DNA from: Phycisphaerales bacterium
GTDB lineage: Bacteria; Planctomycetota; Phycisphaerae; Sedimentisphaerales; Anaerobacaceae
Assembly (NCBI GenBank): GCA_003141315.1
Contig: PLLP01000006.1
Location: 772 to 64,771, forward strand
Direction: 5' to 3'
Length of the DNA stretch: 64,000 bases
How positions within the stretch are numbered: position 1 is the stretch's first letter; each line of letters starts with the position of its first letter. Positions 1 through 64,000 of the stretch are shown one piece after another. Both the position numbers and the translations under genes were made by a program. The notes beneath the pieces were generated by a model that saw only the letters and a list, made by a program, of their open reading frames with translations, had not been told where the DNA came from and did no database searches.

Positions 1-545
1 TTGAGCTTGAGCATGAAGCGATCCACTTGCGCCTCGGGCAGGGGATAAGTGCCTTCCTGCTCAATCGGGTTTTGCGTCGCCAGAACCAGGAACGGTTCCG
101 GCAGCTTGAAAGTCTCCTCGCCGATAGAGACCTGCCTTTCCTGCATCGACTCCAGCAGCGCGCTTTGCACCTTCGCCGGCGCACGGTTTATTTCGTCTGC
201 CAAAATAAGGTTGGCAAAAATCGGGCCTTTCCTCGTAAAGAATTGGCCGTCCGACTGCCGGTATATCTGCGTGCCAATCAAATCTGCGGGCAGCATATCC
301 GGCGTGAATTGTATTCGCCGAAATTCCGCCGCTATCGACCGCGACAGCGTTGTCACCGCCAGCGTCTTGGCGAGCCCCGGCACGCCTTCGAGGAGTATAT
401 GCCCGTTCGCCAGAAGCCCCACTATAAGCCGTTCGAGCATATACCGCTGCCCGATTATCACCTTATCCATTTCCGCAAAAAGCGCCCGGACGAATGAGCT
501 TTTTTCCTCAACCAGTTTGCCAATCTGCTTGACATCTGTTGCCAT
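1..545 (-). CDS. MoxR-family AAA+ ATPase (5' part, runs off the window)
   Basis: Reading the minus strand from an ATG at 545 gives about 181 residues of a MoxR-type AAA+ ATPase, a chaperone-like ATPase usually paired with VWA-domain or DUF58 proteins. Visible motifs are a Walker A variant (GVPGLAKT), the MoxR signature around FTPDMLPADLIGT, a Walker B segment ending LADEINRAPAK, and sensor 1 LATQNPIEQEGTYPLPEAQ. The start is supported by AGGAGA about 8 nt upstream on the minus strand. The gene is cut by the window edge, so the lid domain and the downstream partners cannot be seen. Plus-strand open frames over this stretch are its antisense shadows. Confidence 0.93.
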   Translation of the reverse strand, partial: MATDVKQIGKLVEEKSSFVRALFAEMDKVIIGQRYMLERLIVGLLANGHILLEGVPGLAKTLAVTTLSRSIAAEFRRIQFTPDMLPADLIGTQIYRQSDGQFFTRKGPIFANLILADEINRAPAKVQSALLESMQERQVSIGEETFKLPEPFLVLATQNPIEQEGTYPLPEAQVDRFMLKL

Positions 546-897
546 ATATTCATCTCCTTTACAAAAGTTCCCGCTGCCCCGGTTTATGGGGCTAAATTTA
601 GAACATTTCCGCCTTAAAAAAACCTACCGTAGATTTACGTTGATGCCTATTAAGAAGTTCACATTATGATAAAAAATCAATGAAATTCAAGCGCAAACCC
701 CGTTAGGGAAATGGTTTTTAATAAGGACCGGCTCCCTAATTCAGCGAAACGCATCAGCGGCTTTCTCTAACGGGGACAGGGAAAATTCTTTCGCCTTCCT
801 GCCTTTTTCGAGGTATAATCCGTATCAAACGAAAGGAGAATTAATACAAACATTGAGCAGGTAAAACTAAAATAATCAGATAACAGAGGGCATTACT
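546..897. other. Intergenic region with a 78-bp inverted-repeat element
   Basis: This spacer of about 350 bases lies between the divergent MoxR gene and the next plus-strand gene. It holds one copy of the inverted-repeat element (698-775) and a TATAAT hexamer at 814-819 that could be the -10 of the downstream gene; no convincing -35 box sits at the right distance. I see no coding sequence in it. Confidence 0.5.
698..775 (+). repeat. 78-bp inverted-repeat element, copy 1
   Basis: The ends form a 14-bp inverted repeat, CCCCGTTAGGGAAA at 698-711 and TTTCTCTAACGGGG at 762-775, with one mismatch. The reverse complement aligns without gaps to the 78-bp element at 1458-1535: ends near-identical and more than half of the interior positions matching. 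There is no coding capacity, so it is a non-autonomous, MITE- or REP-like element. No cognate transposase was recognised in the window. Confidence 0.75.
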
Positions 898-1368
898 ATG
901 TGGAAGAATATTGGCTTGGTTATTCTGGGGCTTGTACTCGGTTGTGTTTTGGGTGTTTTTATAACCATGGCTTATTTTGGAAAAACAATGGCTACAGGTA
1001 TGTTTATGCTTCAGGAAAAAGAAATCTCCCAAATAGGAGAGGCCTCTGAAGATGCGTATCATAATCAGCCGAGCGAGGTGGCCGTCTGGGCATTAGAGAA
1101 TTATGTTAAGACATTAAACGAATTAAAGGAAGAGCGAAGCTCCTTAAACGTTAAGAATCCCTATTTCATACTTTCCCCCGGTACGGATTTGGTATTTGCG
1201 CATGCGAGACTTGGAAAACTATACAAGCAGTTGGGCAATGACGAAAAGTGCCGGTATCATTTCGAGCAGGCAATATCTCTTAGTAAGGATACCAATTTAA
1301 AGCATATCGATACAGAAGAAGATTGCTTAAGGATATTGGATGCGTTAGATAAAGTGAAGAAGCAATAG
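898..1368 (+). CDS. Membrane-anchored small protein of unknown function, TPR-like C-terminus
   Basis: A 156-residue protein. Residues 5-28 form one hydrophobic, glycine-containing membrane helix (GLVILGLVLGCVLGVFITMAY) and the rest is hydrophilic. The stretch from about residue 100 (FAHARLGKLYKQLGNDEKCRYHFEQAISLSKD) has the spacing of a single tetratricopeptide repeat, which suggests protein binding. The ATG at 898 follows CAGAGGG about 7 nt upstream. It stands alone between two copies of the 78-bp inverted-repeat element. I do not recognise the family. Confidence 0.75.
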   Translation: MWKNIGLVILGLVLGCVLGVFITMAYFGKTMATGMFMLQEKEISQIGEASEDAYHNQPSEVAVWALENYVKTLNELKEERSSLNVKNPYFILSPGTDLVFAHARLGKLYKQLGNDEKCRYHFEQAISLSKDTNLKHIDTEEDCLRILDALDKVKKQ

Positions 1369-1400
1369 AGGCCGGTTATTTTTTCTCTGTGTGCCGAAGG

Positions 1401-1415
1401 TCCGCCGAAGGCGGA
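1401..1415. repeat. Short palindromic repeat (TCCGCC..GGCGGA family)
   Basis: TCCGCCGAAGGCGGA is one member of a palindromic family seen in spacers and inside genes of this window, for example at 4024, 33441, 35962, 46549, 50365 and 54285. No function can be assigned from sequence. Confidence 0.6.
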
Positions 1416-1457
1416 TGCAATCTGCGGTTAAATATTATAAAATATCGGCGGGTCAAA

Positions 1458-1535
1458 CCCCGTTAGAGAAAATCGCTTATGTGTCCTGAGAAATTAGGGG
1501 ATTCGACCTTCTGATAAACTTTTTCTCTAACGGGG
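1458..1535 (+). repeat. 78-bp inverted-repeat element, copy 2
   Basis: Perfect 15-bp terminal inverted repeats (CCCCGTTAGAGAAAA at 1458-1472 and TTTTCTCTAACGGGG at 1521-1535) enclose a 48-bp interior. It is the same length as the element at 698-775 and aligns with its reverse complement. The right end lies only 18 bp before the ATG of the flavoprotein gene at 1554, so the gene's leader is largely the element. Any transcript crossing it could fold into a long hairpin just upstream of the ribosome-binding site. Confidence 0.8.
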
Positions 1536-1553
1536 CAAAAAGGAAAACGACAA

Positions 1554-3479
1554 ATGAGTGCAGGAAAAATCAAATGGCCTTATCCGGTCGAATGGGATAA
1601 AACGGAAACAGTCGAGGCTGACGTTCTTGTCCTCGGCGGAGGCGCAGCCGGGTGCTTTGCCGCTATAGGCGCAGCACAAAAAGGCGGCAAAGTCGTCCTC
1701 GTTGAGAAGGGTGCGACAATCGCGAGCGGCGCAGCGGGTTCCGGCTGCGACCACTGGGAATCAGCCGCCGCCAACCCCTGCTCGCGCATCAGCCCGGAAG
1801 AATTAACCGAAACGATGATTCGCACGTTCGGCGGATACAACAACGGCATTTCGCATTACATCGAGTGCCGCGAAGGATACGACCGCCTGCTCGATATCGA
1901 AAAAATGGGCGGCAAGGTTCGCGACACCGATGACGAATTCAAGGGCGCCGATTTCCGCGATGAAAAAACCAAACTGCTGTTCGCTTACGATTATTTCAAC
2001 CGTTTCACGATTCGCGTGTGGGGGACGACCTTTAAGCCTGCCCTCGCTCGCCAGTGCCGCCGCAGCGGTGTTCGCATCTTCGACCGCGTAATGGCAACCG
2101 GTTTGCTTACTGAACGGGGCGAGCGCGGCGCAAAAGTCGCAGGCGCAACCGCAATCCACGCCCGCACCGGCAAATTTATTATCTTCAAAGCCAAGGCTGT
2201 TATCCTTTGCACATCCCGTCCGACGCGACTGTGGCTGTTCTCGCCTGAGCAGCCGGGCATATCGGAATTCCGTCCTTTTCCATGCTCCGGCGACGGGCAC
2301 GCAATGGCCTGGCTGGCAGGTGCAGAATTCACGATGATGGAAAAATCCGTCAAGGGCGAATGGTCAGGCCTGCGCAGCTTCCCGCCCTACAGCACAGGCA
2401 ACAATCATAATACGTGGTATGCTGCGAATATGGTGGATGCCCGCGGCCGGCAGTTGCCGTGGGTGGACCGTGACGGCAGGACAATCGAAAAATTTTCGGA
2501 CCGGTTTCGGCCATCAGCCGGTCAAAGGCTTTATCTCAAAGGCGGCGGCGAACCTTATCTGAATGTGTATGACGTAATCGGGCCGGATACGCTGCCGGTA
2601 GATGAACTTCTCAAACGAGGATACGAATTGCCGTTTTATGCTGACCTTACGAGCCTGCCGGAAGCGGAGCGAAAAATTATCTGGGGAATGATGGTCGGGC
2701 AGGAAGGCAAGACGAAAATCCCGATTTTGAGGGCATACACCGATGCGGGATTCGACCCGGCTAAAGACCTGATTCAAAGTTACGGCGACGGCTGGAAATC
2801 AGGGGCGTTTCTGCCGCAGGAGCGTCAATTGTTCGGACTGCCCGGAGGCCTTGTCAACAACTGGAACCTGATGACGAACGTCGAGGGTCTTTTCGCCGCG
2901 GGCGATACGCTGTTCGCATCGAACTGTTTCGGCCATGCGGCAGCGACCGGCCATTACGCAGGCCGCCACGCAGCGGCGTTCGCAAAAAAAGCAGAGGCGG
3001 CAGGTCTCGATGAAAACCAGATTGCCGAAGAAAGGCAGCGCGTCTATGCGCCGATTGGGCGTAAAAGCAGCGTCGATTGGCGGCAGCTTAATACGGCGGT
3101 CACGAGAATAATGCAGAACTATTGCGGGGCGTTCAAAAGCGAGGAACTGCTCACCACGGGATTGAATATGCTGAAGGATTTGCGGCAGCGCGAGGCGATG
3201 CAACTTTCGGTGCACAATCCGCACGAATTGATGCGGGCGATTGAGGTGCTGAATATTATGACCAACGCCGAGCTGGTTATGGAGGCCGGCAGGGCGCGGA
3301 AGGCGAGCTCGCGGGAGTTGGATTTTGTGCGGCTGGATTTCCCGCAAACGGACCCGCCGGAATGGAAAAAGTTCGTGACAATCAAACAAGGGGCATCCGG
3401 CATCGAAACCGGTTCGCGCAGCCTCGACTATTACGGCTTGCTTACTAATAATTATGAAAAGCATAATAAAGGATTATAG
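1554..3479 (+). CDS. FAD-dependent oxidoreductase, AprA/fumarate-reductase-like flavoprotein subunit
   Basis: A 641-residue soluble flavoprotein. The dinucleotide-binding fold begins near residue 23 (VLVLGGGAAGCFAAIGAAQKGG, followed by VVLVEKG). The FAD-closing region is near residue 440 (NVEGLFAAGDTLFASNCFGHAAATGHYAG), as in the succinate dehydrogenase/fumarate reductase/adenylylsulfate reductase alpha family. Length and the following 4Fe-4S ferredoxin gene resemble the AprA-AprB arrangement. No other sulfur-metabolism gene is nearby, so calling it an APS reductase would go too far. No signal peptide is visible, so a cytoplasmic enzyme passing electrons to or from the ferredoxin partner is inferred. 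The ATG at 1554 follows AAGGAAAACGACAA. Confidence 0.85.
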   Translation: MSAGKIKWPYPVEWDKTETVEADVLVLGGGAAGCFAAIGAAQKGGKVVLVEKGATIASGAAGSGCDHWESAAANPCSRISPEELTETMIRTFGGYNNGISHYIECREGYDRLLDIEKMGGKVRDTDDEFKGADFRDEKTKLLFAYDYFNRFTIRVWGTTFKPALARQCRRSGVRIFDRVMATGLLTERGERGAKVAGATAIHARTGKFIIFKAKAVILCTSRPTRLWLFSPEQPGISEFRPFPCSGDGHAMAWLAGAEFTMMEKSVKGEWSGLRSFPPYSTGNNHNTWYAANMVDARGRQLPWVDRDGRTIEKFSDRFRPSAGQRLYLKGGGEPYLNVYDVIGPDTLPVDELLKRGYELPFYADLTSLPEAERKIIWGMMVGQEGKTKIPILRAYTDAGFDPAKDLIQSYGDGWKSGAFLPQERQLFGLPGGLVNNWNLMTNVEGLFAAGDTLFASNCFGHAAATGHYAGRHAAAFAKKAEAAGLDENQIAEERQRVYAPIGRKSSVDWRQLNTAVTRIMQNYCGAFKSEELLTTGLNMLKDLRQREAMQLSVHNPHELMRAIEVLNIMTNAELVMEAGRARKASSRELDFVRLDFPQTDPPEWKKFVTIKQGASGIETGSRSLDYYGLLTNNYEKHNKGL

Positions 3480-3543
3480 ATGAAACCGCGGATTTCACGG
3501 ATTACGCTGATTAAAAAACGAATAATCTGTGAAAATCTGTGCT

Positions 3544-3567
3544 ACTTGTCCTGAGCGAAGTCGAAGG
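3544..3567 (+). repeat. 24-bp dispersed repeat copy inside a CTGTG-rich repeat
   Basis: The unit starts ACTTGTCCTGAGCG and ends AGTCGAAGG. It is inserted within AATCTGTG-type repeat DNA. The reverse complement of the same unit lies at 4087-4110 in the same relative position of the same host repeat. A diverged relative is found inside the M14 peptidase gene at 57797-57818. Confidence 0.75.
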
Positions 3568-3599
3568 AATCTGTGGCTGATATAAAAGGGAAAATAGAA

Positions 3600-3893
3600 A
3601 TGAAAAAGAAGACTGCTGAAGTTTTGCCCGGCGATAAGGCATTTTTTCCTGTAATTATAGATGATAAGAAATGCAGCGGCTGCAACCGCTGTGTCGAGGT
3701 TTGCCCTGTCGATGTCTTTGCTGCGAATCCGAAGAAGGGTGCGCCGCCGTTGGTTTTGTTCCCGGGTGAATGCTGGCAGGAAGGAAGCTGCGTAGATGCC
3801 TGCCCGCGAAGGGGCGCGATTCGTTGGCAGCGTCTGCCGACTCAGCGAGTCCGCTGCCGCAGAAAAGAAACGGGAGAGGATTTTTTTGTTTGA
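3600..3893 (+). CDS. 4Fe-4S ferredoxin, AprB-like partner subunit
   Basis: A 97-residue ferredoxin from the ATG at 3600. The first cluster motif is CSGCNRCVEVCPVDVF (C-x2-C-x2-C-x3-C-P). The second is an expanded C-x5-C-x3-C-P (CWQEGSCVDACPRRGA), and an eighth Cys lies in RVRCRRK. An expanded second motif is also seen in AprB-type ferredoxins. The GTG at 3573 could extend the frame by nine codons, but it lies in repeat DNA; ATG 3600 has AAGGG about 10 nt upstream and is preferred. It sits 120 bp after the flavoprotein gene, with a repeat insertion between, and is probably its electron-transfer partner. Confidence 0.85.
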   Translation: MKKKTAEVLPGDKAFFPVIIDDKKCSGCNRCVEVCPVDVFAANPKKGAPPLVLFPGECWQEGSCVDACPRRGAIRWQRLPTQRVRCRRKETGEDFFV

Positions 3894-4179
3894 TTTTTAG
3901 CCACAGATTTACGCAGATTCTTTTTTAAACTAAATACCGAATACTAAATACTAACGACTAATTTAACCACAGATTAACACAGATTGACACAGATTTTTTT
4001 AAAACTAAATGTCGAAGATTCGCTCCGCCGTAGGCGGATGTGGCGGACTGAATACTAAAAACTAACGATTAATTTAGACACGGATTCCTTCGACTTCGCT
4101 CAGGACAAGTAACACGGATTGACACAGATTTTTTTTACCACAAAGAAAAAAGCCAGGATAATCCGCCGCCGCCTGTGTT
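3894..4179. repeat. Composite repeat-rich spacer
   Basis: No gene is visible. The stretch is built of repeated short words: CACAGATT/ACACGGATT units, a duplicated block (GAATACTAAATACTAACGACTAA and a near copy about 100 bp on), the palindrome TCCGCCGTAGGCGGA at 4024-4038, and the 24-bp repeat at 4087-4110. Similar CTGTG/CCGTG words recur at 3481-3575, 5655-5700 and 54215-54260. Confidence 0.7.
4087..4110 (-). repeat. 24-bp dispersed repeat, second copy
   Basis: Reverse complement of the unit at 3544-3567, identical over 24 bp. It is flanked on both sides by ACACGGATT, so it appears inserted into a CACGGATT-type repeat at the position occupied by the other copy. Confidence 0.75.
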
Positions 4180-4713
4180 TCACTTATGCCAGACTCTGTC
4201 CAGAACCACCTCCCAGAAACTCTTCGTAAATATCTGCCAGCCTTTTTCAAATATCTTCTTAATGCGAGTCCATATTCCCAAGCATTTTGCAGGAGTAGTA
4301 TTCTGCTCTGTTTCGCTGCTGGTTGGTTCAGGCTGCTGCTTTTTCTGTATTGCTTCGACCTCGTCTAAAATGGCTTTTGCGAAAATTTCGCAGTCCGCAG
4401 AAAAATTTTTAGCAATATCTTCTGAAGGCGGAAACGGTGGTTTCTTATACTTTAACCAGAGTACAATCTCACCCCAAGCCGAAATATATGGATTTACGTC
4501 TTTGTGTGATAGGCGAAGCTCTGTATGTTTGCGCAAAGTTATATGTTCTGGTCGATTAAAAGCTCCGAGATCCAGAGCTTCTTTAACAAATCGGCCAGCC
4601 ACGTCGAACAGGTCAGCCTGACAGTTTTTTACGTCTTTGAGTGTTAAAATACCTTTACTGATTTCCTGAAGTCTTCTTGCTGTATTGTCTGTTGACTCTT
4701 TCGATTTGTCCAT
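4180..4713 (-). CDS. Hypothetical protein
   Basis: A 177-residue hydrophilic protein with no signal peptide or clear membrane helix. The frame stays open back to an ATG at 4761, but the ATG at 4713 (MDKSKESTDN) has AGGACAG about 7 nt upstream and is preferred. The mid-region contains ISAWGEIVLWLKYKKPPFPP and the C-terminus is basic and aromatic. I do not recognise a family. It is an isolated, divergently oriented gene. Confidence 0.6.
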   Translation of the reverse strand: MDKSKESTDNTARRLQEISKGILTLKDVKNCQADLFDVAGRFVKEALDLGAFNRPEHITLRKHTELRLSHKDVNPYISAWGEIVLWLKYKKPPFPPSEDIAKNFSADCEIFAKAILDEVEAIQKKQQPEPTSSETEQNTTPAKCLGIWTRIKKIFEKGWQIFTKSFWEVVLDRVWHK

Positions 4714-4884
4714 TTTTCGTCTGTCCTTTTCGGGTCGGCCTGCCGTCCCGATTTTAACCATATAGTCCCATATTAGCGGACAATGGCTTAAAAGGCAACA
4801 TTTTGCTTAATCCTGATTGACGAAAAGCCAAACAGATAACTCCGTTCTTTGAAATGGCCGATTATTTGTGTATGGCGGATAGTT

Positions 4885-5532
4885 ATGGCAAAATTTTGGA
4901 GAAATAAGTTGCAGAAAAAGAAACGAACAGAGAAGAAGGTTGTTAAATGGGAAGCTATAACTGCTATTTCCACCCTCGTTCTGACTTTAGGCGTGTTCGT
5001 TGCCACATACCAATTGTATTTATCCAAAAAAGTCGCCACATTTGATTTTATAGAAAGACTGGATAAAGAATTTAATTCTGAGAGAATCGAAAAGGCAAGA
5101 GAAATAACAGTTGACTTGAACTTTACGAATCCCGATGCCAATGAGCTTGTTCAGTGTGAGCCGCTGTTAAATTATTTTAATAAGATAGCTTGTTTAGAAG
5201 ACAAAGGAATGATACCGTTAGAAGCAATTGATGAGTATTGGGGTTATTGGATCGAACGATATTGGGTCTTATGTGAAAAGCCCGTTTATGCGTGGAGGAC
5301 AGAAAATCCTGATGATGGGTATTATGAGAGCCTCGAAACACTCTTTAATAAACTGGCAAAATTATCCTATAAAAAAAAGGAATTGACCAGTAGAGAATTA
5401 GAAACATATAAAAACAAAATCACAAAAGGGTTAGAAGAATTCAAAATAGAAGAAAAGCAATGTTGTGGCCTCGGTGTAAATGTGCCGCAATTGAGCGGTC
5501 GAACGAATGTTGCTCTTGACGGCAAACATTGA
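4885..5532 (+). CDS. Membrane-anchored protein, DUF4760-like
   Basis: A 215-residue protein from the ATG at 4885, preceded by GGCGGATAG; an upstream in-frame ATG at 4849 is less well supported. After a lysine-rich N-terminus there is one membrane helix (AITAISTLVLTLGVFVATYQLYL), then a helical charged domain with FDFIERLDKEFNSERIEKAREI and a WGYWIERYWVLCEKP segment. This layout is reminiscent of DUF4760-type proteins; that is a pattern impression, not a search result. It sits alone between repeat-rich spacers. Confidence 0.7.
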   Translation: MAKFWRNKLQKKKRTEKKVVKWEAITAISTLVLTLGVFVATYQLYLSKKVATFDFIERLDKEFNSERIEKAREITVDLNFTNPDANELVQCEPLLNYFNKIACLEDKGMIPLEAIDEYWGYWIERYWVLCEKPVYAWRTENPDDGYYESLETLFNKLAKLSYKKKELTSRELETYKNKITKGLEEFKIEEKQCCGLGVNVPQLSGRTNVALDGKH

Positions 5533-5841
5533 GGCCAAATACAAACCAGATATGATACTGCCTACACCCATCACGCATCTAAACCAGCTTTAGTTCTTTG
5601 TTTCATTAACAACCATCTTGACCAAAACCCCAACCTCAACAAAATATATCCCCTTTTTAATCTGTGAAAATCTGCGTTAATCCGTGGTTAATTTTTTTGT
5701 TTCCTTGTTGTGAATTTTGTGGTTCGGGAACCCGCTAAACGTGGTTGACTTTTGGGGCGGGTGAGGGTAATGTATTGGCTGCTGAAATTAAGATTCGCAA
5801 TTATTCGTTAAGATGGTGAAAAAGCAGATAACAGAGGACAA
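5533..5841. other. Intergenic region upstream of gyrA
   Basis: No gene is seen. It carries a short CTGTG/CCGTGG repeat tract (about 5660-5695) of the type found at 3.5-4.1 kb, and the likely gyrA promoter at 5745-5773. Confidence 0.5.
5745..5773 (+). promoter_or_regulatory. Predicted sigma70-type promoter of gyrA
   Basis: TTGACT at 5745-5750 and TAATGT at 5768-5773 are separated by 17 bp, about 70 bp before the gyrA ATG. This is a consensus match only. Confidence 0.45.
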
Positions 5842-8433
5842 ATGAAAGAAGAAAAGCCTATACCGCAGCGGATTGAGGGTGTGCATATCCTCGACGAGCT
5901 TAAAAATTCGTATATGAATTACGCGATGAGCGTAATTGTTTCGCGTGCGCTTCCTGATGTTCGCGACGGCCTGAAGCCCTCGCAGAGGCGAATCCTCGTG
6001 GCGATGAACGACCTTAGCCTCGGGCCTCGAAGCAAGCACCGTAAATGCGCAAAAATCGTCGGCGATACGGGCGGCAACTATCACCCGCACGGCGACCAGG
6101 CGACCTACGGCACACTCGTGCGGCTCGGCCAGGACTGGAGCATGCGATATACGCTGGTTGACCCGCAGGGTAATTTCGGCAGCATCGATGACGACCCGCC
6201 CGCGGCGATGAGATACACCGAGGCGCGAATGACGGCGGCGGCAACGGATATGCTCGAAGACCTCAAAAGCGATACGGTCGATTTCGTGCCGAACTACGAT
6301 GAGACGCGCACCGAGCCGTTAGTACTGCCGGCAAAATTTCCGAACCTGCTCGTCAACGGCAGCACCGGCATAGCCGTCGGTATGGCGACGAATATTCCGC
6401 CGCACAATATCGGCGAGGTATGCGATGCCCTGCTTTTAGTTATAAACGACCCGGATTGCGGGTTTAAGGATATTATGAAGGTTCTGCCCGGGCCGGATTT
6501 TCCGACAGGGGCAAACATCTGCGGCAGAACAGGCATCGTCGAGGCCTACACCACCGGCAAGGGGCACCTGACCGTTCGGGCACAAGCGGACATCGAAAGC
6601 AGCAAGCGCGGCAAGGATATAATCGTGATTACGGAAATTCCGTATATGGTTATCAAAAGCGCAATCGTTGCGAAGATTGCCGAGTGCGTTCATAACGACC
6701 AGATAGCCGAGATTTCCGACGTGCGCGACGAATCAGACCGGCAGGGAATGCGGGTTGTGGTCGAGCTGAAAAAGGATGCGGACCCGCAGGTAGCACTGAA
6801 TAAACTCTTCAGTTTCACGCCGCTCGAATCGACTTATGCGATTTCCAGTATTGCGCTGGTGAACAACAGGCCTGAAACGCTCAATATCAAGCAGATGCTG
6901 CAGCTGTTCGTTGAGCATCGTAAAGTTGTAATCCGCAGGCGCAGCAGCTTTTTGCTCGGCAAATGCCGCAGCAGGTCGCATATACTCGAAGGCCTGATTA
7001 TGGCGGTGAGCGACATCGACGATATTATCGAGATAATCAAGAAATCGCCGGATGCGCCAACGGCAAGAATAAATTTGATGAAAAAGCCTCTCAAACTCGA
7101 AGAGACGGCGACGCTGAAAAGAATTCTGCCGGCAGAATTCATAAAAGAAAAAAGCAAAAACAAGCAGTTCCTTTCGGAGCCGCAGGCGGATGCGATTTTG
7201 ACGATGCAGCTGCAACGGCTTACCGGCCTTGAAATAGAAAAACTCGCAAAGGAATACGCTGCGCTTGTCGAGGAAATTGAAGGATACGAGGCGATACTGG
7301 CCAACGAAAAGATACTGATGGATGTCATCCGCGAGGACATCTACGAGATAAAGCAGAAATTTACCGACAAGAGACGGACAAAAATTGTAGGCAGCGTTGA
7401 AAATATTGACGTCGAGGATTTGATAGCCGACGAGGACGTGATTGTGACGGTAAGCAGCGACGGCTATATCAAGCGGATGCCGATAGATACTTACCGCAAA
7501 CAGGGCCGGGGCGGAATGGGCATTATCGGCTCGGATATTAAAGAGGGTGATTTTATCAAGCACCTCTTTGCAGCCTCGACGCACGATTACCTGCTGATTT
7601 TTACCAATCGCGGAAGGTGCTACTGGCTGAAGGTTTATGATGTGCCGAGCCTGACGAGGCAGAGCAGGGGCAGGAGCATCGCAAACCTGCTGAACCTCGG
7701 CGAGCAGCAGATAGCATCGATAATCAACGTGGCGAATTTCGAGGACGAGAGCTGCCAGCTTATTATGGCAACGAAAAACGGGCTGGTAAAAAAGACCAAC
7801 CTGTCGGCCTATGGCAACCCGCGTACGACCGGCGTTATCGCAATCAATCTCGACCCGGACGATGCGGTTATCGGCGTGGTGCTGACCAGCGGCAAAGACC
7901 ATATCGTGCTTGGAACGCGGGATGGAATGGCGATACGGTTCGACGAGAAGCAGGTGCGCTCGATGGGCAGGGCTGCACGAGGCGTGAACGGGATTCGGCT
8001 GCGCCCGAAAGATAACGTAATTGGAATGGTGGTTGTGGAGGAAAAGGCGGCGCTGCTTACGGTCTGCGAGGAAGGTTACGGCAAACGGACCGGGTTCGAA
8101 AATTACAGGACGCAGTCGCGAGGCGGCGTGGGCCTGATAAACATAAAGACGAGCGAGCGAAACGGTAAGGTCGTTGCCTTAAAGGCCGTCCAGCACGCCG
8201 ATGAACTGATGCTTATTACGGCCATGGGGATTGTAATGCGAACCGGCCTTGATGAGATACGTTCAATCGGCAGAAATACGCAGGGAGTCCGGCTGATAAA
8301 ACTCAAAGACGGCGACAAACTCGTGGCGGCGGAAAAAATCGTAAGCGAAGAAGACGATGTTCCCGGCAAAGACGCAGCGGACGGTGAAGCGAAAAAATCC
8401 AAAAAAGAAAAAACTGATGAGGACGGCAAATAA
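5842..8433 (+). CDS. gyrA: DNA gyrase subunit A
   Basis: An 863-residue GyrA, the breakage-reunion subunit of the type II topoisomerase that introduces negative supercoils. The active-site tyrosine is Y125 in AAMRYTEARM. The quinolone pocket reads HPHGDQATYGTLVRL, so the positions of E. coli S83 and D87 are Q86 and G90. The C-terminal beta-pinwheel region contains a GyrA-box-like QGRGGMG, supporting gyrase over topoisomerase IV, and ends in an acidic/basic lysine-rich tail. The ATG at 5842 follows GAGGAC. gyrB is not adjacent. holA follows 51 bp downstream and may be co-transcribed. Confidence 0.96.
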   Translation: MKEEKPIPQRIEGVHILDELKNSYMNYAMSVIVSRALPDVRDGLKPSQRRILVAMNDLSLGPRSKHRKCAKIVGDTGGNYHPHGDQATYGTLVRLGQDWSMRYTLVDPQGNFGSIDDDPPAAMRYTEARMTAAATDMLEDLKSDTVDFVPNYDETRTEPLVLPAKFPNLLVNGSTGIAVGMATNIPPHNIGEVCDALLLVINDPDCGFKDIMKVLPGPDFPTGANICGRTGIVEAYTTGKGHLTVRAQADIESSKRGKDIIVITEIPYMVIKSAIVAKIAECVHNDQIAEISDVRDESDRQGMRVVVELKKDADPQVALNKLFSFTPLESTYAISSIALVNNRPETLNIKQMLQLFVEHRKVVIRRRSSFLLGKCRSRSHILEGLIMAVSDIDDIIEIIKKSPDAPTARINLMKKPLKLEETATLKRILPAEFIKEKSKNKQFLSEPQADAILTMQLQRLTGLEIEKLAKEYAALVEEIEGYEAILANEKILMDVIREDIYEIKQKFTDKRRTKIVGSVENIDVEDLIADEDVIVTVSSDGYIKRMPIDTYRKQGRGGMGIIGSDIKEGDFIKHLFAASTHDYLLIFTNRGRCYWLKVYDVPSLTRQSRGRSIANLLNLGEQQIASIINVANFEDESCQLIMATKNGLVKKTNLSAYGNPRTTGVIAINLDPDDAVIGVVLTSGKDHIVLGTRDGMAIRFDEKQVRSMGRAARGVNGIRLRPKDNVIGMVVVEEKAALLTVCEEGYGKRTGFENYRTQSRGGVGLINIKTSERNGKVVALKAVQHADELMLITAMGIVMRTGLDEIRSIGRNTQGVRLIKLKDGDKLVAAEKIVSEEDDVPGKDAADGEAKKSKKEKTDEDGK

Positions 8434-8434
8434 C

Positions 8435-8476
8435 CCCGCCGCGTTAACGGTGAATAAATTGTCCACCTGCGGCGGG
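8435..8476 (+). repeat. Inverted repeat between gyrA and holA
   Basis: CCCGCCGC at 8435-8442 and GCGGCGGG at 8469-8476 form a perfect 8-bp inverted repeat separated by 26 nt. The right arm includes the GGCGGG that would serve as holA's ribosome-binding site. It has no T-run, so it is not an intrinsic terminator. Confidence 0.5.
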
Positions 8477-8484
8477 AATCGATT

Positions 8485-9480
8485 TTGCTAAAAATGGCAG
8501 AAGGCAAAGCAAAGACAAAAGAGGCAATCTTCCCGATTTACGTCGTCGAGGGCGAGGCGGGCGATATTGTCGATGCCGAAACTGAGAAAATCGTCAGCCT
8601 GTTTGTCGATGCGGCAGAGAGGGATTTGGGGCTGGTTAAAATGCGGGGCGACGAAGCGGCTATCGGCGATTGCTTAGATGAGTTGCGGACGCTGCCATTC
8701 CTGGGGACAAGGCGTGTGGTTGTAATAAAAGACGCCGACAAATTTATCTCCGAAAACCGGCAATTTCTGGAAGATTATTTCGATAACCCGTCGCCGAGCG
8801 GCGTTTTGATTCTAACCATAGGCAAACTCGACAACAGGACAAATCTTGCGAAGAAACTAACCCGATGCGGAAAATTAGTAAGCGTAAAGGCGCCCAGTCG
8901 CCAGGCTCTGCCGGCAAAACTGATTGAATACGCCGACAAGACGCACGGCAAAAAGCTCGGCAGGCAGGCGGCAGAGCTTATAGTCGAACTGGCGGGCGAG
9001 GACGCGGGAAGACTTTTTCGCGAGGTCGACAAATTAGCAGCATACACCGATTCGAAAAAAGAAATTTCCATTGAGGATATCGGGTTTCTAACCGGCCACA
9101 ACAGGCTGTTCGATGCCTTCGAGATATTCGACGAGACGCTTTCCGGCAAAGCGGCGGCGGCAATAGAGAGGTTCAGGGATATGCTCGCCAAAGAAAAAAG
9201 TTCCGAATATACGGTTGTCGGGGCGTTCGTTTATCAGGTCCGAAGGATGTTCGACGCGAAGGCTATGCTCGACAGGGGCGATTCGCCAGGATATATCACT
9301 CAGAGATTGCGGATATACGGCAACAGCGAGGCATTTTTCGGCTGTCTGAAAAAGACGAGCCTCGAAAAAATCGGCTCTATGCTGGAGCAGCTTGGCGAGA
9401 TTGATTATGCGGTCAAGACCGGAAAATCCTCAATCGATTCCGAGATGGAAAAGTTTATTTTAAGACTGGTAAATCGGTAG
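8485..9480 (+). CDS. holA: DNA polymerase III subunit delta
   Basis: A 331-residue HolA-type clamp-loader subunit. The N-terminal AAA+-like domain contains LRTLPFLGTRRVVVIKDADKF, typical of delta, and the helical C-terminal part contains VDKLAAYTDSKKEISIEDIGFLTG and VVGAFVYQVRRMFDAKAML. The family lacks a functional Walker A, as here. The start is either TTG 8485, with GGCGGG 8 nt upstream, or ATG 8494; I chose TTG on spacing. It follows gyrA by 51 bp. Confidence 0.9.
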   Translation: MLKMAEGKAKTKEAIFPIYVVEGEAGDIVDAETEKIVSLFVDAAERDLGLVKMRGDEAAIGDCLDELRTLPFLGTRRVVVIKDADKFISENRQFLEDYFDNPSPSGVLILTIGKLDNRTNLAKKLTRCGKLVSVKAPSRQALPAKLIEYADKTHGKKLGRQAAELIVELAGEDAGRLFREVDKLAAYTDSKKEISIEDIGFLTGHNRLFDAFEIFDETLSGKAAAAIERFRDMLAKEKSSEYTVVGAFVYQVRRMFDAKAMLDRGDSPGYITQRLRIYGNSEAFFGCLKKTSLEKIGSMLEQLGEIDYAVKTGKSSIDSEMEKFILRLVNR

Positions 9481-9653
9481 AGGTATTTTTTGTTGTAATA
9501 ATCGTTTTTTTCTGGTATTTTCCAAGGCTAATTTTTAAGGGTTTCGGCAGAATACGGCTTTCGCTATTAAAGTCTGCTGGAAACAAAGAGCCTGAGTTCT
9601 TTGGCTAAAATGTTAAAGGAAGAGCAGGGGTAATTTTTTAGGAAGGGACGAAA

Positions 9654-11495
9654 ATGGAGTATCTTGTTGCAATTCTTGTCTACCTTGGAATACTGACGGG
9701 AATCGGTATTTACAGGGCCAGACAGGTAAAGACTGGAGCGGATTTTTCGGTTGCGGGCAGGTCGCTGTCGCCGTGGGTTGTGGTTCTGACGATGCTTTCG
9801 GTCTGGATAGGCACCGGCTCGATAGTTGGGTCGGCTGAACAAACTTACCAGGTAGGCAAAGCCGCGCTGATACTGCCGTTAGGCACATTTCTTGGTCTGC
9901 TGATTCTTACCCAGGTTGCAACCAGGGTGAGAAATTTCGAGGTGTATAGTGTGCCGGAAATTATCGGCTCCCGCTACGGAAATATCGCACGAATGATGGC
10001 GGTAGTCTCGCTAGTAATTGCCTATATGGTAATTTTGAGCTACCAGTTCAACGCGGGCGGCGCGGTGCTCGAAGTAATTAACGGCGACAAGAAGCCGATA
10101 GTGTTAAGCGCAAATGACGTGGTGACCGGACGACAGATTAGAAAAGGGTTTGTGCATTATACGCCCGATACGAACTGGCTGGGAGAAGCGAAGCTTACTC
10201 TTGCCGCCAAGACGGGACAGGATTGGTCGGCTACGCCGGTCGAGCTTACGGTACAGGTGCTTGCAAATAAAGATATTACCGCTGTCAGGGATGAAGTGAA
10301 GAATAAGGGATTGAAAAATATACTTCCAATAAAAGTAAATAATTATGCCAAATACGGGATGGCGGATTTGAGCGATGATTTTAACAAAAGCAGCGAATTT
10401 AAGATTTTAGCCGTCCCGCAGTCAGGCAGTTTAACGCTGGTAGAGCCTGTGCTTACGGCACAAAAGGCAACAATGATGGCGGCAGCGTTTATTATTATGT
10501 ACACCGTATTGGCAGGCCTTATGAGCCTTGCTTATTGCGATGTGATTAACGGCTCAATCAAAATCGTGGTAATGCTAATCGTATTTCCATATTTGCTCGT
10601 AAAGGCAGGCTGGTTTTCCGGTATGGCTGATAAATTTGTGGCGATGGGCGACAAGCCTCACCAGATGGAATTTTGGGGCGTGTATTCGCCTGTACAGCTT
10701 ATCAATTATCTTCTGCCGACGTTCTTGCTTATTATGGGAGATGCGAATCAATATCAGAGACTTTTCGCATGCAAAAATGCCAAAGGCGCAAAGCAGGCTG
10801 CTTATGCCCTGGTGTTCCTGGTGATTTTAGTCGAGCTTTTAATTATCGCCAGCTCGTGGATAGCAGCGAGCATGACGCCCGACCCATCCAACGGGAAATA
10901 TATCCTGATTTACGCCGCCAAGCATTATATGCCGCCGTTCCTCGGGCTTTTGTTTATGGTGACGGTGACAGCGGTAATCATCTCGACTGCGGAATCGTTT
11001 TTGTTTATCCCCGCAACCACCTTTATAAGTAATGTGTACAAGGTATATATCAACACGAATGCCAGCGAAAAAACGATTATATTTTTCAGCAGGCTCCTGG
11101 TGCTTTGCTTCGGGATACTGGGCTACTTGGTGACAATGATGTTTGCGGAGACGACAGGATTTTTCAAGAAGGCGATGTTTGCTTATACGATTTACGGCGC
11201 CGCCATAACGCCGTGCCTTGTGGCAGCGTTATTCTGGAAAAAAGCAACCAAACAGGGCGCAATAACATCGATTGCCTGCGGTGCGATTATTTCGCTTTGC
11301 TGGCAGGAAGCCTTCTTTGCCAGGTATTACCTTTCCGCCGGGACATTTTCAAACCTCGCTGCTAAAATCCCGGACTGGGCAAAGCAGTTAGACGCTGTTT
11401 TGCCGGCAATAACGGTATCCTTAATAGCGTTGATTGTCGTAAGTCTTTTGACGTATAAAGAAAAACAAATTGCGACTGAAAAAGCGGTTATTTGA
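9654..11495 (+). CDS. Sodium:solute symporter (SSS family) with an inserted extracytoplasmic domain
   Basis: A 613-residue inner-membrane transporter of the SSS/SLC5 family, which couples sodium influx to uptake of a sugar, amino acid or similar solute. Family hallmarks are DFSVAGRSLSPWVVVLTMLSVWIGTGSIVGSAE (residues 30-62), TYTVLAGLMSLAYCD-like text near 282-298, and multiple later helices. Residues about 140-270, between helices, are not membrane sequence. They include PIVLSANDVVTGRQIRKGFVHYTPDTNWLGEAKLTLAAKTG, resembling a bacterial cadherin-like beta domain. The ATG at 9654 follows GGAAGGGACGAAA. It is a single-gene unit ended by a strong terminator; the substrate cannot be read from sequence. 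Confidence 0.87.
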   Translation: MEYLVAILVYLGILTGIGIYRARQVKTGADFSVAGRSLSPWVVVLTMLSVWIGTGSIVGSAEQTYQVGKAALILPLGTFLGLLILTQVATRVRNFEVYSVPEIIGSRYGNIARMMAVVSLVIAYMVILSYQFNAGGAVLEVINGDKKPIVLSANDVVTGRQIRKGFVHYTPDTNWLGEAKLTLAAKTGQDWSATPVELTVQVLANKDITAVRDEVKNKGLKNILPIKVNNYAKYGMADLSDDFNKSSEFKILAVPQSGSLTLVEPVLTAQKATMMAAAFIIMYTVLAGLMSLAYCDVINGSIKIVVMLIVFPYLLVKAGWFSGMADKFVAMGDKPHQMEFWGVYSPVQLINYLLPTFLLIMGDANQYQRLFACKNAKGAKQAAYALVFLVILVELLIIASSWIAASMTPDPSNGKYILIYAAKHYMPPFLGLLFMVTVTAVIISTAESFLFIPATTFISNVYKVYINTNASEKTIIFFSRLLVLCFGILGYLVTMMFAETTGFFKKAMFAYTIYGAAITPCLVAALFWKKATKQGAITSIACGAIISLCWQEAFFARYYLSAGTFSNLAAKIPDWAKQLDAVLPAITVSLIALIVVSLLTYKEKQIATEKAVI

Positions 11496-11534
11496 AGGAT
11501 TTTGAGGAATTAAGGGTATTTTATAGGACATTAG

Positions 11535-11572
11535 AAAGCCGCCGGAAAGTTGATTTCCGGCGGCTTTTTTTT
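11535..11572 (+). terminator. Rho-independent terminator of the symporter gene
   Basis: A perfect 14-bp stem (AAAGCCGCCGGAAA at 11535-11548 and TTTCCGGCGGCTTT at 11554-11567) with a 5-nt loop, continuing into a T-run to 11572. Confidence 0.93.
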
Positions 11573-11597
11573 GTTCACTTCCGCTGAGATTTTTTTC

Positions 11598-11626
11598 TTG
11601 CATTTAAGTCCTATAAATGGTAGAAT
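11598..11626 (+). promoter_or_regulatory. Predicted promoter of the glycosyltransferase gene
   Basis: TTGCAT at 11598-11603, a 17-bp spacer and TAGAAT at 11621-11626 lie just after the symporter terminator and about 150 bp before the next gene. Consensus match only. Confidence 0.45.
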
Positions 11627-11774
11627 AGCATTTTTATATCTATATTACTTTTCGGTTCCTGTTTAAGGATAAATTTACCGGGATATTGAAGAGAAAAATT
11701 TTTAGTAATAAAGCCTTATTATAAAGATTTGTTATCTTAAGTTTATCCATCCGCAAAACAAATCGGAGGCGGCA

Positions 11775-13262
11775 GTGAAAAAAAATAATGCAAATATGAA
11801 CATATACTATCTACATCCACACAGGATGAATATCCTGTTTTGGATGTATGTGCGGCGTTTTCAGAATTCATCACGGTTGAGATTTCCTGCGGTATCAATC
11901 GATTCAGCGGCAAAACTGTGTATCGTGTTAAGCCTGGTGGCGATTTTTCTGGGATACTGGGCAAGAAGCGAGCAGATAGACAGGTTAGTAGAAAATCTTC
12001 GAGCCAACAGGTTTGGATACATATATTTGCTGACGGGTCAGATTTTTCTTGGGTTAACAATCGCGGTATTTTTGTGGCAGCTATGCCTGGTATTCCGGTA
12101 TCGGCCTGCGCCGGCGTGCGCCGATGAGCAGCTTCCAGCCTGCACGGTAATTGTTCCCGCATACAACGAAGGCAGCGGAGTTTTCGATACGCTGCGGAGT
12201 GTTCTTGCGAGCGATTATCCCGCAGATAAGCTTCAGATAATTGCCATCGATGACGGCAGCGTCGATGATACGTGGCGGTGGATAGAAAAGGCCGCCCGCG
12301 AATCCGGGGGCAGAATCGAGACGATTCGTTTCATAAAGAACCGGGGCAAAAGAACGGTGCTTTATGAAGGATTTATCCGCAGTAAAAACGAGGTGGTAAT
12401 TACAATCGACAGCGATTCGATTATCGAGCCTGTGACGCTCAGACGCCTTGTAAGCCCGTTTGCCCTCGACCAGAGAACCGGCGCCGTGGCGGGCAACGTC
12501 CGTGTGCTGAATACCAATGAAGGCATTATTCCGAATATGCTGGATGTGTCGTTCAATTACAGTTTCGATTTTATCAGGGCAGGCCAGAGCGTAATTAATA
12601 CTGTTTTATGCACGCCGGGAGCATTAGCGGCTTACAGAAGAACGGCGTTGATGGCTGTCGTGGATAAATGGATGTCGCAGACTTTTTTGGGATTGCCCGC
12701 GGATATCGGCGAGGACAGGGCGCTGACAAACTGGATACTGAGAACCGGCCATCACGTCAAATTTCAGTCGGATGCGATTGTCTATACGAAAGTGCCCGTT
12801 CGTTATGACGGTTTGTGCAGGATGTTCCTGCGATGGGCAAGAAGCAACGTGCGGGAGACCCTGATGATGGGGCAGTTTATTTTTGCGAAGTTTCGCCAGA
12901 CGTCTTCTTTGGGGGCGAGGATAAATTTTCTTGTAAGCCTGAATAATCTTGTTTTTCCGCGAATCCTGCTTTTGGTACTGCTTTTGATAATCCTCAGCGA
13001 ACCAAGCGCTTTACTTTGCCAGGTGCTGGCAGGCACTTCGATAGCAGCGTGCGTATCGGCTATTTTTTATGCGGTCCGGCATCGCAGCAGCAACGCACTG
13101 TGGGCTTACGCCTACGGCATATTCTGGGTAGTGGCTCTTTCGTGGATAACGCCTTATGCGCTTGTGACTGCCCGCAACGGCAAGTGGCTCACAAGGGAAA
13201 TAAGAGACCGCAAACCTGAGCAGCCGGCAGATGAAGTTTTCGGCAATCGCGCAGTAGCTTAA
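11775..13262 (+). CDS. Membrane-bound family 2 glycosyltransferase (NodC/hyaluronan-synthase-like)
   Basis: A 495-residue processive-type GT2. Two N-terminal membrane helices (about 45-62 and 82-108) precede a cytoplasmic catalytic domain starting ACTVIVPAYNEGSG. It contains IDDGSVDD (nucleotide-sugar aspartate), ITIDSDS (the DxD-like metal site), LPADIGEDRALTNWIL (the ED catalytic base) and RMFLRWARSN (the R/Q-x-x-R-W acceptor motif). Three or so C-terminal helices follow. This is the layout of chitin, hyaluronan and cellulose synthases, so it probably polymerises and exports a beta-linked polysaccharide; the sugar is not predictable. The start is GTG 11775 with GGAGG 5 nt upstream. No polysaccharide-export partner is adjacent. 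Confidence 0.88.
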   Translation: MKKNNANMNIYYLHPHRMNILFWMYVRRFQNSSRLRFPAVSIDSAAKLCIVLSLVAIFLGYWARSEQIDRLVENLRANRFGYIYLLTGQIFLGLTIAVFLWQLCLVFRYRPAPACADEQLPACTVIVPAYNEGSGVFDTLRSVLASDYPADKLQIIAIDDGSVDDTWRWIEKAARESGGRIETIRFIKNRGKRTVLYEGFIRSKNEVVITIDSDSIIEPVTLRRLVSPFALDQRTGAVAGNVRVLNTNEGIIPNMLDVSFNYSFDFIRAGQSVINTVLCTPGALAAYRRTALMAVVDKWMSQTFLGLPADIGEDRALTNWILRTGHHVKFQSDAIVYTKVPVRYDGLCRMFLRWARSNVRETLMMGQFIFAKFRQTSSLGARINFLVSLNNLVFPRILLLVLLLIILSEPSALLCQVLAGTSIAACVSAIFYAVRHRSSNALWAYAYGIFWVVALSWITPYALVTARNGKWLTREIRDRKPEQPADEVFGNRAVA

Positions 13263-13414
13263 AACACATTTCATAATTCTACCCCCCTGCTCACACACAC
13301 GGCTGTCAGCTCCGTCACAACTAAATATATCTTTGACGGCAATGGAAATTTACGGCTAAAGTTTTAGGGCTTGACCTGTAAAAGAAAATAGCAAGAATAA
13401 GGCAAGGTGAAAAG

Positions 13415-13792
13415 ATGGATGGCGAGAAACAGAAAATTATCGCTAAAAGAGCCCGTAGATTTAGAATACACCGTTTGGTTAACTTTGTCTTGTTAGCAGT
13501 AGGAGTGCCCGCCATTGCTATAGCAATTACGGGCTATAGTAGTGTTTGGGAGGTTATATTTTCCTTTGGATTCTGTGCTTTACTTGCTTGGACACTTTAT
13601 TGGACTAATTGGGTCAACTCTGTCATTTTTGCAGTAGGAGTGCCTGTTTTTGTTATAGTAATTATGGGCTATCGCAGTGTTTGGAATGTCATACTTATCT
13701 TTGGATTCTGTGGTTTTGTCGTTTGGTCAGCGTGGTTTTGGCTGTGGGTTAAAAAAAGAATTTATGAAATGTCTGATGAAGATAAGAAATAG
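13415..13792 (+). CDS. Small membrane protein with an internal tandem duplication
   Basis: A 125-residue, very hydrophobic protein with about four membrane helices and basic ends. It consists of two tandem 45-residue units: AVGVPAIAIAITGYSSVWEV and AVGVPVFVIVIMGYRSVWNV begin equivalent blocks, and each is followed by an FGFC segment and a Trp-rich helix. The DNA shows the same 135-bp period (13496 and 13631), so the duplication is fairly recent. AAGGTG lies 5 nt before ATG 13415. The family is not recognised. Confidence 0.7.
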   Translation: MDGEKQKIIAKRARRFRIHRLVNFVLLAVGVPAIAIAITGYSSVWEVIFSFGFCALLAWTLYWTNWVNSVIFAVGVPVFVIVIMGYRSVWNVILIFGFCGFVVWSAWFWLWVKKRIYEMSDEDKK

Positions 13793-13853
13793 AATGACAT
13801 TATAAGAGTTTTCAGAACGTCATACAGATACAGGCACGGGAAAAACAGGAAAT

Positions 13854-13894
13854 AAAAAAACTGCGGTCTTAGTGGAGGCCGCAGTTTTGTTTTT
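13854..13894. terminator. Bidirectional Rho-independent terminator
   Basis: AAAACTGCGG at 13857-13866 pairs with CCGCAGTTTT at 13879-13888. A T-run follows on the plus strand and an A-run precedes it, so it can stop both the plus gene ending at 13792 and the minus gene ending at 13908. Confidence 0.85.
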
Positions 13895-13907
13895 TGCGAG
13901 TGTTTTT

Positions 13908-14456
13908 TTACTGCCAATTGCCGGGGAGGTACACAGAATTGCCCTGTATGTGGAATTTTCTGCAGAGCGATTCCACAAGTGCCATAGCCCTTATTCTCTG
14001 GCAATCGGTTGGGCCTGAAGTTTTGCCGTCCGCGATAACGCAGATTCGAATCGTCTGGCTGCTTCCATACCAGGCCTGGCTCGATACGCAGGGCCACTGC
14101 ATCTGCCATTTTTCCGTGGCCGACAGTTCGCCGTCGCCGCCGCCCAGCCCGTTACACAGGCAGAAGTGGCAGTTAATATCTTCGGTCCTTGCAAGCCCTT
14201 CCAGCGAAGCCAGTTGCGCTATATTGCCTGCCTTTGTCCCGCTGTAAAAAATCTCGATGCTGTTCCAGCGGTTCGGCTGCTGCGGCGCCCGTGAGGCCAT
14301 CACATTCTCAACGGAGTCAAGCCTGTAATAGCTGGAAAGAGAAAACGCTCCTCCCGATGGTGCGTTGTTGCCGAGCGCAATCAAAACGACTGCGCCGCTG
14401 GTCATCGAAACTATAAGTGCTAACAAAACTTTCACTAAGCGGGACTGACTGGACAT
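13908..14456 (-). CDS. Amidase_2/PGRP-fold-like protein lacking zinc ligands
   Basis: A 182-residue protein with one N-terminal membrane helix (about 8-28). Residues 64-182 follow the layout of planctomycete N-acetylmuramoyl-L-alanine amidases of the PGRP/Amidase_2 fold: RWNSIEIFYSGTKAGN where the family has W..I.IHHSAT..G., then CHFCLCNGLGGGDGELSATEKWQMQ for HF.I.NG.G..DG.I....W, then SQTIRICVIADGKTSGPTDCQ. The paired His of the first motif is FY here and the second ligand region reads PCVSSQAW. The protein therefore looks non-catalytic, perhaps binding peptidoglycan. The start at 14456 has AAGG at proper spacing; an upstream ATG at 14510 is less likely. Confidence 0.62.
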   Translation of the reverse strand: MSSQSRLVKVLLALIVSMTSGAVVLIALGNNAPSGGAFSLSSYYRLDSVENVMASRAPQQPNRWNSIEIFYSGTKAGNIAQLASLEGLARTEDINCHFCLCNGLGGGDGELSATEKWQMQWPCVSSQAWYGSSQTIRICVIADGKTSGPTDCQRIRAMALVESLCRKFHIQGNSVYLPGNWQ

Positions 14457-14955
14457 TTTATTAACCTTGAAAAATACCCTGCCTTTTTTATCGAATACAA
14501 TAGTTATCATCGGCGCAGATTGGTTAAAGACTGTAGCTTTTATCGCGGGAATTTTTAAAATTTTTCTTTCTTTTTTACCTTCGATTCCAGCCCCCCTACC
14601 GTCCCATAGTGTGTGCGGAAAGAGACTGTAAATGCGGTGATTTAGAGGTATGGAAAAAATGCGTAATAATGATGCCCGCAGCGCTATCAGAAGAAATTTT
14701 CCGGAAGTTTTTTCAGACCATTATTGGCTGTTTTTCTGCCTCAAATTCCCGTTGTTGCCGGCCGATAACACCCCTCATAACGTATGTCCGGCGGGCAATC
14801 TTCCACACAATATCGTATGAAAAACCTTAATACGCCCTCAATTTTCACCCCGGCAAAAATAAAAATCGGCGGGCTATTTTTTTGACATCTGCCGTCCGAT
14901 AGATATTATATTATCGGAACCGGCTCAAAATGCAGATACTTTTTAGGAGTTTTTT
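14457..14955. other. Divergent intergenic region
   Basis: About 500 bases between divergent genes. I see no convincing gene. A predicted promoter (14882-14909) overlapping a near-palindrome serves the plus-strand gene at 14956. An open frame of about 70 codons at 14609-14830 has no supporting features. Confidence 0.5.
14882..14917 (+). promoter_or_regulatory. Predicted promoter with overlapping operator-like near-palindrome
   Basis: TTGACA at 14882-14887 and TATTAT at 14904-14909 have a 16-bp spacer. The -10 lies inside a 22-bp imperfect palindrome (14896-14917) with perfect CCGATA/TATCGG ends, a plausible repressor site for the DUF4954-nagB unit. Confidence 0.45.
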
Positions 14956-16956
14956 ATGACAGAGAATTTTCGCCTGCTAACCGAAAAGGAAATCGCACAG
15001 TTGACAAACCAGGGATGCTCGTGTTCCGACTGGTCGAAAGTGAAAGTCGCCCAGCGGTTCGAGCCGTCAAGAATCAAATCGACACATTTTTCTGAAGATG
15101 TCCGGCTGGGCGTTTTTGAAAAGGATATTATATTCTCTGGCGGGCTGAAAAGACAGGCGGGAATCTCCAACGCAACCATCCACAACTGCCGAATCGGAAA
15201 CAATGTCTACATTAACAATATAAGGAACTACATAGCAAACTATACAATCGAAGATGACTGCATAATCGAGAACGTTGACCTGCTCGTCGTTGAGGGCGAC
15301 TCTTCTTTCGGAAACGGCACGAAGGTTGCTCTTCTCGATGAGACGGGCGGCAGAGAAACCCCGATGTATGATCGCCTGTCGGCTCATACGGCATACATAA
15401 TCGCCTTTTACCGGCACAGGCCTATTGTTATCGAGAAACTCAAGAAAATGATTGCCGATTATACTGCTTCCGTATGCTCCCCCATCGGCCTGGTAGGGAA
15501 AGGCGCCAAAATCATCAATTCGCAAACCATCAGGGATGTGAAGATTGGGCCTTCGACGGTCATCGAGGGTGCGACCCGCCTCGAAAACGGCACGATAAAC
15601 AGCAATGAAAAAGACCCCGTTTATATCGGCCACGGCGTCTTTGCGGAAAACTTTATCTGCTGCAGCGGCTCGAAAATTACCGACGGCGCTATTATCTGCG
15701 AATGCTTTGTCGGACAGGGAACGGTTTTAGCCAAGCAGTATTCTGCGGAAAACTCGATGTTCTTCGCCAACTGTGCAGGCTTTCACGGCGAGGCCTGTGC
15801 CATTTTTGCAGGCCCTTACACCGTAACGCACCATAAATCCACGCTGCTTATCGCAGGCCTGTTTTCTTTTCTTAACGCAGGCAGCGGCTCTAACCAGAGC
15901 AACCACATGTATAAACTTGGCCCCATTCATCAGGGCGTCGTCGAAAGAGGCTCTAAAACCACCAGTGATTCCTATATGCTCTGGCCCGCCAAGGTCGGAG
16001 CATTCACTGTCGTGATGGGAAGGCATTATCGAAATTCCGACACATCAGACCTGCCATTCTCCTATCTGATTGAGCATGAAGACGAAAGCTTCCTTGTTCC
16101 GGGCGTCAACCTCCGCAGCGTCGGGACCGTCCGTGACGCCAAAAAATGGCCTCAGCGGGACAAACGCAAAGACCCCGACAAGCTCGACTTTATCAACTTC
16201 AAACTCCTCAGTCCATACACGGTCCAGAAAATGCTCAACGGCCTGAAGCTCCTCAAAAACCTCAGGGCTACCTCCGGCGAGACCTCGGATCATTTTACTT
16301 ACCACAACGTAAAAATCAAAAACTCGTCGCTCATCGGCGGCATCGAATTCTACGAGACCGGCATCTACAAATTTCTCGGCAATTGCCTGATAAAGAAACT
16401 CGAAGGCAGGCAATTTAAAAACTTAAGCGAACTGCGGACTGCCCTCAAACCCGATACCGCCATCGGAAGCGGCAGGTGGGTTGACCTCGCAGGGCTTTTT
16501 GCGCCCGTTGAATGTATTGAAAAGATTCTCGATAGCGTAGAAAGCGGTTCCATCAACAGCCTCGAAAAACTGGCGGATGCCTTCAGGCAAATCCACGAGC
16601 AGTATCCTATTTACGAATGGGCGTGGGCAGCATCAATCCTGCAATCCACATGCGGCGGAACAGGGAAAAGTATCGATGCCATAACAGCCGCCGATGTTAT
16701 CGAAATGGTTAATAAATGGAAAGATGCCGTCGCCGACCTCGATAATAAACTTTATGCTGATACCCAAAAAGAGTTCTCGCCGACCGCCCAGACAGGCTTC
16801 GGGCTCGACGGCAACGAGCAAACCAGGAGTCTCGACTTTGCTGCCGTCAGGGGAACTTTTGAGGGAAACAGTTTCGTAAAAGATATTGAAAAACATATTG
16901 CAGCCAAAACGGCGCTTGGAAACGAACTTATCAGCCGGCTCGAAAAAATCCGCTGA
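14956..16956 (+). CDS. DUF4954 family left-handed beta-helix protein
   Basis: A 666-residue soluble protein. Residues about 70-370 are rich in short hexapeptide-type turns (for example NATIHNCRIGNNVYINNIRNY, IGPSTVIEGATRLENGTI and GSKITDGAIICECFVGQGTVL), as in left-handed beta-helix acyltransferases and nucleotidyltransferases such as GlmU. The motif GFHGEACAIFAGPYTVTHHKSTLLIAG and the total length fit DUF4954. The C-terminal third is helical. The biochemical role is unknown. It lies 99 bp before nagB on the same strand, which hints at amino-sugar metabolism. The ATG at 14956 follows TTTAGGAGTTTTTT. Confidence 0.8.
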   Translation: MTENFRLLTEKEIAQLTNQGCSCSDWSKVKVAQRFEPSRIKSTHFSEDVRLGVFEKDIIFSGGLKRQAGISNATIHNCRIGNNVYINNIRNYIANYTIEDDCIIENVDLLVVEGDSSFGNGTKVALLDETGGRETPMYDRLSAHTAYIIAFYRHRPIVIEKLKKMIADYTASVCSPIGLVGKGAKIINSQTIRDVKIGPSTVIEGATRLENGTINSNEKDPVYIGHGVFAENFICCSGSKITDGAIICECFVGQGTVLAKQYSAENSMFFANCAGFHGEACAIFAGPYTVTHHKSTLLIAGLFSFLNAGSGSNQSNHMYKLGPIHQGVVERGSKTTSDSYMLWPAKVGAFTVVMGRHYRNSDTSDLPFSYLIEHEDESFLVPGVNLRSVGTVRDAKKWPQRDKRKDPDKLDFINFKLLSPYTVQKMLNGLKLLKNLRATSGETSDHFTYHNVKIKNSSLIGGIEFYETGIYKFLGNCLIKKLEGRQFKNLSELRTALKPDTAIGSGRWVDLAGLFAPVECIEKILDSVESGSINSLEKLADAFRQIHEQYPIYEWAWAASILQSTCGGTGKSIDAITAADVIEMVNKWKDAVADLDNKLYADTQKEFSPTAQTGFGLDGNEQTRSLDFAAVRGTFEGNSFVKDIEKHIAAKTALGNELISRLEKIR

Positions 16957-17055
16957 TAGAAAAACAGAGAAGGGCAAAGCGTGAAGGGAGAAGGGTATGA
17001 AAAGCGCTTCAGCATAGGATTTTTTTCTGATTTTTGAATTTTCTTTAGAGGTTTT

Positions 17056-17862
17056 ATGAGAGTAATAATTCAGCCTGACTATGAGATGGTCTCGAAATGG
17101 GCAGCTCACTTTGTCGCAAAAAAAATCAGGGATTTTGCCCCGACTCCAGCCAAGCCTTTTGTCCTGGGTTTACCCACCGGTTCATCGCCCCTCGGTATGT
17201 ATAAAGAGCTGATTAAGCTCAATAAGGCGGGCAAGGTTTCTTTCAAGAATGTAATAACCTTCAATATGGATGAGTATGTAAATCTCGCCGAAGACCATCC
17301 CGAAAGTTATCACTCCTTTATGTGGAACAATTTTTTCAGCCACATCGATATTCCGAAAACAAGTGTCAATATCCTTAACGGCAACGCAGCCGACCCGCAG
17401 GCTGAATGCGAAAAATACGAGGAAAGGATTCGCAAAGCAGGCGGCATCCGCCTTTTTCTCGGCGGCATAGGCCCCGACGGCCACATCGCCTTCAATGAGC
17501 CGGGGTCATCGCTTGCATCGAGGACGAGATTAGTAAGCCTTACCTACGATACAATTCTGGCTAACTCCCGCTTTTTCGATAACGATATAAACAAGGTTCC
17601 AAAAACCGCTTTGACTGTCGGCATACAGACCGTTATGGATGCGGATGAGGTTATGATTATCGTCAACGGCTATAAAAAGGCCCGGGCTCTTCGCTACGCT
17701 GTCGAGGGCAGCATAAGCCATCTCTGGACGGTCTCCGCTCTGCAGCTGCATCCGGACGGCATTATCGTTTGCGATGACGAAGCGACTGCCGAGCTTATGG
17801 TTGGCACGGTAAAGTATTTTAAGGACATCGAATCCGCCAATCTCGCACCGGCGAAACTCTAA
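17056..17862 (+). CDS. nagB: Glucosamine-6-phosphate deaminase
   Basis: A 268-residue NagB, which converts glucosamine 6-phosphate to fructose 6-phosphate and ammonia. Motifs are [16 protein letters not shown] (phosphate loop), [10 protein letters not shown] (catalytic Asp), [18 protein letters not shown] (catalytic His and Asp/Glu) and [20 protein letters not shown]. Length is normal for the family. It is downstream of the DUF4954 gene, likely co-transcribed, and followed by a terminator. Confidence 0.95.
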
Positions 17863-17902
17863 ATTGCCTTTAGATTCCGGCATCGCTTAATTTTAAAAAG
17901 AA

Positions 17903-17933
17903 AAAGGCCGCAGTAATAAACCCTGCGGCCTTT
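17903..17933. terminator. Hairpin terminator between nagB and a converging gene
   Basis: AAAGGCCGCAG at 17903-17913 pairs perfectly with CTGCGGCCTTT at 17923-17933, 40 bp after nagB. The A-run before it would also give a T-run on the minus strand. Confidence 0.75.
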
Positions 17934-18020
17934 GATATCTATTCTATAGGGGCAGTTTCTCACCCTTTTATTTTCTCTGCCAATTAGAACAGTTGTTCCG
18001 CATTCCCCAACGCGGATACC

Positions 18021-18068
18021 TTACGCAAAAAAACTCTTTTACAGCAAATTTTCTCACCTTTTGCGTAA
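18021..18068. repeat. 10-bp perfect inverted repeat downstream of the PEP-CTERM gene
   Basis: TTACGCAAAA at 18021-18030 and TTTTGCGTAA at 18059-18068 flank 28 bases. There is no T-run typical of a terminator, and the function is unknown. Confidence 0.5.
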
Positions 18069-18103
18069 TACCTATTCAATTTTCAAAAAACATCTGACTG
18101 GCC

Positions 18104-18721
18104 TTATTTTTTCTTGCCTATCAGAAGCCCCAAACTTCCCAAGCCGAGCAGCATAATCGTGGCAGGTTCCGGCACCCGATTACAAGCGATATAAACATAA
18201 TCAACATAGAGGTGTGCGCCGCCTATTGTAAGACTTTCGACATCTTCATTTCCGCCGTTAAGAAGCAGGATAGCGCCTGTCGGAAAGCCCCGAACGGTCA
18301 CATTTACTCCACCAATAGTTATGCCGGTAAAGTCTGCGAAATTAGCCGCCGTTTTTACGTCTCCGTTGATGCCGAGATTGACGCCGCCTCCCAAATCGCT
18401 GAACAGCAGCCATATTCCACGATTAATCCCCACCAAGTCAAGCTGGAACTTGAGGTCAGCGTTAGTAAGTGAAAGTTCCTTGCCGGTACTGCCTGCCATT
18501 CCCCAGTTGTCCACGAAAGCTGTGCCACTCAGCGGCGTTCCGCTAAGAGGCTGAAACTTTACGACCTGCACCGGTACGCCAGAGGTAACGAAATTATCTC
18601 CAAAGCTGTACGTCTGATGGAGGGGCAGATCTTCAAATTCCAGTATAACGGCAGAGGCATTTTGTGCAGCAATGGCCGTCAGAACTGACACTAATATATT
18701 TAGGAATTTCCTTTTCATCAT
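18104..18721 (-). CDS. PEP-CTERM sorting-domain protein
   Basis: A 205-residue exported protein with an N-terminal signal peptide ending at NASA. A beta-rich body (FADFTGITIGGVNVTVRGFPTG) precedes the C-terminal sorting tripartite VPEPATIMLLGLGSLGLLIGKKK: PEP motif, hydrophobic helix and basic tail. Family knowledge says an exosortase cleaves this tail during surface delivery; none is in the window. The start has AAAGGG about 5 nt upstream of two adjacent ATGs. The function of the body is not recognised. Confidence 0.85.
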   Translation of the reverse strand: MMKRKFLNILVSVLTAIAAQNASAVILEFEDLPLHQTYSFGDNFVTSGVPVQVVKFQPLSGTPLSGTAFVDNWGMAGSTGKELSLTNADLKFQLDLVGINRGIWLLFSDLGGGVNLGINGDVKTAANFADFTGITIGGVNVTVRGFPTGAILLLNGGNEDVESLTIGGAHLYVDYVYIACNRVPEPATIMLLGLGSLGLLIGKKK

Positions 18722-19530
18722 ATTACCCTTTTTCCTCTATAACAATACTTCCCGTTTTGTTAACTCCTCAATTTCTATCTTCATCACGGCTCTTGCGTGT
18801 AAAATCTCGTGCCGAGTCTGCGGTTCAAAGTACAACAAACACGAAACCCAGCTGAGAAAAAGAAGAAATAACTCTTAAATCAAGGAATTTATTTCCCGAT
18901 ATATTAAAGAGCCTTATCTCTTCGTCTGACGTGCCTTTTACTTGACCTTTTACTTGACCTTTGCCCACGGCGCGCAGACGCAGAACTCCTGCAAATAGAG
19001 TTTTCTCCGTGAGTTTCCCACGCCCCCAATTGATTGTATTGAACACCTATGCCTTTTAACGCCGTTAGAGATTTTCGAAATTTTCACCACCGGGCTTGCC
19101 GGCGATAGTATCTAACGGGGTAAATATTATACTGCCTCATTGGCAGTACAAACAAACATAAGGTTCACGAGAGCAATACCCCTATTGCCCTTTACTGATG
19201 AGTTTTCCCACAAATCCCCAAACTGACAACAGTATTTAATCAGATTGCTTTTTAAAGGTCAAGTTAAATTTTGGATTTTTTGCAAAATTTTTTTGAAAGG
19301 CCCTGTTTTCTGCGTTTTCAATGGCAAAAACGGGCTTTTTATGGGACAAAATTTTTACTTGTCGCGGGCTTTGCCTAACTTTTTGCGATTAAAAACACCT
19401 TCTTTTGCACAGTATTTTTTCACGTCAGGCCGGTCAATTGTGGTATAGAAATATCCAAATTATCCGGCTTGCACCAACAGGTGGTTATAGTACCATTGAA
19501 AATATGCCGGCAGGCGGTTTTTGGGCCGGC
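18722..19530. other. Long non-coding region with repeats
   Basis: About 800 bases without a supportable gene. It holds a 12-bp direct repeat (CTTTTACTTGAC at 18935-18946 and 18947-18958), a shorter relative of the inverted-repeat element (19060-19120) and a hairpin with a T-run near 19298-19341 that could end a plus-strand transcript. The small open frames inside have low-complexity or unconvincing translations. Confidence 0.5.
19060..19120. repeat. Short variant of the CGTTAGA inverted-repeat element
   Basis: CGCCGTTAGA at 19060-19069 and TCTAACGGGG at 19111-19120 match the ends of the 78-bp elements at 698 and 1458, with one mismatch between arms. The total is 61 bp and the interior is not obviously related, so this may be a deleted or different subtype. 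Confidence 0.55.
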
Positions 19531-20757
19531 CTAAGCCTTTTTCTTGGCTTTTATCTTTCTAACGGGTTTTTCCTGCTGGAAACGGCTGATATTCCGCACG
19601 GCCTGCCGCAGCCTCTGCTCGTTTTCCACAAGCGCTATTCTCATAAAGCCTTCGCCGTTTTCGCCAAAAGCCCTGCCCGGCGAAACAGCCACTTCCGCAT
19701 GCTTTATCAAATCCATTGCATAATCAATCGTGCTTTTGCCCTGCAGGTGTTCCTGCGGCACCTTCGCCCAGACGAACATTGAGGCACGCGGAGTTTCGAC
19801 CTCCCAACCGATACGCCTGAGGCCCTGGCATAATACATCCCTGCGGGATTGGTATTTCAGATTCTGTGCGACTACATCCTTATCGCAGTGCCTCATCGCA
19901 ATAATGCCGGCAATCTGTATTGCCTGGAAGATGCCGTAATCATAATAGCCCTTTATGGTGGCAAGATAATTTATCATATCTTTGTTTCCCGCCATAAACC
20001 CTATGCGGAAACCTGCCATATTATAAGGTTTGCTCAATGTAATAATTTCGACCCCGACATCCTTGGCACCCTTTGCCGAGAGGAAGCTCGGCGCCTTATA
20101 GCCGTCAAAACAGGTCAGGCCATAAGCAAAATCATGTATAACGGCCACGCCCAGCCTTTTGGCCATATCGACGACGGCCTCAAAAAATCCGTCATCTACC
20201 GTCATTGTCGTCGGGTTATTCGGATAATTCAGGATAAGCAGTTTCGGCTTCGGGTATAAATGCTCTATTACGCCGGCGATGTTATCGAGGAATTTCTGGT
20301 CGTTGCCGAGCGGGACGGATATTACGTTTGCACCCGCCAGGGCTACACCATAATTATGTATCTGAAAGGCCGGGTCCGGCACAACCGCGGTATCGCCATG
20401 CCCGAGCATTGCCAGGCACAGGTGGCTGAAACCTTCTTTCGAACCGATGCACGCCAAAACCTCGGTCTCCGGGTCTAATTGGACGTTCCAAAACTGCTGA
20501 TACTTCTTGGCAACCTCCATTCGCAGATTTTTTATGCCTTTTGACGCACTGTATCTATGATTGCGGGGGTCCCGTGCAGCTTCGCATAGCTTATCGATAA
20601 CAATTTTAGGCGCAGGGTCCGATGGATTACCCATCCCTAAATCGATAATATCCGCGCCTTCCTGCCGCATCTGCAGTTTTAACGCATTTATCCTGCTGAA
20701 GAGGTAAGGCGGCAGCCTTTTAATCCTTTCGGCAGGCTCTATCTTAAATTCTTTCAT
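19531..20757 (-). CDS. Class I/II pyridoxal-phosphate aminotransferase, AlaC-type
   Basis: A 408-residue fold-type I aminotransferase. The N-terminus (RIKRLPPYLFSRINALKLQMRQEGADIIDLGMGNPSDPAP) is characteristic of AlaC/YfdZ-like glutamate-pyruvate aminotransferases. The PLP-binding elements are NYPNNPTT, IHDFAYGLTCFDGYKAPS and the Schiff-base lysine in ITLSKPYNMAGFRIGFM. It should interconvert alanine or a related amino acid with its keto acid in the cytoplasm. ATG 20757 has GGGAAAGA upstream and gives the family-typical start; an ATG seven codons upstream is also possible. It is a single gene. Confidence 0.9.
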   Translation of the reverse strand: MKEFKIEPAERIKRLPPYLFSRINALKLQMRQEGADIIDLGMGNPSDPAPKIVIDKLCEAARDPRNHRYSASKGIKNLRMEVAKKYQQFWNVQLDPETEVLACIGSKEGFSHLCLAMLGHGDTAVVPDPAFQIHNYGVALAGANVISVPLGNDQKFLDNIAGVIEHLYPKPKLLILNYPNNPTTMTVDDGFFEAVVDMAKRLGVAVIHDFAYGLTCFDGYKAPSFLSAKGAKDVGVEIITLSKPYNMAGFRIGFMAGNKDMINYLATIKGYYDYGIFQAIQIAGIIAMRHCDKDVVAQNLKYQSRRDVLCQGLRRIGWEVETPRASMFVWAKVPQEHLQGKSTIDYAMDLIKHAEVAVSPGRAFGENGEGFMRIALVENEQRLRQAVRNISRFQQEKPVRKIKAKKKA

Positions 20758-20933
20758 TTGTCTTTCCCTAAAAAACACTACACCATATTACAATCGGAAA
20801 ATTTACATTGAATTGATAAATTTTCTCCATTTCAGGTGGACTAAATTACACTTTTTAACCGGCTGTTGCAAGCCTGTTTTTTCTGAAATGGCAAGGTTTG
20901 CCGGCAGCCGCAGGCAGATAGGGGTAATTGCGG

Positions 20934-20973
20934 AAATAAAAAAGGCGGCCCGTTTTTTATTCCGAGCCGCCTA
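20934..20973 (-). terminator. Terminator of the first TonB receptor gene
   Basis: On the minus strand AGGCGGC pairs with GCCGCCT (20966-20972 and 20943-20949), followed by TTTTTTATTT, about 28 bp after the stop codon at 21000. A near copy follows the paralogous receptor gene at 23504-23545. Confidence 0.85.
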
Positions 20974-20999
20974 TGTTTTCGATTATTGCCCTGCCTGTT

Positions 21000-23276
21000 T
21001 TAGAACGTGTATTTGACCGAAATGCCCAGAGCCGGCGCTGAAGAACGTGCTGAGGCATTGACTTGATCAATTATCAGGTTTTGATTGTAGTCGTCATCAA
21101 TCAGGCCCAGCAGGTTATAGCCATCAATCCGCATTTCAAGGTCTTTTGAAAATGCGTAAGTTACGCCGAGGTCAAGCTTCATATTTCCGCCAAAAAGCGA
21201 ATCGCTGGGTATTGGAATCCCCCAGGTATCATGTCTATACCTATTAAATTCCTTTGCTCCCGGAAAACCCCACATAATCCTCAATGAGCCATCAACAGAA
21301 AGCTTATCATCTATTTGTCTGCGTACTACAAGTTTTGTCTGGTGGTCTGACCAGAAATCCAGCTCGTTTCCATATCCATAGGGCGAAGATGTGAACGATT
21401 GGTCAATATAAGACCCATCAGCGTTTCTTATCGGATTGAATTTATACATTCTTGTGAAACTATGGGATAGAATAACCTCGTTTTTCCCCTTCTTATATAT
21501 ACCTTCTAATTCGATACCATAAGTTCTCATTTCCCCAGCAGGTGATCCAGCCTGTTGTGAGTAACCCCCGGTATATCCCTTTATGCTGTGGTCGTTAACG
21601 AATAGCGAGCCTGCCAGCCAGAGATTTTTTGTCTGCTGTCTTTCGTAGCGGAACTCATAAGAATATAAAACCTCGGGTTTTGTTTTCTCGCCGGGAGGGG
21701 TAGGGAGAGATAGGCCTGTGGGATTCGGGACAATCCACGGGTAGAGCCACCAGAAGCCGGGAGGCCTCGCCGTTATGTACATTTCAGAGGCAAAGTTAAG
21801 TTTTACGGCACGCGAGAACATTAATTTAAAGGTATCTTTCTCAGTAGGCGTGAAAATAAGGGTATCACGCGGCGAATACATAGGGTCTGTAAAGGTGTTT
21901 TTATCTGCCCTCATCCCAAAGAAGTTTGTCCACTGGTCGCTAATCTTCCACTGCCATTCACCGAAGACCGAAAAGGTATCGGTGGTCCATCTGGGCATGT
22001 AGTTTGCATCTGTAGAAGGATCTAAATCGCTGCCCACCCAGGGTATTCCTACACGAATCATACTCATACAGCCGGGATTGTATCTGCCAAACCAGTATCT
22101 ATCCTCCGGATAGCCCAGACTGGGCAGTCCGAAAAACTCTCGGAGCCAGGAAGCGCCCAAGGCAAGAGAATGTTGCTCGTTCGGGGTCCACGTTGCCACT
22201 ACCTTTGTCTGGTATTTATCTTCACGAGAACAAGTGACGCCTGAGCCGAAATAAAGCCCGATGTCCATCAGATCGTAGCTGAAGGATGTGTCAATTTTGA
22301 ATTTGTCGCTTACTTCGAAGCTATAGTTAGCTCCTGCCGTAATCTGCTGATAGCCATGCTCACTGTATCTCTCATTCGGCGGGTACCCACCACTATGTAT
22401 ATATGGGTCATCTGCCCCCCAACTCATAGGTCTGTCAAACCTGGTACCGCCCCGTGTATAACGTGCCCATAATTCGAATGGGCCGTTCATATAATCTCCA
22501 TAAAGTTTAATCTTTGGTATATCTCTATACCCCTGCTGGTCGGGGACATATCCCCAAGACCTACTCGGGAAAACGGAATCCCACGGAGAATACTTTTCGT
22601 CAGAGCCGTAGTTTTTTGCGATACCCGTGTAAATATACATTCCGCTGCCATCCTTAAACTTTTTTCCTATTTTATATTCTGCGGAATAGTATTGTTCTAT
22701 CTGGCCCGTCCTGAGGGTGACCTGCTGACCCTGAAACGTCTCGGCATTTTCAGTAATGATATTTACCACACCTGCAAGGGCTCCGACGCCATAAAGGGCT
22801 GAGCCCGGGCCTCGGACAACATCAATATGATGAATGTCCGTGAGCATCGGCAGGTCTCGTTCGGAGATAGCGCCGTAATCGGTGTGTTCGTTCAGTTCCT
22901 TGCCGTTGAGAAGTATCAATATCTTATCAGACGTCCCAACCGAAGTAATACCGCGCATGCCGATAGACTGAAAATAACTCCCTGTCTGCTGAATCTGCAG
23001 GTTGGGAACATAGATATCCAAAAGCTCATCGAGGCTCCTTGCACCGCTTGCATTTATCTGCTCTCTGGTTATGGTTGTGACGGTCGAAGGCTGCAATCTG
23101 CGGGTGGTCTGTGTAAGAGCGGAGCTGCCCTGTATCTCGACCTTCATCAAATCTTCAAGCGACATATCGAACAGGTCGCCCTTAGGCGCTGCCTGCAGGT
23201 TAGAGACCGGCAGCAAACAAAATGCAATAAACAAAAGACCAAGTATCTGTTTTGACGAAAATTTTCTCTTTCTCAT
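21000..23276 (-). CDS. TonB-dependent outer-membrane receptor (paralog 1)
   Basis: A 758-residue receptor with a signal peptide ending near NLQAA. The plug domain contains RRLQPSTVTTITREQINASGARSLDELLDIYVPNLQ, MRGITSVGTSDKILILLNGKELNEH and DVVRGPGSALYGVGALAGVVNIITENAE. The large beta-barrel ends in an aromatic C-terminus (LGISVKYTF). A TonB-box-like DLFDMSLEDLMKVEI segment follows the signal peptide. Such receptors import siderophores, cobalamin or oligosaccharides with TonB/ExbBD energy; the ligand is not predictable. It is a tandem paralog of the gene at 23670, and TonB is not in the window. Confidence 0.92.
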   Translation of the reverse strand: MRKRKFSSKQILGLLFIAFCLLPVSNLQAAPKGDLFDMSLEDLMKVEIQGSSALTQTTRRLQPSTVTTITREQINASGARSLDELLDIYVPNLQIQQTGSYFQSIGMRGITSVGTSDKILILLNGKELNEHTDYGAISERDLPMLTDIHHIDVVRGPGSALYGVGALAGVVNIITENAETFQGQQVTLRTGQIEQYYSAEYKIGKKFKDGSGMYIYTGIAKNYGSDEKYSPWDSVFPSRSWGYVPDQQGYRDIPKIKLYGDYMNGPFELWARYTRGGTRFDRPMSWGADDPYIHSGGYPPNERYSEHGYQQITAGANYSFEVSDKFKIDTSFSYDLMDIGLYFGSGVTCSREDKYQTKVVATWTPNEQHSLALGASWLREFFGLPSLGYPEDRYWFGRYNPGCMSMIRVGIPWVGSDLDPSTDANYMPRWTTDTFSVFGEWQWKISDQWTNFFGMRADKNTFTDPMYSPRDTLIFTPTEKDTFKLMFSRAVKLNFASEMYITARPPGFWWLYPWIVPNPTGLSLPTPPGEKTKPEVLYSYEFRYERQQTKNLWLAGSLFVNDHSIKGYTGGYSQQAGSPAGEMRTYGIELEGIYKKGKNEVILSHSFTRMYKFNPIRNADGSYIDQSFTSSPYGYGNELDFWSDHQTKLVVRRQIDDKLSVDGSLRIMWGFPGAKEFNRYRHDTWGIPIPSDSLFGGNMKLDLGVTYAFSKDLEMRIDGYNLLGLIDDDYNQNLIIDQVNASARSSAPALGISVKYTF

Positions 23277-23503
23277 GGCTATCTTCCTAAATTACAGAAT
23301 TTTTGTCTTCCCAGAAAAATCCCATCTACATTTATATAGGGACTCATCGGAATAATAAGGGGGCTATTTTAGAACTATAACAAAAAGTTACAGAGTATCG
23401 CAGCGGCAGCATAAGATAAGGATATTATAGGCCTATACGGCAAAAATGCGAAAGCGACATTTTGACAAAGATTATTACCGGACTCAGGTTTCGCGGAGGC
23501 TTA

Positions 23504-23545
23504 AGAAATAAAAAAGGCGGCCCTTTTTATTATGAGCCGCCTTTA
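23504..23545 (-). terminator. Terminator of the second TonB receptor gene
   Basis: On the minus strand AAAGGCGGC (23544-23536) pairs with GCCGCCTTT (23521-23513), then runs into a T-rich tail. It is related to the terminator at 20934-20973, but here it is separated from the stop codon by an inserted repeat. Confidence 0.85.
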
Positions 23546-23567
23546 TATTCGAGACTCGTCCGCCACT

Positions 23568-23648
23568 GTGGCACGGCCATTGTTCGTGGCACGGGCATCT
23601 TGCCCGTGCTTATCATAGCCTACAACATGGGCTGGAAGCCCGTGCCAC
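23568..23648. repeat. Dispersed palindromic repeat with GGCACGGGCA..TGCCCGTG core
   Basis: The outer arms GTGGCACGG (23568-23576) and CCGTGCCAC (23640-23648) are inverted. Inside are CACGGGCA/TGCCCGTG (23590-23597 and 23601-23608) and GGGCTGGAAGCCC. On the minus strand one frame reads HGQDARAT, a peptide string I recall as a recurrent repeat translation in planctomycete-like genomes. It sits between the stop codon and terminator of receptor 2. Confidence 0.65.
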
Positions 23649-23669
23649 ACGGAACAGTCTTTACCGTTT

Positions 23670-25895
23670 TTAGAATGTATATTTGACAGTAAAGCCGAAT
23701 GCCGGCGCCGAATCGCGTGCCGATGCATTGTTGTGATTAAACGTAATCAGGTTCTGGTTGAGGTCTTTGTCAAAGAAGCCCAGCAGATTGTAACCATCAA
23801 GCCTCAAATCGAGGTTTTTGTTGACGTTATAGGTAAGGCCGAGGCCAAGCAGCACATTGCCCCCAAAGATAGACCGGTCAACTCTCGGAACCCCAGCCAC
23901 AGCATTTCTAAACTTGTTATACCAGTCTGCGCCCGGGAAACCCCAGAGTATTCTCAATGAGCCGTCAACAGAGATTTTTTCATCAACCTGTCTTCGTGCT
24001 ATAACTTTTGTCTGATGGTCTGACCAGTAAGCCAGCTCGTTTCCATAATAAGTGTCATTTCCATAAGATCCTGGTGCAGAGGTGAACATCTGGTCAAGAT
24101 AATGAGTCCCATCAGGACTCATAACAGGATTAAATTTATACATTCTTGTGAAACTATGGGACAGGATAACCTCGTTCTTCCCCTTCTTATATATACCTTC
24201 CAATTCAATGCCATAACTTCGCATTTCCCCGAGAGGCGTGCCGGCCTGAGCGCCCGGTTCCCAGGTATATCCCTTTATACTCTGGTCGTTAACAAATAAT
24301 GAGCCTGCCAGCCAGAGATTTTTCGTCTGCTGTCTTTCGTAGCGGAACTCATAAGCATATAAAACCTCAGGTTTTGTCTTTCCGCCGAGAGGAGCATTAG
24401 GATCCCACCAAGGATGCACTTTCGCCTTCACGTACATTTCAGAAGCAAAATTCAATCTTACAGCTCGCGAGAACATTAATTTGAAGGTATCTTTCTCCGT
24501 AGGCGTGAAAATAAGGGTATCACGCGGCGAATACATAGGGTCTGTAAAGGTATTTTTATCCGCCCTCATCCCAAAGAAGTTTGTCCACTGGTCGCTAATC
24601 TTCCACTGCCATTCACCGAATACTGAAAAGGTATCCGTGGTCCATCTGGGCATACGGCTTAAGACTAAACCGTTACCATCAATATTGGGAATACCTGCGA
24701 AAATCATACTCATGCAGCCGGGATTGTATGCGTCATTCTCGGTTTTGTCTCCGGGATAGCCCGGACTGCGCAATCCGAAAAACTCACGGAGCCATGAAGC
24801 GCCCAAGGCAAGAGAATGTTGCTCGTTCGGAGTCCATGTTGCCACCACCTTTGTTTGATATTTATCTTCACGAGAGGCATTTGGACCTGAAGAGTAATAA
24901 AGCTCACTGTCAAAAATATCGTAGCTGAATGATGCGTCGATTTTCAGTTTCTCGTTCACTTCATAAGTATATTTAGCTCCTGTCGTAAGCTGCTGATAAC
25001 CCTGTTCGTGATATATTTCTGAAGGTGGTGTGGGCATTCCTACCCAGTGCATAGGTCTGTCGAATCTGGAACCACCCCGCGTATAACGTACCCATAATTC
25101 CCACGGGCCGTTGATATAATCTCCATAAAGTTTAATCTTGGGTATGTCTCTATATCCCTGCTGGTCATTAACATACCAGCCGTCTCTCGATGGGTAAGCC
25201 GACTGCATAGGTGCATAATCTTCACTTGCTCCAATATTTCTTGCGATACCCGTATAAATATACATTCCGCTGCCATCTTCGAATTTCTTACCAATCTTAT
25301 ATTCAGCGGAATCCATTTTCTCGTTCTGTACCGACCTCAGTGTCACCTGCTGGCCCTGAAACGTCTGGGCATTTTCGGTAATGATATTTATTACGCCGGC
25401 AAGTGCGCCTACGCCATAAAGAGCTGAGCCTGGCCCGCGGACAACGTCAATGTGATGAATATCCGTGAGCATCGGCAGGTCTCGTTCTGCGATAGCGCCG
25501 TAATTGGTGTGTTCGTTCAGCTCCTTTCCGTTGACGAGTATCAATATCTTATCAGCCGTAAGAGACGAAATGCCGCGGATGCCAATACTCGGAAAACGGT
25601 ACTGCGTGTTCTGAATCTGCAGATTTGGGACATAAATGTCCAGAAGCTCATCGAGGCTTCTTGCGCCTGAAGCCGCAATCTGCTCCCTGGTTATGGTCGT
25701 CACGGTCGAGGGCTGCAATTTGCGGGTCGTCTGCGTAAGAGCAGAACTGCCCTTTATCTCGACATTCATCAGTTCCTCGATTGACATATCAAACAAGTCG
25801 TTTCGAGGTGATGCGTAAGCCGGCGCCGACATAAGCACAATTGTGGACAATAGTAATACGAGAAAAACCTTACCTGTATTTTTACACGTTTTCAT
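23670..25895 (-). CDS. TonB-dependent outer-membrane receptor (paralog 2)
   Basis: A 741-residue receptor with a signal peptide ending around APAYA. The plug and barrel motifs match its downstream neighbour (ARSLDELLDIYVPNLQIQNTQ, VVRGPGSALYGVGALAGVINIITENAQ, C-terminal FGFTVKYTF). The two genes are nearly identical at DNA level in parts of the barrel, for example 24480-24650 against 21823-21993. They diverge in extracellular-loop stretches such as PSRDGWYVNDQQG against PSRSWGYVPDQQG. This suggests duplication with ligand-specific loop divergence. The start at 25895 has AGGGAG about 9 nt upstream. Confidence 0.92.
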   Translation of the reverse strand: MKTCKNTGKVFLVLLLSTIVLMSAPAYASPRNDLFDMSIEELMNVEIKGSSALTQTTRKLQPSTVTTITREQIAASGARSLDELLDIYVPNLQIQNTQYRFPSIGIRGISSLTADKILILVNGKELNEHTNYGAIAERDLPMLTDIHHIDVVRGPGSALYGVGALAGVINIITENAQTFQGQQVTLRSVQNEKMDSAEYKIGKKFEDGSGMYIYTGIARNIGASEDYAPMQSAYPSRDGWYVNDQQGYRDIPKIKLYGDYINGPWELWVRYTRGGSRFDRPMHWVGMPTPPSEIYHEQGYQQLTTGAKYTYEVNEKLKIDASFSYDIFDSELYYSSGPNASREDKYQTKVVATWTPNEQHSLALGASWLREFFGLRSPGYPGDKTENDAYNPGCMSMIFAGIPNIDGNGLVLSRMPRWTTDTFSVFGEWQWKISDQWTNFFGMRADKNTFTDPMYSPRDTLIFTPTEKDTFKLMFSRAVRLNFASEMYVKAKVHPWWDPNAPLGGKTKPEVLYAYEFRYERQQTKNLWLAGSLFVNDQSIKGYTWEPGAQAGTPLGEMRSYGIELEGIYKKGKNEVILSHSFTRMYKFNPVMSPDGTHYLDQMFTSAPGSYGNDTYYGNELAYWSDHQTKVIARRQVDEKISVDGSLRILWGFPGADWYNKFRNAVAGVPRVDRSIFGGNVLLGLGLTYNVNKNLDLRLDGYNLLGFFDKDLNQNLITFNHNNASARDSAPAFGFTVKYTF

Positions 25896-26251
25896 TGTCT
25901 AAACTCCCTAATATGTACTTAAATTCTTTAGGTTAATACAGATACACTCTTCCCAGGGCATATCGGGCAAACGAGGACGGGCTATCAGCAATCTTTGAAT
26001 AAAACGGGGTATCCACGGGTAGGTTTCAGCAAAGAATGGCATTATCGGACTTTATTTTGGTGTAATTTTGCGGGAAAAATTTTATGGGACTGCCGCAAAG
26101 CTGCCGGATGACGGCAATCTATTGATTAAGGCGCGAGAAAATTTACCCGTCGAAGAATGCGAAGCCGCTGGCTCCGCATTGCGGAAGAAATGTTAATTAG
26201 TCTATATTTTTGTATTTTAACCCGCGGGAAAGTATAATTGTGGATAGTTTT
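25896..26251. other. Divergent intergenic region
   Basis: It contains the leader of the second TonB receptor on the minus side and a near-consensus plus-strand promoter at 26210-26238. A hairpin (AATGCGAAGCC at 26156-26166 against GGCTCCGCATT at 26170-26180, one mismatch) lies between them. No gene is seen. Confidence 0.5.
26210..26238 (+). promoter_or_regulatory. Predicted promoter with consensus -10
   Basis: TTGTAT at 26210-26215, a 17-bp spacer and TATAAT at 26233-26238. The expected transcript start is within about 10 nt of the ATG at 26252, so the message would have almost no leader. This argues against the upstream in-frame TTG as the start. Confidence 0.6.
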
Positions 26252-27151
26252 ATGGAACGGAAACGCAAATATCGAAGGTTAATCAAATACGCTGGTCTTA
26301 TCCTGCTGTGCTGCATCGTTTTGTGGGCTGCGGCGATGCTGTATAATAATGTATCCATGCAGAATAATAAGGCTTTTTCCGCTTCTTTGGATAAATCTAT
26401 CAGCGAAGCAGCAGCCTGGATATCCGAAAGAGAAAGTGCGATTCTCAATACCCCTAATGTCGCCCTGCTGAAAATGCTCGACGAATGCGACAAGATGCAC
26501 CCAACGCCGGAGTTTTCGGGAATGGTAAAGAAATTTATGTTAAAAGGAGCCCGCCCAAAATGCTGGAAGGCGTTGATAGACCCAAACTGGCCTGTGGACA
26601 AGATAGAACTTAACGAAACTATAAAACGGGAATATATTGATAACAAATGGATTCTTTACGCCCTGTCGCCGCAACAGGCTGACGTGACGCCTGAACAATT
26701 AGGATTGTTCAATTATGACGCCTGGAATGGGCGCCAGCTTACACATCAGCTTTGGGGCTTAATCCGTTTGCGAGAGCAGGCCGCTGACAAAACGAAACTC
26801 GATAAACTGATAGAGCATCTTTGCAGAAGATTGACAAATGAGCTTTATTTTAATGCTGCCGTCGTAGATATCTACATACAAAAAAATGCCTTTGTGCTGA
26901 GAGCGGGATACCCACAGAAGATTCACAGACGATGGATTGAGAGGGTTATCGAAAATCAGCGCAGCGACGGCGGGTGGAATGATAAATGGTTTATCTTTAC
27001 CTCAAGCAGAAAACCCACCCTGGAACAAATGCAATCTGACCCTCACGCTACAATTCAGGCAATATGGCTTCTTTACCAGGCCAAATACAAATATCCCGAA
27101 TACTTCGGCCTTGCCGACCGGAAAAATTCATCATCGACAAAACTTAAATGA
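26252..27151 (+). CDS. Membrane-anchored protein with a toroid-type QW-like motif
   Basis: A 299-residue protein from the ATG at 26252, with a basic N-terminus (MERKRKYRRL) and one membrane helix (YAGLILLCCIVLWAAAMLY). The extracytoplasmic part ends with WIERVIENQRSDGGWNDKWF and HATIQAIWLLYQAKYKYPEYFGL. Q-x-x-DGGW is the motif of prenyltransferase/squalene-cyclase-type alpha-alpha toroids, here apparently a single or degenerate set. Function is unknown. Its 3' end overlaps the converging fumarase gene by 8 bp. Confidence 0.65.
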   Translation: MERKRKYRRLIKYAGLILLCCIVLWAAAMLYNNVSMQNNKAFSASLDKSISEAAAWISERESAILNTPNVALLKMLDECDKMHPTPEFSGMVKKFMLKGARPKCWKALIDPNWPVDKIELNETIKREYIDNKWILYALSPQQADVTPEQLGLFNYDAWNGRQLTHQLWGLIRLREQAADKTKLDKLIEHLCRRLTNELYFNAAVVDIYIQKNAFVLRAGYPQKIHRRWIERVIENQRSDGGWNDKWFIFTSSRKPTLEQMQSDPHATIQAIWLLYQAKYKYPEYFGLADRKNSSSTKLK

Positions 27152-28007
27152 CGACGCTTTTATGCCGGTGGCTGTGGCACTCGATATTGACGGCGACGGG
27201 CAGCGAGGCTATATGGCAGGGGGCTGTTTCAATCAGGCAGGCAAGGGCGGTTGTGTCGCCGCCGAGACCCTGCGGGCCTATGCCAAGCGAATTGATTGCC
27301 GAGAGCAAATCTTTTTCCATTTCCGCATAAAACGGGTCGCTGTTTTTCTCATTCAAATTTCGCAGCAGGGCCTTTTTCGCCAGGAGGCAGCTCGTCTCGA
27401 AATTGCCGCCCAGCCCGACCCCAGCTATGAAAGGCGGACAGGCATCTGCGCCGGCGTTCTTTACAACATCAACAATCCAGTCGATAACCTGCTTTCTGCC
27501 GGCGGTGGGGTTGAATATTTTGAACTGGCTTTTGTTTTCGCAGCCGCCGCCCTTGGCCATAACGGTGAGTTTCAATTTGTCGCCGCCGGTAATTGTGCAG
27601 TGAATAATGGCAGGGGTATTGGTGCCGGTATTTTTTCTTTTTTGCAGGGGTTCGGCTACGACGCTGTTTCGCAGGTATCCATCTTTATAGCCGGCTTTGA
27701 CCCCGTCGTTAATAGCATCGTAAATGGTCCTGCCCGCCGAACCGGTCGATTTTATCAGGCATTCGCTTCCGATTTCCGCGAACACAACCGCAAGACCCGT
27801 ATCCTGGCACAGTGGTATCTGCTCATCTGCGGCTATCCGGGCGTTTTCAATAAGCGATTTCAATATCTTCGCCGCACGCGAATTGCTTTCTTTCTTCGCG
27901 GCTTCCGTAAGGGCATCGAGAACATCGTGTGGCAGCTCATAACAGGCATCTATGCACAGCGACTTTACGGCCTCGACAATTTTTTGATAATCAATAGTTC
28001 TCGCCAT
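27144..28007 (-). CDS. Class I fumarate hydratase alpha subunit (TtdA/FumA N-terminal type)
   Basis: A 287-residue iron-sulfur hydro-lyase subunit. Cluster cysteines are visible in IPLCQDTG, GGGCENKSQ and NFETSCLLAKKAL; GIGPQGLGGDTTALA is a further family motif. In two-subunit class I fumarases and tartrate dehydratases the beta subunit gene normally follows; here the next gene downstream is convergent and unrelated. Upstream it is 35 bp from the beta-propeller gene on the same strand. It probably acts in the cytoplasm on fumarate/malate, given a beta subunit encoded elsewhere. Confidence 0.88.
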   Translation of the reverse strand: MARTIDYQKIVEAVKSLCIDACYELPHDVLDALTEAAKKESNSRAAKILKSLIENARIAADEQIPLCQDTGLAVVFAEIGSECLIKSTGSAGRTIYDAINDGVKAGYKDGYLRNSVVAEPLQKRKNTGTNTPAIIHCTITGGDKLKLTVMAKGGGCENKSQFKIFNPTAGRKQVIDWIVDVVKNAGADACPPFIAGVGLGGNFETSCLLAKKALLRNLNEKNSDPFYAEMEKDLLSAINSLGIGPQGLGGDTTALACLIETAPCHIASLPVAVNIECHSHRHKSVVI

Positions 28008-28042
28008 AGTTCGACAGACTCACTATAAAACTGTAAGAATGG

Positions 28043-30427
28043 TTATTCCTGCGACACTTTAATATCGAAACTTTTATACATCGTATTATCGGCATCATCG
28101 CTTATTCTTAATGCGATGATATGCTCTCCGGTTTTCAAATCCTTAATCAAAATGGTGAAGTTCTCCCTTGTCGAATCATAAACCAAATCATCCGGCAGGC
28201 AGCCAATCCAGTCGCTGCTGCTGTCGATTGTATAGGAAACTTTTCCAATAATGCTTAACTGGTCAGCGACTGTGAGCCTGATTGTCGCATCTTTTTTGTT
28301 TATCTTAATGTCGGATTTTTCGATAACAGGAGGCGTATTATCCACTATAACCGGCTCGCTTATCCTGCTGTCGGTAAGTTTGGTTGCTGGGGTGTTGCTT
28401 TTTTCATCGGAGGCCGTCACTCTTATTTCGTACCGGCCGTCCTCGACCGTTTTACCATCCCATTCGAAAGACGACGCCTCGACCTGGTCTTTTAATTCAA
28501 TCCAGGTCCCTGTGCCAATTTTTTTGAAATCAATTTTATAAACTAACTTATCGCCGTTCTCATCAGCGGCCTTGTAATCGATTTTGAAAAATCCTTCTCT
28601 GCCGCCGGCCTCAATCCTGCTTACATTAACCGATTCGACTTTCGGGGCAAGATTCGGAACAGTCGCCGCCTCCGCGATTTCTCTTATGACGGGGCTTTGC
28701 GTGCCGTCATCGCATTTTAATGTAAGCTGATATTGACAAAATCTGCCGACAGGGCAGGACAGTTGAACCGGTTCCGTTATTTCTGCGGGTTCTGACCACG
28801 GCGAAAAGGCCGGGTCGTTGACGTCTTTGACGTTGCCGCTCCTGCAGGAAACTTTTACGCTGCATCCGGCGGGGATGTCGGCCTCAATTTGGAGCTTGCC
28901 CCAGTTTGCCGGCTGGCCCGCATCGATTAGATCCGAGCGGTAAGTGCCTTCTTTGGCAAAGGTTTTATTTAACTTTATAAGCTTCGCGGGATTTGCGGCG
29001 CCGATATAAATATCGTCGCCCGAAACCGCCACAGCCGTTATCTGCGAGGCCTGCTTATCCTCGAAAGAAACCGACCTTTGTTCAGAATCGATATCGATAG
29101 AATACAACTGTGCCTCGTTGCCTGTCCCGACGAGAAGCGTTGCGGCCTGCTGCGACATACAGAAAAATATGGCGTTCTCGCTGAACACATCCGTCACAAA
29201 ACCTTCCGGCGTTATCTTGTAGATAACACTTGAGGCCGCAGGCTTTATCCCGCGGGGAACCACTACTGCGGGCTGCTGCGCCTTTTTCTCGTCGGTATCA
29301 CCCTTGATGTTTGCTATCTGGAGTCTGCGTGCCGAGTCGCCGGTATTTTGCTCCGGGGGTTTCGGCTGACCGCCGGCGGGTTCGGGCCTGCCCGCCATTT
29401 GTCCGCTCAATACGGACACTGCAAGTCGGCCAGGCTTACCCGCAACCTGTGCGGACGTTCCCGCGGCATATAAATCGCCCTTCTTTGTAATCAGCAGGCT
29501 TGTTATTTCCGGCTGGTCGCTGTCATATAATACTGATGCGCTGCCGGCTCGCGGGTTAATTTTATAGACGAGTCCCCGCTCGTCGCTGCCGGCATAAATA
29601 AATCCGTCCCCGCCCGCCACCAGCGAGAGAATATTTTTATCCCGTGCATGGTAAATAACCTGTGGATTTTTGCAGAACGAATCAAGCCGATAGACTTTGC
29701 CTTTGGGACCGGTTGCGAGGTATATGTCGCCTTTTTTATCAACGGCAATCGCAAAGATATATTTGGCATCGTTGGGTTCAAAAACAGTTTCCATCTTGTC
29801 GCCCTTGAGGCGCAGCAGCCGGCAATTCTTCCCGCTCACCGCCGCAATCAAATGGCCCGATATATCGAAACCCATCGCATATATATGCTCATTTGTAAGA
29901 TATACACTCGTTCCAGCCGCCGGGCTGTTTTTCTGCGGCGATAAACTGCAGGGTTCGTCTTCCGGCGAGGAGCCTTCCGCCGGCAAATCGGCTTTCAAAT
30001 CATCCCTCGCGATTTCATCTTCAACGCGATGCTGCTTGAGCGAGGAATCTTCCGCCGGATAAATCTTTTTAAGTTTTCCCTCGCTGTAAGAATAAATGCC
30101 GCCGTTGGGGCTTGTGCCGAAATAAACCGCAGTGCCATTTACAGCAATGCAGTTTATCGACCACGGCTGGGAATTGGCATCGAATTTATCTACTAAAACT
30201 TCATTAGACAGTCCGAGCTGAATTGTCCCTTTGGAATTTATAACAACATTTGTGGTCTTGCCCTTTGCAAGCTGGGCGAGACTATCCTGCCTATAAATCT
30301 TCGTATTGACAGCCAGACAAAGGCCGGCAGACAGGCTTATTAAAATCATAACGGCAAAAAAGTAAGACAACAATGCCGGCGAATACTTCAAATTTGTTTT
30401 CCGAAAAAACTTTTCTCTGGTTTTCAT
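28043..30427 (-). CDS. Exported beta-propeller protein with Ig-like C-terminal domains
   Basis: A 794-residue protein with an N-terminal signal/anchor helix (about 18-40). Repeats of the type IFAIAVDKKGDIYLATGPKGKVYRLD, ILSLVAGGDGFIYAGSDERGLVYKIN and ITSLLITKKGDLYAAGTSA form a beta-propeller up to about residue 490. A linker and a possible sugar-binding-like stretch follow, then Ig/fibronectin-like modules (DGRYEIRVTASDEKSN and TGEHIIALRISDDADN). There are no enzymatic motifs. It starts 12 bp after the S55 peptidase gene, so the two are almost certainly co-transcribed. It probably acts as a periplasmic or surface binding partner. Confidence 0.8.
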   Translation of the reverse strand: MKTREKFFRKTNLKYSPALLSYFFAVMILISLSAGLCLAVNTKIYRQDSLAQLAKGKTTNVVINSKGTIQLGLSNEVLVDKFDANSQPWSINCIAVNGTAVYFGTSPNGGIYSYSEGKLKKIYPAEDSSLKQHRVEDEIARDDLKADLPAEGSSPEDEPCSLSPQKNSPAAGTSVYLTNEHIYAMGFDISGHLIAAVSGKNCRLLRLKGDKMETVFEPNDAKYIFAIAVDKKGDIYLATGPKGKVYRLDSFCKNPQVIYHARDKNILSLVAGGDGFIYAGSDERGLVYKINPRAGSASVLYDSDQPEITSLLITKKGDLYAAGTSAQVAGKPGRLAVSVLSGQMAGRPEPAGGQPKPPEQNTGDSARRLQIANIKGDTDEKKAQQPAVVVPRGIKPAASSVIYKITPEGFVTDVFSENAIFFCMSQQAATLLVGTGNEAQLYSIDIDSEQRSVSFEDKQASQITAVAVSGDDIYIGAANPAKLIKLNKTFAKEGTYRSDLIDAGQPANWGKLQIEADIPAGCSVKVSCRSGNVKDVNDPAFSPWSEPAEITEPVQLSCPVGRFCQYQLTLKCDDGTQSPVIREIAEAATVPNLAPKVESVNVSRIEAGGREGFFKIDYKAADENGDKLVYKIDFKKIGTGTWIELKDQVEASSFEWDGKTVEDGRYEIRVTASDEKSNTPATKLTDSRISEPVIVDNTPPVIEKSDIKINKKDATIRLTVADQLSIIGKVSYTIDSSSDWIGCLPDDLVYDSTRENFTILIKDLKTGEHIIALRISDDADNTMYKSFDIKVSQE

Positions 30428-30439
30428 TCTTTTACCCTG

Positions 30440-32293
30440 TCAATCTTCCACTGTTATCTGAATATTTTTTCTGTCAGCGGTCACAAGACCCGCTTTCAGG
30501 GAGCTTTCAATCCAGTTGGGGTGAGGCTGGGCGCTTAACGAGCGCTTTGCGTCATAAAGTATTACCGCCTTTGTGGCAGGCAGGTCGTCAAGTTCCGCCT
30601 TTTCCACCACGATGCCGCTAGCGGGCAGTACCAAAAGGCAATATAACCTGTCGCGTTTTACAGCCAAAATTTCCTTCATAGCATCCATAAGGCTGTCGAA
30701 GTTTTGTACAGTAAAACGGTATGGCGCCGCCTGGCTGAGAAACCTGGAGTAATCAGCCGTTCCGCAAACCGCCAGTTCATATTTGCCGGCGGGCAGATTT
30801 TCCGGAATTTTCATTTTGAAGCTGAAGTTTTTTTTAGGCTCGCGAACCGTTTCAAGCACAACATCCACATTAACGGCAGAGCCGGCCTTCACCTTTGTAT
30901 CGGAGACCTGCATCGACCATATATGCGCGGAAATATCCTTCGGGGCGATTTTTATGCGCACGTCTATCGATTTTATTCCGACCGTTTTGAAAGGATTATT
31001 CATAAGCAGCCCGACAACGTTCGAAACCTCTTCGCCCAAATCCGACAGGCCGGCCTCGCTCGATATATTCCCAAATTTAATAGGTTCGGCATCCTGCGGG
31101 ATAATTGCCGCCTGGTACTCGATATTATTTTCCGGGGGCAAATCACCGAGGAACGTTGCCGCCCCGCCGATTATTACGTTAATCAGTCTTGGCGTAAGCA
31201 CCTTGTGATTGATTACCCTGCACCTGAATTTTCTCGTGGTTGTATCGTTATAGCGGTCGACTTCTACGGTCATATCGAACATCGGGGCTTCTGCCCCAAT
31301 CCTGCCGCAGACCGCCGACGATTCATCGACCTTTATTGCGCCGACAATTTTTTCGGGGCTTATCAATTTGAATGAGCGGTCCTGGTTTGCAATAATCGTA
31401 TGTACCGTTCCCGTCGCCATAGGCAAATCGACAGGCCCGTAGCCGAGCATCGAATGGCCAAAACCATAAACCGTATCGCCGACCACTTCCGTCACTGTGC
31501 CGCCGGCGGCTATTGAAATATCGCCATAGACCAACGGAATAACTAAGCTTGTTCCCGGCGCTAATTTTTGCGACTGGTTATTAACATCCGGTTTATTATC
31601 CGCTGCCTGTCCGCGGGAAATCGCATCCGCGGTTGACGGGCTGCCTGAACCAGTCACAAACATAAAACCCGACGGCTCAAATACCGAATCCAGCTCCTTC
31701 ATAGCGGATGCGGACAACCCTGAAACGAAAACGGGCATAGGTAAAGGCTGCATTCCCGAGGCCGAATCTTTTTTCGAATCGCCGGAAATTTTAAACCGGC
31801 TGTTCACCTCGCTGAAACTTAGCGGCTTTGAAAAATCGAAAGTAATATCGCCGGTTTGGCCTGGCTGTGCGGCGCCGGAATAAGACCCGGCCTTTCCCAC
31901 GCTCAGCATATCCGCAACCAGCGTGACGCCGTAAATCGGGTCTTTGCTGCCGGGCCACCCGAAAGAGAGCGCCCCCGCAAGCCTGCCGTCAAAATAGACG
32001 GGCGAGCCGCTGCACCCGGCAATAACGCCGGCGTGATTAAACAGCTCACCTTCGCACCTTACCAGGATTGTATCGCGGGCAGGGTTCAGATTATGAATTA
32101 TGCTAATAACCTCCAGGTCAAATTTTTCCGGCGATGTTCCCTGCATACAGCTAATGCAGTACCCTCGCATACCAGCCTTTATTTCGCTTACGGCGATGTA
32201 TTTATTTTTATCCGGCTCACCAAGGCAAAAACTGCCGGCAGACAAAACCACACAAACAGCAATAACAACTGATTTATATCGTCGATACAGCAT
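30440..32293 (-). CDS. SpoIVB-type S55 peptidase domain protein
   Basis: A 617-residue exported protein with a signal peptide (about 8-25). The S55 domain starts at once: EIKAGMRGYCISCMQGTSPEKFDLEVISII (36-66), then the serine motif AGCSGSPVYFDGRLAGALSFGWPGSKDPIYGVT (92-124), equivalent to the GMSGSP active-site region of SpoIVB. In endospore formers SpoIVB cleaves a sigma-pathway regulator; here the substrate is unknown. The later part is beta-rich with a C-terminal Ig-like region. First gene of a minus-strand unit with the beta-propeller protein. Confidence 0.85.
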   Translation of the reverse strand: MLYRRYKSVVIAVCVVLSAGSFCLGEPDKNKYIAVSEIKAGMRGYCISCMQGTSPEKFDLEVISIIHNLNPARDTILVRCEGELFNHAGVIAGCSGSPVYFDGRLAGALSFGWPGSKDPIYGVTLVADMLSVGKAGSYSGAAQPGQTGDITFDFSKPLSFSEVNSRFKISGDSKKDSASGMQPLPMPVFVSGLSASAMKELDSVFEPSGFMFVTGSGSPSTADAISRGQAADNKPDVNNQSQKLAPGTSLVIPLVYGDISIAAGGTVTEVVGDTVYGFGHSMLGYGPVDLPMATGTVHTIIANQDRSFKLISPEKIVGAIKVDESSAVCGRIGAEAPMFDMTVEVDRYNDTTTRKFRCRVINHKVLTPRLINVIIGGAATFLGDLPPENNIEYQAAIIPQDAEPIKFGNISSEAGLSDLGEEVSNVVGLLMNNPFKTVGIKSIDVRIKIAPKDISAHIWSMQVSDTKVKAGSAVNVDVVLETVREPKKNFSFKMKIPENLPAGKYELAVCGTADYSRFLSQAAPYRFTVQNFDSLMDAMKEILAVKRDRLYCLLVLPASGIVVEKAELDDLPATKAVILYDAKRSLSAQPHPNWIESSLKAGLVTADRKNIQITVED

Positions 32294-32323
32294 AAAAGCA
32301 CCTGCCTGAACATAAATCGCTTA

Positions 32324-32344
32324 TTTAACCATCCGATGGTTAAA
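32324..32344. promoter_or_regulatory. 21-bp perfect palindrome, candidate operator
   Basis: TTTAACCATC at 32324-32333 and GATGGTTAAA at 32335-32344 are perfect inverted 10-mers around a single base. It lies 31 bp upstream of the S55 gene start on one side and just before the plus-strand promoter on the other. Confidence 0.5.
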
Positions 32345-32366
32345 ATTTTATTGCCAAACGAAGATA

Positions 32367-32395
32367 TTGCAAGGTAAAAGGCTTTTTTATATAAT
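32367..32395 (+). promoter_or_regulatory. Predicted promoter of the TPR-rluA unit
   Basis: TTGCAA at 32367-32372, a 17-bp spacer and a consensus TATAAT at 32390-32395, about 108 bp before the start codon. Confidence 0.6.
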
Positions 32396-32502
32396 ACTTT
32401 GTTTGGCCTGCACTTTCGCTTTCCTGTGAAAGCAAAAGCGGGCTTCGACAGGGTAGTCCTTTTCCGCCACGGGCGGGTAAATTTGAACTGGAAAGGCACA
32501 AT

Positions 32503-33375
32503 ATGAAATCGAAAGAGCGGCACGAATTGAAGGAAAATGAACTGGCAGAATGGTTTATGAATCTGCCGACGTGGTTCGAGAAAAATCGCAACACGGTTAT
32601 TTACGTTACGACGAGCATAATTCTCCTCGCTGTCCTCTGGTACTGGTACCGCTATCAAAAATATGTAATTGAGCCAAAGAAATATGAAAGGTTCACGGAA
32701 GCCATTGCACAACTGCCCGCTCAAAAGCCTTTAATCCTGAAGGCAAACCTTCAGCAGACAGATGCCACCGGAAATCTGCGTGTCATTGCAAAAAGTCTGC
32801 AGGATTTTGCCGATACGACAAAGGACGCAAAGGCAGCGGCGCTGGCCTATATCGAGCAGGCAAAAACTATTCGCACCGATATACATTACCGGCTGAGGAC
32901 GCCGGATAAAAGCCAGTTTGCAGAGCAGATGAACAAGGCAAAAGAGGCTTACACTAATGCCCTTGCCAAACTCGAAGCGCCGCCGGCTGAAAAAGGAAAA
33001 CCCATTGACATAACCCTCGCCGCAACAGCAATCTTCGGAACAGGCTTATGCGAGGAAGAACTCGGCAATTTCGACGCGGCAAAAAAACAATACACGGAAA
33101 TTATTTCTAATCCCGCTTATCAATACACAACAAGTATTGTAGAGGCGAAGCGAAGACTCGACATTATGGCTGACTTTGAAAAACCGGTTGCTTTCGCACC
33201 CGCAACGAATATTCCCGTGCAGTTTCAGCCTGCAGAATCCGCACAGCCTCTGTCCGCCGGTATTGAACCGAATGCTGCCCCTGTAATACCGTCTGCCGCC
33301 GACGTAAATTTATTAAAAGCCGCCGGCAGTATCGAAACGCCCGTGGTGAACATAGTCGAACCAAATAAACCGTAA
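32503..33375 (+). CDS. Membrane-anchored TPR protein (YfgM-like layout)
   Basis: A 290-residue protein. A short cytoplasmic N-terminus is followed by a membrane helix (NTVIYVTTSIILLAVLWYWYRY, about 30-51). TPR-like helices (AAALAYIEQAKTIRTDIHYR and AIFGTGLCEEELGNFDAAKKQYTEIISNPAYQ) and a Pro/Ala-rich tail come after. The topology matches YfgM-like envelope TPR proteins, suggesting an assembly or scaffolding role. ATG 32503 follows GGAAAGG. It is 11 bp before the pseudouridine synthase gene. Confidence 0.78.
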   Translation: MKSKERHELKENELAEWFMNLPTWFEKNRNTVIYVTTSIILLAVLWYWYRYQKYVIEPKKYERFTEAIAQLPAQKPLILKANLQQTDATGNLRVIAKSLQDFADTTKDAKAAALAYIEQAKTIRTDIHYRLRTPDKSQFAEQMNKAKEAYTNALAKLEAPPAEKGKPIDITLAATAIFGTGLCEEELGNFDAAKKQYTEIISNPAYQYTTSIVEAKRRLDIMADFEKPVAFAPATNIPVQFQPAESAQPLSAGIEPNAAPVIPSAADVNLLKAAGSIETPVVNIVEPNKP

Positions 33376-33386
33376 GCCTATAAAAA

Positions 33387-34463
33387 GTGAAGCAGGATAA
33401 AAATTCACAAGATTCAATCGGTTCTGACCGGTCGCCCGCGGTCCGCCTGCGGCGGACAGTCGAACCGCCCGTGATAAATCCCGCAATCGACGGTGAACCG
33501 CTTGTTCTCGTGGTCGGCAAAGGGATAGTGGAACGCCGAATCGATAAATATCTGCACCACCGTATCGGCGGATACAGCAGGGTTATGCTGCAGGAAATTA
33601 TCAAGGCAGGCGGCATAACGGTTAACGGCAAACCCGTCACAAAACAATCGTATAAGCTCAAAGACGGCGAGAGGATTGAGATGACGGCGCCGCCGCCCCC
33701 GAGCAGGGAAATCACGCCGGAAGATATACCACTCAATGTAATTTACGAAGACGATGATATTATCATTATCAATAAAGCCGCGGGCATGCTCGTGCATCCC
33801 GCCAGGGGCAACCGGCACGGAACGCTGGTCAATGCCCTGTCGTTTTATTCGGATAAACTATCCAGCGGGCTCGGCGAATTCAGGCCCGGCGTCGTTCACC
33901 GGCTCGACAAAAACACCACCGGTGTAATCGTCATCACCAAGAACGAGAAGGCCCAGTGGAAAATCGCCAAGCAGTTCGAGCGCCGCCAGACGTATAAGGA
34001 ATATCTCGCGATTGTTCACGGCACGCCCCGCCTGAAGAATGACCGCATTGTGGCGCCTCTCGGTATGCATCCGAGGATTCGTGAAAGGTATGCCGTCAGG
34101 TCTTATGCGGGCAAAGAGGCGATAACATTTTACCAAATCGCAGAGGAATTCAGGGGCTTTTCGCTGATGCGGCTTTTCCCCAAGACAGGCAGAACGCATC
34201 AAATCAGGGTGCACATGTCTTATATCAAGCACCCGATTGTCGCAGATGACTGGTACGGCGGCAAACTTGTCTACCTGTGGCAGTTAAAGAATGAGAAGCC
34301 TGCCATAGAAGACCCGATTCTTAAACGCACCGCCCTTCACGCATACAAGCTCGGCTTCACGCATCCCTCGACCGGCGAAAAAGTTGAGTTTGTTGCCCCC
34401 CTCGCACCAGATATGCAGCACTTCCTCGACCTCTTGAGAAAATACAGAAAAAAATCCGAATAG
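33387..34463 (+). CDS. RluA-family pseudouridine synthase
   Basis: A 358-residue RNA-modifying enzyme. An N-terminal S4 RNA-binding domain (RRIDKYLHHRIGGYSRVMLQEIIKAGGITVNGKP) leads to the catalytic domain, with HRLDKNTTGVIVITK (catalytic Asp) and RLFPKTGRTHQIRVHMSYIKHPIVADDWYGG. These are RluC/D-type, isomerising uridines in 23S rRNA; the exact sites are unknown. The N-terminal extension carries a palindromic repeat in frame (GTCCGCC..GGCGGAC at 33441-33457, read as VRLRRT). The start is GTG 33387 with a weak ribosome site, probably translated after the TPR gene. Confidence 0.9.
   Translation: MKQDKNSQDSIGSDRSPAVRLRRTVEPPVINPAIDGEPLVLVVGKGIVERRIDKYLHHRIGGYSRVMLQEIIKAGGITVNGKPVTKQSYKLKDGERIEMTAPPPPSREITPEDIPLNVIYEDDDIIIINKAAGMLVHPARGNRHGTLVNALSFYSDKLSSGLGEFRPGVVHRLDKNTTGVIVITKNEKAQWKIAKQFERRQTYKEYLAIVHGTPRLKNDRIVAPLGMHPRIRERYAVRSYAGKEAITFYQIAEEFRGFSLMRLFPKTGRTHQIRVHMSYIKHPIVADDWYGGKLVYLWQLKNEKPAIEDPILKRTALHAYKLGFTHPSTGEKVEFVAPLAPDMQHFLDLLRKYRKKSE
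33441..33457. repeat. Palindromic repeat inside the pseudouridine synthase gene
   Basis: GTCCGCCTGCGGCGGAC is a perfect palindrome around one central base, and lies in the poorly conserved N-terminal extension of the protein. Confidence 0.65.
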
Positions 34464-34475
34464 CGAATTGTAATA

Positions 34476-34976
34476 TCAGAAGTGATAACGGAATTTTACG
34501 GTAGCCTTCCAGACGTCCGGCAAACCCTTTTGCTTGTCGAGGATTATGCTTTCACATTCGAGATTTGCCCAGCGTCTTTGCAGAGCAGAGAGGAAATTGG
34601 CGAAAGAGCTGATATTGACTTTCTGCAAAGTGACGGTTGCTTCCTGCATTTTCCGGTTCTCTACCGTTCTGGCAGGCTGTGAGCTTATTGTCGGCGTGGA
34701 TATATTGCAGGAACGGGCGATATCGCCGACGGCGGTAAAATAATCGAACGTCTTCGCGGGGTTTTTAACGTTGGCGTTTTTCGACCTGTCCGGGTCGATG
34801 GCAAGAATATTAAACATCACCTCGTTTGCGTCGCTATAGCTTTTTTGTTCATTGATAAAGGCCTGCCTGCTGTGCGGCAGAGAGACAAAGGCAACCGAGC
34901 AGGGCCAGAGCGCCGCCACTGCGGGGATGAATATGTAATAAAAAACCGGTTTTTTGTAAAAGTCTCTGGAAATCAT
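34476..34976 (-). CDS. gspM: Type II secretion GspM/PilO-like inner-membrane protein
   Basis: A 166-residue protein with one N-terminal membrane helix (about 12-31), a coiled-coil-prone stretch (RQAFINEQKSYSDANEVM) and a ferredoxin-fold-like domain (ATVTLQKVNISSFANFLSALQRRWANLECESIIL). It is the last gene of the secretion operon, 10 bp after gspL. Size, topology and position fit GspM/PilO, which with GspL links the ATPase to the pseudopilus. The assignment rests mostly on context. Confidence 0.72.
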   Translation of the reverse strand: MISRDFYKKPVFYYIFIPAVAALWPCSVAFVSLPHSRQAFINEQKSYSDANEVMFNILAIDPDRSKNANVKNPAKTFDYFTAVGDIARSCNISTPTISSQPARTVENRKMQEATVTLQKVNISSFANFLSALQRRWANLECESIILDKQKGLPDVWKATVKFRYHF

Positions 34977-34986
34977 TTTTTACTTT

Positions 34987-36498
34987 CTATTTGGCCGAGA
35001 GCGTCATACTGAAATTATGACGGTCGCCTTTATAGCTAAGGTCCTCCTGGTCAATTTTAAGATTATTCTGCACAATGGCTTCCCGCAGGCTTCCCGTGCC
35101 TCCCGCACCATTGGTGCTGCCTGTTATACGTATTGTTTTTACCGTAATATCAATCGATTGTATCTCCAGTTTTGCAGGCTCGGCGCTGGCATTAAAAGCC
35201 CTCAGCAGCAGGGCGAGCTTATCAGGCACAGACTTCTGGCCGTTATCGCCGAGACCCTGTTTTAATTTTTGGAGCCGCCGAAGCTCGCCTTCGAGGTCTT
35301 TAATCGCCACCTTTAGGCTGCCCGAAACATCCTTCGAAGCCGGCAGAACGAGCCTGTAATTATTGTTGAACTCTTCGCGTTTTATTTTTCGCGGTTTATT
35401 TACGTTATACAAACTTATCTGGGCGAGTATGCCGAGTGCAAGCAGGCAGATTACCGCACAGACGGATATGATTTTGAGATTTTTCTCCAGCCGGATTTGT
35501 TTGCCCTTATACGGGCTGAAATCTACCCTGAAGTCAACGCGATTTTTATCATCGAAGGCAATCGCCGCCCCTGTCGCAATCGCCAGGCTCACCTTATCTA
35601 TAGCGGCTTCCGCATTATCGCCCGCCATCCGGGCTGCCAGGTCGATATTTTCGCTTTTGACGCCGAGCGCTTCGGCAAGCCTGCCCGCCGCAATCGAACC
35701 TGATGAATCAAAGACAGCCAGTGAATTGAGTTTTTCATCCTGCGGCAGCATCGCGGTAGTCACCATTATCTGGTTTCTGAGCAGTGCGAACCTGTCCTGG
35801 GCGGAACCGACCATAAAAGTGCGAAGCACGGAGCTTTGCCTGCCGGCCGCCGGCGGTACGATAAGGTAGCCGTTGGAAGAAGAGAGAACAGCAAAGAGCT
35901 TCGAATGCGACGAGCCTGCGGAACCTGCGTGCGGAGAGGGTTGTGTCGAGTCTGCCTGCGGTCCGCCTGCGGCGGATGCGGCAAAGTTATGTGCGATAAA
36001 CCTGGATAAGCAAACGATATCCGGCTCGATATAAACCGGGTCAATATTTTTTTTATCGAATGCAGACAAGATGCCGGTAAGCAGCTTTCGGCCGACAGTG
36101 AAGACCGACAGGTTCGAGCCGCCCTGCGCCGGGGATGCGACATGGAAGGCGAGTGCAAGCTCGCTTATGTCCGTGGCGACCGCTTCCTCTGTATCGAAGC
36201 GGACCGTCTGGGCAATTTGTTTGGTATCTGTAAATTCGCTGTGAACGCGGTGCTGCATAAACATCGAGGAATCGAGAGCTACAGCAACACTTCCATCCTG
36301 TAAGACGATTGAACGCTTGGAGCATTCCTGCGCGATAAGCTCCGTCATTTTCTCTGCCGCGTCAGGACTTTCCAGCAGGTTGGTATCAATGTTAACGGTA
36401 AAGCAGGCGGCGACCTGCAAATCTTTGCCGGCAGATGCCGCCGACACCGTTGCCGAGTTTGCCGTTATATAAATTCCTATTGTTTGTTTTGCGTCCAC
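34987..36498 (-). CDS. gspL: Type II secretion GspL-like protein (PilM-PilN type)
   Basis: A 503-residue protein. The N-terminal actin-like PilM/GspL cytoplasmic domain (QTIGIYITANSATVSAAS, SVAVALDSSMFMQHRV, AIATGAAIAFDDKNRVDFR) is followed by a membrane helix (NLKIISVCAVICLLALGILAQ, about 345-368) and a PilN-like periplasmic domain with a coiled coil. It would dock the GspE ATPase to the inner-membrane platform. The start is GTG, with AAAGGAAA upstream. A palindromic repeat (35962-35976) is read through in frame at AAGGPQADS. Confidence 0.82.
   Translation of the reverse strand: MDAKQTIGIYITANSATVSAASAGKDLQVAACFTVNIDTNLLESPDAAEKMTELIAQECSKRSIVLQDGSVAVALDSSMFMQHRVHSEFTDTKQIAQTVRFDTEEAVATDISELALAFHVASPAQGGSNLSVFTVGRKLLTGILSAFDKKNIDPVYIEPDIVCLSRFIAHNFAASAAGGPQADSTQPSPHAGSAGSSHSKLFAVLSSSNGYLIVPPAAGRQSSVLRTFMVGSAQDRFALLRNQIMVTTAMLPQDEKLNSLAVFDSSGSIAAGRLAEALGVKSENIDLAARMAGDNAEAAIDKVSLAIATGAAIAFDDKNRVDFRVDFSPYKGKQIRLEKNLKIISVCAVICLLALGILAQISLYNVNKPRKIKREEFNNNYRLVLPASKDVSGSLKVAIKDLEGELRRLQKLKQGLGDNGQKSVPDKLALLLRAFNASAEPAKLEIQSIDITVKTIRITGSTNGAGGTGSLREAIVQNNLKIDQEDLSYKGDRHNFSMTLSAK
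35962..35976. repeat. Palindromic repeat inside gspL
   Basis: TCCGCCTGCGGCGGA lies in a Ser/Ala/Gly-rich linker-like stretch of the encoded protein and belongs to the same family as the copies at 33441 and 1401. Confidence 0.6.
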
Positions 36499-36537
36499 TT
36501 TTTCGTATTTCCTTTTATCGTCCCTTTTTCCCGCGTA

Positions 36538-37965
36538 TTATGATGCGATTAAGGCGATGCGTTTTGTCTGGTTGCCGTCCCTGCTCACCACAATCAGCAC
36601 CGTACACCTTGCCGCACCGCTTATCGCGGTCACCTTTATCGTATAAAGGTCGCTCTGGGTCGAAATAAATTTTTTACACCTGTCGATAGAGTCCGAGAAG
36701 CTGAAAAGCTCCTTTTTTAACTCGTCAATCGAGTCGAAGGGCTTTATTCGTCTTTTGAGGATAATCTGGTCCGCAATATCCTTTTCATCACCGCCAAAGA
36801 CAAAAACCGACTCCAGTACCTGCCTGGGTGCGGAATTTATATTGACCTTTGTGGCTGCGAAGGGGCTGATATACTTCAAGGCGGACTCTTTCCTTGTGGG
36901 GCTTTCGATGGTCGGCCTTGCGAGAAGGTCGAGGTCGATAAGCGAGCTGTGAAAAATCCTCGTGAAATCGGCGCTTTGCCTTAGCTGCTGGTCCGCAACC
37001 GTTGTAGTCACCCTGGCGGTTGTTGGCGTTGCCGGAGGACTTGCTCCTGGTGCAGTGATTCGCGAAGTGCCGCCTCTGGCCGCCGGAGTTTTCCTTTGAG
37101 CTCCTGCATTACCTGCCGGCGGTGACTGCGTTTCGGTAGTCGTTATGGGTTTGAAGTCGGTTGTGAACTGTTTAATCTCTTTTATCTGGTCGAGCTGCTT
37201 TTCTATCGATTTGATACTCGAATCAACCGTGCTTTCGTCCTCTATCCTGTTCCACATCCACCGCAGAAACGTCTGGAGACTTGCCTCGGATTCACGCGCG
37301 AGATTTTCGTCGCTGATTATCGCCAGAGCAAGCGGGTATTTTGCGTTTTCATCCTCCACTTCTATGGTCACTTTTGCGGTGCCTATCTCGAATTCCATCG
37401 GGGCGAAAACGAGCGGCCAGGTCTGCCCGTAAGGCCCACGGACAACTGCCGGCTCATTATTGTCATTTGCGTCAGAGCCGGATGCGAGAAGATTGGAAAG
37501 GTTATTTGCGGCATTATTGGTATCGTTCACATCTTTTGTAATCCGGTGTGTCCCGATGGAATTTGTGTCGTTGAAGTCAGCTGGCCTGGAGGCGTCTTGC
37601 TGCACGCTATTGGCGTCAGATTCGTTCTGTTTTTTCCATTCTGCCCAGTCTGCGAGAAACTTTTGATATTCCGGCTCGGTCATATTGAATAAATCGGAAA
37701 AATCCGGTTCGTTCGGCCTGGATACCAGAGATGCCTTGTACTGGTCGATTGTCGCCAGGGCGTATTTTATCCCGGAATCGCAGGCGTAGCGTGCCTGGGT
37801 GTAGTCGATGAGGTACTGGTTTCTGCTTCTCGATTCCAGCAGCCTGCTGCCCAGCACATAGCCGAGTGTCGAAAGGGCAATCAGCAACACCAGCGTAAGA
37901 AGCAGGACAAAGCCCCTGTTTCGGCTGTTATCTAACCCAGCGAATTTTTTATTTTCCTCTGACAT
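36538..37965 (-). CDS. gspK: Type II secretion minor pseudopilin GspK
   Basis: A 475-residue protein from the ATG at 37965 (an in-frame TTG lies six bases upstream). It has a prepilin-like N-terminus (NRGFVLLLTLVLLIALSTLGYVLG), a long variable insertion rich in Asn/Asp, and a C-terminal helix-hairpin-helix-type region (KVNINSAPRQVLESVFVFGGDEKDIADQIILKRRIKPFDSIDELKKEL) typical of GspK. The position-5 glutamate of the pilin helix is absent, as is usual for GspK. It overlaps gspJ by 17 bp, pointing to coupled translation. Confidence 0.88.
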   Translation of the reverse strand: MSEENKKFAGLDNSRNRGFVLLLTLVLLIALSTLGYVLGSRLLESRSRNQYLIDYTQARYACDSGIKYALATIDQYKASLVSRPNEPDFSDLFNMTEPEYQKFLADWAEWKKQNESDANSVQQDASRPADFNDTNSIGTHRITKDVNDTNNAANNLSNLLASGSDANDNNEPAVVRGPYGQTWPLVFAPMEFEIGTAKVTIEVEDENAKYPLALAIISDENLARESEASLQTFLRWMWNRIEDESTVDSSIKSIEKQLDQIKEIKQFTTDFKPITTTETQSPPAGNAGAQRKTPAARGGTSRITAPGASPPATPTTARVTTTVADQQLRQSADFTRIFHSSLIDLDLLARPTIESPTRKESALKYISPFAATKVNINSAPRQVLESVFVFGGDEKDIADQIILKRRIKPFDSIDELKKELFSFSDSIDRCKKFISTQSDLYTIKVTAISGAARCTVLIVVSRDGNQTKRIALIAS

Positions 37966-38788
37966 TTCCAACCGGCCTGTTCGAATCCTGAATATTTTGT
38001 TTTTTATTTACGGAAGGCGTGTTCTGGTCGCTTACATTATTAGAATCTATCATTTTGATTTCAAATGGGATTTTCCTCGTCCTGTCGAGAGCGATGATTC
38101 TGGTAATTTGTTCTGTCTGCGGCACCTGCCATTGACCCGGGGTTATTTCTATCGGGTCGGCGAATGAAACGGTGGCTATGATATTGGCAGGCAGCGGCCC
38201 GCCGCTCCAGCGGTCGATGAGGTCGACACTGCCGTCGCCGCCGGTCTGGATATCTCCCGTCTGAAAATTGCCGCTCTTGATACTGAAGCAAGTTATGCCG
38301 CCGCAGACAGGGATATAAAGTTGTCTTTCAGCGTCCTGTTTCGGCTCATCGAGCAGTTTGTCTTCGACGGCAAGGCCGCTGTGCCGCCTGTATAAAACCA
38401 TCCCTTTGGGATTGGCGGTTAAATCGAACGACGTCTGCCAGACAATCTGCTCGAAAATCAGGGGATTGTTATCTTTGTCATATATGGTTTTTATTATTTC
38501 GAGCTTTGCGGATTGCAGGCCGTTGTTTTCAATCCTGTTCTGAAAATTTATCCTCGTATCTCTGCTGTCGGAAACTATGCGGTCGAGATCCTCGGCGATA
38601 AGCTGCAGAATCTCGCGCGGCAGCTGCCCCCGGTCGAGCCTGCTGATGACGGAAGCGGAAACCTTATTGAGCCGGTTGAAAAGGCTGAAGGCCGCAAGGA
38701 TTATCATAGAGCTGATAATCAGCGCCGCCAGCAGTTCCGCCAGGGAAAACGCTCTTTTAAGAACAGGATTTTTTATAATCAGTTTCAT
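37949..38788 (-). CDS. gspJ: Type II secretion minor pseudopilin GspJ
   Basis: A 279-residue prepilin-type protein. KRAFSLAELLAALIISSMIILAAFSLFNRL gives the cleavage site before Phe, Glu at +5 and the hydrophobic helix. The soluble domain contains IAEDLDRIVSDSRD and IVWQTSFDLTANPKGMVLYRRHSG. It is expected at the pseudopilus tip with GspI and GspK. It overlaps gspK. Confidence 0.85.
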   Translation of the reverse strand: MKLIIKNPVLKRAFSLAELLAALIISSMIILAAFSLFNRLNKVSASVISRLDRGQLPREILQLIAEDLDRIVSDSRDTRINFQNRIENNGLQSAKLEIIKTIYDKDNNPLIFEQIVWQTSFDLTANPKGMVLYRRHSGLAVEDKLLDEPKQDAERQLYIPVCGGITCFSIKSGNFQTGDIQTGGDGSVDLIDRWSGGPLPANIIATVSFADPIEITPGQWQVPQTEQITRIIALDRTRKIPFEIKMIDSNNVSDQNTPSVNKKQNIQDSNRPVGNVRGK

Positions 38789-38808
38789 TTTACTTTTCTA
38801 TAGATTAC

Positions 38809-39744
38809 TTACCGAATCCATAGTTCAGGACAACTCTGGACAAATGGCCAGAATTTGTCAGGCGGCATCTTATTCAATTCATCTATCGTCTTCCCACAAT
38901 ACGTAGTTTGTTGTGTTTCAGGAGACTTTTGGTCAACGTCAGGTTTATTTGTACCGTCATCAGGTTTATTTGTACCATCGTCGGGTTTCTTTGTACCGTC
39001 GTCAGGTTTCTTTTGCTGGTCAGGCTGTGTAGGCGGGGTTGTCAGGCCAGACTTGTTCGGATTGGTCAACAAAGGTAAATATTTATTGCCGAGTATGCTT
39101 TTCTCTTCGGGCGGAGGTTCCCCATTATGCTTTTTATACAAATCGAGATAATCCTTTATAAACAAACCTTCATCCGTCACAGGCATACCGCTATCGACCC
39201 ACTTCTGGATTGTATCAACATCTACGCCGGCATATTCAGCGGCGTCCTCGATTGTCTGGAGAAGCTTGTCGGCGCCGATTTGGGACTTCTGCTGTTCTTT
39301 CATTTTCATTAAATCGATTACCTGCTGCTGCGTAAGGTCGGTAAGCCAGTTGGCAAGCTCCACTTTTTGCTTCTTGCCGGAGATATCGAGAAAATCCGCC
39401 GAGCAGACTGCCCTTGTCCAGAGCCGGCTGGTTGTCGGCTCGTAAAACGTCTCGACGGTCGTCTGCCATTCGATGGCAGGGTATTTTTCGCTATAGCCGT
39501 ATTCGACGTTCTCACTGACAGAGCTGGAGGCAAGAAGCTTTTCCATATTTTCCTCTGCCACCTCGAAGGCCTGCATACGGAGCGCAGAATTGGCGGCGGA
39601 GTTCATCGAGTTGTCAAATACTACAACCACCCCGCTGCAAATAACCGCCAATATCAGCAGCGCCGCCGCCGTCTCAACGAGACTGAACGCGGAGCGAAAG
39701 CTTCCAAATCCGGCAAAATTTTTATCAGAATGACATTTCTTCAT
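38809..39744 (-). CDS. gspI: Type II secretion minor pseudopilin GspI-like with a repeat-bearing extension
   Basis: A 311-residue protein from ATG 39744. The prepilin segment is RSAFSLVETAAALLILAVICSGVVVVF, with Glu at +5. The pilin body ends near residue 110. It is followed by an unusual extension of about 200 residues containing tandem KPDDGT(K/N) heptads (three full copies and a variant) and a C-terminal domain ending QSCPELWIR. Ordinary GspI is about 120 residues. The start overlaps the end of gspH; an ATG at 39777 is an alternative. Confidence 0.78.
   Translation of the reverse strand: MKKCHSDKNFAGFGSFRSAFSLVETAAALLILAVICSGVVVVFDNSMNSAANSALRMQAFEVAEENMEKLLASSSVSENVEYGYSEKYPAIEWQTTVETFYEPTTSRLWTRAVCSADFLDISGKKQKVELANWLTDLTQQQVIDLMKMKEQQKSQIGADKLLQTIEDAAEYAGVDVDTIQKWVDSGMPVTDEGLFIKDYLDLYKKHNGEPPPEEKSILGNKYLPLLTNPNKSGLTTPPTQPDQQKKPDDGTKKPDDGTNKPDDGTNKPDVDQKSPETQQTTYCGKTIDELNKMPPDKFWPFVQSCPELWIR
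38938..39011. repeat. 21-bp tandem repeat in gspI
   Basis: Three full units (38938-38958, 38959-38979, 38980-39000) and a partial fourth, differing at a few bases, encode the KPDDGT(K/N) heptads on the minus strand. Confidence 0.85.
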
Positions 39745-40300
39745 TGTATTTAGGTAAAAGAATATCCACATCACCATTTTTCAATTCGATGATTCTGCTG
39801 ATTCTGCTTACGATAACGGAATATGGCTGGCCCCTGCTGTCAAAGAGGACTATTTTGCCGCCATATTGCCAGCCTGCGAGGCCTGCGCGGAATTTCGCCG
39901 TCTGGTGCTGCTGGTCCGTCGAGACCAAATCGTCGAAGATGACGTAATCAGCCCTGCAGTTTTTTCCGAAATTATTCTGCTCAAGAATTTCCTCATCGAG
40001 GACGTCTTCGACGTCCGTGGTGGATATTTTCCGGAGTATGTATTTCTGTTCGATTAAATCGATAATTACTTCGTATCTTTTATTGCTGCGTGAAGCGGCG
40101 TTCGACGCCCTCTGGAGCGTCGAGATAAATTTCTGCGCCTGCCCCTTAAAAGTGCTTTTGGAATAGAGCGGCATAACAGACATCTGAACGAGCAGCATCG
40201 AAAAGGCAAGTATGGCGATGACAACAACGGTTTCGGTGAGCGTGAACCCCCCGCGAAAGTGTGGCCGTCCAATAAAATTATTCATTTCGTTTTTGTTCAT
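39725..40300 (-). CDS. gspH: Type II secretion minor pseudopilin GspH-like
   Basis: A 191-residue prepilin-type protein with RGGFTLTETVVVIAILAFSMLLVQM (cleavage before Phe, Glu at +5). The soluble domain (FISTLQRASNAASRSNKRYEVIIDL) and position after gspG suggest GspH. Identity among the minor pseudopilins is mainly positional. Confidence 0.82.
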   Translation of the reverse strand: MNKNEMNNFIGRPHFRGGFTLTETVVVIAILAFSMLLVQMSVMPLYSKSTFKGQAQKFISTLQRASNAASRSNKRYEVIIDLIEQKYILRKISTTDVEDVLDEEILEQNNFGKNCRADYVIFDDLVSTDQQHQTAKFRAGLAGWQYGGKIVLFDSRGQPYSVIVSRISRIIELKNGDVDILLPKYNEEMSF

Positions 40301-40345
40301 CGCCGCAGTCCTGCCTTTGGATGACGGTCGCCCGGTTTCATTTTT

Positions 40346-40771
40346 CTACTCGATGTCTGTGCTTACCAGGTCGTCGTCGGTATAAAACTCTTTATCGGGA
40401 CCGGCGCTTCTGATTTCAAAGGGCTTGCCGCTTTCGGGGGCGAGGGAATACTTAAACTCTTGTTTCCACCCGTCTTTGGGTATTTTGGTCTGCTCGATAT
40501 ACCCGCCCGGGTCATACCCTTCGAGACCTGCCGGCGGGGTAATAAGCGCCTCCAGGCCTTCTTCCTGTGTCGGCAGCCTGCCAACATCCATAAAAAACTG
40601 GTTGACGGCCGTGTGAAGGGTCTTGAGGTTGGCTTTTGTTGTTTCATACTTGGCCTTTTCAATCTGTTTTATTACACGCGTCCCAACCAGCGTTGCAAGC
40701 AGACCTATGATGACCAGAACCGCCATAATTTCAACTATCGTAAAACCCTTATGATTCTTTTTGGCATTCAT
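40346..40771 (-). CDS. gspG: Type II secretion major pseudopilin GspG
   Basis: A 141-residue major pseudopilin. KGFTIVEIMAVLVIIGLLATLVGTRV is the classic type III signal, with cleavage between Gly and Phe and Glu at +5. The body shows LKTLHTAVNQFFMDVGRLPTQEEGLEALITPP and the calcium-site-like C-terminus FEIRSAGPDKEFYTDDDLVS, both typical of GspG. It has a good ribosome site (AAAGGG) before the ATG. Confidence 0.95.
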   Translation of the reverse strand: MNAKKNHKGFTIVEIMAVLVIIGLLATLVGTRVIKQIEKAKYETTKANLKTLHTAVNQFFMDVGRLPTQEEGLEALITPPAGLEGYDPGGYIEQTKIPKDGWKQEFKYSLAPESGKPFEIRSAGPDKEFYTDDDLVSTDIE

Positions 40772-40790
40772 AATTTTCCCTTTATAATTT

Positions 40791-42008
40791 CTATATTTGC
40801 TGGGTCGATATATTCAAAATAGGAAGAAGCACGGCAATGGCAACCAGGCCTATAATCGCTGCCATTATGATTATGATAACAGGCTCGATAAGAATGGCAA
40901 GCCTTTCAATGACAACATCGGTAGTGGCTTCGAGATTTTCGCTGATGTTTTTGAGCATCGTTTCGAGTTCGCCGCTCTTTTCGCCAACCGTCACCATATG
41001 CGCGATGGCGGGGCTGATTACGCCGCTGTCGCGAAGCGGGGTGGCAATATCGGCGCCGGCCAGAATTCTTTCGCGTGCTTTCTGAACCGCGGCTTTCATT
41101 ATGCTGTTGCCCGTGACCTCGGCGACCACGCGGAGCGATTCAGCCATACTCAGGCCGGAACTGAGCAGCGTTGAGAGCGTCGATGCGAAACGTGCGACCA
41201 CCCGCTGCTTTACTATCGGCCCGAAAACCGGAAGCGACAGCAGCATTTTATCCCGCATGTGAGAGCCGCGTTCAGTTTTGAGGAAACGCCGCACCGAGAT
41301 GATTATAACCGCCGCAACGGCAATAAAGACAAATATCCACAGGCTTGTAAAAACGCCTCCGACTCCCATAAGGACGCGCGTAATCATAGGCAATTGCTGG
41401 CCTGCTGCTTCAATCTGTTTACCGATTTGAGGAATTACCAGCACCGTAAGTATCATAACCGCTCCCGTACAGAAACAAATCAGAACGGCGGGATAAATCA
41501 TAGCGGTAATCACCTTCGATTCGACGCGATGACGCTTCTCCATAAAGTTGCCGATAGTCGAAAAACTGTTGGCGAGCGACCCGGTCACTTCGCCGACATG
41601 AACCATACTGATATAAATTACATCGAAAAATTCCGTGTAATCCTTGAGGGCGTCGGTAAGCGATTCGCCCGTCATCACACGGTCGCGGATATCGACAAGC
41701 GCGCTTTTAAAACGCGCGTTCGAGGTCTGCATCGTGAGAACCGAAAGAGCCTCGGTAAGTTTTATGCCGGAATTGAGCAGCGTTGCCATTTGCTTGGTAA
41801 ATTCAATAATGTGGGATTTTTTTGTCCCCGACATAAATGAAAATATCGAGCGTTTCTCCTCATCGGACGCCGAAATCTCCGCTACCTCTGTAGGATGTAT
41901 GCCGCGAATGCGCAGCTGCTTTCTGGCGGCATAAGGGCTTTCGGCAATGACGGTGCCTTTGTCTTTTTTGCCCTGCGAATTCATTGCGATGTATTGAAAT
42001 CTCGGCAT
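40791..42008 (-). CDS. gspF: Type II secretion inner-membrane platform protein GspF
   Basis: A 405-residue polytopic protein with two tandem T2SSF domains (TKQMATLLNSGIKLTEALSVL near 70 and RVVARFASTLSTLLSSGLSMAESLRVV near 270), each before membrane helices. VHVGEVTGSLANSFSTIGNFMEKR and VGEKSGELETMLKNISE are family motifs. It connects the ATPase to pseudopilus assembly. Confidence 0.95.
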   Translation of the reverse strand: MPRFQYIAMNSQGKKDKGTVIAESPYAARKQLRIRGIHPTEVAEISASDEEKRSIFSFMSGTKKSHIIEFTKQMATLLNSGIKLTEALSVLTMQTSNARFKSALVDIRDRVMTGESLTDALKDYTEFFDVIYISMVHVGEVTGSLANSFSTIGNFMEKRHRVESKVITAMIYPAVLICFCTGAVMILTVLVIPQIGKQIEAAGQQLPMITRVLMGVGGVFTSLWIFVFIAVAAVIIISVRRFLKTERGSHMRDKMLLSLPVFGPIVKQRVVARFASTLSTLLSSGLSMAESLRVVAEVTGNSIMKAAVQKARERILAGADIATPLRDSGVISPAIAHMVTVGEKSGELETMLKNISENLEATTDVVIERLAILIEPVIIIIMAAIIGLVAIAVLLPILNISTQQI

Positions 42009-42046
42009 AAATTTTTTCGTTTCCGATATAGAATAATTGCTTCGTA

Positions 42047-43765
42047 TTACACGGTATCTGCCTGCGTCACCCTAAGCACCTCGGCGACGGTCGTGACGCC
42101 GCTGAGGACTTTTCTTGCGCCGTCCATACGCAGCGTATTAAGACCGGCATTGAGGGCTGCCCTTTTGATGACGCCGGCGCTCTGCAGTTTATATATCAAA
42201 TCCTGTATCTGTTCGTCTATCAGCATCATCTCATAGATGCCTGTCCTGCCGCGATAGCCTGTCTGGAAACACCTGTCGCAACCTGCGCCGACGCTCACGT
42301 TTGATAGCGCCCCCGGCTGCAAATGGCCGAGACCAAGCTCCCGCAGTTCCCGTTCCGTAGGCTTTGACGCCTGCCTGCAATCGGGGCAAACCCTTCGCAC
42401 CAATCGCTGCGCAAGAATCGCCACAAGAGACGAGCTCACTAAGTAAGGCTCTACACCAAGGTCCAGCAGCCTTGTTATCGCGCCCGCAGAATCGTTGGTA
42501 TGCAAAGTGCTGAAGACAAGGTGCCCCGTCAATGACGACTGAATCGCCATTCGGGCGGTCTCGACGTCGCGCACTTCGCCGACCATTATCACATCGGGGT
42601 CCTGCCGCAAAACGTGCCGCAGCGAGTTCGCGAAATTCATACCTTTTTTTGCCGCAACCTGCATCTGGCTGATGCCTTCGAGCTGATATTCAATCGGGTC
42701 CTCGATTGTCATAATATTTTTTTCAGCGGAATTTATTCTGTTCAGGCAGGCATAAAGGGTCGTGCTTTTACCGGAACCCGTAGGCCCCGTGACAAAGATT
42801 ACGCCGTGCGTGCGGTTCAACAATGTGTCGAATTTATCGAGGTCTTCTTTTCCAAGACCCAGGTCGTTAAGGCCTAATACCCCGCTGCTTTTATCCAATA
42901 GTCGCAGGACGCATCGTTCGCCATAGCTCGTAGGAACGGTGCTTACACGCAGGTCTATTTCCCGCTGGCCTAATCGAACAGAGCACCTGCCGTCCTGCGG
43001 CATCCTGCGTTCGGCGATATCCATACCCGCCATAACCTTGATGCGTGATACGACCAGCGGCAGGACGTTCCTGTTGAGGCTCAGCGTATCGTAAAGGATG
43101 CCGTCTATGCGGTATCGAATCTGGATTTTGTTTTCGTAAGGGTGGACGTGAATATCGCTCGCCCGAAGCTGCAGCGCCCTGAAGAGAACATCGTTGACCA
43201 ACCTGATGACCGGCGGCCTGTTCACCACGTCAAGCAAATCGTCCGAAGCCGACACCTCATCAGCGAGCTGGTCGATATTCTGCGAATCCAGTTCCTCGGC
43301 GACCTCCTCGATAACAGTGCTTCGCTGCTCATAAGCGACGTCGATTGCTGCGGTGATTGCTGTCCTGGTAGCGAGAGCCGGCTTGACGGGCATCTTTGTC
43401 ATTTTAGATACGTTATCTAACGCATTGGTATCCAGCGGCCTCGATAGAATAACGGTAAGTTCATTGTCTGCTGCGCCGTTATCCTTGGTTTCTTTAATTC
43501 CTATGAGCGAATAATGCTGGGCGTAAGAAGCCGGCACAGACTGCACAAATTCCGCGGGCACCTGCTTGGCGGGTATATCGGTGAAATACTGCTGCCCGAG
43601 AGCAGCGGCAAACAGCTTAAGGACGCCCTCCTCGGTAAAATACGGGCATTGCAGCAGAACCTCGTCTATCGGTTCGCTGCTTTTGTTGCTCTCGAGAAAC
43701 CCCGTAAGCTGACCGGCATCGATTATGCCGGTTCGTTTGGCAGTTTGTATAAGCAGGTCTTTCAT
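42047..43765 (-). CDS. gspE: Type II secretion ATPase GspE
   Basis: A 572-residue hexameric assembly ATPase. An N-terminal MshEN-like domain (about 1-140) is followed by DIHVHPYENKIQIRYRIDG, Walker A GPTGSGKSTTLYACL, the Asp box TIEDPIEYQLEGISQMQV, Walker B DPDVIMVGEVRDVETA, the His box TGHLVFSTLHTNDSAGAI and a zinc-binding CPDC/CDRC pair. About 180 bp separates it from gspD, more than the other gaps, with no recognised terminator. Confidence 0.96.
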   Translation of the reverse strand: MKDLLIQTAKRTGIIDAGQLTGFLESNKSSEPIDEVLLQCPYFTEEGVLKLFAAALGQQYFTDIPAKQVPAEFVQSVPASYAQHYSLIGIKETKDNGAADNELTVILSRPLDTNALDNVSKMTKMPVKPALATRTAITAAIDVAYEQRSTVIEEVAEELDSQNIDQLADEVSASDDLLDVVNRPPVIRLVNDVLFRALQLRASDIHVHPYENKIQIRYRIDGILYDTLSLNRNVLPLVVSRIKVMAGMDIAERRMPQDGRCSVRLGQREIDLRVSTVPTSYGERCVLRLLDKSSGVLGLNDLGLGKEDLDKFDTLLNRTHGVIFVTGPTGSGKSTTLYACLNRINSAEKNIMTIEDPIEYQLEGISQMQVAAKKGMNFANSLRHVLRQDPDVIMVGEVRDVETARMAIQSSLTGHLVFSTLHTNDSAGAITRLLDLGVEPYLVSSSLVAILAQRLVRRVCPDCRQASKPTERELRELGLGHLQPGALSNVSVGAGCDRCFQTGYRGRTGIYEMMLIDEQIQDLIYKLQSAGVIKRAALNAGLNTLRMDGARKVLSGVTTVAEVLRVTQADTV

Positions 43766-43945
43766 ATCTATTTAATATACGTTCGCACACGTCTATATGT
43801 ATCCGCACATCTCGGTATTTTTGCGGAAACCCTTCAAGGCTTCAGGTGTACCAGAAAAATACCTCTTTTCGCCACAATGTTCAACAACTTTGTCTAATCA
43901 GCCGATTTGTAATTCCTTCAAAACAGGCTTATGAAAAAAGGCGTT

Positions 43946-46900
43946 TCATTTCTCATTGGGATCGAATATTTTTTTCGGAGCCATAGGTGTTGGTTTTATT
44001 CCGGGCCAATCCTGATAATCCTGCATATCTTTTTCGTGTTTTTCAAAGTCCTGTCGATTTTTATCCGAGATACGAATTATGTCGGATTCCATGCCTCTTT
44101 GCTCAGGTCTTAATATGTTGGCCTTGACAAAGACATACATCCTGTCCTGCGTATCTGTATTGGCAGTGCTTCTGAATGCGCCGCCAATAAATGGCAAATC
44201 GCCTAAAATCGGGACTTTCGTCCCGCCCTTGCTCTGGTTAAGTTTTTCAAGTCCGCCGAGTATTATTGTGCGGTCATCGGGCACTGTTATTACCGTCTTG
44301 ACATCGCTTGTAAGCAAATCAGGGGGTGATGGACCCGATAATTCGCCGCCGCCAGAACCGGCCTTCAATACATAATCCGGCCTTGCACGAAAATCTGTGC
44401 GTGTCATTGTTATCTCTAATCGAAGTAAATTCCCTTCGCTGATATGAGGCGTAATATCGAGCTTTATCTCAGCAGTGTATGGCGTATTAGTCACCGATGC
44501 AGTTGATGCGCTCGGTCCAGAGCCACTCGTCACGATACTGCTCTGGGCTGATACTATGGTTTGTACTTCAGAAGTTTTAATTGTGCCTGTCGCATTATCG
44601 TTAACAAGCAGTTTGGGTTTTGCCAGTACCCGGCCGTAGCCTTTCTTGTCCATAGCAGTCAACAGTGCCTGTATATGATTGTCGCCATAAAAGGCGCTGC
44701 CGGTTCCGTTGTTAGTGCTGCCGCCCCAGACTTTCTGACCAACTGGCTTCTTCGAACACGGGTCAACCGAGAAAGGAATTGCTAAACTAAAATTGCCGGT
44801 ATCTCCAACAAGCGGTAATGAAGGGCCTTTTGTAAGTACGTTCAGGTCGAGATTGAAGGCGTCATTTTTCGATACCTCAACCAATGTGACATCAATCAAT
44901 ACCTGGGGCCTGCGCCTGTCCAACTGCCTGATGAGGCTTTCAACCCACTGCTGGTTTTTTTTGCTGGCATAGACGATTATAGCGAACGTATTTTTATCGG
45001 GTATTATGGCAATCTCTTCGTCAGTTTTTTTGGTGATTGTTGTGCCGACCACTTTACCGCTGGCGTCTTTGTTTTCCACCGTCTCATGTATAAGCTGATT
45101 GAGGACCTTGGCCATTTCTTCGGGGTCCTGGCTTTCCAGCGGATAGACGACATAATTTGTAGAGGCCTCCGCCGGCGAGCTGTCAATGTAGCCAATCATG
45201 GATGCTATTCGCAGATGCTGTTCAGCAGTAGCGTTGACCAACAATGCGTTGGTAGCTTCAATAACGATAATCTGCGGCTCTTCGCCTGTAATTTCCTGTA
45301 TCTCAGCGGCAGACGTTGGCTGGCCGCCCTGCCCCGGCTGCTGGCCCGGCTGGGTAATCCGTCCCGAGGTCGGGTATCTGGATGTAGTTGAGCCTCTCGT
45401 TGTGGTTTTTGGCTGTGTCGATATTATCCCCAGCTCCCCGAGTTTTGAGACGACGTCCTGAGCATCCGCATTCTGGATTTCGTAAAGCCGCAGCGACCGC
45501 AGGTCCTGCTGCTGGACGTCGAGGGTATCGACGAGGCTTTCGATAATATCGAGCTGCTCCTCACGGCCTATCATAAGCAGCCGGTTCGTCCTGTCATCAA
45601 CATCAATAAAGACGTTCAGCGCCTCGGACGCCGGTGCGGCACTTGGTGTAGGTTGAGTTTGCACGGGCGGCCTGATTAATGGTCTCCCGCCGCCGGGCGG
45701 CATTACCCTTGCCGCAGGCGTAGCTACGGTTATTGAAATCGTGCCGAGCTGCTCTGCGAGGGCCTTGATTTTATCCTTGAGAGCCGATGCCATCGTATAT
45801 TTAAGCCGCCTGAAATGGAACCTCTTCGGTTCGCCGGGCTTATCCACCATACTTATAAGCTCTTCAACCCGGCTCATACGATAGGCGTATTCGGTCACAA
45901 TTAAAAAGCCCCCTGCCGAAGCGGAGGTATTAATATCCAGACCCATGCCCATTCCCGTAAGCAGATTTTTTGCGCTTTCAGGGTCAATAAATTTGAGCTG
46001 GAAAATCCGTGTTATAACAACATCGCCCTTCTGTATTTTCTCGTTGGATGTATCCACCAGTTCAGGGTCGATATTTGCCACCTCTTCCTTGGGCACAATT
46101 GTAACGAAGTTCCCGCGTCGGGACATTACGAACCCCTTCTGCTTCATAACCGATTCGAGCAGCGGGTATAAATCTTTCACTCTTAATTTTCCTTCGAGAT
46201 TATTTTCTAATTTCAGAGTAATATCGCCGGTCACCTTTGTCGGGTCATACATATAATTCAAATGAAGGTATTCACTTACCAGTCCTATCAGCTGAATTAT
46301 GGAAAGCTTCTCCGGCAGCGAAACCGAAATCACCTCGTTGCCGTCAGCAACGGACTCAGAATCATTCGCCTTCGAAGTTTTTGCCGCAGCCTGCACATTA
46401 GGTTTCGTCTGATTTAACTCGGCGGGAGGTTTTGCCGCAGTCCTGCTGCTCATCTGCGCCTTCACCGGTATAGCGGGAACCTTGTTCGAATCGACAGCGG
46501 TCTTCCTGCCGAGAGAATCGGTTAATTTGCTAAATACATCGGAAAGCGAACCCGCCGCAGGCGGGTTAGCGTCTTTCTGCAACCGAAGATTTGCATCTGC
46601 CTTTTTAATCTTTTCCTTATTGGCAGCAGGCAGGTTATTTATATCAATCTTCAAAAGTGATGCCGCATCAAACAGGCCGGAATTACCCGTCTCTTTTTCG
46701 GTATTATTTTGTAAGACCGGTTCGGCGTTATTATTGGAATTTAAGGTAATTGCCGCATTTGCATCCGCCGGTCTTGCAAGAGAGGAAACCACATCCTCAA
46801 CGGCTTCGTTCTGCTCATCGCTGCCGGTGCCGCTTTGCGGCTCAGCCATAAGAAGCTTTTCGATTTGTTCAATTCTCTCGCCCGGTGCAATAATCAGCAC

Positions 46901-47386
46901 CTTATCTCCCAAAACATCTACGATTGCCTTATCGCCCTGGCCGGCAGGAGGGTTGGCAAAGCTTCCGACCTGAACGTTGCCGAGCTTCGCAGAGATTTCC
47001 TTGGCCGCCGGCAGGCTGGAAGCAGCATTAGCCGGAACTATATTCTCTACCTCATACGGTTTTTGTGAATCGACAAGTCTTAAAACTTCTGCTGCTCTCG
47101 CCAAATCCAGTTGCTGCGCTGTTATGGAAATGATATTGTTTTTGACGATTTGACTTTCAACCTGGATTGCCGTCTTTTTAAGAAAACCCTGAGCCTGTTC
47201 GGCAGTGATGTAGCGCAGGGAAAAAACCCTGTACCGCGGTGCAGGCGCAGTTGCAGTTTTACCGTCGCTGCTTTGCTGCGCAGACAAAACCGGCGGACAG
47301 GAAAAGACGACCGCAAACAGAACTAACCATAGAACGTTTTTCAAATTGCTAAGAGAAACTATTCCTGGCTTTCCATCGACGTACAT
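43946..47386 (-). CDS. gspD: Type II secretion outer-membrane secretin GspD, enlarged
   Basis: A 1146-residue secretin with a signal peptide ending PPVLSA. Typical GspD is about 650-800 residues. Residues about 45-170 already contain a secretin N-type module (FSLRYITAEQAQGFLKKTAI), followed by a roughly 190-residue Asn/Ala-rich linker. Then come N0 (VISVSLPEKLSIIQLIGLVSEYLHLNYMYD), further N domains (IFQLKFIDPESAKNLLTG; LRLYEIQNADAQDVVSKLGELG; VYPLESQDPEEMAKVLNQLI) and the secretin domain, ending VPILGDLPFIGGAFRSTANTDTQDRMYVFVKANILRP. It forms the outer-membrane exit channel. A palindromic repeat at 46549-46567 is translated within the linker. Confidence 0.95.
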   Translation of the reverse strand: MYVDGKPGIVSLSNLKNVLWLVLFAVVFSCPPVLSAQQSSDGKTATAPAPRYRVFSLRYITAEQAQGFLKKTAIQVESQIVKNNIISITAQQLDLARAAEVLRLVDSQKPYEVENIVPANAASSLPAAKEISAKLGNVQVGSFANPPAGQGDKAIVDVLGDKVLIIAPGERIEQIEKLLMAEPQSGTGSDEQNEAVEDVVSSLARPADANAAITLNSNNNAEPVLQNNTEKETGNSGLFDAASLLKIDINNLPAANKEKIKKADANLRLQKDANPPAAGSLSDVFSKLTDSLGRKTAVDSNKVPAIPVKAQMSSRTAAKPPAELNQTKPNVQAAAKTSKANDSESVADGNEVISVSLPEKLSIIQLIGLVSEYLHLNYMYDPTKVTGDITLKLENNLEGKLRVKDLYPLLESVMKQKGFVMSRRGNFVTIVPKEEVANIDPELVDTSNEKIQKGDVVITRIFQLKFIDPESAKNLLTGMGMGLDINTSASAGGFLIVTEYAYRMSRVEELISMVDKPGEPKRFHFRRLKYTMASALKDKIKALAEQLGTISITVATPAARVMPPGGGRPLIRPPVQTQPTPSAAPASEALNVFIDVDDRTNRLLMIGREEQLDIIESLVDTLDVQQQDLRSLRLYEIQNADAQDVVSKLGELGIISTQPKTTTRGSTTSRYPTSGRITQPGQQPGQGGQPTSAAEIQEITGEEPQIIVIEATNALLVNATAEQHLRIASMIGYIDSSPAEASTNYVVYPLESQDPEEMAKVLNQLIHETVENKDASGKVVGTTITKKTDEEIAIIPDKNTFAIIVYASKKNQQWVESLIRQLDRRRPQVLIDVTLVEVSKNDAFNLDLNVLTKGPSLPLVGDTGNFSLAIPFSVDPCSKKPVGQKVWGGSTNNGTGSAFYGDNHIQALLTAMDKKGYGRVLAKPKLLVNDNATGTIKTSEVQTIVSAQSSIVTSGSGPSASTASVTNTPYTAEIKLDITPHISEGNLLRLEITMTRTDFRARPDYVLKAGSGGGELSGPSPPDLLTSDVKTVITVPDDRTIILGGLEKLNQSKGGTKVPILGDLPFIGGAFRSTANTDTQDRMYVFVKANILRPEQRGMESDIIRISDKNRQDFEKHEKDMQDYQDWPGIKPTPMAPKKIFDPNEK
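46549..46567. repeat. Palindromic repeat inside gspD
   Basis: AACCCGCCGCAGGCGGGTT, perfect arms around one base, is read on the minus strand as NPPAAGS in the variable linker of the secretin. Confidence 0.65.
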
Positions 47387-47644
47387 ACTCTGCTCCGTAG
47401 TAAATAATGTGCATATTTTTCAAGCTTTTGCACTGACGATTTATCGGGTATTTTGCGGTGCTACTGTTGCTAAACCTTCGCTTCAAAGGTGCTTTTGATG
47501 TTATGCCGCTGCGAAGGCGTCATGCCCGATATTTCCGTAGTAATTGGACGAATGAACGGGAAAAAAGTTCCACATCTATGCTGTTAACCGGCAAATTAAA
47601 GCGGGAAAAGAATTTATTATTTGTTATCGGACAGCCCGTTTTCT

Positions 47645-48643
47645 CTATTTAGGCGGGACGGCCCTGCGACGCGGTGGTTGCCGGCGGGTCGTATTCGGGT
47701 CTTTGGTATCCGGTTTAGCGGGTTCGATTTTTTTGCCCTGGTCGCCCGGAGCTGCGGTTTGCTCACCTCCGGCTTTTGCTTTTTGGCTTTCGGCAAGGTA
47801 TTTCTCGTATATTTCATCGGCTTTTCTAAAATTTTCCTCTTTGGCTGCGTCATTGGTATCCGCACTGTTGGTAATCGAATCAATTTCATTCATAAACTTC
47901 TGGACAAAGGCCTCATCTTCAGGACTTAAAAGTGTGGGTTCAGTATCTCCCGAATTCGCATTCTCCTGGTCAGTTCCAATTACCGCCGCCCTGTCAGGGA
48001 TGGCAACATTGCCCGTGATAGCAGGAGCAGCCGCTGCCTCGCCCGGCACAGCGAAAGGTTGCGGCGTCGAAAATTCGACCGATGCCTGTGATAACATTTT
48101 ACCCTTGACTAAACTTACCTGCGGCGACTTCGGTTCAATAGGCACACTAAATGTCCGCTGGCCATCACCAACCACAAGCAGACCATCTTTTATTTCCTTT
48201 ATTACGAGATAATCTACCTTGCTGGTTTGCCTGACCCATTTTAAACCAGAGCCCGGAAGGTCTATCAGGGCAAGAGAAAGCTGCGGACTCGTTTGATTGA
48301 CACAGGTTGCAATGAGCTTGAATTTTCCCGACGAGTTGATTGGGGCACGGCCGATGTCCGCTACGCCGGGCGTCTGAACTCCCACAGGTTTGGGGGGCGG
48401 CTCCTTCGGCGGCGGATTCAGATACAGGGCAAACGTCTTTGCCTCTTTCACAAGGGCAGAGGTTTCCTCTTTTTCCGCTGAAAGCCGGGCAGACCGTGTC
48501 TTTTGAAATCTTTCCAGGATATTGCCGCCTGCGTCAGGATTCGAAACTTTCTTATCTGACACCGATGCCAAAACTGTAGGCAGTATTATCAGAACCGAAG
48601 CGATTATCGCTGCCAAAACACATATTATCCTGACGGCCTTCAC
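47645..48643 (-). CDS. GspC-like inner-membrane protein of the secretion system
   Basis: A 332-residue protein with one N-terminal membrane helix. A region resembling the GspC homology (HR) domain is at FKLIATCVNQTSPQLSLALIDLPGSGLKWVRQTSKVDYLVIKEIKDGLLVVGDGQRTFSVPIE (about 105-170). A long Pro/Ala/charged C-terminal tail follows. GspC links the inner-membrane platform to the secretin. The start is GTG 48643 with GAGGAA. It is 258 bp upstream of gspD on the same strand. Assignment is by topology, HR-like pattern and position. Confidence 0.65.
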   Translation of the reverse strand: MKAVRIICVLAAIIASVLIILPTVLASVSDKKVSNPDAGGNILERFQKTRSARLSAEKEETSALVKEAKTFALYLNPPPKEPPPKPVGVQTPGVADIGRAPINSSGKFKLIATCVNQTSPQLSLALIDLPGSGLKWVRQTSKVDYLVIKEIKDGLLVVGDGQRTFSVPIEPKSPQVSLVKGKMLSQASVEFSTPQPFAVPGEAAAAPAITGNVAIPDRAAVIGTDQENANSGDTEPTLLSPEDEAFVQKFMNEIDSITNSADTNDAAKEENFRKADEIYEKYLAESQKAKAGGEQTAAPGDQGKKIEPAKPDTKDPNTTRRQPPRRRAVPPK

Positions 48644-48673
48644 TGCCTGTTCCTCGAAAAAGACGCAATAAAG

Positions 48674-48742
48674 CTATATCCAATTGTGAGTAAATAACGT
48701 CTCTGTATGCTTAACCCATATTATTAAGACGTTATCGGCCAT
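48674..48742 (-). CDS. Candidate 22-codon leader peptide upstream of the gspC-like gene
   Basis: ATG at 48742 with GGAGGG eight bases upstream, the best ribosome site in the neighbourhood, opens a 22-codon frame (MADNVLIIWVKHTETLFTHN, then WI and TAG). It ends 31 bp before the gspC-like start. A perfect 9-bp inverted repeat lies inside it (48694-48702 and 48727-48735). It could be a leader peptide or chance; no homolog is known to me. Confidence 0.35.
   Translation of the reverse strand: MADNVLIIWVKHTETLFTHNWI
48694..48735. repeat. 9-bp perfect inverted repeat in the T2SS operon leader
   Basis: ATAACGTCT at 48694-48702 and AGACGTTAT at 48727-48735, with 24 bases between. It could be a regulator site or an RNA stem in the leader of the secretion operon. 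Confidence 0.5.
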
Positions 48743-48901
48743 ATTTTGTTCCCTCCAAAGCATAATTTTCTGATAAATTTTTACGCACGAACAGGATAAA
48801 AATACCGCTAAATTTTAAAGAGGCTTATTCGAATTGCCGATAGGCTTGTTCTGTTGGGGGACACACGAAGTATTTTATTGGAGATAGGAGATAATAGAGA
48901 A

Positions 48902-50341
48902 ATGGCTAATGAGCAGGGAAAAACAAACTTTAACCATGTAACCGTCGCTACCATCAGACAGCAGGAAACTATCGCAGAAGCAGCCAAAAAAATGCGTGAT
49001 AATAATGTCGGCTGCCTGATTGTCACAGATAATACGGACAAATTGGCGGGTATTGTGACAGAACGCGATATTTCAAGCCGGGCTGCCGCCAACTTTCTTG
49101 ATCTCGGCAAGTCTAATGTTAGTGAAATAATGACCAGTGATATAATCTGGTGTTCGCCGGATACTGAACCGAGACAAGCAAGAGAACTGATGGCTGCCCA
49201 CCACATCAGGCACCTGCCGGTCGTGCAGGATGGTAAAGTCGTCAGAATGTATTCTATGAGGGATGTCGTGCATGAGCAGCTCATCGAATCAAGAATCGCC
49301 GCTGAACAAGTGGCAATGCTGTCGGCCTGCCTGAAGAGTTCTAATCTCGTTGAAATTACCAGTATGGTCACTTCTGAAGTGACTAAGCTTTTCAATGCCA
49401 AGAGATGCCTGCTGTATTTCAATGAGGATTCGTCCGACCATACAACCAACGTGCCTGCCAGCTATAATAATTGTGTTTGCCCAAGGCAATGCCTCAAAGA
49501 CCTTTTTGCCCAGGAAAACGACCCGGAAGGGTGCAGAATTTGCACAGATTCTATGCCTTTACTCTGCCAGAAAGACGGGGCGACACTGCCGAGAGTTATT
49601 ATACAGCTTAAAATCGATAAGGTGAAAGGGGTTTCTTCCAAAGGCATCGGCAATATAAAAGGATTTCTCTGTATGTGCGGCCTTGAACACGCAAAGGTCC
49701 TCAACCAGTCGCTGCTGCATTACAAGGCAAAGCTCGTAAAAGACATACTCAATCTGCACCTTACCAATGTCGCTCAATACCAGGATGCCAGAATTGCATC
49801 GCTTACAGATGGCCTTACCAAGGTAGGCTCCAGGCGATACTTCGAAGATATGCTCGAAAACGAGACCTCGCGGGCGGGCAGATATTCAAGGTCGTTCTCC
49901 ATCGGCATTATTGACGTGGACAAGTTTAAGGAGATTAACGACAAGTTCGGTCATACCGCAGGGGATGCTGCGCTAAAGCAGCTTGCCGAGTGTATGAAGG
50001 GCCTCAAGAGAAATTCGGACATTCTTGCCCGGTACGGCGGAGATGAGTTTGTGATTATCCTGCCTGAAACAGGCATCGAAGGCGCCGAAAAAATGATTGA
50101 GAGAATCCGCAATAAGGCTCACGAAATCAAGATTGCGGATAATCTATTCCTGTCGGTAAGCTGCGGAGTCGCACAGGCCCCGCTCGACAGGCCTGTAAGC
50201 GGAATTGAGATGATACGAAGGGCAGACAGCGCTCTCTACAGGGCGAAAAATGGCGGCCGCGACTGCACCAAAATCTGGAGCGAAGAGACTGATGAGTCGT
50301 CTAACGACAGCCAGGTTGTCCAGAGCGAACTATCGGCCTGA
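48902..50341 (+). CDS. Diguanylate cyclase with CBS pair and Cys-rich sensor domain
   Basis: A 479-residue cytoplasmic protein from ATG 48902 (AGGAG upstream; a TTG 48 bases earlier is less likely). Two CBS motifs (about 10-65 and 75-130: VGCLIVTDNTDKLAGIVTERDI and IRHLPVVQDGKVVRMYSMRDV) bind nucleotides in this family. A GAF-sized region (about 140-290) has clustered cysteines at 191, 193, 197, 211, 214 and 222 plus 257 and 259. The GGDEF domain follows (300-470) with DSLTDGLTKVGSRRYF-like entry text and an intact ARYGGDEFVIILPE active site. It should make c-di-GMP in response to nucleotide and perhaps redox or metal signals. Divergent from the T2SS operon. Confidence 0.88.
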   Translation: MANEQGKTNFNHVTVATIRQQETIAEAAKKMRDNNVGCLIVTDNTDKLAGIVTERDISSRAAANFLDLGKSNVSEIMTSDIIWCSPDTEPRQARELMAAHHIRHLPVVQDGKVVRMYSMRDVVHEQLIESRIAAEQVAMLSACLKSSNLVEITSMVTSEVTKLFNAKRCLLYFNEDSSDHTTNVPASYNNCVCPRQCLKDLFAQENDPEGCRICTDSMPLLCQKDGATLPRVIIQLKIDKVKGVSSKGIGNIKGFLCMCGLEHAKVLNQSLLHYKAKLVKDILNLHLTNVAQYQDARIASLTDGLTKVGSRRYFEDMLENETSRAGRYSRSFSIGIIDVDKFKEINDKFGHTAGDAALKQLAECMKGLKRNSDILARYGGDEFVIILPETGIEGAEKMIERIRNKAHEIKIADNLFLSVSCGVAQAPLDRPVSGIEMIRRADSALYRAKNGGRDCTKIWSEETDESSNDSQVVQSELSA

Positions 50342-50364
50342 GTTAATCTTTATTCTCGCAAATA

Positions 50365-50381
50365 ACCCGCCGAAGGCGGGT
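50365..50381. repeat. Palindrome between converging genes
   Basis: ACCCGCCGAAGGCGGGT lies between the converging stop codons at 50341 and 50384. It has no T-run, so a terminator role is doubtful; it is a member of the short palindrome family. Confidence 0.6.
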
Positions 50382-50383
50382 CG

Positions 50384-53326
50384 CTATTGGTCGGCGGCGG
50401 AATCAAGCGTTCCCAATAAATCTGCTTCAAGGGCTTGGCGGAAAGTATCATAACCTTCTGAAGACAGACCGGCCATTTCCGCTTCAAGCTCAATAGCGTC
50501 CGTCCATTCAAGAATCGCCTCCGCATCACCTCCCGCAGCAACGGCCTGTGCCGATAGTTCAGCAGTCCGCACGAGAGAATTGAATGTAAGGCTAAATTCT
50601 TCGCCCTCTTCTCCCATCGGTTCTTCTCCGCCTTCGTCCTGGCCTTGAGCGATTCCTGATGACTTCAGCCAGTCATCGCAGAATAATTTAAGGTCGCCGG
50701 CGTTTATTGCATTATCAACATCAACCTTAAGGTCGCAAATTGAATTCCAGTTATTATTGATGGGCGTTGACAGCCAGGCCTTGGCTAAATAAGCGTAATC
50801 ATAAAAATCTACCGTTCCGCTTTTGTCAAAATCCGCAGCGGAATGATAGTAATACTCATCAGCGCCAATATCGACTACGCCGTTTAATCTGCCCTCGCCG
50901 TCAATGTCAGTCTCTCCATCATAATTTCCCGCAGGGTCGCCAGTGTCTTTGCACGGCGAATTAGCCTTTATATGCAGGTCATAAGGCGGATTCGGATTTA
51001 CAAAACAGGGGTCGTTTGCATCACCGTATATGTTTTTAGTTCCTGAATGATAAGCTTGTAAACAGCAATAATTGACATTAAATGCGTTGCCATCACTGAA
51101 GTCCCTTGCATTTCCGCGTATAATACAGTTGCGTATTATTGGGTCTGGCCCAGATTCTGCCAAAATACCACAATAGCGGTTATTGCAGATAGTATTGTTT
51201 CTGAAGACTGGTACATAAGTATTACCACTGTAGTAGTATATACCACTACCCCATAAAGAATACGGGTCTCCATTATTATATATCCAGTTGTTTATTATCG
51301 TGGTTTCACGGCTATCTTCGAGATATACCCCATCTCCCTGGTTATAACTGATGTTGTTGTTTTTCAGAATCAGACTGGATTCATACACATATAACCCTTC
51401 ACTGTTATTGCTGAAGATAGTATTGGCTACAGTCAAATTGCTGCTCGAATCCGCATAAATTCCAACTTCATTTTCACTGATTTTACAATTCTGAACTATG
51501 ACATCGCAATCATAGAGATAAATGCCACCATTATATAAGCTAGAACCTGCTTTTTGAATTGTGAAGCCGTCTATGGTAACAGAATTAGCAATTGACCGTC
51601 CTTTTATGACGCTATTGACCCTGTGTACAGAGTCGATTAGGCCGTCGAGGATAGTCTCACTATTCACATCAGCCAAATCCCGCGCATCCAGACTTGTCTC
51701 GTTGCCTGCGAAATGGCCATACAAGTGAACGCCTTCGACAAGTTCAAAACTCGCCTCGGCATTATCAGGAATATTCGTTGGTTTATAATTACCCGCAGCA
51801 ACCCATATTTGGCTGCCGCAACTCATCAGTTGTGCCCCGCCGAGGGCCATCTGCAGATTCGAGTAGGCATTTTCCCAGCTTGTACCGCTCCCATCGCCGC
51901 CTGCCACATGTTCGTTAACGAATACTATATTCGTCCAGTTACAGACATTTACATCCCGCAAAGCTACGCTGTAGTATTTATCACTTTCCAGACAGGCGGT
52001 GTTTGTAATTTTTCCGCAGGGAACGTTTCTTGTATTCACCGTTGTTGTAATATGAACGGTGCCGGAAGAACTTCCGTTAAAATTAGGCAAATTCCATTTT
52101 ACAGTGTGGTAGGTCGAATTGTAATCAGCAATAGGGTTAGAAGAGACATAATCGAGTTCTCTCGGCAAATAATCTATCACAAATGCATTTGTGTCGGGAT
52201 GAGTGTTTGCATCATAGTGGATATTGAAGGTAATCAAATCATCAGGATTGGCACAGTTATACGCAGGGTTGTTATTATCCTTTGTTATCTTAAAAAGCGG
52301 CTCCTTATATCCAACATTCGCAGCTACAGCTACTCCCGCAGGATTGCCGATATCTTCTGAAAACCAAAGCCTTTGCAGGCTGGAGTTATAGACCATAATA
52401 CGGTCTTGCGGCGGGTCCGGGTAATTTGTTACATCACCATTTACCCCAAGTGTCGTTATATAAACAAGGCTTGTTGACTGGTCAACAGCGATACCGGCTA
52501 CAGAAGCATCAGGACAGCAGCTACTGCTACAGTTGCTGCAATTACTACATAAACAGACGGAACTTTCATTTTGTGCAGATAAATCATATTTATAGAGATT
52601 AGGGTCTCCCTGCCCATAATAACCTATGCTGCCGTAATAAAGAAACTGATTCTGAACATCAATAGCAACACCGATTGCATTGCATGAGACGTTGATTTCC
52701 CCCTCTTTTGCCCACGTCGTTGTGTTGTAGTATTTTATGGTATCTGTGTTATCTGCTACATACAAAAAACCATTTTCTTCATCCAAAGCAATTCCAATTG
52801 CACCTTCACCAGATTGGTTTGATATCCCTTCCAATTCAATATAATAAGGCTCATTAAAATCTGGCGTAAGTTTCCTTATTGCGGGGTCCCAGGACCAGGA
52901 ATACAAGTTTTTTGTAAAACGGTCAACGGCATAAAGCTTGCTCTTGCCCTTATCCATTGCAATACCGGCAAGATCAGATGCTCCGGGAGCTATCACTTTA
53001 TCGATATATTGCATTGTTTTTGCATTGACCAGTTCAATCTCATCAGAAGTTTCAAAAGAGAAAAAAAGAAAATTCCCAAACCCTGATTCATCGATTGCTA
53101 CTGCCACAGCGCCTGCATCTGTATTGGGTCCAACATTTGGATCCAATCTACAAAAATATTGGGTTTGGTAAATCAGGTTTGTTCCGCTAACTTCATAAGC
53201 AAACACTTTTGATATTTCCGTATCAGCAATTACATATACAGATTTTGCAGCGTAAACAAAATTTGAAAAAACAAAAAGAACAGATAGAAATAGGACAGCC
53301 ACATAAAGTCTCTTTCCGTGGTACAT
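50384..53326 (-). CDS. Large secreted protein: beta-propeller, DUF11-like, parallel beta-helix and dockerin-like repeats
   Basis: A 980-residue protein with a signal peptide ending NFVYA. Residues about 30-340 are propeller-like repeats (GIALDEENGFLYVADNTDTI; GVAIDVQNQFLYYG) with an odd Cys cluster (CLCSNCSNCSSSCC). About 345-460 is a DUF11-like beta-sandwich. About 470-800 begins VNEHVAGGDGSGTSWENAYSNLQ and is a right-handed parallel beta-helix. About 815-875 holds two dockerin-like calcium loops (DFDKSGTVDFYDYAYLAKAWL; KVDVDNAINAGDLKLFCDDWL). An acidic tail follows. Likely a surface or secreted adhesin or polysaccharide-associated protein. It is 26 bp after a PEP-CTERM gene. Confidence 0.88.
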   Translation of the reverse strand: MYHGKRLYVAVLFLSVLFVFSNFVYAAKSVYVIADTEISKVFAYEVSGTNLIYQTQYFCRLDPNVGPNTDAGAVAVAIDESGFGNFLFFSFETSDEIELVNAKTMQYIDKVIAPGASDLAGIAMDKGKSKLYAVDRFTKNLYSWSWDPAIRKLTPDFNEPYYIELEGISNQSGEGAIGIALDEENGFLYVADNTDTIKYYNTTTWAKEGEINVSCNAIGVAIDVQNQFLYYGSIGYYGQGDPNLYKYDLSAQNESSVCLCSNCSNCSSSCCPDASVAGIAVDQSTSLVYITTLGVNGDVTNYPDPPQDRIMVYNSSLQRLWFSEDIGNPAGVAVAANVGYKEPLFKITKDNNNPAYNCANPDDLITFNIHYDANTHPDTNAFVIDYLPRELDYVSSNPIADYNSTYHTVKWNLPNFNGSSSGTVHITTTVNTRNVPCGKITNTACLESDKYYSVALRDVNVCNWTNIVFVNEHVAGGDGSGTSWENAYSNLQMALGGAQLMSCGSQIWVAAGNYKPTNIPDNAEASFELVEGVHLYGHFAGNETSLDARDLADVNSETILDGLIDSVHRVNSVIKGRSIANSVTIDGFTIQKAGSSLYNGGIYLYDCDVIVQNCKISENEVGIYADSSSNLTVANTIFSNNSEGLYVYESSLILKNNNISYNQGDGVYLEDSRETTIINNWIYNNGDPYSLWGSGIYYYSGNTYVPVFRNNTICNNRYCGILAESGPDPIIRNCIIRGNARDFSDGNAFNVNYCCLQAYHSGTKNIYGDANDPCFVNPNPPYDLHIKANSPCKDTGDPAGNYDGETDIDGEGRLNGVVDIGADEYYYHSAADFDKSGTVDFYDYAYLAKAWLSTPINNNWNSICDLKVDVDNAINAGDLKLFCDDWLKSSGIAQGQDEGGEEPMGEEGEEFSLTFNSLVRTAELSAQAVAAGGDAEAILEWTDAIELEAEMAGLSSEGYDTFRQALEADLLGTLDSAADQ

Positions 53327-53352
53327 CTTTAATACCTCCTCTGAAAAATAGT

Positions 53353-53883
53353 TTAAATCCTTTTATTTTTTATGGTTCTTAACAGTAACCCACCTAAACC
53401 CAATAAAAACAATGTAGTTGGTTCCGGCACAGTTCTTATATGTGAATAAGTATCTTGACCCCATAAATCGAAAGCAAAATAGTTATTTGTAACAAGATAT
53501 CTTCCTTCGATCCAACCGTCATCCCAATGTCCTCCCGTTAGATGATATTGTATATCATATGCATAAAGATTTACTTGGCTATTATCACCTGCCCCCAAAC
53601 CAATTAATAACCCTCCTCCATAGATATTGACAACGCTGTTATCATGAGCAAGGAAATAATACATTTGTCCTTCATACCAGTTAGTTGTAGTTGAATTGAA
53701 TGCATACACATGCAAGATATCGCCTCCAAAGATATCGAGTTTAACATCGTTATAAATAGCCGACTCCCCATAATTTTCTCCGGCAACCATCTGGTGATAG
53801 CCTTCTGTCCAGATAACAGCCCCAGCCGGACAAGCGCTGAATAATATCAGCATGATAATTACAGTTTTGATTTTGGTTTTCAT
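53353..53883 (-). CDS. PEP-CTERM sorting-domain protein (small)
   Basis: A 176-residue exported protein with a signal peptide ending ACPAGA. Its Tyr/Asn/Gly-rich beta body (DIFGGDILHVYAFNSTTTN; NIYGGGLLIGLGAGDNSQVNLYAYD) recalls short beta-helix-forming repeats. The C-terminal signal is VPEPTTLFLLGLGGLLLRTIKNKR. AAGGAGA lies before the ATG. First gene of a two-gene unit with the 980-residue protein, so the two may act together at the surface. Confidence 0.87.
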   Translation of the reverse strand: MKTKIKTVIIMLILFSACPAGAVIWTEGYHQMVAGENYGESAIYNDVKLDIFGGDILHVYAFNSTTTNWYEGQMYYFLAHDNSVVNIYGGGLLIGLGAGDNSQVNLYAYDIQYHLTGGHWDDGWIEGRYLVTNNYFAFDLWGQDTYSHIRTVPEPTTLFLLGLGGLLLRTIKNKRI

Positions 53884-54416
53884 AATTTTCTCCTTTCCAA
53901 ATTTTGGGTGTTTTTAATTTGTATAACTTTTATCATATAAAACCATTGCGTTTGAATCCTGATAAATCGAATAGGGATTTCTCCTCTTCCGTTTTCTCCG
54001 TTCCTCTCCCGATAAATCGGTGTTTCCCATTCCCTAACCATCATCATTGAAATTCTCTCAAAACCTTAATCTATATTATACCATTATACCACGAACCCAT
54101 CCCATATTCAATATAAATCTGGAATAAATTGTTAGATTTTGTTTGATTCTCCCGCCCCTTCTATCTGCGGCGAATCCTGTTTATCCTGTCAATCCTGTTT
54201 ATTTTCTCTCCGCGGTTTAAAAATCTGTGTCAATCCGTGTTAATCCGTGTCTAATTTTTTTCCTTTTGCCTGCCACGCCGTAGGTTCGCCGCAGGCGAAT
54301 CCGTTCATAGATTTTTGCAAAGACGGAACGCAGATTTACAAAATAGCATTAAACTTTGAAGTAAAACAGGCTGGTTGTCCGAAAATAAAATAGGAAAGGA
54401 AATTGAGGTCGCAGAT
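53884..54416. other. Intergenic region with degenerate repeat words
   Basis: No gene is seen. The 54150-54300 stretch contains repeated words (AATCCTGTTTATCCTGTC and AATCCGTGTTAATCCGTGTC) like the spacers at 3.5-4.1 kb, plus the palindrome TTCGCCGCAGGCGAA at 54285-54299. Confidence 0.55.
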
Positions 54417-54935
54417 ATGAAAAGCAATACAGGTCAGACAGGTTATAAGAAGGCGGGACGGCTGCTTCAGGATGGAGCCGCACTTATTTCGGTCGAGCAA
54501 TACGCCGCCAAAGAAGGCTTGACGATAGAACTGATAGAAGCCTGTGCTTTGGCAGGTGTTGTGCAAACCCGAAGGCACAAGGGAAAAACTTTCGTTGTTG
54601 ACCATCCGCTCACGCCATACTCGCAGGGCTCCCCGGATTCGTCCGCAGTAAGTCCGCAGCCTGCCGCTTATCCGGCAAAGCCGGAACAGCAGAGAGAAAA
54701 CAAAATCGAAAGAATCAAACCAACGTATCCCGCTAAGGCAAACAGCAACGGATTGAACGGCCGAACCATAGCAGCCGGTTCAATTACAAACCTGGCAAAG
54801 AAAATGTTTCTCAACGCTCAACAGTTAAGCAGCAAATTCGCCGAATTGCCTGCGGTGACCGGGCCTGTCCCCGGTTCCGGCACAATCGAAAAAAGAGCCG
54901 AACCGGCAAAACCGCTTATTGCAAATCCAGCCTGA
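54417..54935 (+). CDS. Small protein with a helix-turn-helix-like N-terminal domain
   Basis: A 172-residue protein from ATG 54417, preceded by GAGG. Residues about 20-65 (ALISVEQYAAKEGLTIELIEACALAGVVQTRRHKGKTFVVDHPL) read like an excisionase/MerR-type winged helix that selects a DNA-binding helix. A Pro/Ser linker follows, then a conserved-looking helix (NLAKKMFLNAQQLSSKFAEL). The role is unknown; DNA binding is inferred from pattern only. Confidence 0.6.
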   Translation: MKSNTGQTGYKKAGRLLQDGAALISVEQYAAKEGLTIELIEACALAGVVQTRRHKGKTFVVDHPLTPYSQGSPDSSAVSPQPAAYPAKPEQQRENKIERIKPTYPAKANSNGLNGRTIAAGSITNLAKKMFLNAQQLSSKFAELPAVTGPVPGSGTIEKRAEPAKPLIANPA

Positions 54936-55037
54936 TAATTTTTTTCCGCGAATAATACAGCCACAAGTCCGTCGCGAAAGCTTTTAAATTCTGGTTTTCG
55001 TTTTGCACTTTACGCTTTAAATTTTAAGCTTCTTCTC

Positions 55038-57917
55038 TTACCAGGGTTTCGGTGGACTCGTTCCAAGTCCCGGGCCGAGCAGGCAGGCGTTCAAAAATAA
55101 TCTCTGCTGGGCCGATAGCCACGTCCTGTATGTGGGGTCTGATGCGAAAAGAATAATCTGGCCTCTGCCGACGGATTCTGTTGTAGCGTAAGCGGTGTCG
55201 GCGATTCTTTCCCTCGCTTCAGGCCAGAGCAGGCCGCTGAGCCGCAAATTTTTCTGCCCGGCAAATCTTACAGCGCACCTTACGGGCTGTTTTGCCATAA
55301 AGACATCACTTCCTTCGAAAAATACCGGCAATTTTTCATCCAGCCCGAAAGATAGCCAGTTTTCCGTGTCGCTTGTCGCCGAAAGGAAGACGCCGGTCGG
55401 GCTGAATAATTTTTTCCATTCATCGTCGCGTTTGAGTTTATCGATGCCCTGCCCGGCTGCCTTGTCGGCATCTTTATCTTTCGCTATTGTTTTGTTCGGC
55501 TCAGCTGCAACCCCGCCTGCGGCAGATTCGCTTGCCTTACCCCATATACTATTGGAATCAATTTTTATATTCAGGCCTTCTTTTTCGTGGAGAAGAGCCT
55601 CCTGGTACTCGGGCAATTTATCGAGGACGTCCTCGCCAAGCCTGGCTGACGAAAGATTATTATTGGCGTCAGCGGCAAAGGCTGCGGAACCGCCGATGGC
55701 AATCAGCGTCCCGCCGTTCTCGACCCATTGCTTTATTTTTCTGACGGCCGCTTTGCCGAGAACTTCTCCGGAACCATACGAATCCGGCAGAACAAGGACG
55801 TTATACGTTCGCAGGTCGATTTCGCCGAGGTTCTGTATATTTATAATGGAGCATTTTAGCCGAACCTGATTATCCAGGAGAAACCAGACGGAACCGAACG
55901 AGCCGGAAGAGATTGGCCACTGCGACGCAATCGCTGCCCGCGGCTCAGTCAGCAGAACAAATTTTGATGTCCCCAAATCCGGGCCGTCTTCAACCAAAGC
56001 CGTATCGACAGCCTGTATGTCAAAATGAAAATCGCCGGCGGCTTTCTGCAAAATTTCGAAAAGATTGTCGGGATTTTCGTTGGAGCGGAGAAGTATTGTT
56101 CCACCCTCGTAATTTTTTCCTGCGAATTTAAATGGTTTGGTGGCGGCCCTCAGCCGGCAGTTCTGCTCGAAAAGCCGCACGATAACCGGATAAACCTGCG
56201 AGCCTGAAAAATCTATTATGTATCCAAAATTACCTTTTTTTGCCGGCACGGCGGCTGACGCAAGCGGGTATTCCTTCATTAGCTGAACATCTGAAATGCC
56301 TCCTGCGCGGTATGAATCCAGGCCGAACGCTATCGGCAGGCTCCACGAAGTCATGTCATAAATCATACTTCCGCGGTAATTGGTAATTTCTGTCCGCTCC
56401 TTCACCAAAAAGCTATCGGACATCCGCTGGTCGAAACCGAGCAGGCAATCGAGCAGCCGCCGGTGCGGTTCATTCCAGTTGATTACCGCGGCGCCTTTTG
56501 GAAACTGCTTTTTGTCGATAATATTTCCCCACAAATCCGTCAATTTTTCCGCCTCAAAATCCGCAGCGGCAAATCCGACCTCTATGCCGTGCCGCCTGAC
56601 GGTATCGATAAAAACTTTCCATCTGTCCGCGTCTTTGTTCTGCGGGATGATAAGAAATTTCCCGTCTTTGACAGGCTCATTGATTGCCCACTTTCTATCT
56701 TCGAAAAATTCCTTCAGTATCTGCTTTCGATTGGCCGCCAGAGTCTGCAGGTTGGCAAAAGTGCTTACAATATGATGATGCACGGTTTCGCGGTAAGTTG
56801 TAATACTGCCCGTCAGCTGCTTTACCGAGCCGGAATCTGCCCGCCCCTGCTCGTAGAGAATTCCGACTGCACCCAATAGGTTTGCCCAGGAGTTGGTATA
56901 AATCGGGCCCCAATCACTGTACCAGTCCCTGGTAAAATAGCTCCAGCCGAATTTATTGAACGCAGCGGACTGGTCCTCGCTGAAAGTTTTTCGCCATTTG
57001 GTTATGCTTTCCGATATCTGGCTGTTCACCGGGTCGTTAGGCGGGTCAAAAAGATAAGTGTCGTAAGGCCCCTGCTCGTGCGAATCGACTAAGAGGTGCG
57101 GATTCCAGGATAAGATAATCGGCGCCGTTGCCCGTGTCTCCGCCTGGAGCTGGACGAGCCAGTCGCGGTTCAAATCGAAAAGATAATGATTGCCTCTGCC
57201 CCGCGACCAAAGTGCCTGATGATGCATCGCCTGGACGTCGGGATTTTCAACTGCTCCCGTCATCTGGCGAATCTGGCCGAGAAATCTTTCCCTGCCGTCG
57301 GGGTTCATCATCGGCTCGATAATAATTACAAGCTCATCGAGCAGCTTTTGTGTTTGCTTATCTTTCGAAGCGGCCAGGTGATAGGCGACATACATAGCCG
57401 CATCGCTGCTGGATAATTCATCGCCGTGAATGCCGTAATTTAGAAATGCGACAGCCGGCATATTCTCAATAATTTTGTCGGCGTCTGCCGGGTTCTTTAG
57501 TTTGCGGGGGTCGGCAAGTTTTTCGTTGTCGGCTTTTATCTGGTCGAGCCTTTTGTGATTTTCTTTACTGGTTATTATCAGATAATAAAGACTCCTGCCC
57601 TCGTAAGTCTTGCCGTATTCGACCAGTTTAACGCGGTCGCCTGCCTGGTCGAGAGCCTTGAGGTATTTGACAAGCTGCTCGTAAGTAACCGCACGCTCGC
57701 CGGCGGGAAAGCCGATTACGGATTGCGGCGTCGGAATATTTTTGTCGAAGTCCGCTCCTTCGATAAATGCAGCCGAATCCGCCCGCGGTGAGCCTGCTTG
57801 CCCTGAGCTTGTCGAAGGGGTCGAATCCGCACGAGTCAGCCCATTTGTTAGGGCAATTATTGCGAAACTAATGACAATTAAAAAAAGTCTTTGAATTGCT
57901 TGGCAGCTCTTTTTCAC
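55038..57917 (-). CDS. M14 family zinc carboxypeptidase with large C-terminal region
   Basis: A 959-residue secreted peptidase with a signal peptide (about 8-30). The M14 domain (about 60-390) has zinc ligands in NYGIHGDELSSSDAA (H-x-x-E) and LLVDSHEQGPYDTYLF, substrate-binding NPDGRERF and YLFDLNRDW. The C-terminal half includes a glutamine-amidotransferase-like/ThuA-type segment (VLVLPDSYGSGEVLGKAAVRKIKQWVENGGTLIAIGGSAA). It likely trims peptides or cell-wall peptides outside the cytoplasm. Just after the signal peptide a 16-residue insert reads STSSGQA, a repeat-derived in-frame insertion. Confidence 0.9.
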   Translation of the reverse strand: MKKSCQAIQRLFLIVISFAIIALTNGLTRADSTPSTSSGQAGSPRADSAAFIEGADFDKNIPTPQSVIGFPAGERAVTYEQLVKYLKALDQAGDRVKLVEYGKTYEGRSLYYLIITSKENHKRLDQIKADNEKLADPRKLKNPADADKIIENMPAVAFLNYGIHGDELSSSDAAMYVAYHLAASKDKQTQKLLDELVIIIEPMMNPDGRERFLGQIRQMTGAVENPDVQAMHHQALWSRGRGNHYLFDLNRDWLVQLQAETRATAPIILSWNPHLLVDSHEQGPYDTYLFDPPNDPVNSQISESITKWRKTFSEDQSAAFNKFGWSYFTRDWYSDWGPIYTNSWANLLGAVGILYEQGRADSGSVKQLTGSITTYRETVHHHIVSTFANLQTLAANRKQILKEFFEDRKWAINEPVKDGKFLIIPQNKDADRWKVFIDTVRRHGIEVGFAAADFEAEKLTDLWGNIIDKKQFPKGAAVINWNEPHRRLLDCLLGFDQRMSDSFLVKERTEITNYRGSMIYDMTSWSLPIAFGLDSYRAGGISDVQLMKEYPLASAAVPAKKGNFGYIIDFSGSQVYPVIVRLFEQNCRLRAATKPFKFAGKNYEGGTILLRSNENPDNLFEILQKAAGDFHFDIQAVDTALVEDGPDLGTSKFVLLTEPRAAIASQWPISSGSFGSVWFLLDNQVRLKCSIINIQNLGEIDLRTYNVLVLPDSYGSGEVLGKAAVRKIKQWVENGGTLIAIGGSAAFAADANNNLSSARLGEDVLDKLPEYQEALLHEKEGLNIKIDSNSIWGKASESAAGGVAAEPNKTIAKDKDADKAAGQGIDKLKRDDEWKKLFSPTGVFLSATSDTENWLSFGLDEKLPVFFEGSDVFMAKQPVRCAVRFAGQKNLRLSGLLWPEARERIADTAYATTESVGRGQIILFASDPTYRTWLSAQQRLFLNACLLGPGLGTSPPKPW
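57774..57830. repeat. Repeat insertion in the M14 gene with 9-bp flanking direct repeats
   Basis: CGAATCCGC occurs at 57774-57782 and 57822-57830 and flanks 39 bases that contain a diverged copy (57797-57818) of the repeat seen at 3544 and 4087. The insertion adds 48 bp, exactly 16 codons, duplicating RADS in the protein on both sides of the insert. Confidence 0.75.
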
Positions 57918-58120
57918 TTTTTAGCTCCTTATAAAAACCAGAAGGTTAAAATAAAAACATCACCAGCATACAAAAGAAGTTTCCTTTAATCAAGAAAACA
58001 GTTAAACAGTTCCAACACAGCCGCGGAACAAAACATAAAATACGATAGGCCCTTTAAAAAAAGTATTTTTTTCTTGCAGAATTGATAAAGGTTATTATGA
58101 TAATTCTAAAATATTGAAAT
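57918..58120. other. Divergent intergenic region upstream of the riboswitch
   Basis: The region between the M14 gene and the riboswitch is AT-rich and contains the predicted kdp promoter (58074-58101). No gene is seen. Confidence 0.5.
58074..58101 (+). promoter_or_regulatory. Predicted promoter of the kdp operon
   Basis: TTGCAG at 58074-58079 and TATGAT at 58096-58101 with a 16-bp spacer place the transcript start about 10-15 nt before the riboswitch. Confidence 0.5.
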
Positions 58121-58256
58121 AATGTGGCCGAAATTCATGAAATCCATGGATACGGGGAACCCGGTTTTCAGGGGCGTATTCCCATACAGGGATAAGGCAC
58201 TTCCAGGCCTGAGCCCGTCAGCTAACCTCGTAGGCGTTTGGAAGAGCATTGCACAG
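58121..58256 (+). ncRNA. c-di-AMP riboswitch (ydaO/yuaA type)
   Basis: The conserved blocks of the ydaO RNA are present in order: GGGGAACCC at 58154-58162, a GGGGCGTATTCCC/AGGGAT segment, and the hallmark CCCGTCAGCTAACCTCGTAGGCG at about 58214-58236 followed by TTTGGAAGAG. A short P1 can form between AATGT (58121-58125) and GCATT (58246-58250). The family binds cyclic di-AMP and usually switches off genes for potassium uptake or cell-wall remodelling. Here a terminator and the kdp genes follow directly. GCATTGCACAG (58246-58256) can alternatively pair with 58269-58280, giving an antiterminator. Confidence 0.87.
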
Positions 58257-58263
58257 AAACTAT

Positions 58264-58297
58264 AAAGACTGCTGCTATGCCGGCAGTCTTTTTCTTT
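58264..58297 (+). terminator. Riboswitch expression-platform terminator
   Basis: AAAGACTGC (58264-58272) pairs with GCAGTCTTT (58283-58291), followed by a T-rich tail to 58297, only 15 bp before the first small gene. CTG at 58269-58271 and TGCTATGC at 58273-58280 can instead pair with the 3' side of P1, so ligand binding should favour termination. Confidence 0.82.
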
Positions 58298-58312
58298 TAA
58301 AGGATATAAAAA

Positions 58313-58399
58313 ATGGACATCTTTTTCACAGTCATAATAGTTCTTTTAGCCGTCGTTTCATTTGCATTTATCGCATTGTGCGACAGAGTTAAGGAGTAA
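58313..58399 (+). CDS. 28-residue membrane peptide at the head of the kdp operon
   Basis: ATG 58313, preceded by AAGGA at 58299-58303, encodes 28 residues: an almost entirely hydrophobic helix (FFTVIIVLLAVVSFAFIAL) ending in CDRVKE. Short peptides with a CDR/CER-type ending sit before kdpF in a number of other bacterial kdp operons, to my recollection. The stop is 6 bases before kdpF. It may be an extra small subunit or regulator of the Kdp pump. Confidence 0.65.
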   Translation: MDIFFTVIIVLLAVVSFAFIALCDRVKE

Positions 58400-58405
58400 T
58401 TAAAT

Positions 58406-58498
58406 ATGCCTGTTATTTATTGGATTGGCGGAATAATTGCATTGTTTCTCTTTATTTATTTGCTGATTGCTCTTCTGAAGCCGGAGATTTTCTCGTGA
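58406..58498 (+). CDS. kdpF: Potassium-transporting ATPase subunit KdpF
   Basis: A 30-residue single-helix protein (GGIIALFLFIYLLIALLKPEIFS) with the KdpF hallmark L-x-KPE-x-F at the end. AAGGAG lies 9 nt upstream of ATG 58406. Its TGA overlaps the GTG start of kdpA (GTGA at 58495-58498), so translation is coupled. KdpF stabilises the KdpABC complex in the membrane. Confidence 0.88.
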   Translation: MPVIYWIGGIIALFLFIYLLIALLKPEIFS

Positions 58499-60240
58499 AT
58501 TGGTTCAATCTTGTCCAAACTGCCATTTTTCTCAGTGCACTGCTTTTGTTAGTTAAGCCGCTGGGCATCTATATGGCACTGGTTTATGAAGGTAAACCTG
58601 CCGGACTCAATGTATGGCTGGCGCCGGTGGAAAGATGGATTTACCGGCTGTCCTTCATTAAACCTGATATGTCTATGTCCTGGAAGACTTACGCAGCGGC
58701 AGTGATGTTGTTTAATATTATAGGCATTATTGTTGTCTATGCCCTGCAGCGTTTACAGGCATACCTCTTTTTAAACCCGATGTCTATACCGGCAGTACCG
58801 CCGGATTTGGCATTCAACACTGCGGTCAGTTTCGCCACGAACACGAACTGGCAAAGTTACGGTGGCGAGACAACGTTGAGCTACCTTACCCAGATGCTGG
58901 CATTGACAGTGCAGAATTTTGTTTCCGCGGCAACGGGTATGGCGATACTTGCAGCCTTAATCAGGGGATTTGTTCAAAAACAGGTAGAAACAATTGGTAA
59001 CTTCTGGGTGGATTTAGTCAGGTCAACAATCTATGTTTTAATTCCTCTCGCCTTGATTCTATCTTTGATTTTAGTATCACAGGGAGTTGTCCAGACCTTC
59101 AAATCGAGCGCAAAAGTCGCTCTGCTTCAGCCGACAAAAGACGCGGATGGGAAAATTATTTCAGAGCAGACTCTTGCCCTTGGCCCCGCTGCCTCGCAGG
59201 TTGCCATTAAACAATTGGGCACCAACGGAGGAGGCTTTTTTAACGTCAACTCCGCTCACCCTTACGAGAACCCAACGGCATTATCAAATTTTCTGGAAAC
59301 TCTCGCGATACTCCTGATACCGGCCGCCCTGTGCTACACCTTCGGATTTATGGTCAGGGACAGGCGTCAGGGCTGGGCAATTCTTGCAGCCATGCTGATT
59401 ATTTTTATCCCCTGCCTATTAAGCTGCATATACTTCGAACAAAAAGGTAACCCATTGTTTGACCGTTTGGGCGTGGACCAAAATGCAACGGCGTTACAGC
59501 CCGGCGGAAATATGGAGGGAAAAGAAGCACGATTCGGCGTCACCAGTTCGGCTGTCTGGGCAACAGCCACCACGGCGGCTTCCAACGGCTCGGTCAATTC
59601 AATGCACGATTCCTATATGCCTCTGGGCGGTTTAATCCCGATGTGGCTTATGCAATTGGGAGAAGTGATTTTCGGAGGCGTTGGCTCAGGTCTTTACGGA
59701 ATGATTGCGTTTGTTATTATCGCCGTTTTTATTGCGGGCCTTATGATTGGCCGAACACCCGAATACCTCGGCAAAAAAATTGAATCTTACGAAATGAAAA
59801 TGGCGTCCCTTATGATTTTAATCCCGCCCATACTTGTTCTTGTCGGGACAGCAGTTTCAGTTGTTTTACCTCAGGCCAAACAGGCAATTTTCAATCCCGG
59901 CACGCACGGCTTCAGCGAAATATTGTATGCCTTTTCCTCAACAGCAAACAATAACGGAAGCGCGTTCGCAGGTTTATCTACCAACAATTTCTTTTATAAT
60001 TTAACTCTGGGGTTAGTGATGTTTTTCGCCAGATACTGGCTGGTGATACCGATACTGGCAATTGCAGGCTCACTGTCGAGAAAAAAAGTTGTCCCCGCAA
60101 CCCAGGGGACTTTGCCGACGCATACGCCTCTTTTTATTTTATTCCTCGTAATGGTCGTCTTAATCGTCGGCGCCCTGACCTTTTTCCCTGCTCTTGCACT
60201 TGGCCCGATTGTCGAGCACCTGATGCTGGGCGGAGGTTAA
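58495..60240 (+). CDS. kdpA: Potassium-transporting ATPase subunit KdpA
   Basis: A 581-residue polytopic channel-like subunit that binds and moves potassium. The selectivity-filter repeats are visible in FATNTNWQSYGGETTLSY, QLGTNGGGFFNVNSAHPYENPTALSN, GGLIPMWLMQLGEVIFGGVGSGLYG and FSSTANNNGSAFAGL. The reading frame is open further upstream, but the GTG at 58495, overlapping the kdpF stop and preceded by GGAG, gives the normal N-terminus (NWFNLVQTAIF). Confidence 0.96.
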   Translation: MNWFNLVQTAIFLSALLLLVKPLGIYMALVYEGKPAGLNVWLAPVERWIYRLSFIKPDMSMSWKTYAAAVMLFNIIGIIVVYALQRLQAYLFLNPMSIPAVPPDLAFNTAVSFATNTNWQSYGGETTLSYLTQMLALTVQNFVSAATGMAILAALIRGFVQKQVETIGNFWVDLVRSTIYVLIPLALILSLILVSQGVVQTFKSSAKVALLQPTKDADGKIISEQTLALGPAASQVAIKQLGTNGGGFFNVNSAHPYENPTALSNFLETLAILLIPAALCYTFGFMVRDRRQGWAILAAMLIIFIPCLLSCIYFEQKGNPLFDRLGVDQNATALQPGGNMEGKEARFGVTSSAVWATATTAASNGSVNSMHDSYMPLGGLIPMWLMQLGEVIFGGVGSGLYGMIAFVIIAVFIAGLMIGRTPEYLGKKIESYEMKMASLMILIPPILVLVGTAVSVVLPQAKQAIFNPGTHGFSEILYAFSSTANNNGSAFAGLSTNNFFYNLTLGLVMFFARYWLVIPILAIAGSLSRKKVVPATQGTLPTHTPLFILFLVMVVLIVGALTFFPALALGPIVEHLMLGGG

Positions 60241-60252
60241 TAGAGGTTTTCT

Positions 60253-62328
60253 ATGAGTAAATCGCAAAAAGCAAAATCCTTGTTTGAGCCGTCTATCGTG
60301 TGGCCGGCAATCATCGATTCGATGAAAAAACTGGACCCAAGACATCAAATTAAAAATCCCGTGATGTTCGTGGTTTTAATTGGAAGTATATTGACCACAG
60401 GATTATGGCTTCAGGCTCTTTTGGGATACGGCGAGGCCCCCGCGGGTTTTATCCTGGCTGTCTCTTTGTGGCTGTGGTTCACTCTTCTTTTCGCCAATTT
60501 TTCAGAGGCTATGGCCGAAGGTCGAGGAAAAGCCCAGGCCGCAAGCCTGCGACGTGTACGAAGAGATACCCCGGCAAAAAAACTTCTAAAACCAAAATAT
60601 GGCTCAACCTATGAGACTGTTTCCGCTACAACGCTTCGTAAAGGAGATGTAGTCCTCGTAGAGGCAGGCGATTTTATCCCGATGGATGGCGAAATCATCG
60701 ATGGAGTAGCCTCTGTCGATGAAAGCGCTATTACAGGAGAAAGCGCACCGGTCATTCGTGAAAGCGGCGGCGACCGCTCCGCAGTTACAGGCGGGACACG
60801 CGTTCTCTCCGACTGGCTCGTAGTTCGCATAAGTGCAAATCCAGGTCAAACCTTCCTCGACCACATGATTGCTATGGTCGAGGGAGCAAAAAGACAAAAA
60901 ACTCCAAATGAAATCGCCCTCAGCATCCTGCTGGCGGTCTTTACGCTTATTTTTCTTCTGGCTACGGTTACGCTCCTGCCGTTTTCCATTTACAGCGTTA
61001 CAACTTCCGGGCACGGAAATCCTGTCACCGTGACTGTGCTGGTTGCATTGCTCGTCTGTCTTATCCCGACCACTATCGGCGGCTTGCTTCCGGCAATAGG
61101 CATAGCAGGTATGGATAGAATGATTCAGGCCAATGTTGTTGCCGCTTCCGGCCGTGCGGTAGAGGCTGCCGGCGATGTGGATGTTTTGCTTCTGGATAAA
61201 ACCGGAACCATAACACTCGGCAACAGGCAGGCGGTGGACTTTATACCAGCCTGGGGATTGACCGTTGAATCGCTGGCAGATGCAGCACAGCTTGCCTCTC
61301 TATCAGATGAGACCCCGGAAGGGCGAAGTATTGTCGTATTGGCCAAGGAAAAATATCGTATAAGAGAGCGTCATATCCTTGAGCTTAACGCAAAATTTAT
61401 CCCCTTTACTGCTCAGACACGGATGAGCGGGGTGGATTTGGGCGACGGCAGGCAAATCAGAAAAGGTGCGGTTGAAGCCATCGAAGCATACGTAAATAAA
61501 CTCGGCGGCTCATTTCCCGAAGACTTAAAATCAACCATCGAATCCATATCCAAAAGCGGAGGCACTCCTCTTGTTGTGGCTGAACAAACGCGAGTGCTTG
61601 GCGTCATTCACCTCAAGGACATCGTAAAAGGCGGTATCAGGGAGCGTTTCGCAGAACTTCGACGAATGGGAATTAAAACCGTAATGATTACCGGCGACAA
61701 CCACCTGACCGCAGCGGCGATTGCTGCAGAAGCCGGCATGGATGATTTCCTCGCCCAGGCCACTCCTGAAACCAAGCTTAAGCTTATCCGCGAAATGCAG
61801 GCAGGCGGAAGGCTCGTTGCTATGACAGGCGATGGAACCAACGATGCTCCCGCGCTTGCACAGGCGGATGTCGCCGTCGCTATGAATACAGGTACTCAGG
61901 CCGCCAAAGAGGCGGGAAACCTGGTCGACCTTGATTCCAACCCCACAAAACTTATTGAAATCGTAAAAATCGGAAAGCAGCTTCTTATGACTCGCGGCTC
62001 TTTAACCACATTCAGCATCGCCAACGATGTATCAAAATACTTCGCAATTATACCGGCTGCTTTCGTCAGCACCTATCCGGCCCTTGCAACGCTTAATATT
62101 ATGCGTCTTGCCACACCCGCCAGTGCTGTCTTATCGGCGGTTATTTTTAACGCGATCATTATCATTTTTCTTATCCCGCTTGCACTGCGCGGCGTGCCTT
62201 ACAAGCCGAAGCCCGCAAACAGCCTTTTACGGAATAATCTCCTGGTTTACGGACTCGGCGGAATTATCGCCCCATTTATAGGCATTAAATTGATTGATAT
62301 GATTCTCGTTGTTTTACATTTAGTCTGA
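60253..62328 (+). CDS. kdpB: Potassium-transporting ATPase subunit KdpB
   Basis: A 691-residue P-type ATPase subunit powering potassium uptake. Motifs are the actuator [25 protein letters not shown] (TGES), the phosphorylation site [16 protein letters not shown], nucleotide-binding [12 protein letters not shown], and the hinge [18 protein letters not shown] followed by [33 protein letters not shown]. It starts 12 bp after kdpA with GAGG upstream. Confidence 0.97.
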
Positions 62329-62338
62329 AGGTGTTGAA

Positions 62339-62917
62339 ATGTTTAAAGAGCAGATTAAACCGGCCATTCTTTCTTTTTTGATCTTAACGATTATTACAGG
62401 CGTTCTTTATCCACTGGTTGTTACGGGGATTGCTAAAGTTTTTTTCCCCAAACAAGCCAACGGCAGCCTGATTTACAGAAACCAAAAGCCAATCGGTTCA
62501 TCACTTATCGGCCAGCCCTTTGATAATCCCAAATATTTCTGGGGTCGCCCTTCGGCAACGTCTCCGGTTGCATTTAACGCATCGGCCTCATCGGGCTCTA
62601 ATCTGGGCCCCTTAAATTCCGCATTAGCTGAAACGATAACAAATCGCATCAAACTGTATAAAGCTGCTGACCCCAATAACACTGCCCCTGTTCCGGTTGA
62701 CCTTGTTACCTCTTCAGCAAGCGGGTTAGACCCACACATCAGCCTGGCCGCCGCCTTTTATCAGATTTCTCGCGTTGCTCGCCACCGGAACTTATCGCAG
62801 GATACCGTTAAGAAAATTGTCCTTCAGCATACAAAGGGACGCCTAATGGCAATTATTGGAGAGCCGGTCGTAAATGTCCTCGAAGTGAATTTAGAATTAG
62901 ATGAGTATAAAAAATAG
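62339..62917 (+). CDS. kdpC: Potassium-transporting ATPase subunit KdpC
   Basis: A 192-residue single-helix subunit (ILSFLILTIITGVLYPLVVTGIAKVFFPKQANGSLI). It has YFWGRPSATSPVAFNASASSGSNLGP, DLVTSSASGLDPHISLAAAFYQ and a C-terminal VNVLEVNLELD, typical of KdpC, which assists KdpB. It starts 10 bp after kdpB. Confidence 0.96.
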   Translation: MFKEQIKPAILSFLILTIITGVLYPLVVTGIAKVFFPKQANGSLIYRNQKPIGSSLIGQPFDNPKYFWGRPSATSPVAFNASASSGSNLGPLNSALAETITNRIKLYKAADPNNTAPVPVDLVTSSASGLDPHISLAAAFYQISRVARHRNLSQDTVKKIVLQHTKGRLMAIIGEPVVNVLEVNLELDEYKK

Positions 62918-62954
62918 GTTGTTTTGAAACCAAAGAAAAGGTATTACAAAAAGA

Positions 62955-64000
62955 ATGGAACGTCCTAATCCGGATGAAATCCTGGCAAGGGTTAATGCCG
63001 AAGAAACACATCGCGGCAGGCTCAAAGTCTTCTTCGGAGCGGTGGCAGGCGTAGGAAAAACCTACACAATGCTCGAGTCCGCAAGGCTTAGAAAAAAAGA
63101 AGGTGTCGATGTTGTCGTCGGATACATTGAAACTCACAAGCGGGCCGAGACAGAGGCCCTTCTTGAAGGCCTCGAAATCCTGCCACCCAGGTTCATCGAA
63201 TATAAGAATGTCCGGCTGCGAGAGTTTGACATCGACGCCGCCTTAAAGAGGAAACCCTCTCTTATCCTGGTCGATGAGCTGGCACACTCCAATGCCCCGG
63301 GCTCGCGACACCTGAAACGTCTGCAGGATATCGAAGAGCTTCTCGATGCGGGCATTGATGTTTATACGACTTTGAATGTTCAGCATTGCGAAAGCGTCAA
63401 TGACATTGTCTATCAGGTTACAGGCGTAATAGTCCGCGAAACTGTTCCCGATACGTTCATCGAAACCGCCAACGAAATAGAGCTTGTGGACCTTCCTACT
63501 GAAGAGCTCCTGAAACGCCTCAAGGAAGGGAAAGTTTATCTCGGAGACCAGGCCGAGCGGGCAGCCCGGCACTTCTTCCAGCCGGGAAATTTGATTGCAT
63601 TGCGCCAGCTTGCCCTGCGTTATACCGAACGTAACGTGGATTCCAAACTGCTTTCATACAAACAAGCCCATTCCATTTCAAAGGTTTGGGGCGTGCGAGA
63701 CCGCCTGCTGGTTTGTATTAGCTCAAACCCCGGCGCTATGCGCCTGATTAGAGCCGGCAAAACCATAGCCTCGGATTTGGGGGTCGATTGGATTGTAGCA
63801 TACGTAGAAACTCCCTCCGTACTTTTAAATCAGGAAGATAGAAACAGAATCTCAGAAATGATGCGTTCTGCGGAAAAACTCGGCGCCCAGGTAGTAACGC
63901 TCAGCGGGCAGGATATAGCAGAAACATTGATTTCTTATGCCCGCTCAAAAAATATCACAAAAATAATCGTCGGAAAACCCGGTAAACCCAGATGGCGAGA
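62955..64000 (+). CDS. kdpD: Osmosensitive potassium-channel sensor kinase KdpD (5' part)
   Basis: The ATG at 62955 opens 348 residues that run to the window end. The N-terminal KdpD domain starts NPDEILARVNAEETHRGRLKVFFG and has Walker A GAVAGVGKTYTML and Walker-B-like LILVDELAHSNAPGSRH. The universal-stress-protein-like domain begins VRDRLLVCISSNPGAMRLIRAGKTIASDLG (about residue 245). The membrane and histidine-kinase parts lie beyond the window. KdpD with KdpE activates kdp transcription when potassium is limiting; encoding it in the same riboswitch-led operon implies feedback. Confidence 0.95.
   Translation, partial: MERPNPDEILARVNAEETHRGRLKVFFGAVAGVGKTYTMLESARLRKKEGVDVVVGYIETHKRAETEALLEGLEILPPRFIEYKNVRLREFDIDAALKRKPSLILVDELAHSNAPGSRHLKRLQDIEELLDAGIDVYTTLNVQHCESVNDIVYQVTGVIVRETVPDTFIETANEIELVDLPTEELLKRLKEGKVYLGDQAERAARHFFQPGNLIALRQLALRYTERNVDSKLLSYKQAHSISKVWGVRDRLLVCISSNPGAMRLIRAGKTIASDLGVDWIVAYVETPSVLLNQEDRNRISEMMRSAEKLGAQVVTLSGQDIAETLISYARSKNITKIIVGKPGKPRWR

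What the first reader, a model, noticed from the sequence alone, without database searches (positions are those of the whole stretch)
58074..58315. Complete c-di-AMP off-switch in front of a kdp operon
Promoter, ydaO-type aptamer, competing antiterminator/terminator pairs and the first kdp-operon gene lie within 240 bases. P1 (AATGT with GCATT) and the antiterminator (58246-58256 with 58269-58280, 7 of 8 matches plus CAG/CTG) use the same strand, so ligand binding should release the terminator. Seen: motifs and complementarity. Known: ydaO RNAs bind c-di-AMP and kdp is a typical target. Inference: c-di-AMP turns off potassium import in this planctomycete-like organism.
Basis: partly seen in the sequence, partly recalled or inferred. 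Interest (0 to 1): 0.75.

Follow-up and report, generated by a model that had tools for sequence, protein, structure and literature searches.

The report
c-di-AMP riboswitch controlling a potassium pump
A planctomycete bacterium carries an RNA switch that should shut off its emergency potassium pump when the messenger c-di-AMP is high; the switch type is known, but it turns up here outside the Bacillus group, beside a pump regulator that has lost the kinase half that normally does this job.

Summary
A full-length ydaO/c-di-AMP riboswitch (RF00379, 83.1 bits, cut-off 38) lies at 58116-58251, followed by a strong terminator (58264-58298) and the kdp operon (28-aa ORF, kdpF, A, B, C, D). The stated pairings exist. 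The genome encodes a CdaA-type diadenylate cyclase and has a second riboswitch in front of a KimA-like potassium transporter.

Corrections: the antiterminator is not better than chance in this sequence alone, although comparison across 12 leaders supports it. The terminator is about 6 kcal/mol more stable, so the switch must be kinetic. The promoter is only a weak match.

New here: the operon's KdpD (726 aa) keeps its N-terminal serine-kinase-type domain, USP, membrane and GAF parts but lacks the histidine-kinase core, and the genome has no clear KdpE. The riboswitch appears to stand in for KdpDE. A 2019 paper described this swap as restricted to Bacillales. I find it at 11 kdp loci in Planctomycetota, Omnitrophota and MAGs labelled Desantisbacteria and Atribacteria. 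Every complete KdpD there (8 of 8) lacks the kinase core. The aptamers are not one lineage, so riboswitches seem to have been recruited to kdp several times. New member of a known kind.

The parts
58074..58101 (+). putative sigma-70 promoter, TTGCAG (58074-58079), 16-nt spacer, TATGAT (58096-58101)
   Evidence: sequence; weak: -35 matches 3 of 6 and the consensus scan did not list it. Several relatives have TTGACA at the equivalent place.
58116..58251 (+). c-di-AMP (ydaO/yuaA) riboswitch aptamer
   Evidence: RF00379, 83.1 bits, model 1-134, E 1.8e-19; only Rfam hit of the window
58121..58125 (+). 5' strand of outer P1 extension AAUGU, pairs with 58246-58250
   Evidence: complementarity with one G-U
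58200..58205 (+). pseudoknot loop CUUCCA, pairs with tail UGGAAG 58239-58244
   Evidence: complementarity; own-versus-swapped loop/tail test over 12 leaders, 314 of 20000 permutations as good
58239..58244 (+). pseudoknot 3' strand in the aptamer tail
58246..58256 (+). switch strand: 3' strand of outer P1 (58246-58250) and 5' strand of antiterminator
58269..58280 (+). 3' strand of antiterminator, inside the terminator's 5' arm and loop
   Evidence: pairing probability 0.97 in free transcripts ending 58280-58286, at most 0.11 when the tail is blocked
58264..58298 (+). intrinsic terminator: stem 58264-58274/58281-58291, T tract 58289-58298
   Evidence: z -4.19
58313..58399 (+). 28-aa membrane ORF, conserved ahead of kdpF in many kdp operons
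   Evidence: no Pfam or NCBIfam hit; homologous small ORFs in many relatives
58406..58498 (+). kdpF
   Evidence: PF09604, TIGR02115 over cut-off
58495..60240 (+). kdpA
   Evidence: PF03814 E 4.9e-247; TIGR00680
60253..62328 (+). kdpB, with TGES (S162-type serine) motif
   Evidence: TIGR01497 1079.8 bits; TGES at residues 161-164
62339..62917 (+). kdpC
   Evidence: PF02669
62955..64000 (+). kdpD without histidine-kinase core (runs off the window; complete as L004:5327-7507, 726 aa)
   Evidence: PF02702, Usp, DUF4118, GAF hits; no HisKA or HATPase; below KdpD equivalog cut-offs

Best explanation
A transcriptional OFF riboswitch. When c-di-AMP is high (potassium-replete cell), two ligands lock the aptamer, its pseudoknot and P1; the 3' tail 58239-58251 is tied up, the antiterminator cannot form, the terminator 58264-58291 folds and RNA polymerase stops before kdp. 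When c-di-AMP falls (potassium limitation), the tail is free, pairs with 58269-58280 as soon as these bases emerge, delays the terminator, and kdpFABC plus kdpD is transcribed. Because the finished terminator is the more stable form, the decision must be kinetic. The riboswitch stands in for KdpDE: the operon's KdpD has lost its histidine-kinase core and probably acts only after translation, its N-terminal domain phosphorylating KdpB to stop pumps already made. Shown here: aptamer, terminator, pairings, gene content, kinase loss, cyclase. Inferred: ligand-dependent termination, direction, KdpD's remaining role.
For: RF00379 full-length hit. Terminator z -4.19. In transcripts from 58108, antiterminator probability 0.97 at ends 58280-58286 when free and at most 0.11 with the tail blocked, where the terminator already reaches 0.37 at 58286. 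Tail matches own terminator better than swapped ones, 370 of 20000 permutations as good over 12 leaders; tail-shuffle combined p 0.0015. CdaA in the genome. Second riboswitch in front of a KimA homologue. No HisKA/HATPase in KdpD; best KdpE-like match in the genome 140 bits/39% against 202-269 bits in genomes with KdpE. Ten further kdp loci with the same leader and a hairpin with T tract after it (weak in L050). Same arrangement shown experimentally in B. thuringiensis (PMC6488665); KdpD N-terminal serine kinase shown in PMC11018627.
Against: Antiterminator alone is at chance level in this sequence and 6 kcal/mol weaker than the terminator (-8.9 against -14.9), so equilibrium favours termination in both states. 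Antiterminator support is poor in L012, L050, L066 and L016. Promoter weak. No expression or binding data. KdpE absence rests on a similarity threshold and a 96.6% complete MAG.
Confidence: 0.85

Rival explanations
1. The leader is a c-di-AMP riboswitch but mostly a constitutive attenuator: the terminator dominates in both states and the main control lies at the promoter or in another regulator.
For: Terminator more stable by about 6 kcal/mol and fully formed at 58291 in both folding scenarios; antiterminator at chance level in this single sequence; weak promoter.
Against: Antiterminator forms with 0.97 probability before the terminator's 3' arm is complete; tails match their own terminators across 12 leaders; the B. 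thuringiensis kdp riboswitch changes expression about tenfold (PMC6488665).
Confidence: 0.1
2. KdpD is still a signalling partner: another histidine kinase and response regulator of this genome control kdp as well, and the riboswitch is only a second layer.
For: The genome has 19 matches to KdpE as a receiver-domain query, best 140 bits/39%. L062 has a KdpE-like gene end just ahead of its riboswitch. Brocadiales L058 and Omnitrophota L073 pair kinase-less KdpD with a separate kinase and KdpE near kdp.
Against: Those separate KdpEs score 200-216 bits; no such gene in G000, G005 or G046, where the best are 140, 145 and 111 bits; none beside the window's operon.
Confidence: 0.15
3. The RNA binds another ligand (for example ATP, once proposed for ydaO).
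For: ATP sensing was once reported for ydaO (title of a 2012 paper cited in PMC9481103).
Against: The aptamer keeps the conserved core shared by 26 aptamers and fills the whole RF00379 model; the genome makes c-di-AMP; both riboswitches sit before potassium transporters.
Confidence: 0.02

Closest known systems
kdpFABC c-di-AMP riboswitch of Bacillus thuringiensis BMB171 (PMC6488665)
   Same: ydaO aptamer and terminator in front of kdpF-A-B-C, truncated KdpD, no KdpE; OFF by termination at high c-di-AMP
   Different: There KdpD is cut to 365 aa (resembling the N-terminal domain only) and the arrangement was reported as restricted to Bacillales; here KdpD keeps membrane and GAF parts (726 aa) and only the histidine-kinase core is gone; phylum Planctomycetota; extra 28-aa ORF leads the operon
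ydaO riboswitch of kimA (ydaO) and ktrAB in Bacillus subtilis
   Same: same RNA class, potassium uptake targets; the window's genome also has one in front of a KimA homologue
   Different: different transporter; aptamer phylogeny places the window's kdp aptamer beside its own kimA aptamer, not beside other kdp aptamers
Short KdpD serine kinases (PMC11018627)
   Same: N-terminal domain with G-X5-GKT Walker A-type motif, no DHp/CA core; kdpB carries the target serine motif
   Different: The shown short type (Deinococcus geothermalis) is KdpD/Usp only and answers c-di-AMP; this one keeps membrane and GAF parts and lacks the (A/G/C)XSXSX2N(Y/F) c-di-AMP motif. That paper suggests truncated-DHp/CA types may not need transcription control; here a riboswitch supplies it
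Tandem c-di-AMP riboswitches (PMC9481103, 77 doublets)
   Same: relative L066 carries two aptamer-terminator units before kdp
   Different: the window has one unit

Membership tests
c-di-AMP riboswitch (RF00379, ydaO/yuaA) | matches the covariance model above its gathering score over the full length | tested here: met
   83.1 bits against 38, model 1-134
c-di-AMP riboswitch (RF00379, ydaO/yuaA) | conserved core letters and tail/loop pseudoknot | tested here: met
   alignment of 26 aptamers; CUUCCA/UGGAAG
c-di-AMP riboswitch (RF00379, ydaO/yuaA) | binds c-di-AMP | not testable with these tools
   needs in-line probing or calorimetry; genome encodes CdaA
transcriptional OFF switch | intrinsic terminator directly after the aptamer | tested here: met
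transcriptional OFF switch | antiterminator that excludes both the terminator and the ligand-bound tail | tested here: inconclusive
   pairings present and mutually exclusive; at chance level alone, supported by comparison
transcriptional OFF switch | ligand lowers read-through | not testable with these tools
   single-round transcription needed
kdpFABC riboswitch system as in Bacillus thuringiensis | riboswitch directly upstream of kdpF/A/B/C | tested here: met
kdpFABC riboswitch system as in Bacillus thuringiensis | no working KdpDE pair | tested here: met
   KdpD without HisKA/HATPase, single KdpD in the genome, no KdpE above 140 bits
KdpDE two-component control | KdpD with DHp/CA core plus KdpE | tested here: not met
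c-di-AMP-binding KdpD | USP motif (A/G/C)XSXSX2N(Y/F) | tested here: not met
   window has CISSNPGAM (motif from PMC8214093)
KdpD atypical serine kinase | G-X5-GKT Walker A-type and Walker B motifs, KdpB target serine | tested here: met
   GAVAGVGKT by reading the translation, ILVDELAHSN, TGES in KdpB

The most novel reading that the evidence does not exclude
In several unrelated bacterial lineages, c-di-AMP riboswitches already serving other potassium transporters were copied in front of kdp, and took over transcription control while KdpD shed its histidine-kinase core and KdpE, leaving KdpD as a purely post-translational brake: a repeated protein-to-RNA regulator replacement.
Probability: 0.45. 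Interest if true: 0.65.

Novelty: new member of a known kind. Interest (0 to 1): 0.42.

Why it matters
It takes kdp control by a c-di-AMP riboswitch out of Bacillales (PMC6488665) into Planctomycetota, Omnitrophota and MAGs labelled Desantisbacteria and Atribacteria, and links it to loss of the KdpD histidine-kinase core. That gives a natural series for testing how a protein sensor pair is replaced by an RNA sensor, and whether kinase-less KdpD survives because its N-terminal serine kinase still brakes the pump. The mechanism itself is established.

Tried and rejected
A hidden or degenerate riboswitch in the kinase-less Brocadiales, L056 and L063 operons: nothing significant with Rfam or with my own model with filters off. 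Strict mutual exclusion of riboswitch and KdpE: not upheld, L062 has a KdpE-like gene end directly upstream. Tree-corrected test of riboswitch against kinase loss: underpowered, only 2-4 independent pairs. Two of three clade tests on the KdpA/KdpB tree did not finish. Pair counting on the MAFFT alignment of Omnitrophota expression platforms was dropped because the register shifts by indels; permutation tests were used instead. A single ancestral kdp riboswitch: rejected for the aptamers (AU p 1.9e-8) and for the KdpA/KdpB tree (p 8.3e-8); gene conversion between riboswitches of one genome remains a possible cause of the aptamer pattern.

Full report
What is there. The window holds a complete c-di-AMP riboswitch (RF00379, 83.1 bits, gathering score 38, E 1.8e-19, model positions 1-134) at 58116-58251 on the + strand; it is the only Rfam match of the 64 kb at gathering level. 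Twelve bases on starts a terminator, stem 58264-58291 with a T tract to 58298, far more stable than shuffles of the same bases (z -4.19, 0 of 200). Translation starts at 58313 with a 28-aa membrane ORF, then kdpF (58406), kdpA (58495), kdpB (60253), kdpC (62339) and kdpD (62955, running off the window). What is weak is the promoter: TTGCAG-16-TATGAT was not listed by the scan, although several relatives carry TTGACA at the same distance from the aptamer.

How it should switch. Between the two lies the aptamer's pseudoknot strand UGGAAG (58239-58244), complementary to the loop CUUCCA (58200-58205); loop and tail match their own partners better than swapped ones over 12 leaders (314 of 20000 permutations as good). 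Ligand binding therefore should tie up 58239-58251, the stretch the antiterminator needs. Partition-function folding of growing transcripts from 58108 gives the antiterminator a probability of 0.97 at ends 58280-58286 when the tail is free, and at most 0.11 when it is blocked, where the terminator already reaches 0.37 at 58286. Once 58291 is reached the terminator wins in both cases (0.93-0.94; -14.9 against -8.9 kcal/mol), so any switch must be kinetic. In this sequence alone the antiterminator is no better than chance (z +0.84; p 0.24). Comparison helps: over 12 non-redundant leaders tails fit their own terminator better than swapped ones (370 of 20000) and better than shuffled tails (combined p 0.0015), although L012, L050, L066 and L016 give little support. 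I judge an OFF switch by termination very likely, not proven.

The ligand's source. The genome (G000, 2.35 Mb, 96.6% complete) has one DAC-domain gene, a CdaA by NCBIfam (199.2 bits, cut-off 188.8). It has a second RF00379 riboswitch (82.1 bits) in front of a gene whose only solved relative is the potassium transporter KimA (E 4.3e-62). So c-di-AMP and potassium uptake are tied together at two loci. The organism is in Planctomycetota: two 'same phylum' genomes have contigs of exactly the length of named Kuenenia and Brocadia contigs.

The missing kinase. KdpD here is 726 aa: KdpD domain, Usp, DUF4118 and GAF, with no HisKA or HATPase; the C-terminal remnant reads FSLELQEPL where, from my own knowledge of the family, a histidine-box sequence of the type SHDLRTPL would stand. 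It is the only KdpD of the genome, no kdpE follows, and the best match to E. coli KdpE is 140 bits/39%, against 263-269 bits in three planctomycetes with full KdpDE and 202-204 bits in two Brocadiales. The N-terminal G-X5-GKT motif, Walker B and the TGES serine of KdpB are intact. By PMC11018627 this N-terminal domain phosphorylates KdpB and stops the pump at high potassium, even without the DHp/CA core. The c-di-AMP motif of staphylococcal USP domains (PMC8214093) is absent. My reading, marked as inference: transcription is governed by the riboswitch, and KdpD remains as a post-translational brake that may still sense potassium through its membrane and GAF parts.

Comparison. PMC6488665 showed the same arrangement in Bacillus thuringiensis and described it as restricted to Bacillales and mutually exclusive with KdpDE. 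Among 60 relatives only G000, G005 and G046 have a real kdpA, and all three have the riboswitch in front. Among 392 genomes of the phylum no other true kdpA lies behind one. A scan of genome contigs with KdpA plus my own covariance model, checked with Rfam, found the riboswitch directly ahead of kdp at 11 loci: three close planctomycete lineages including the window, G005, five Omnitrophota, one MAG labelled Atribacteria and one labelled Desantisbacteria, the last with two aptamer-terminator units in tandem. Of loci with a complete KdpD, 8 of 8 with the riboswitch lack the kinase core against 9 of 50 without (Fisher p 1.3e-5). This p ignores relatedness; the tree gives only 2-4 independent pairs. 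Kinase-less operons without the riboswitch may have a separate kinase and KdpE nearby (L058, L073). L062 breaks strict exclusion: a KdpE-like gene ends just upstream of its (weakest, 50.7-bit) riboswitch.

Origins. In a KdpA/KdpB tree ten of the eleven loci fall in one 17-row clade of operons whose complete KdpDs all lack the kinase core (SH-aLRT 98), while G005 lies among full KdpDE planctomycetes; holding all eleven together is rejected (AU p 8.3e-8). In an aptamer tree the window's kdp aptamer is sister to the kimA aptamer of the same genome, the G046/L054 kdp aptamers sit with a trkH aptamer, G005 is apart, and the Omnitrophota group forms its own set. One clade of kdp aptamers is rejected (p 1.9e-8), as is one clade of the three planctomycete ones (p 0.012). 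This suggests three or four separate recruitments; gene conversion within genomes could mimic part of it, and 145 columns are few.

Literature. I found no paper placing a kdp c-di-AMP riboswitch outside Bacillota, but the library holds only open-licence papers.

Verdict. The finding is real and its interpretation sound. As an element it is a new member of a known kind. Its interest lies in the setting: a distant phylum, a kinase-less KdpD of a different build from the Bacillus one, and signs of repeated recruitment.

Noticed in passing
L005:5679-7694 and L002 (G000:C15:62762-62896, - strand): Second RF00379 riboswitch of the same genome with its own terminator, in front of a KimA homologue (6s3k, E 4.3e-62).
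   Followed up: yes
L066:9463-9860 (Desantisbacteria JACQWU010000112.1): Two complete c-di-AMP aptamer-terminator units in tandem ahead of kdp, with identical tails and terminators; tandem c-di-AMP riboswitches are known (PMC9481103), but the passages I read there do not name kdp.
   Followed up: partly
window 58313-58399: 28-aa membrane ORF (MDIFF...ALCDRVKE) before kdpF; similar MD...C(D/E)(R/K)(V/L) small ORFs precede kdpF in many kdp operons across phyla, yet no Pfam or NCBIfam model hits it.
   Followed up: partly
L052:1501-6677 (G017:C70): c-di-AMP riboswitch in front of an operon of histidine kinase, response regulator, TrkA-like and TrkH-like genes.
   Followed up: no
L050:2710-3489 and 6265-7044 (G005:C29): Two extra genes inside the riboswitch-led kdp operon: a secreted, porin-like protein between kdpA and kdpB, and a membrane sensor-like protein without kinase between kdpC and kdpD.
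   Followed up: no
L019-L047 (GC-rich planctomycetes): Most RF00379 hits elsewhere in the phylum show no terminator after the aptamer, so these may act on translation or otherwise.
   Followed up: partly
L062:1-381: KdpE-like gene end directly upstream of a riboswitch-led kdp operon: possible exception to the published mutual exclusion.
   Followed up: partly
L004:7758-13388: Downstream of kdpD lie three successive pairs of ECF-sigma-like and larger partner genes, apparently paralogous.
   Followed up: no
L016 (G024:C80): c-di-AMP riboswitch with terminator in front of a gene that does not look like a potassium transporter; its aptamer is sister to the G005 kdp aptamer.
   Followed up: no
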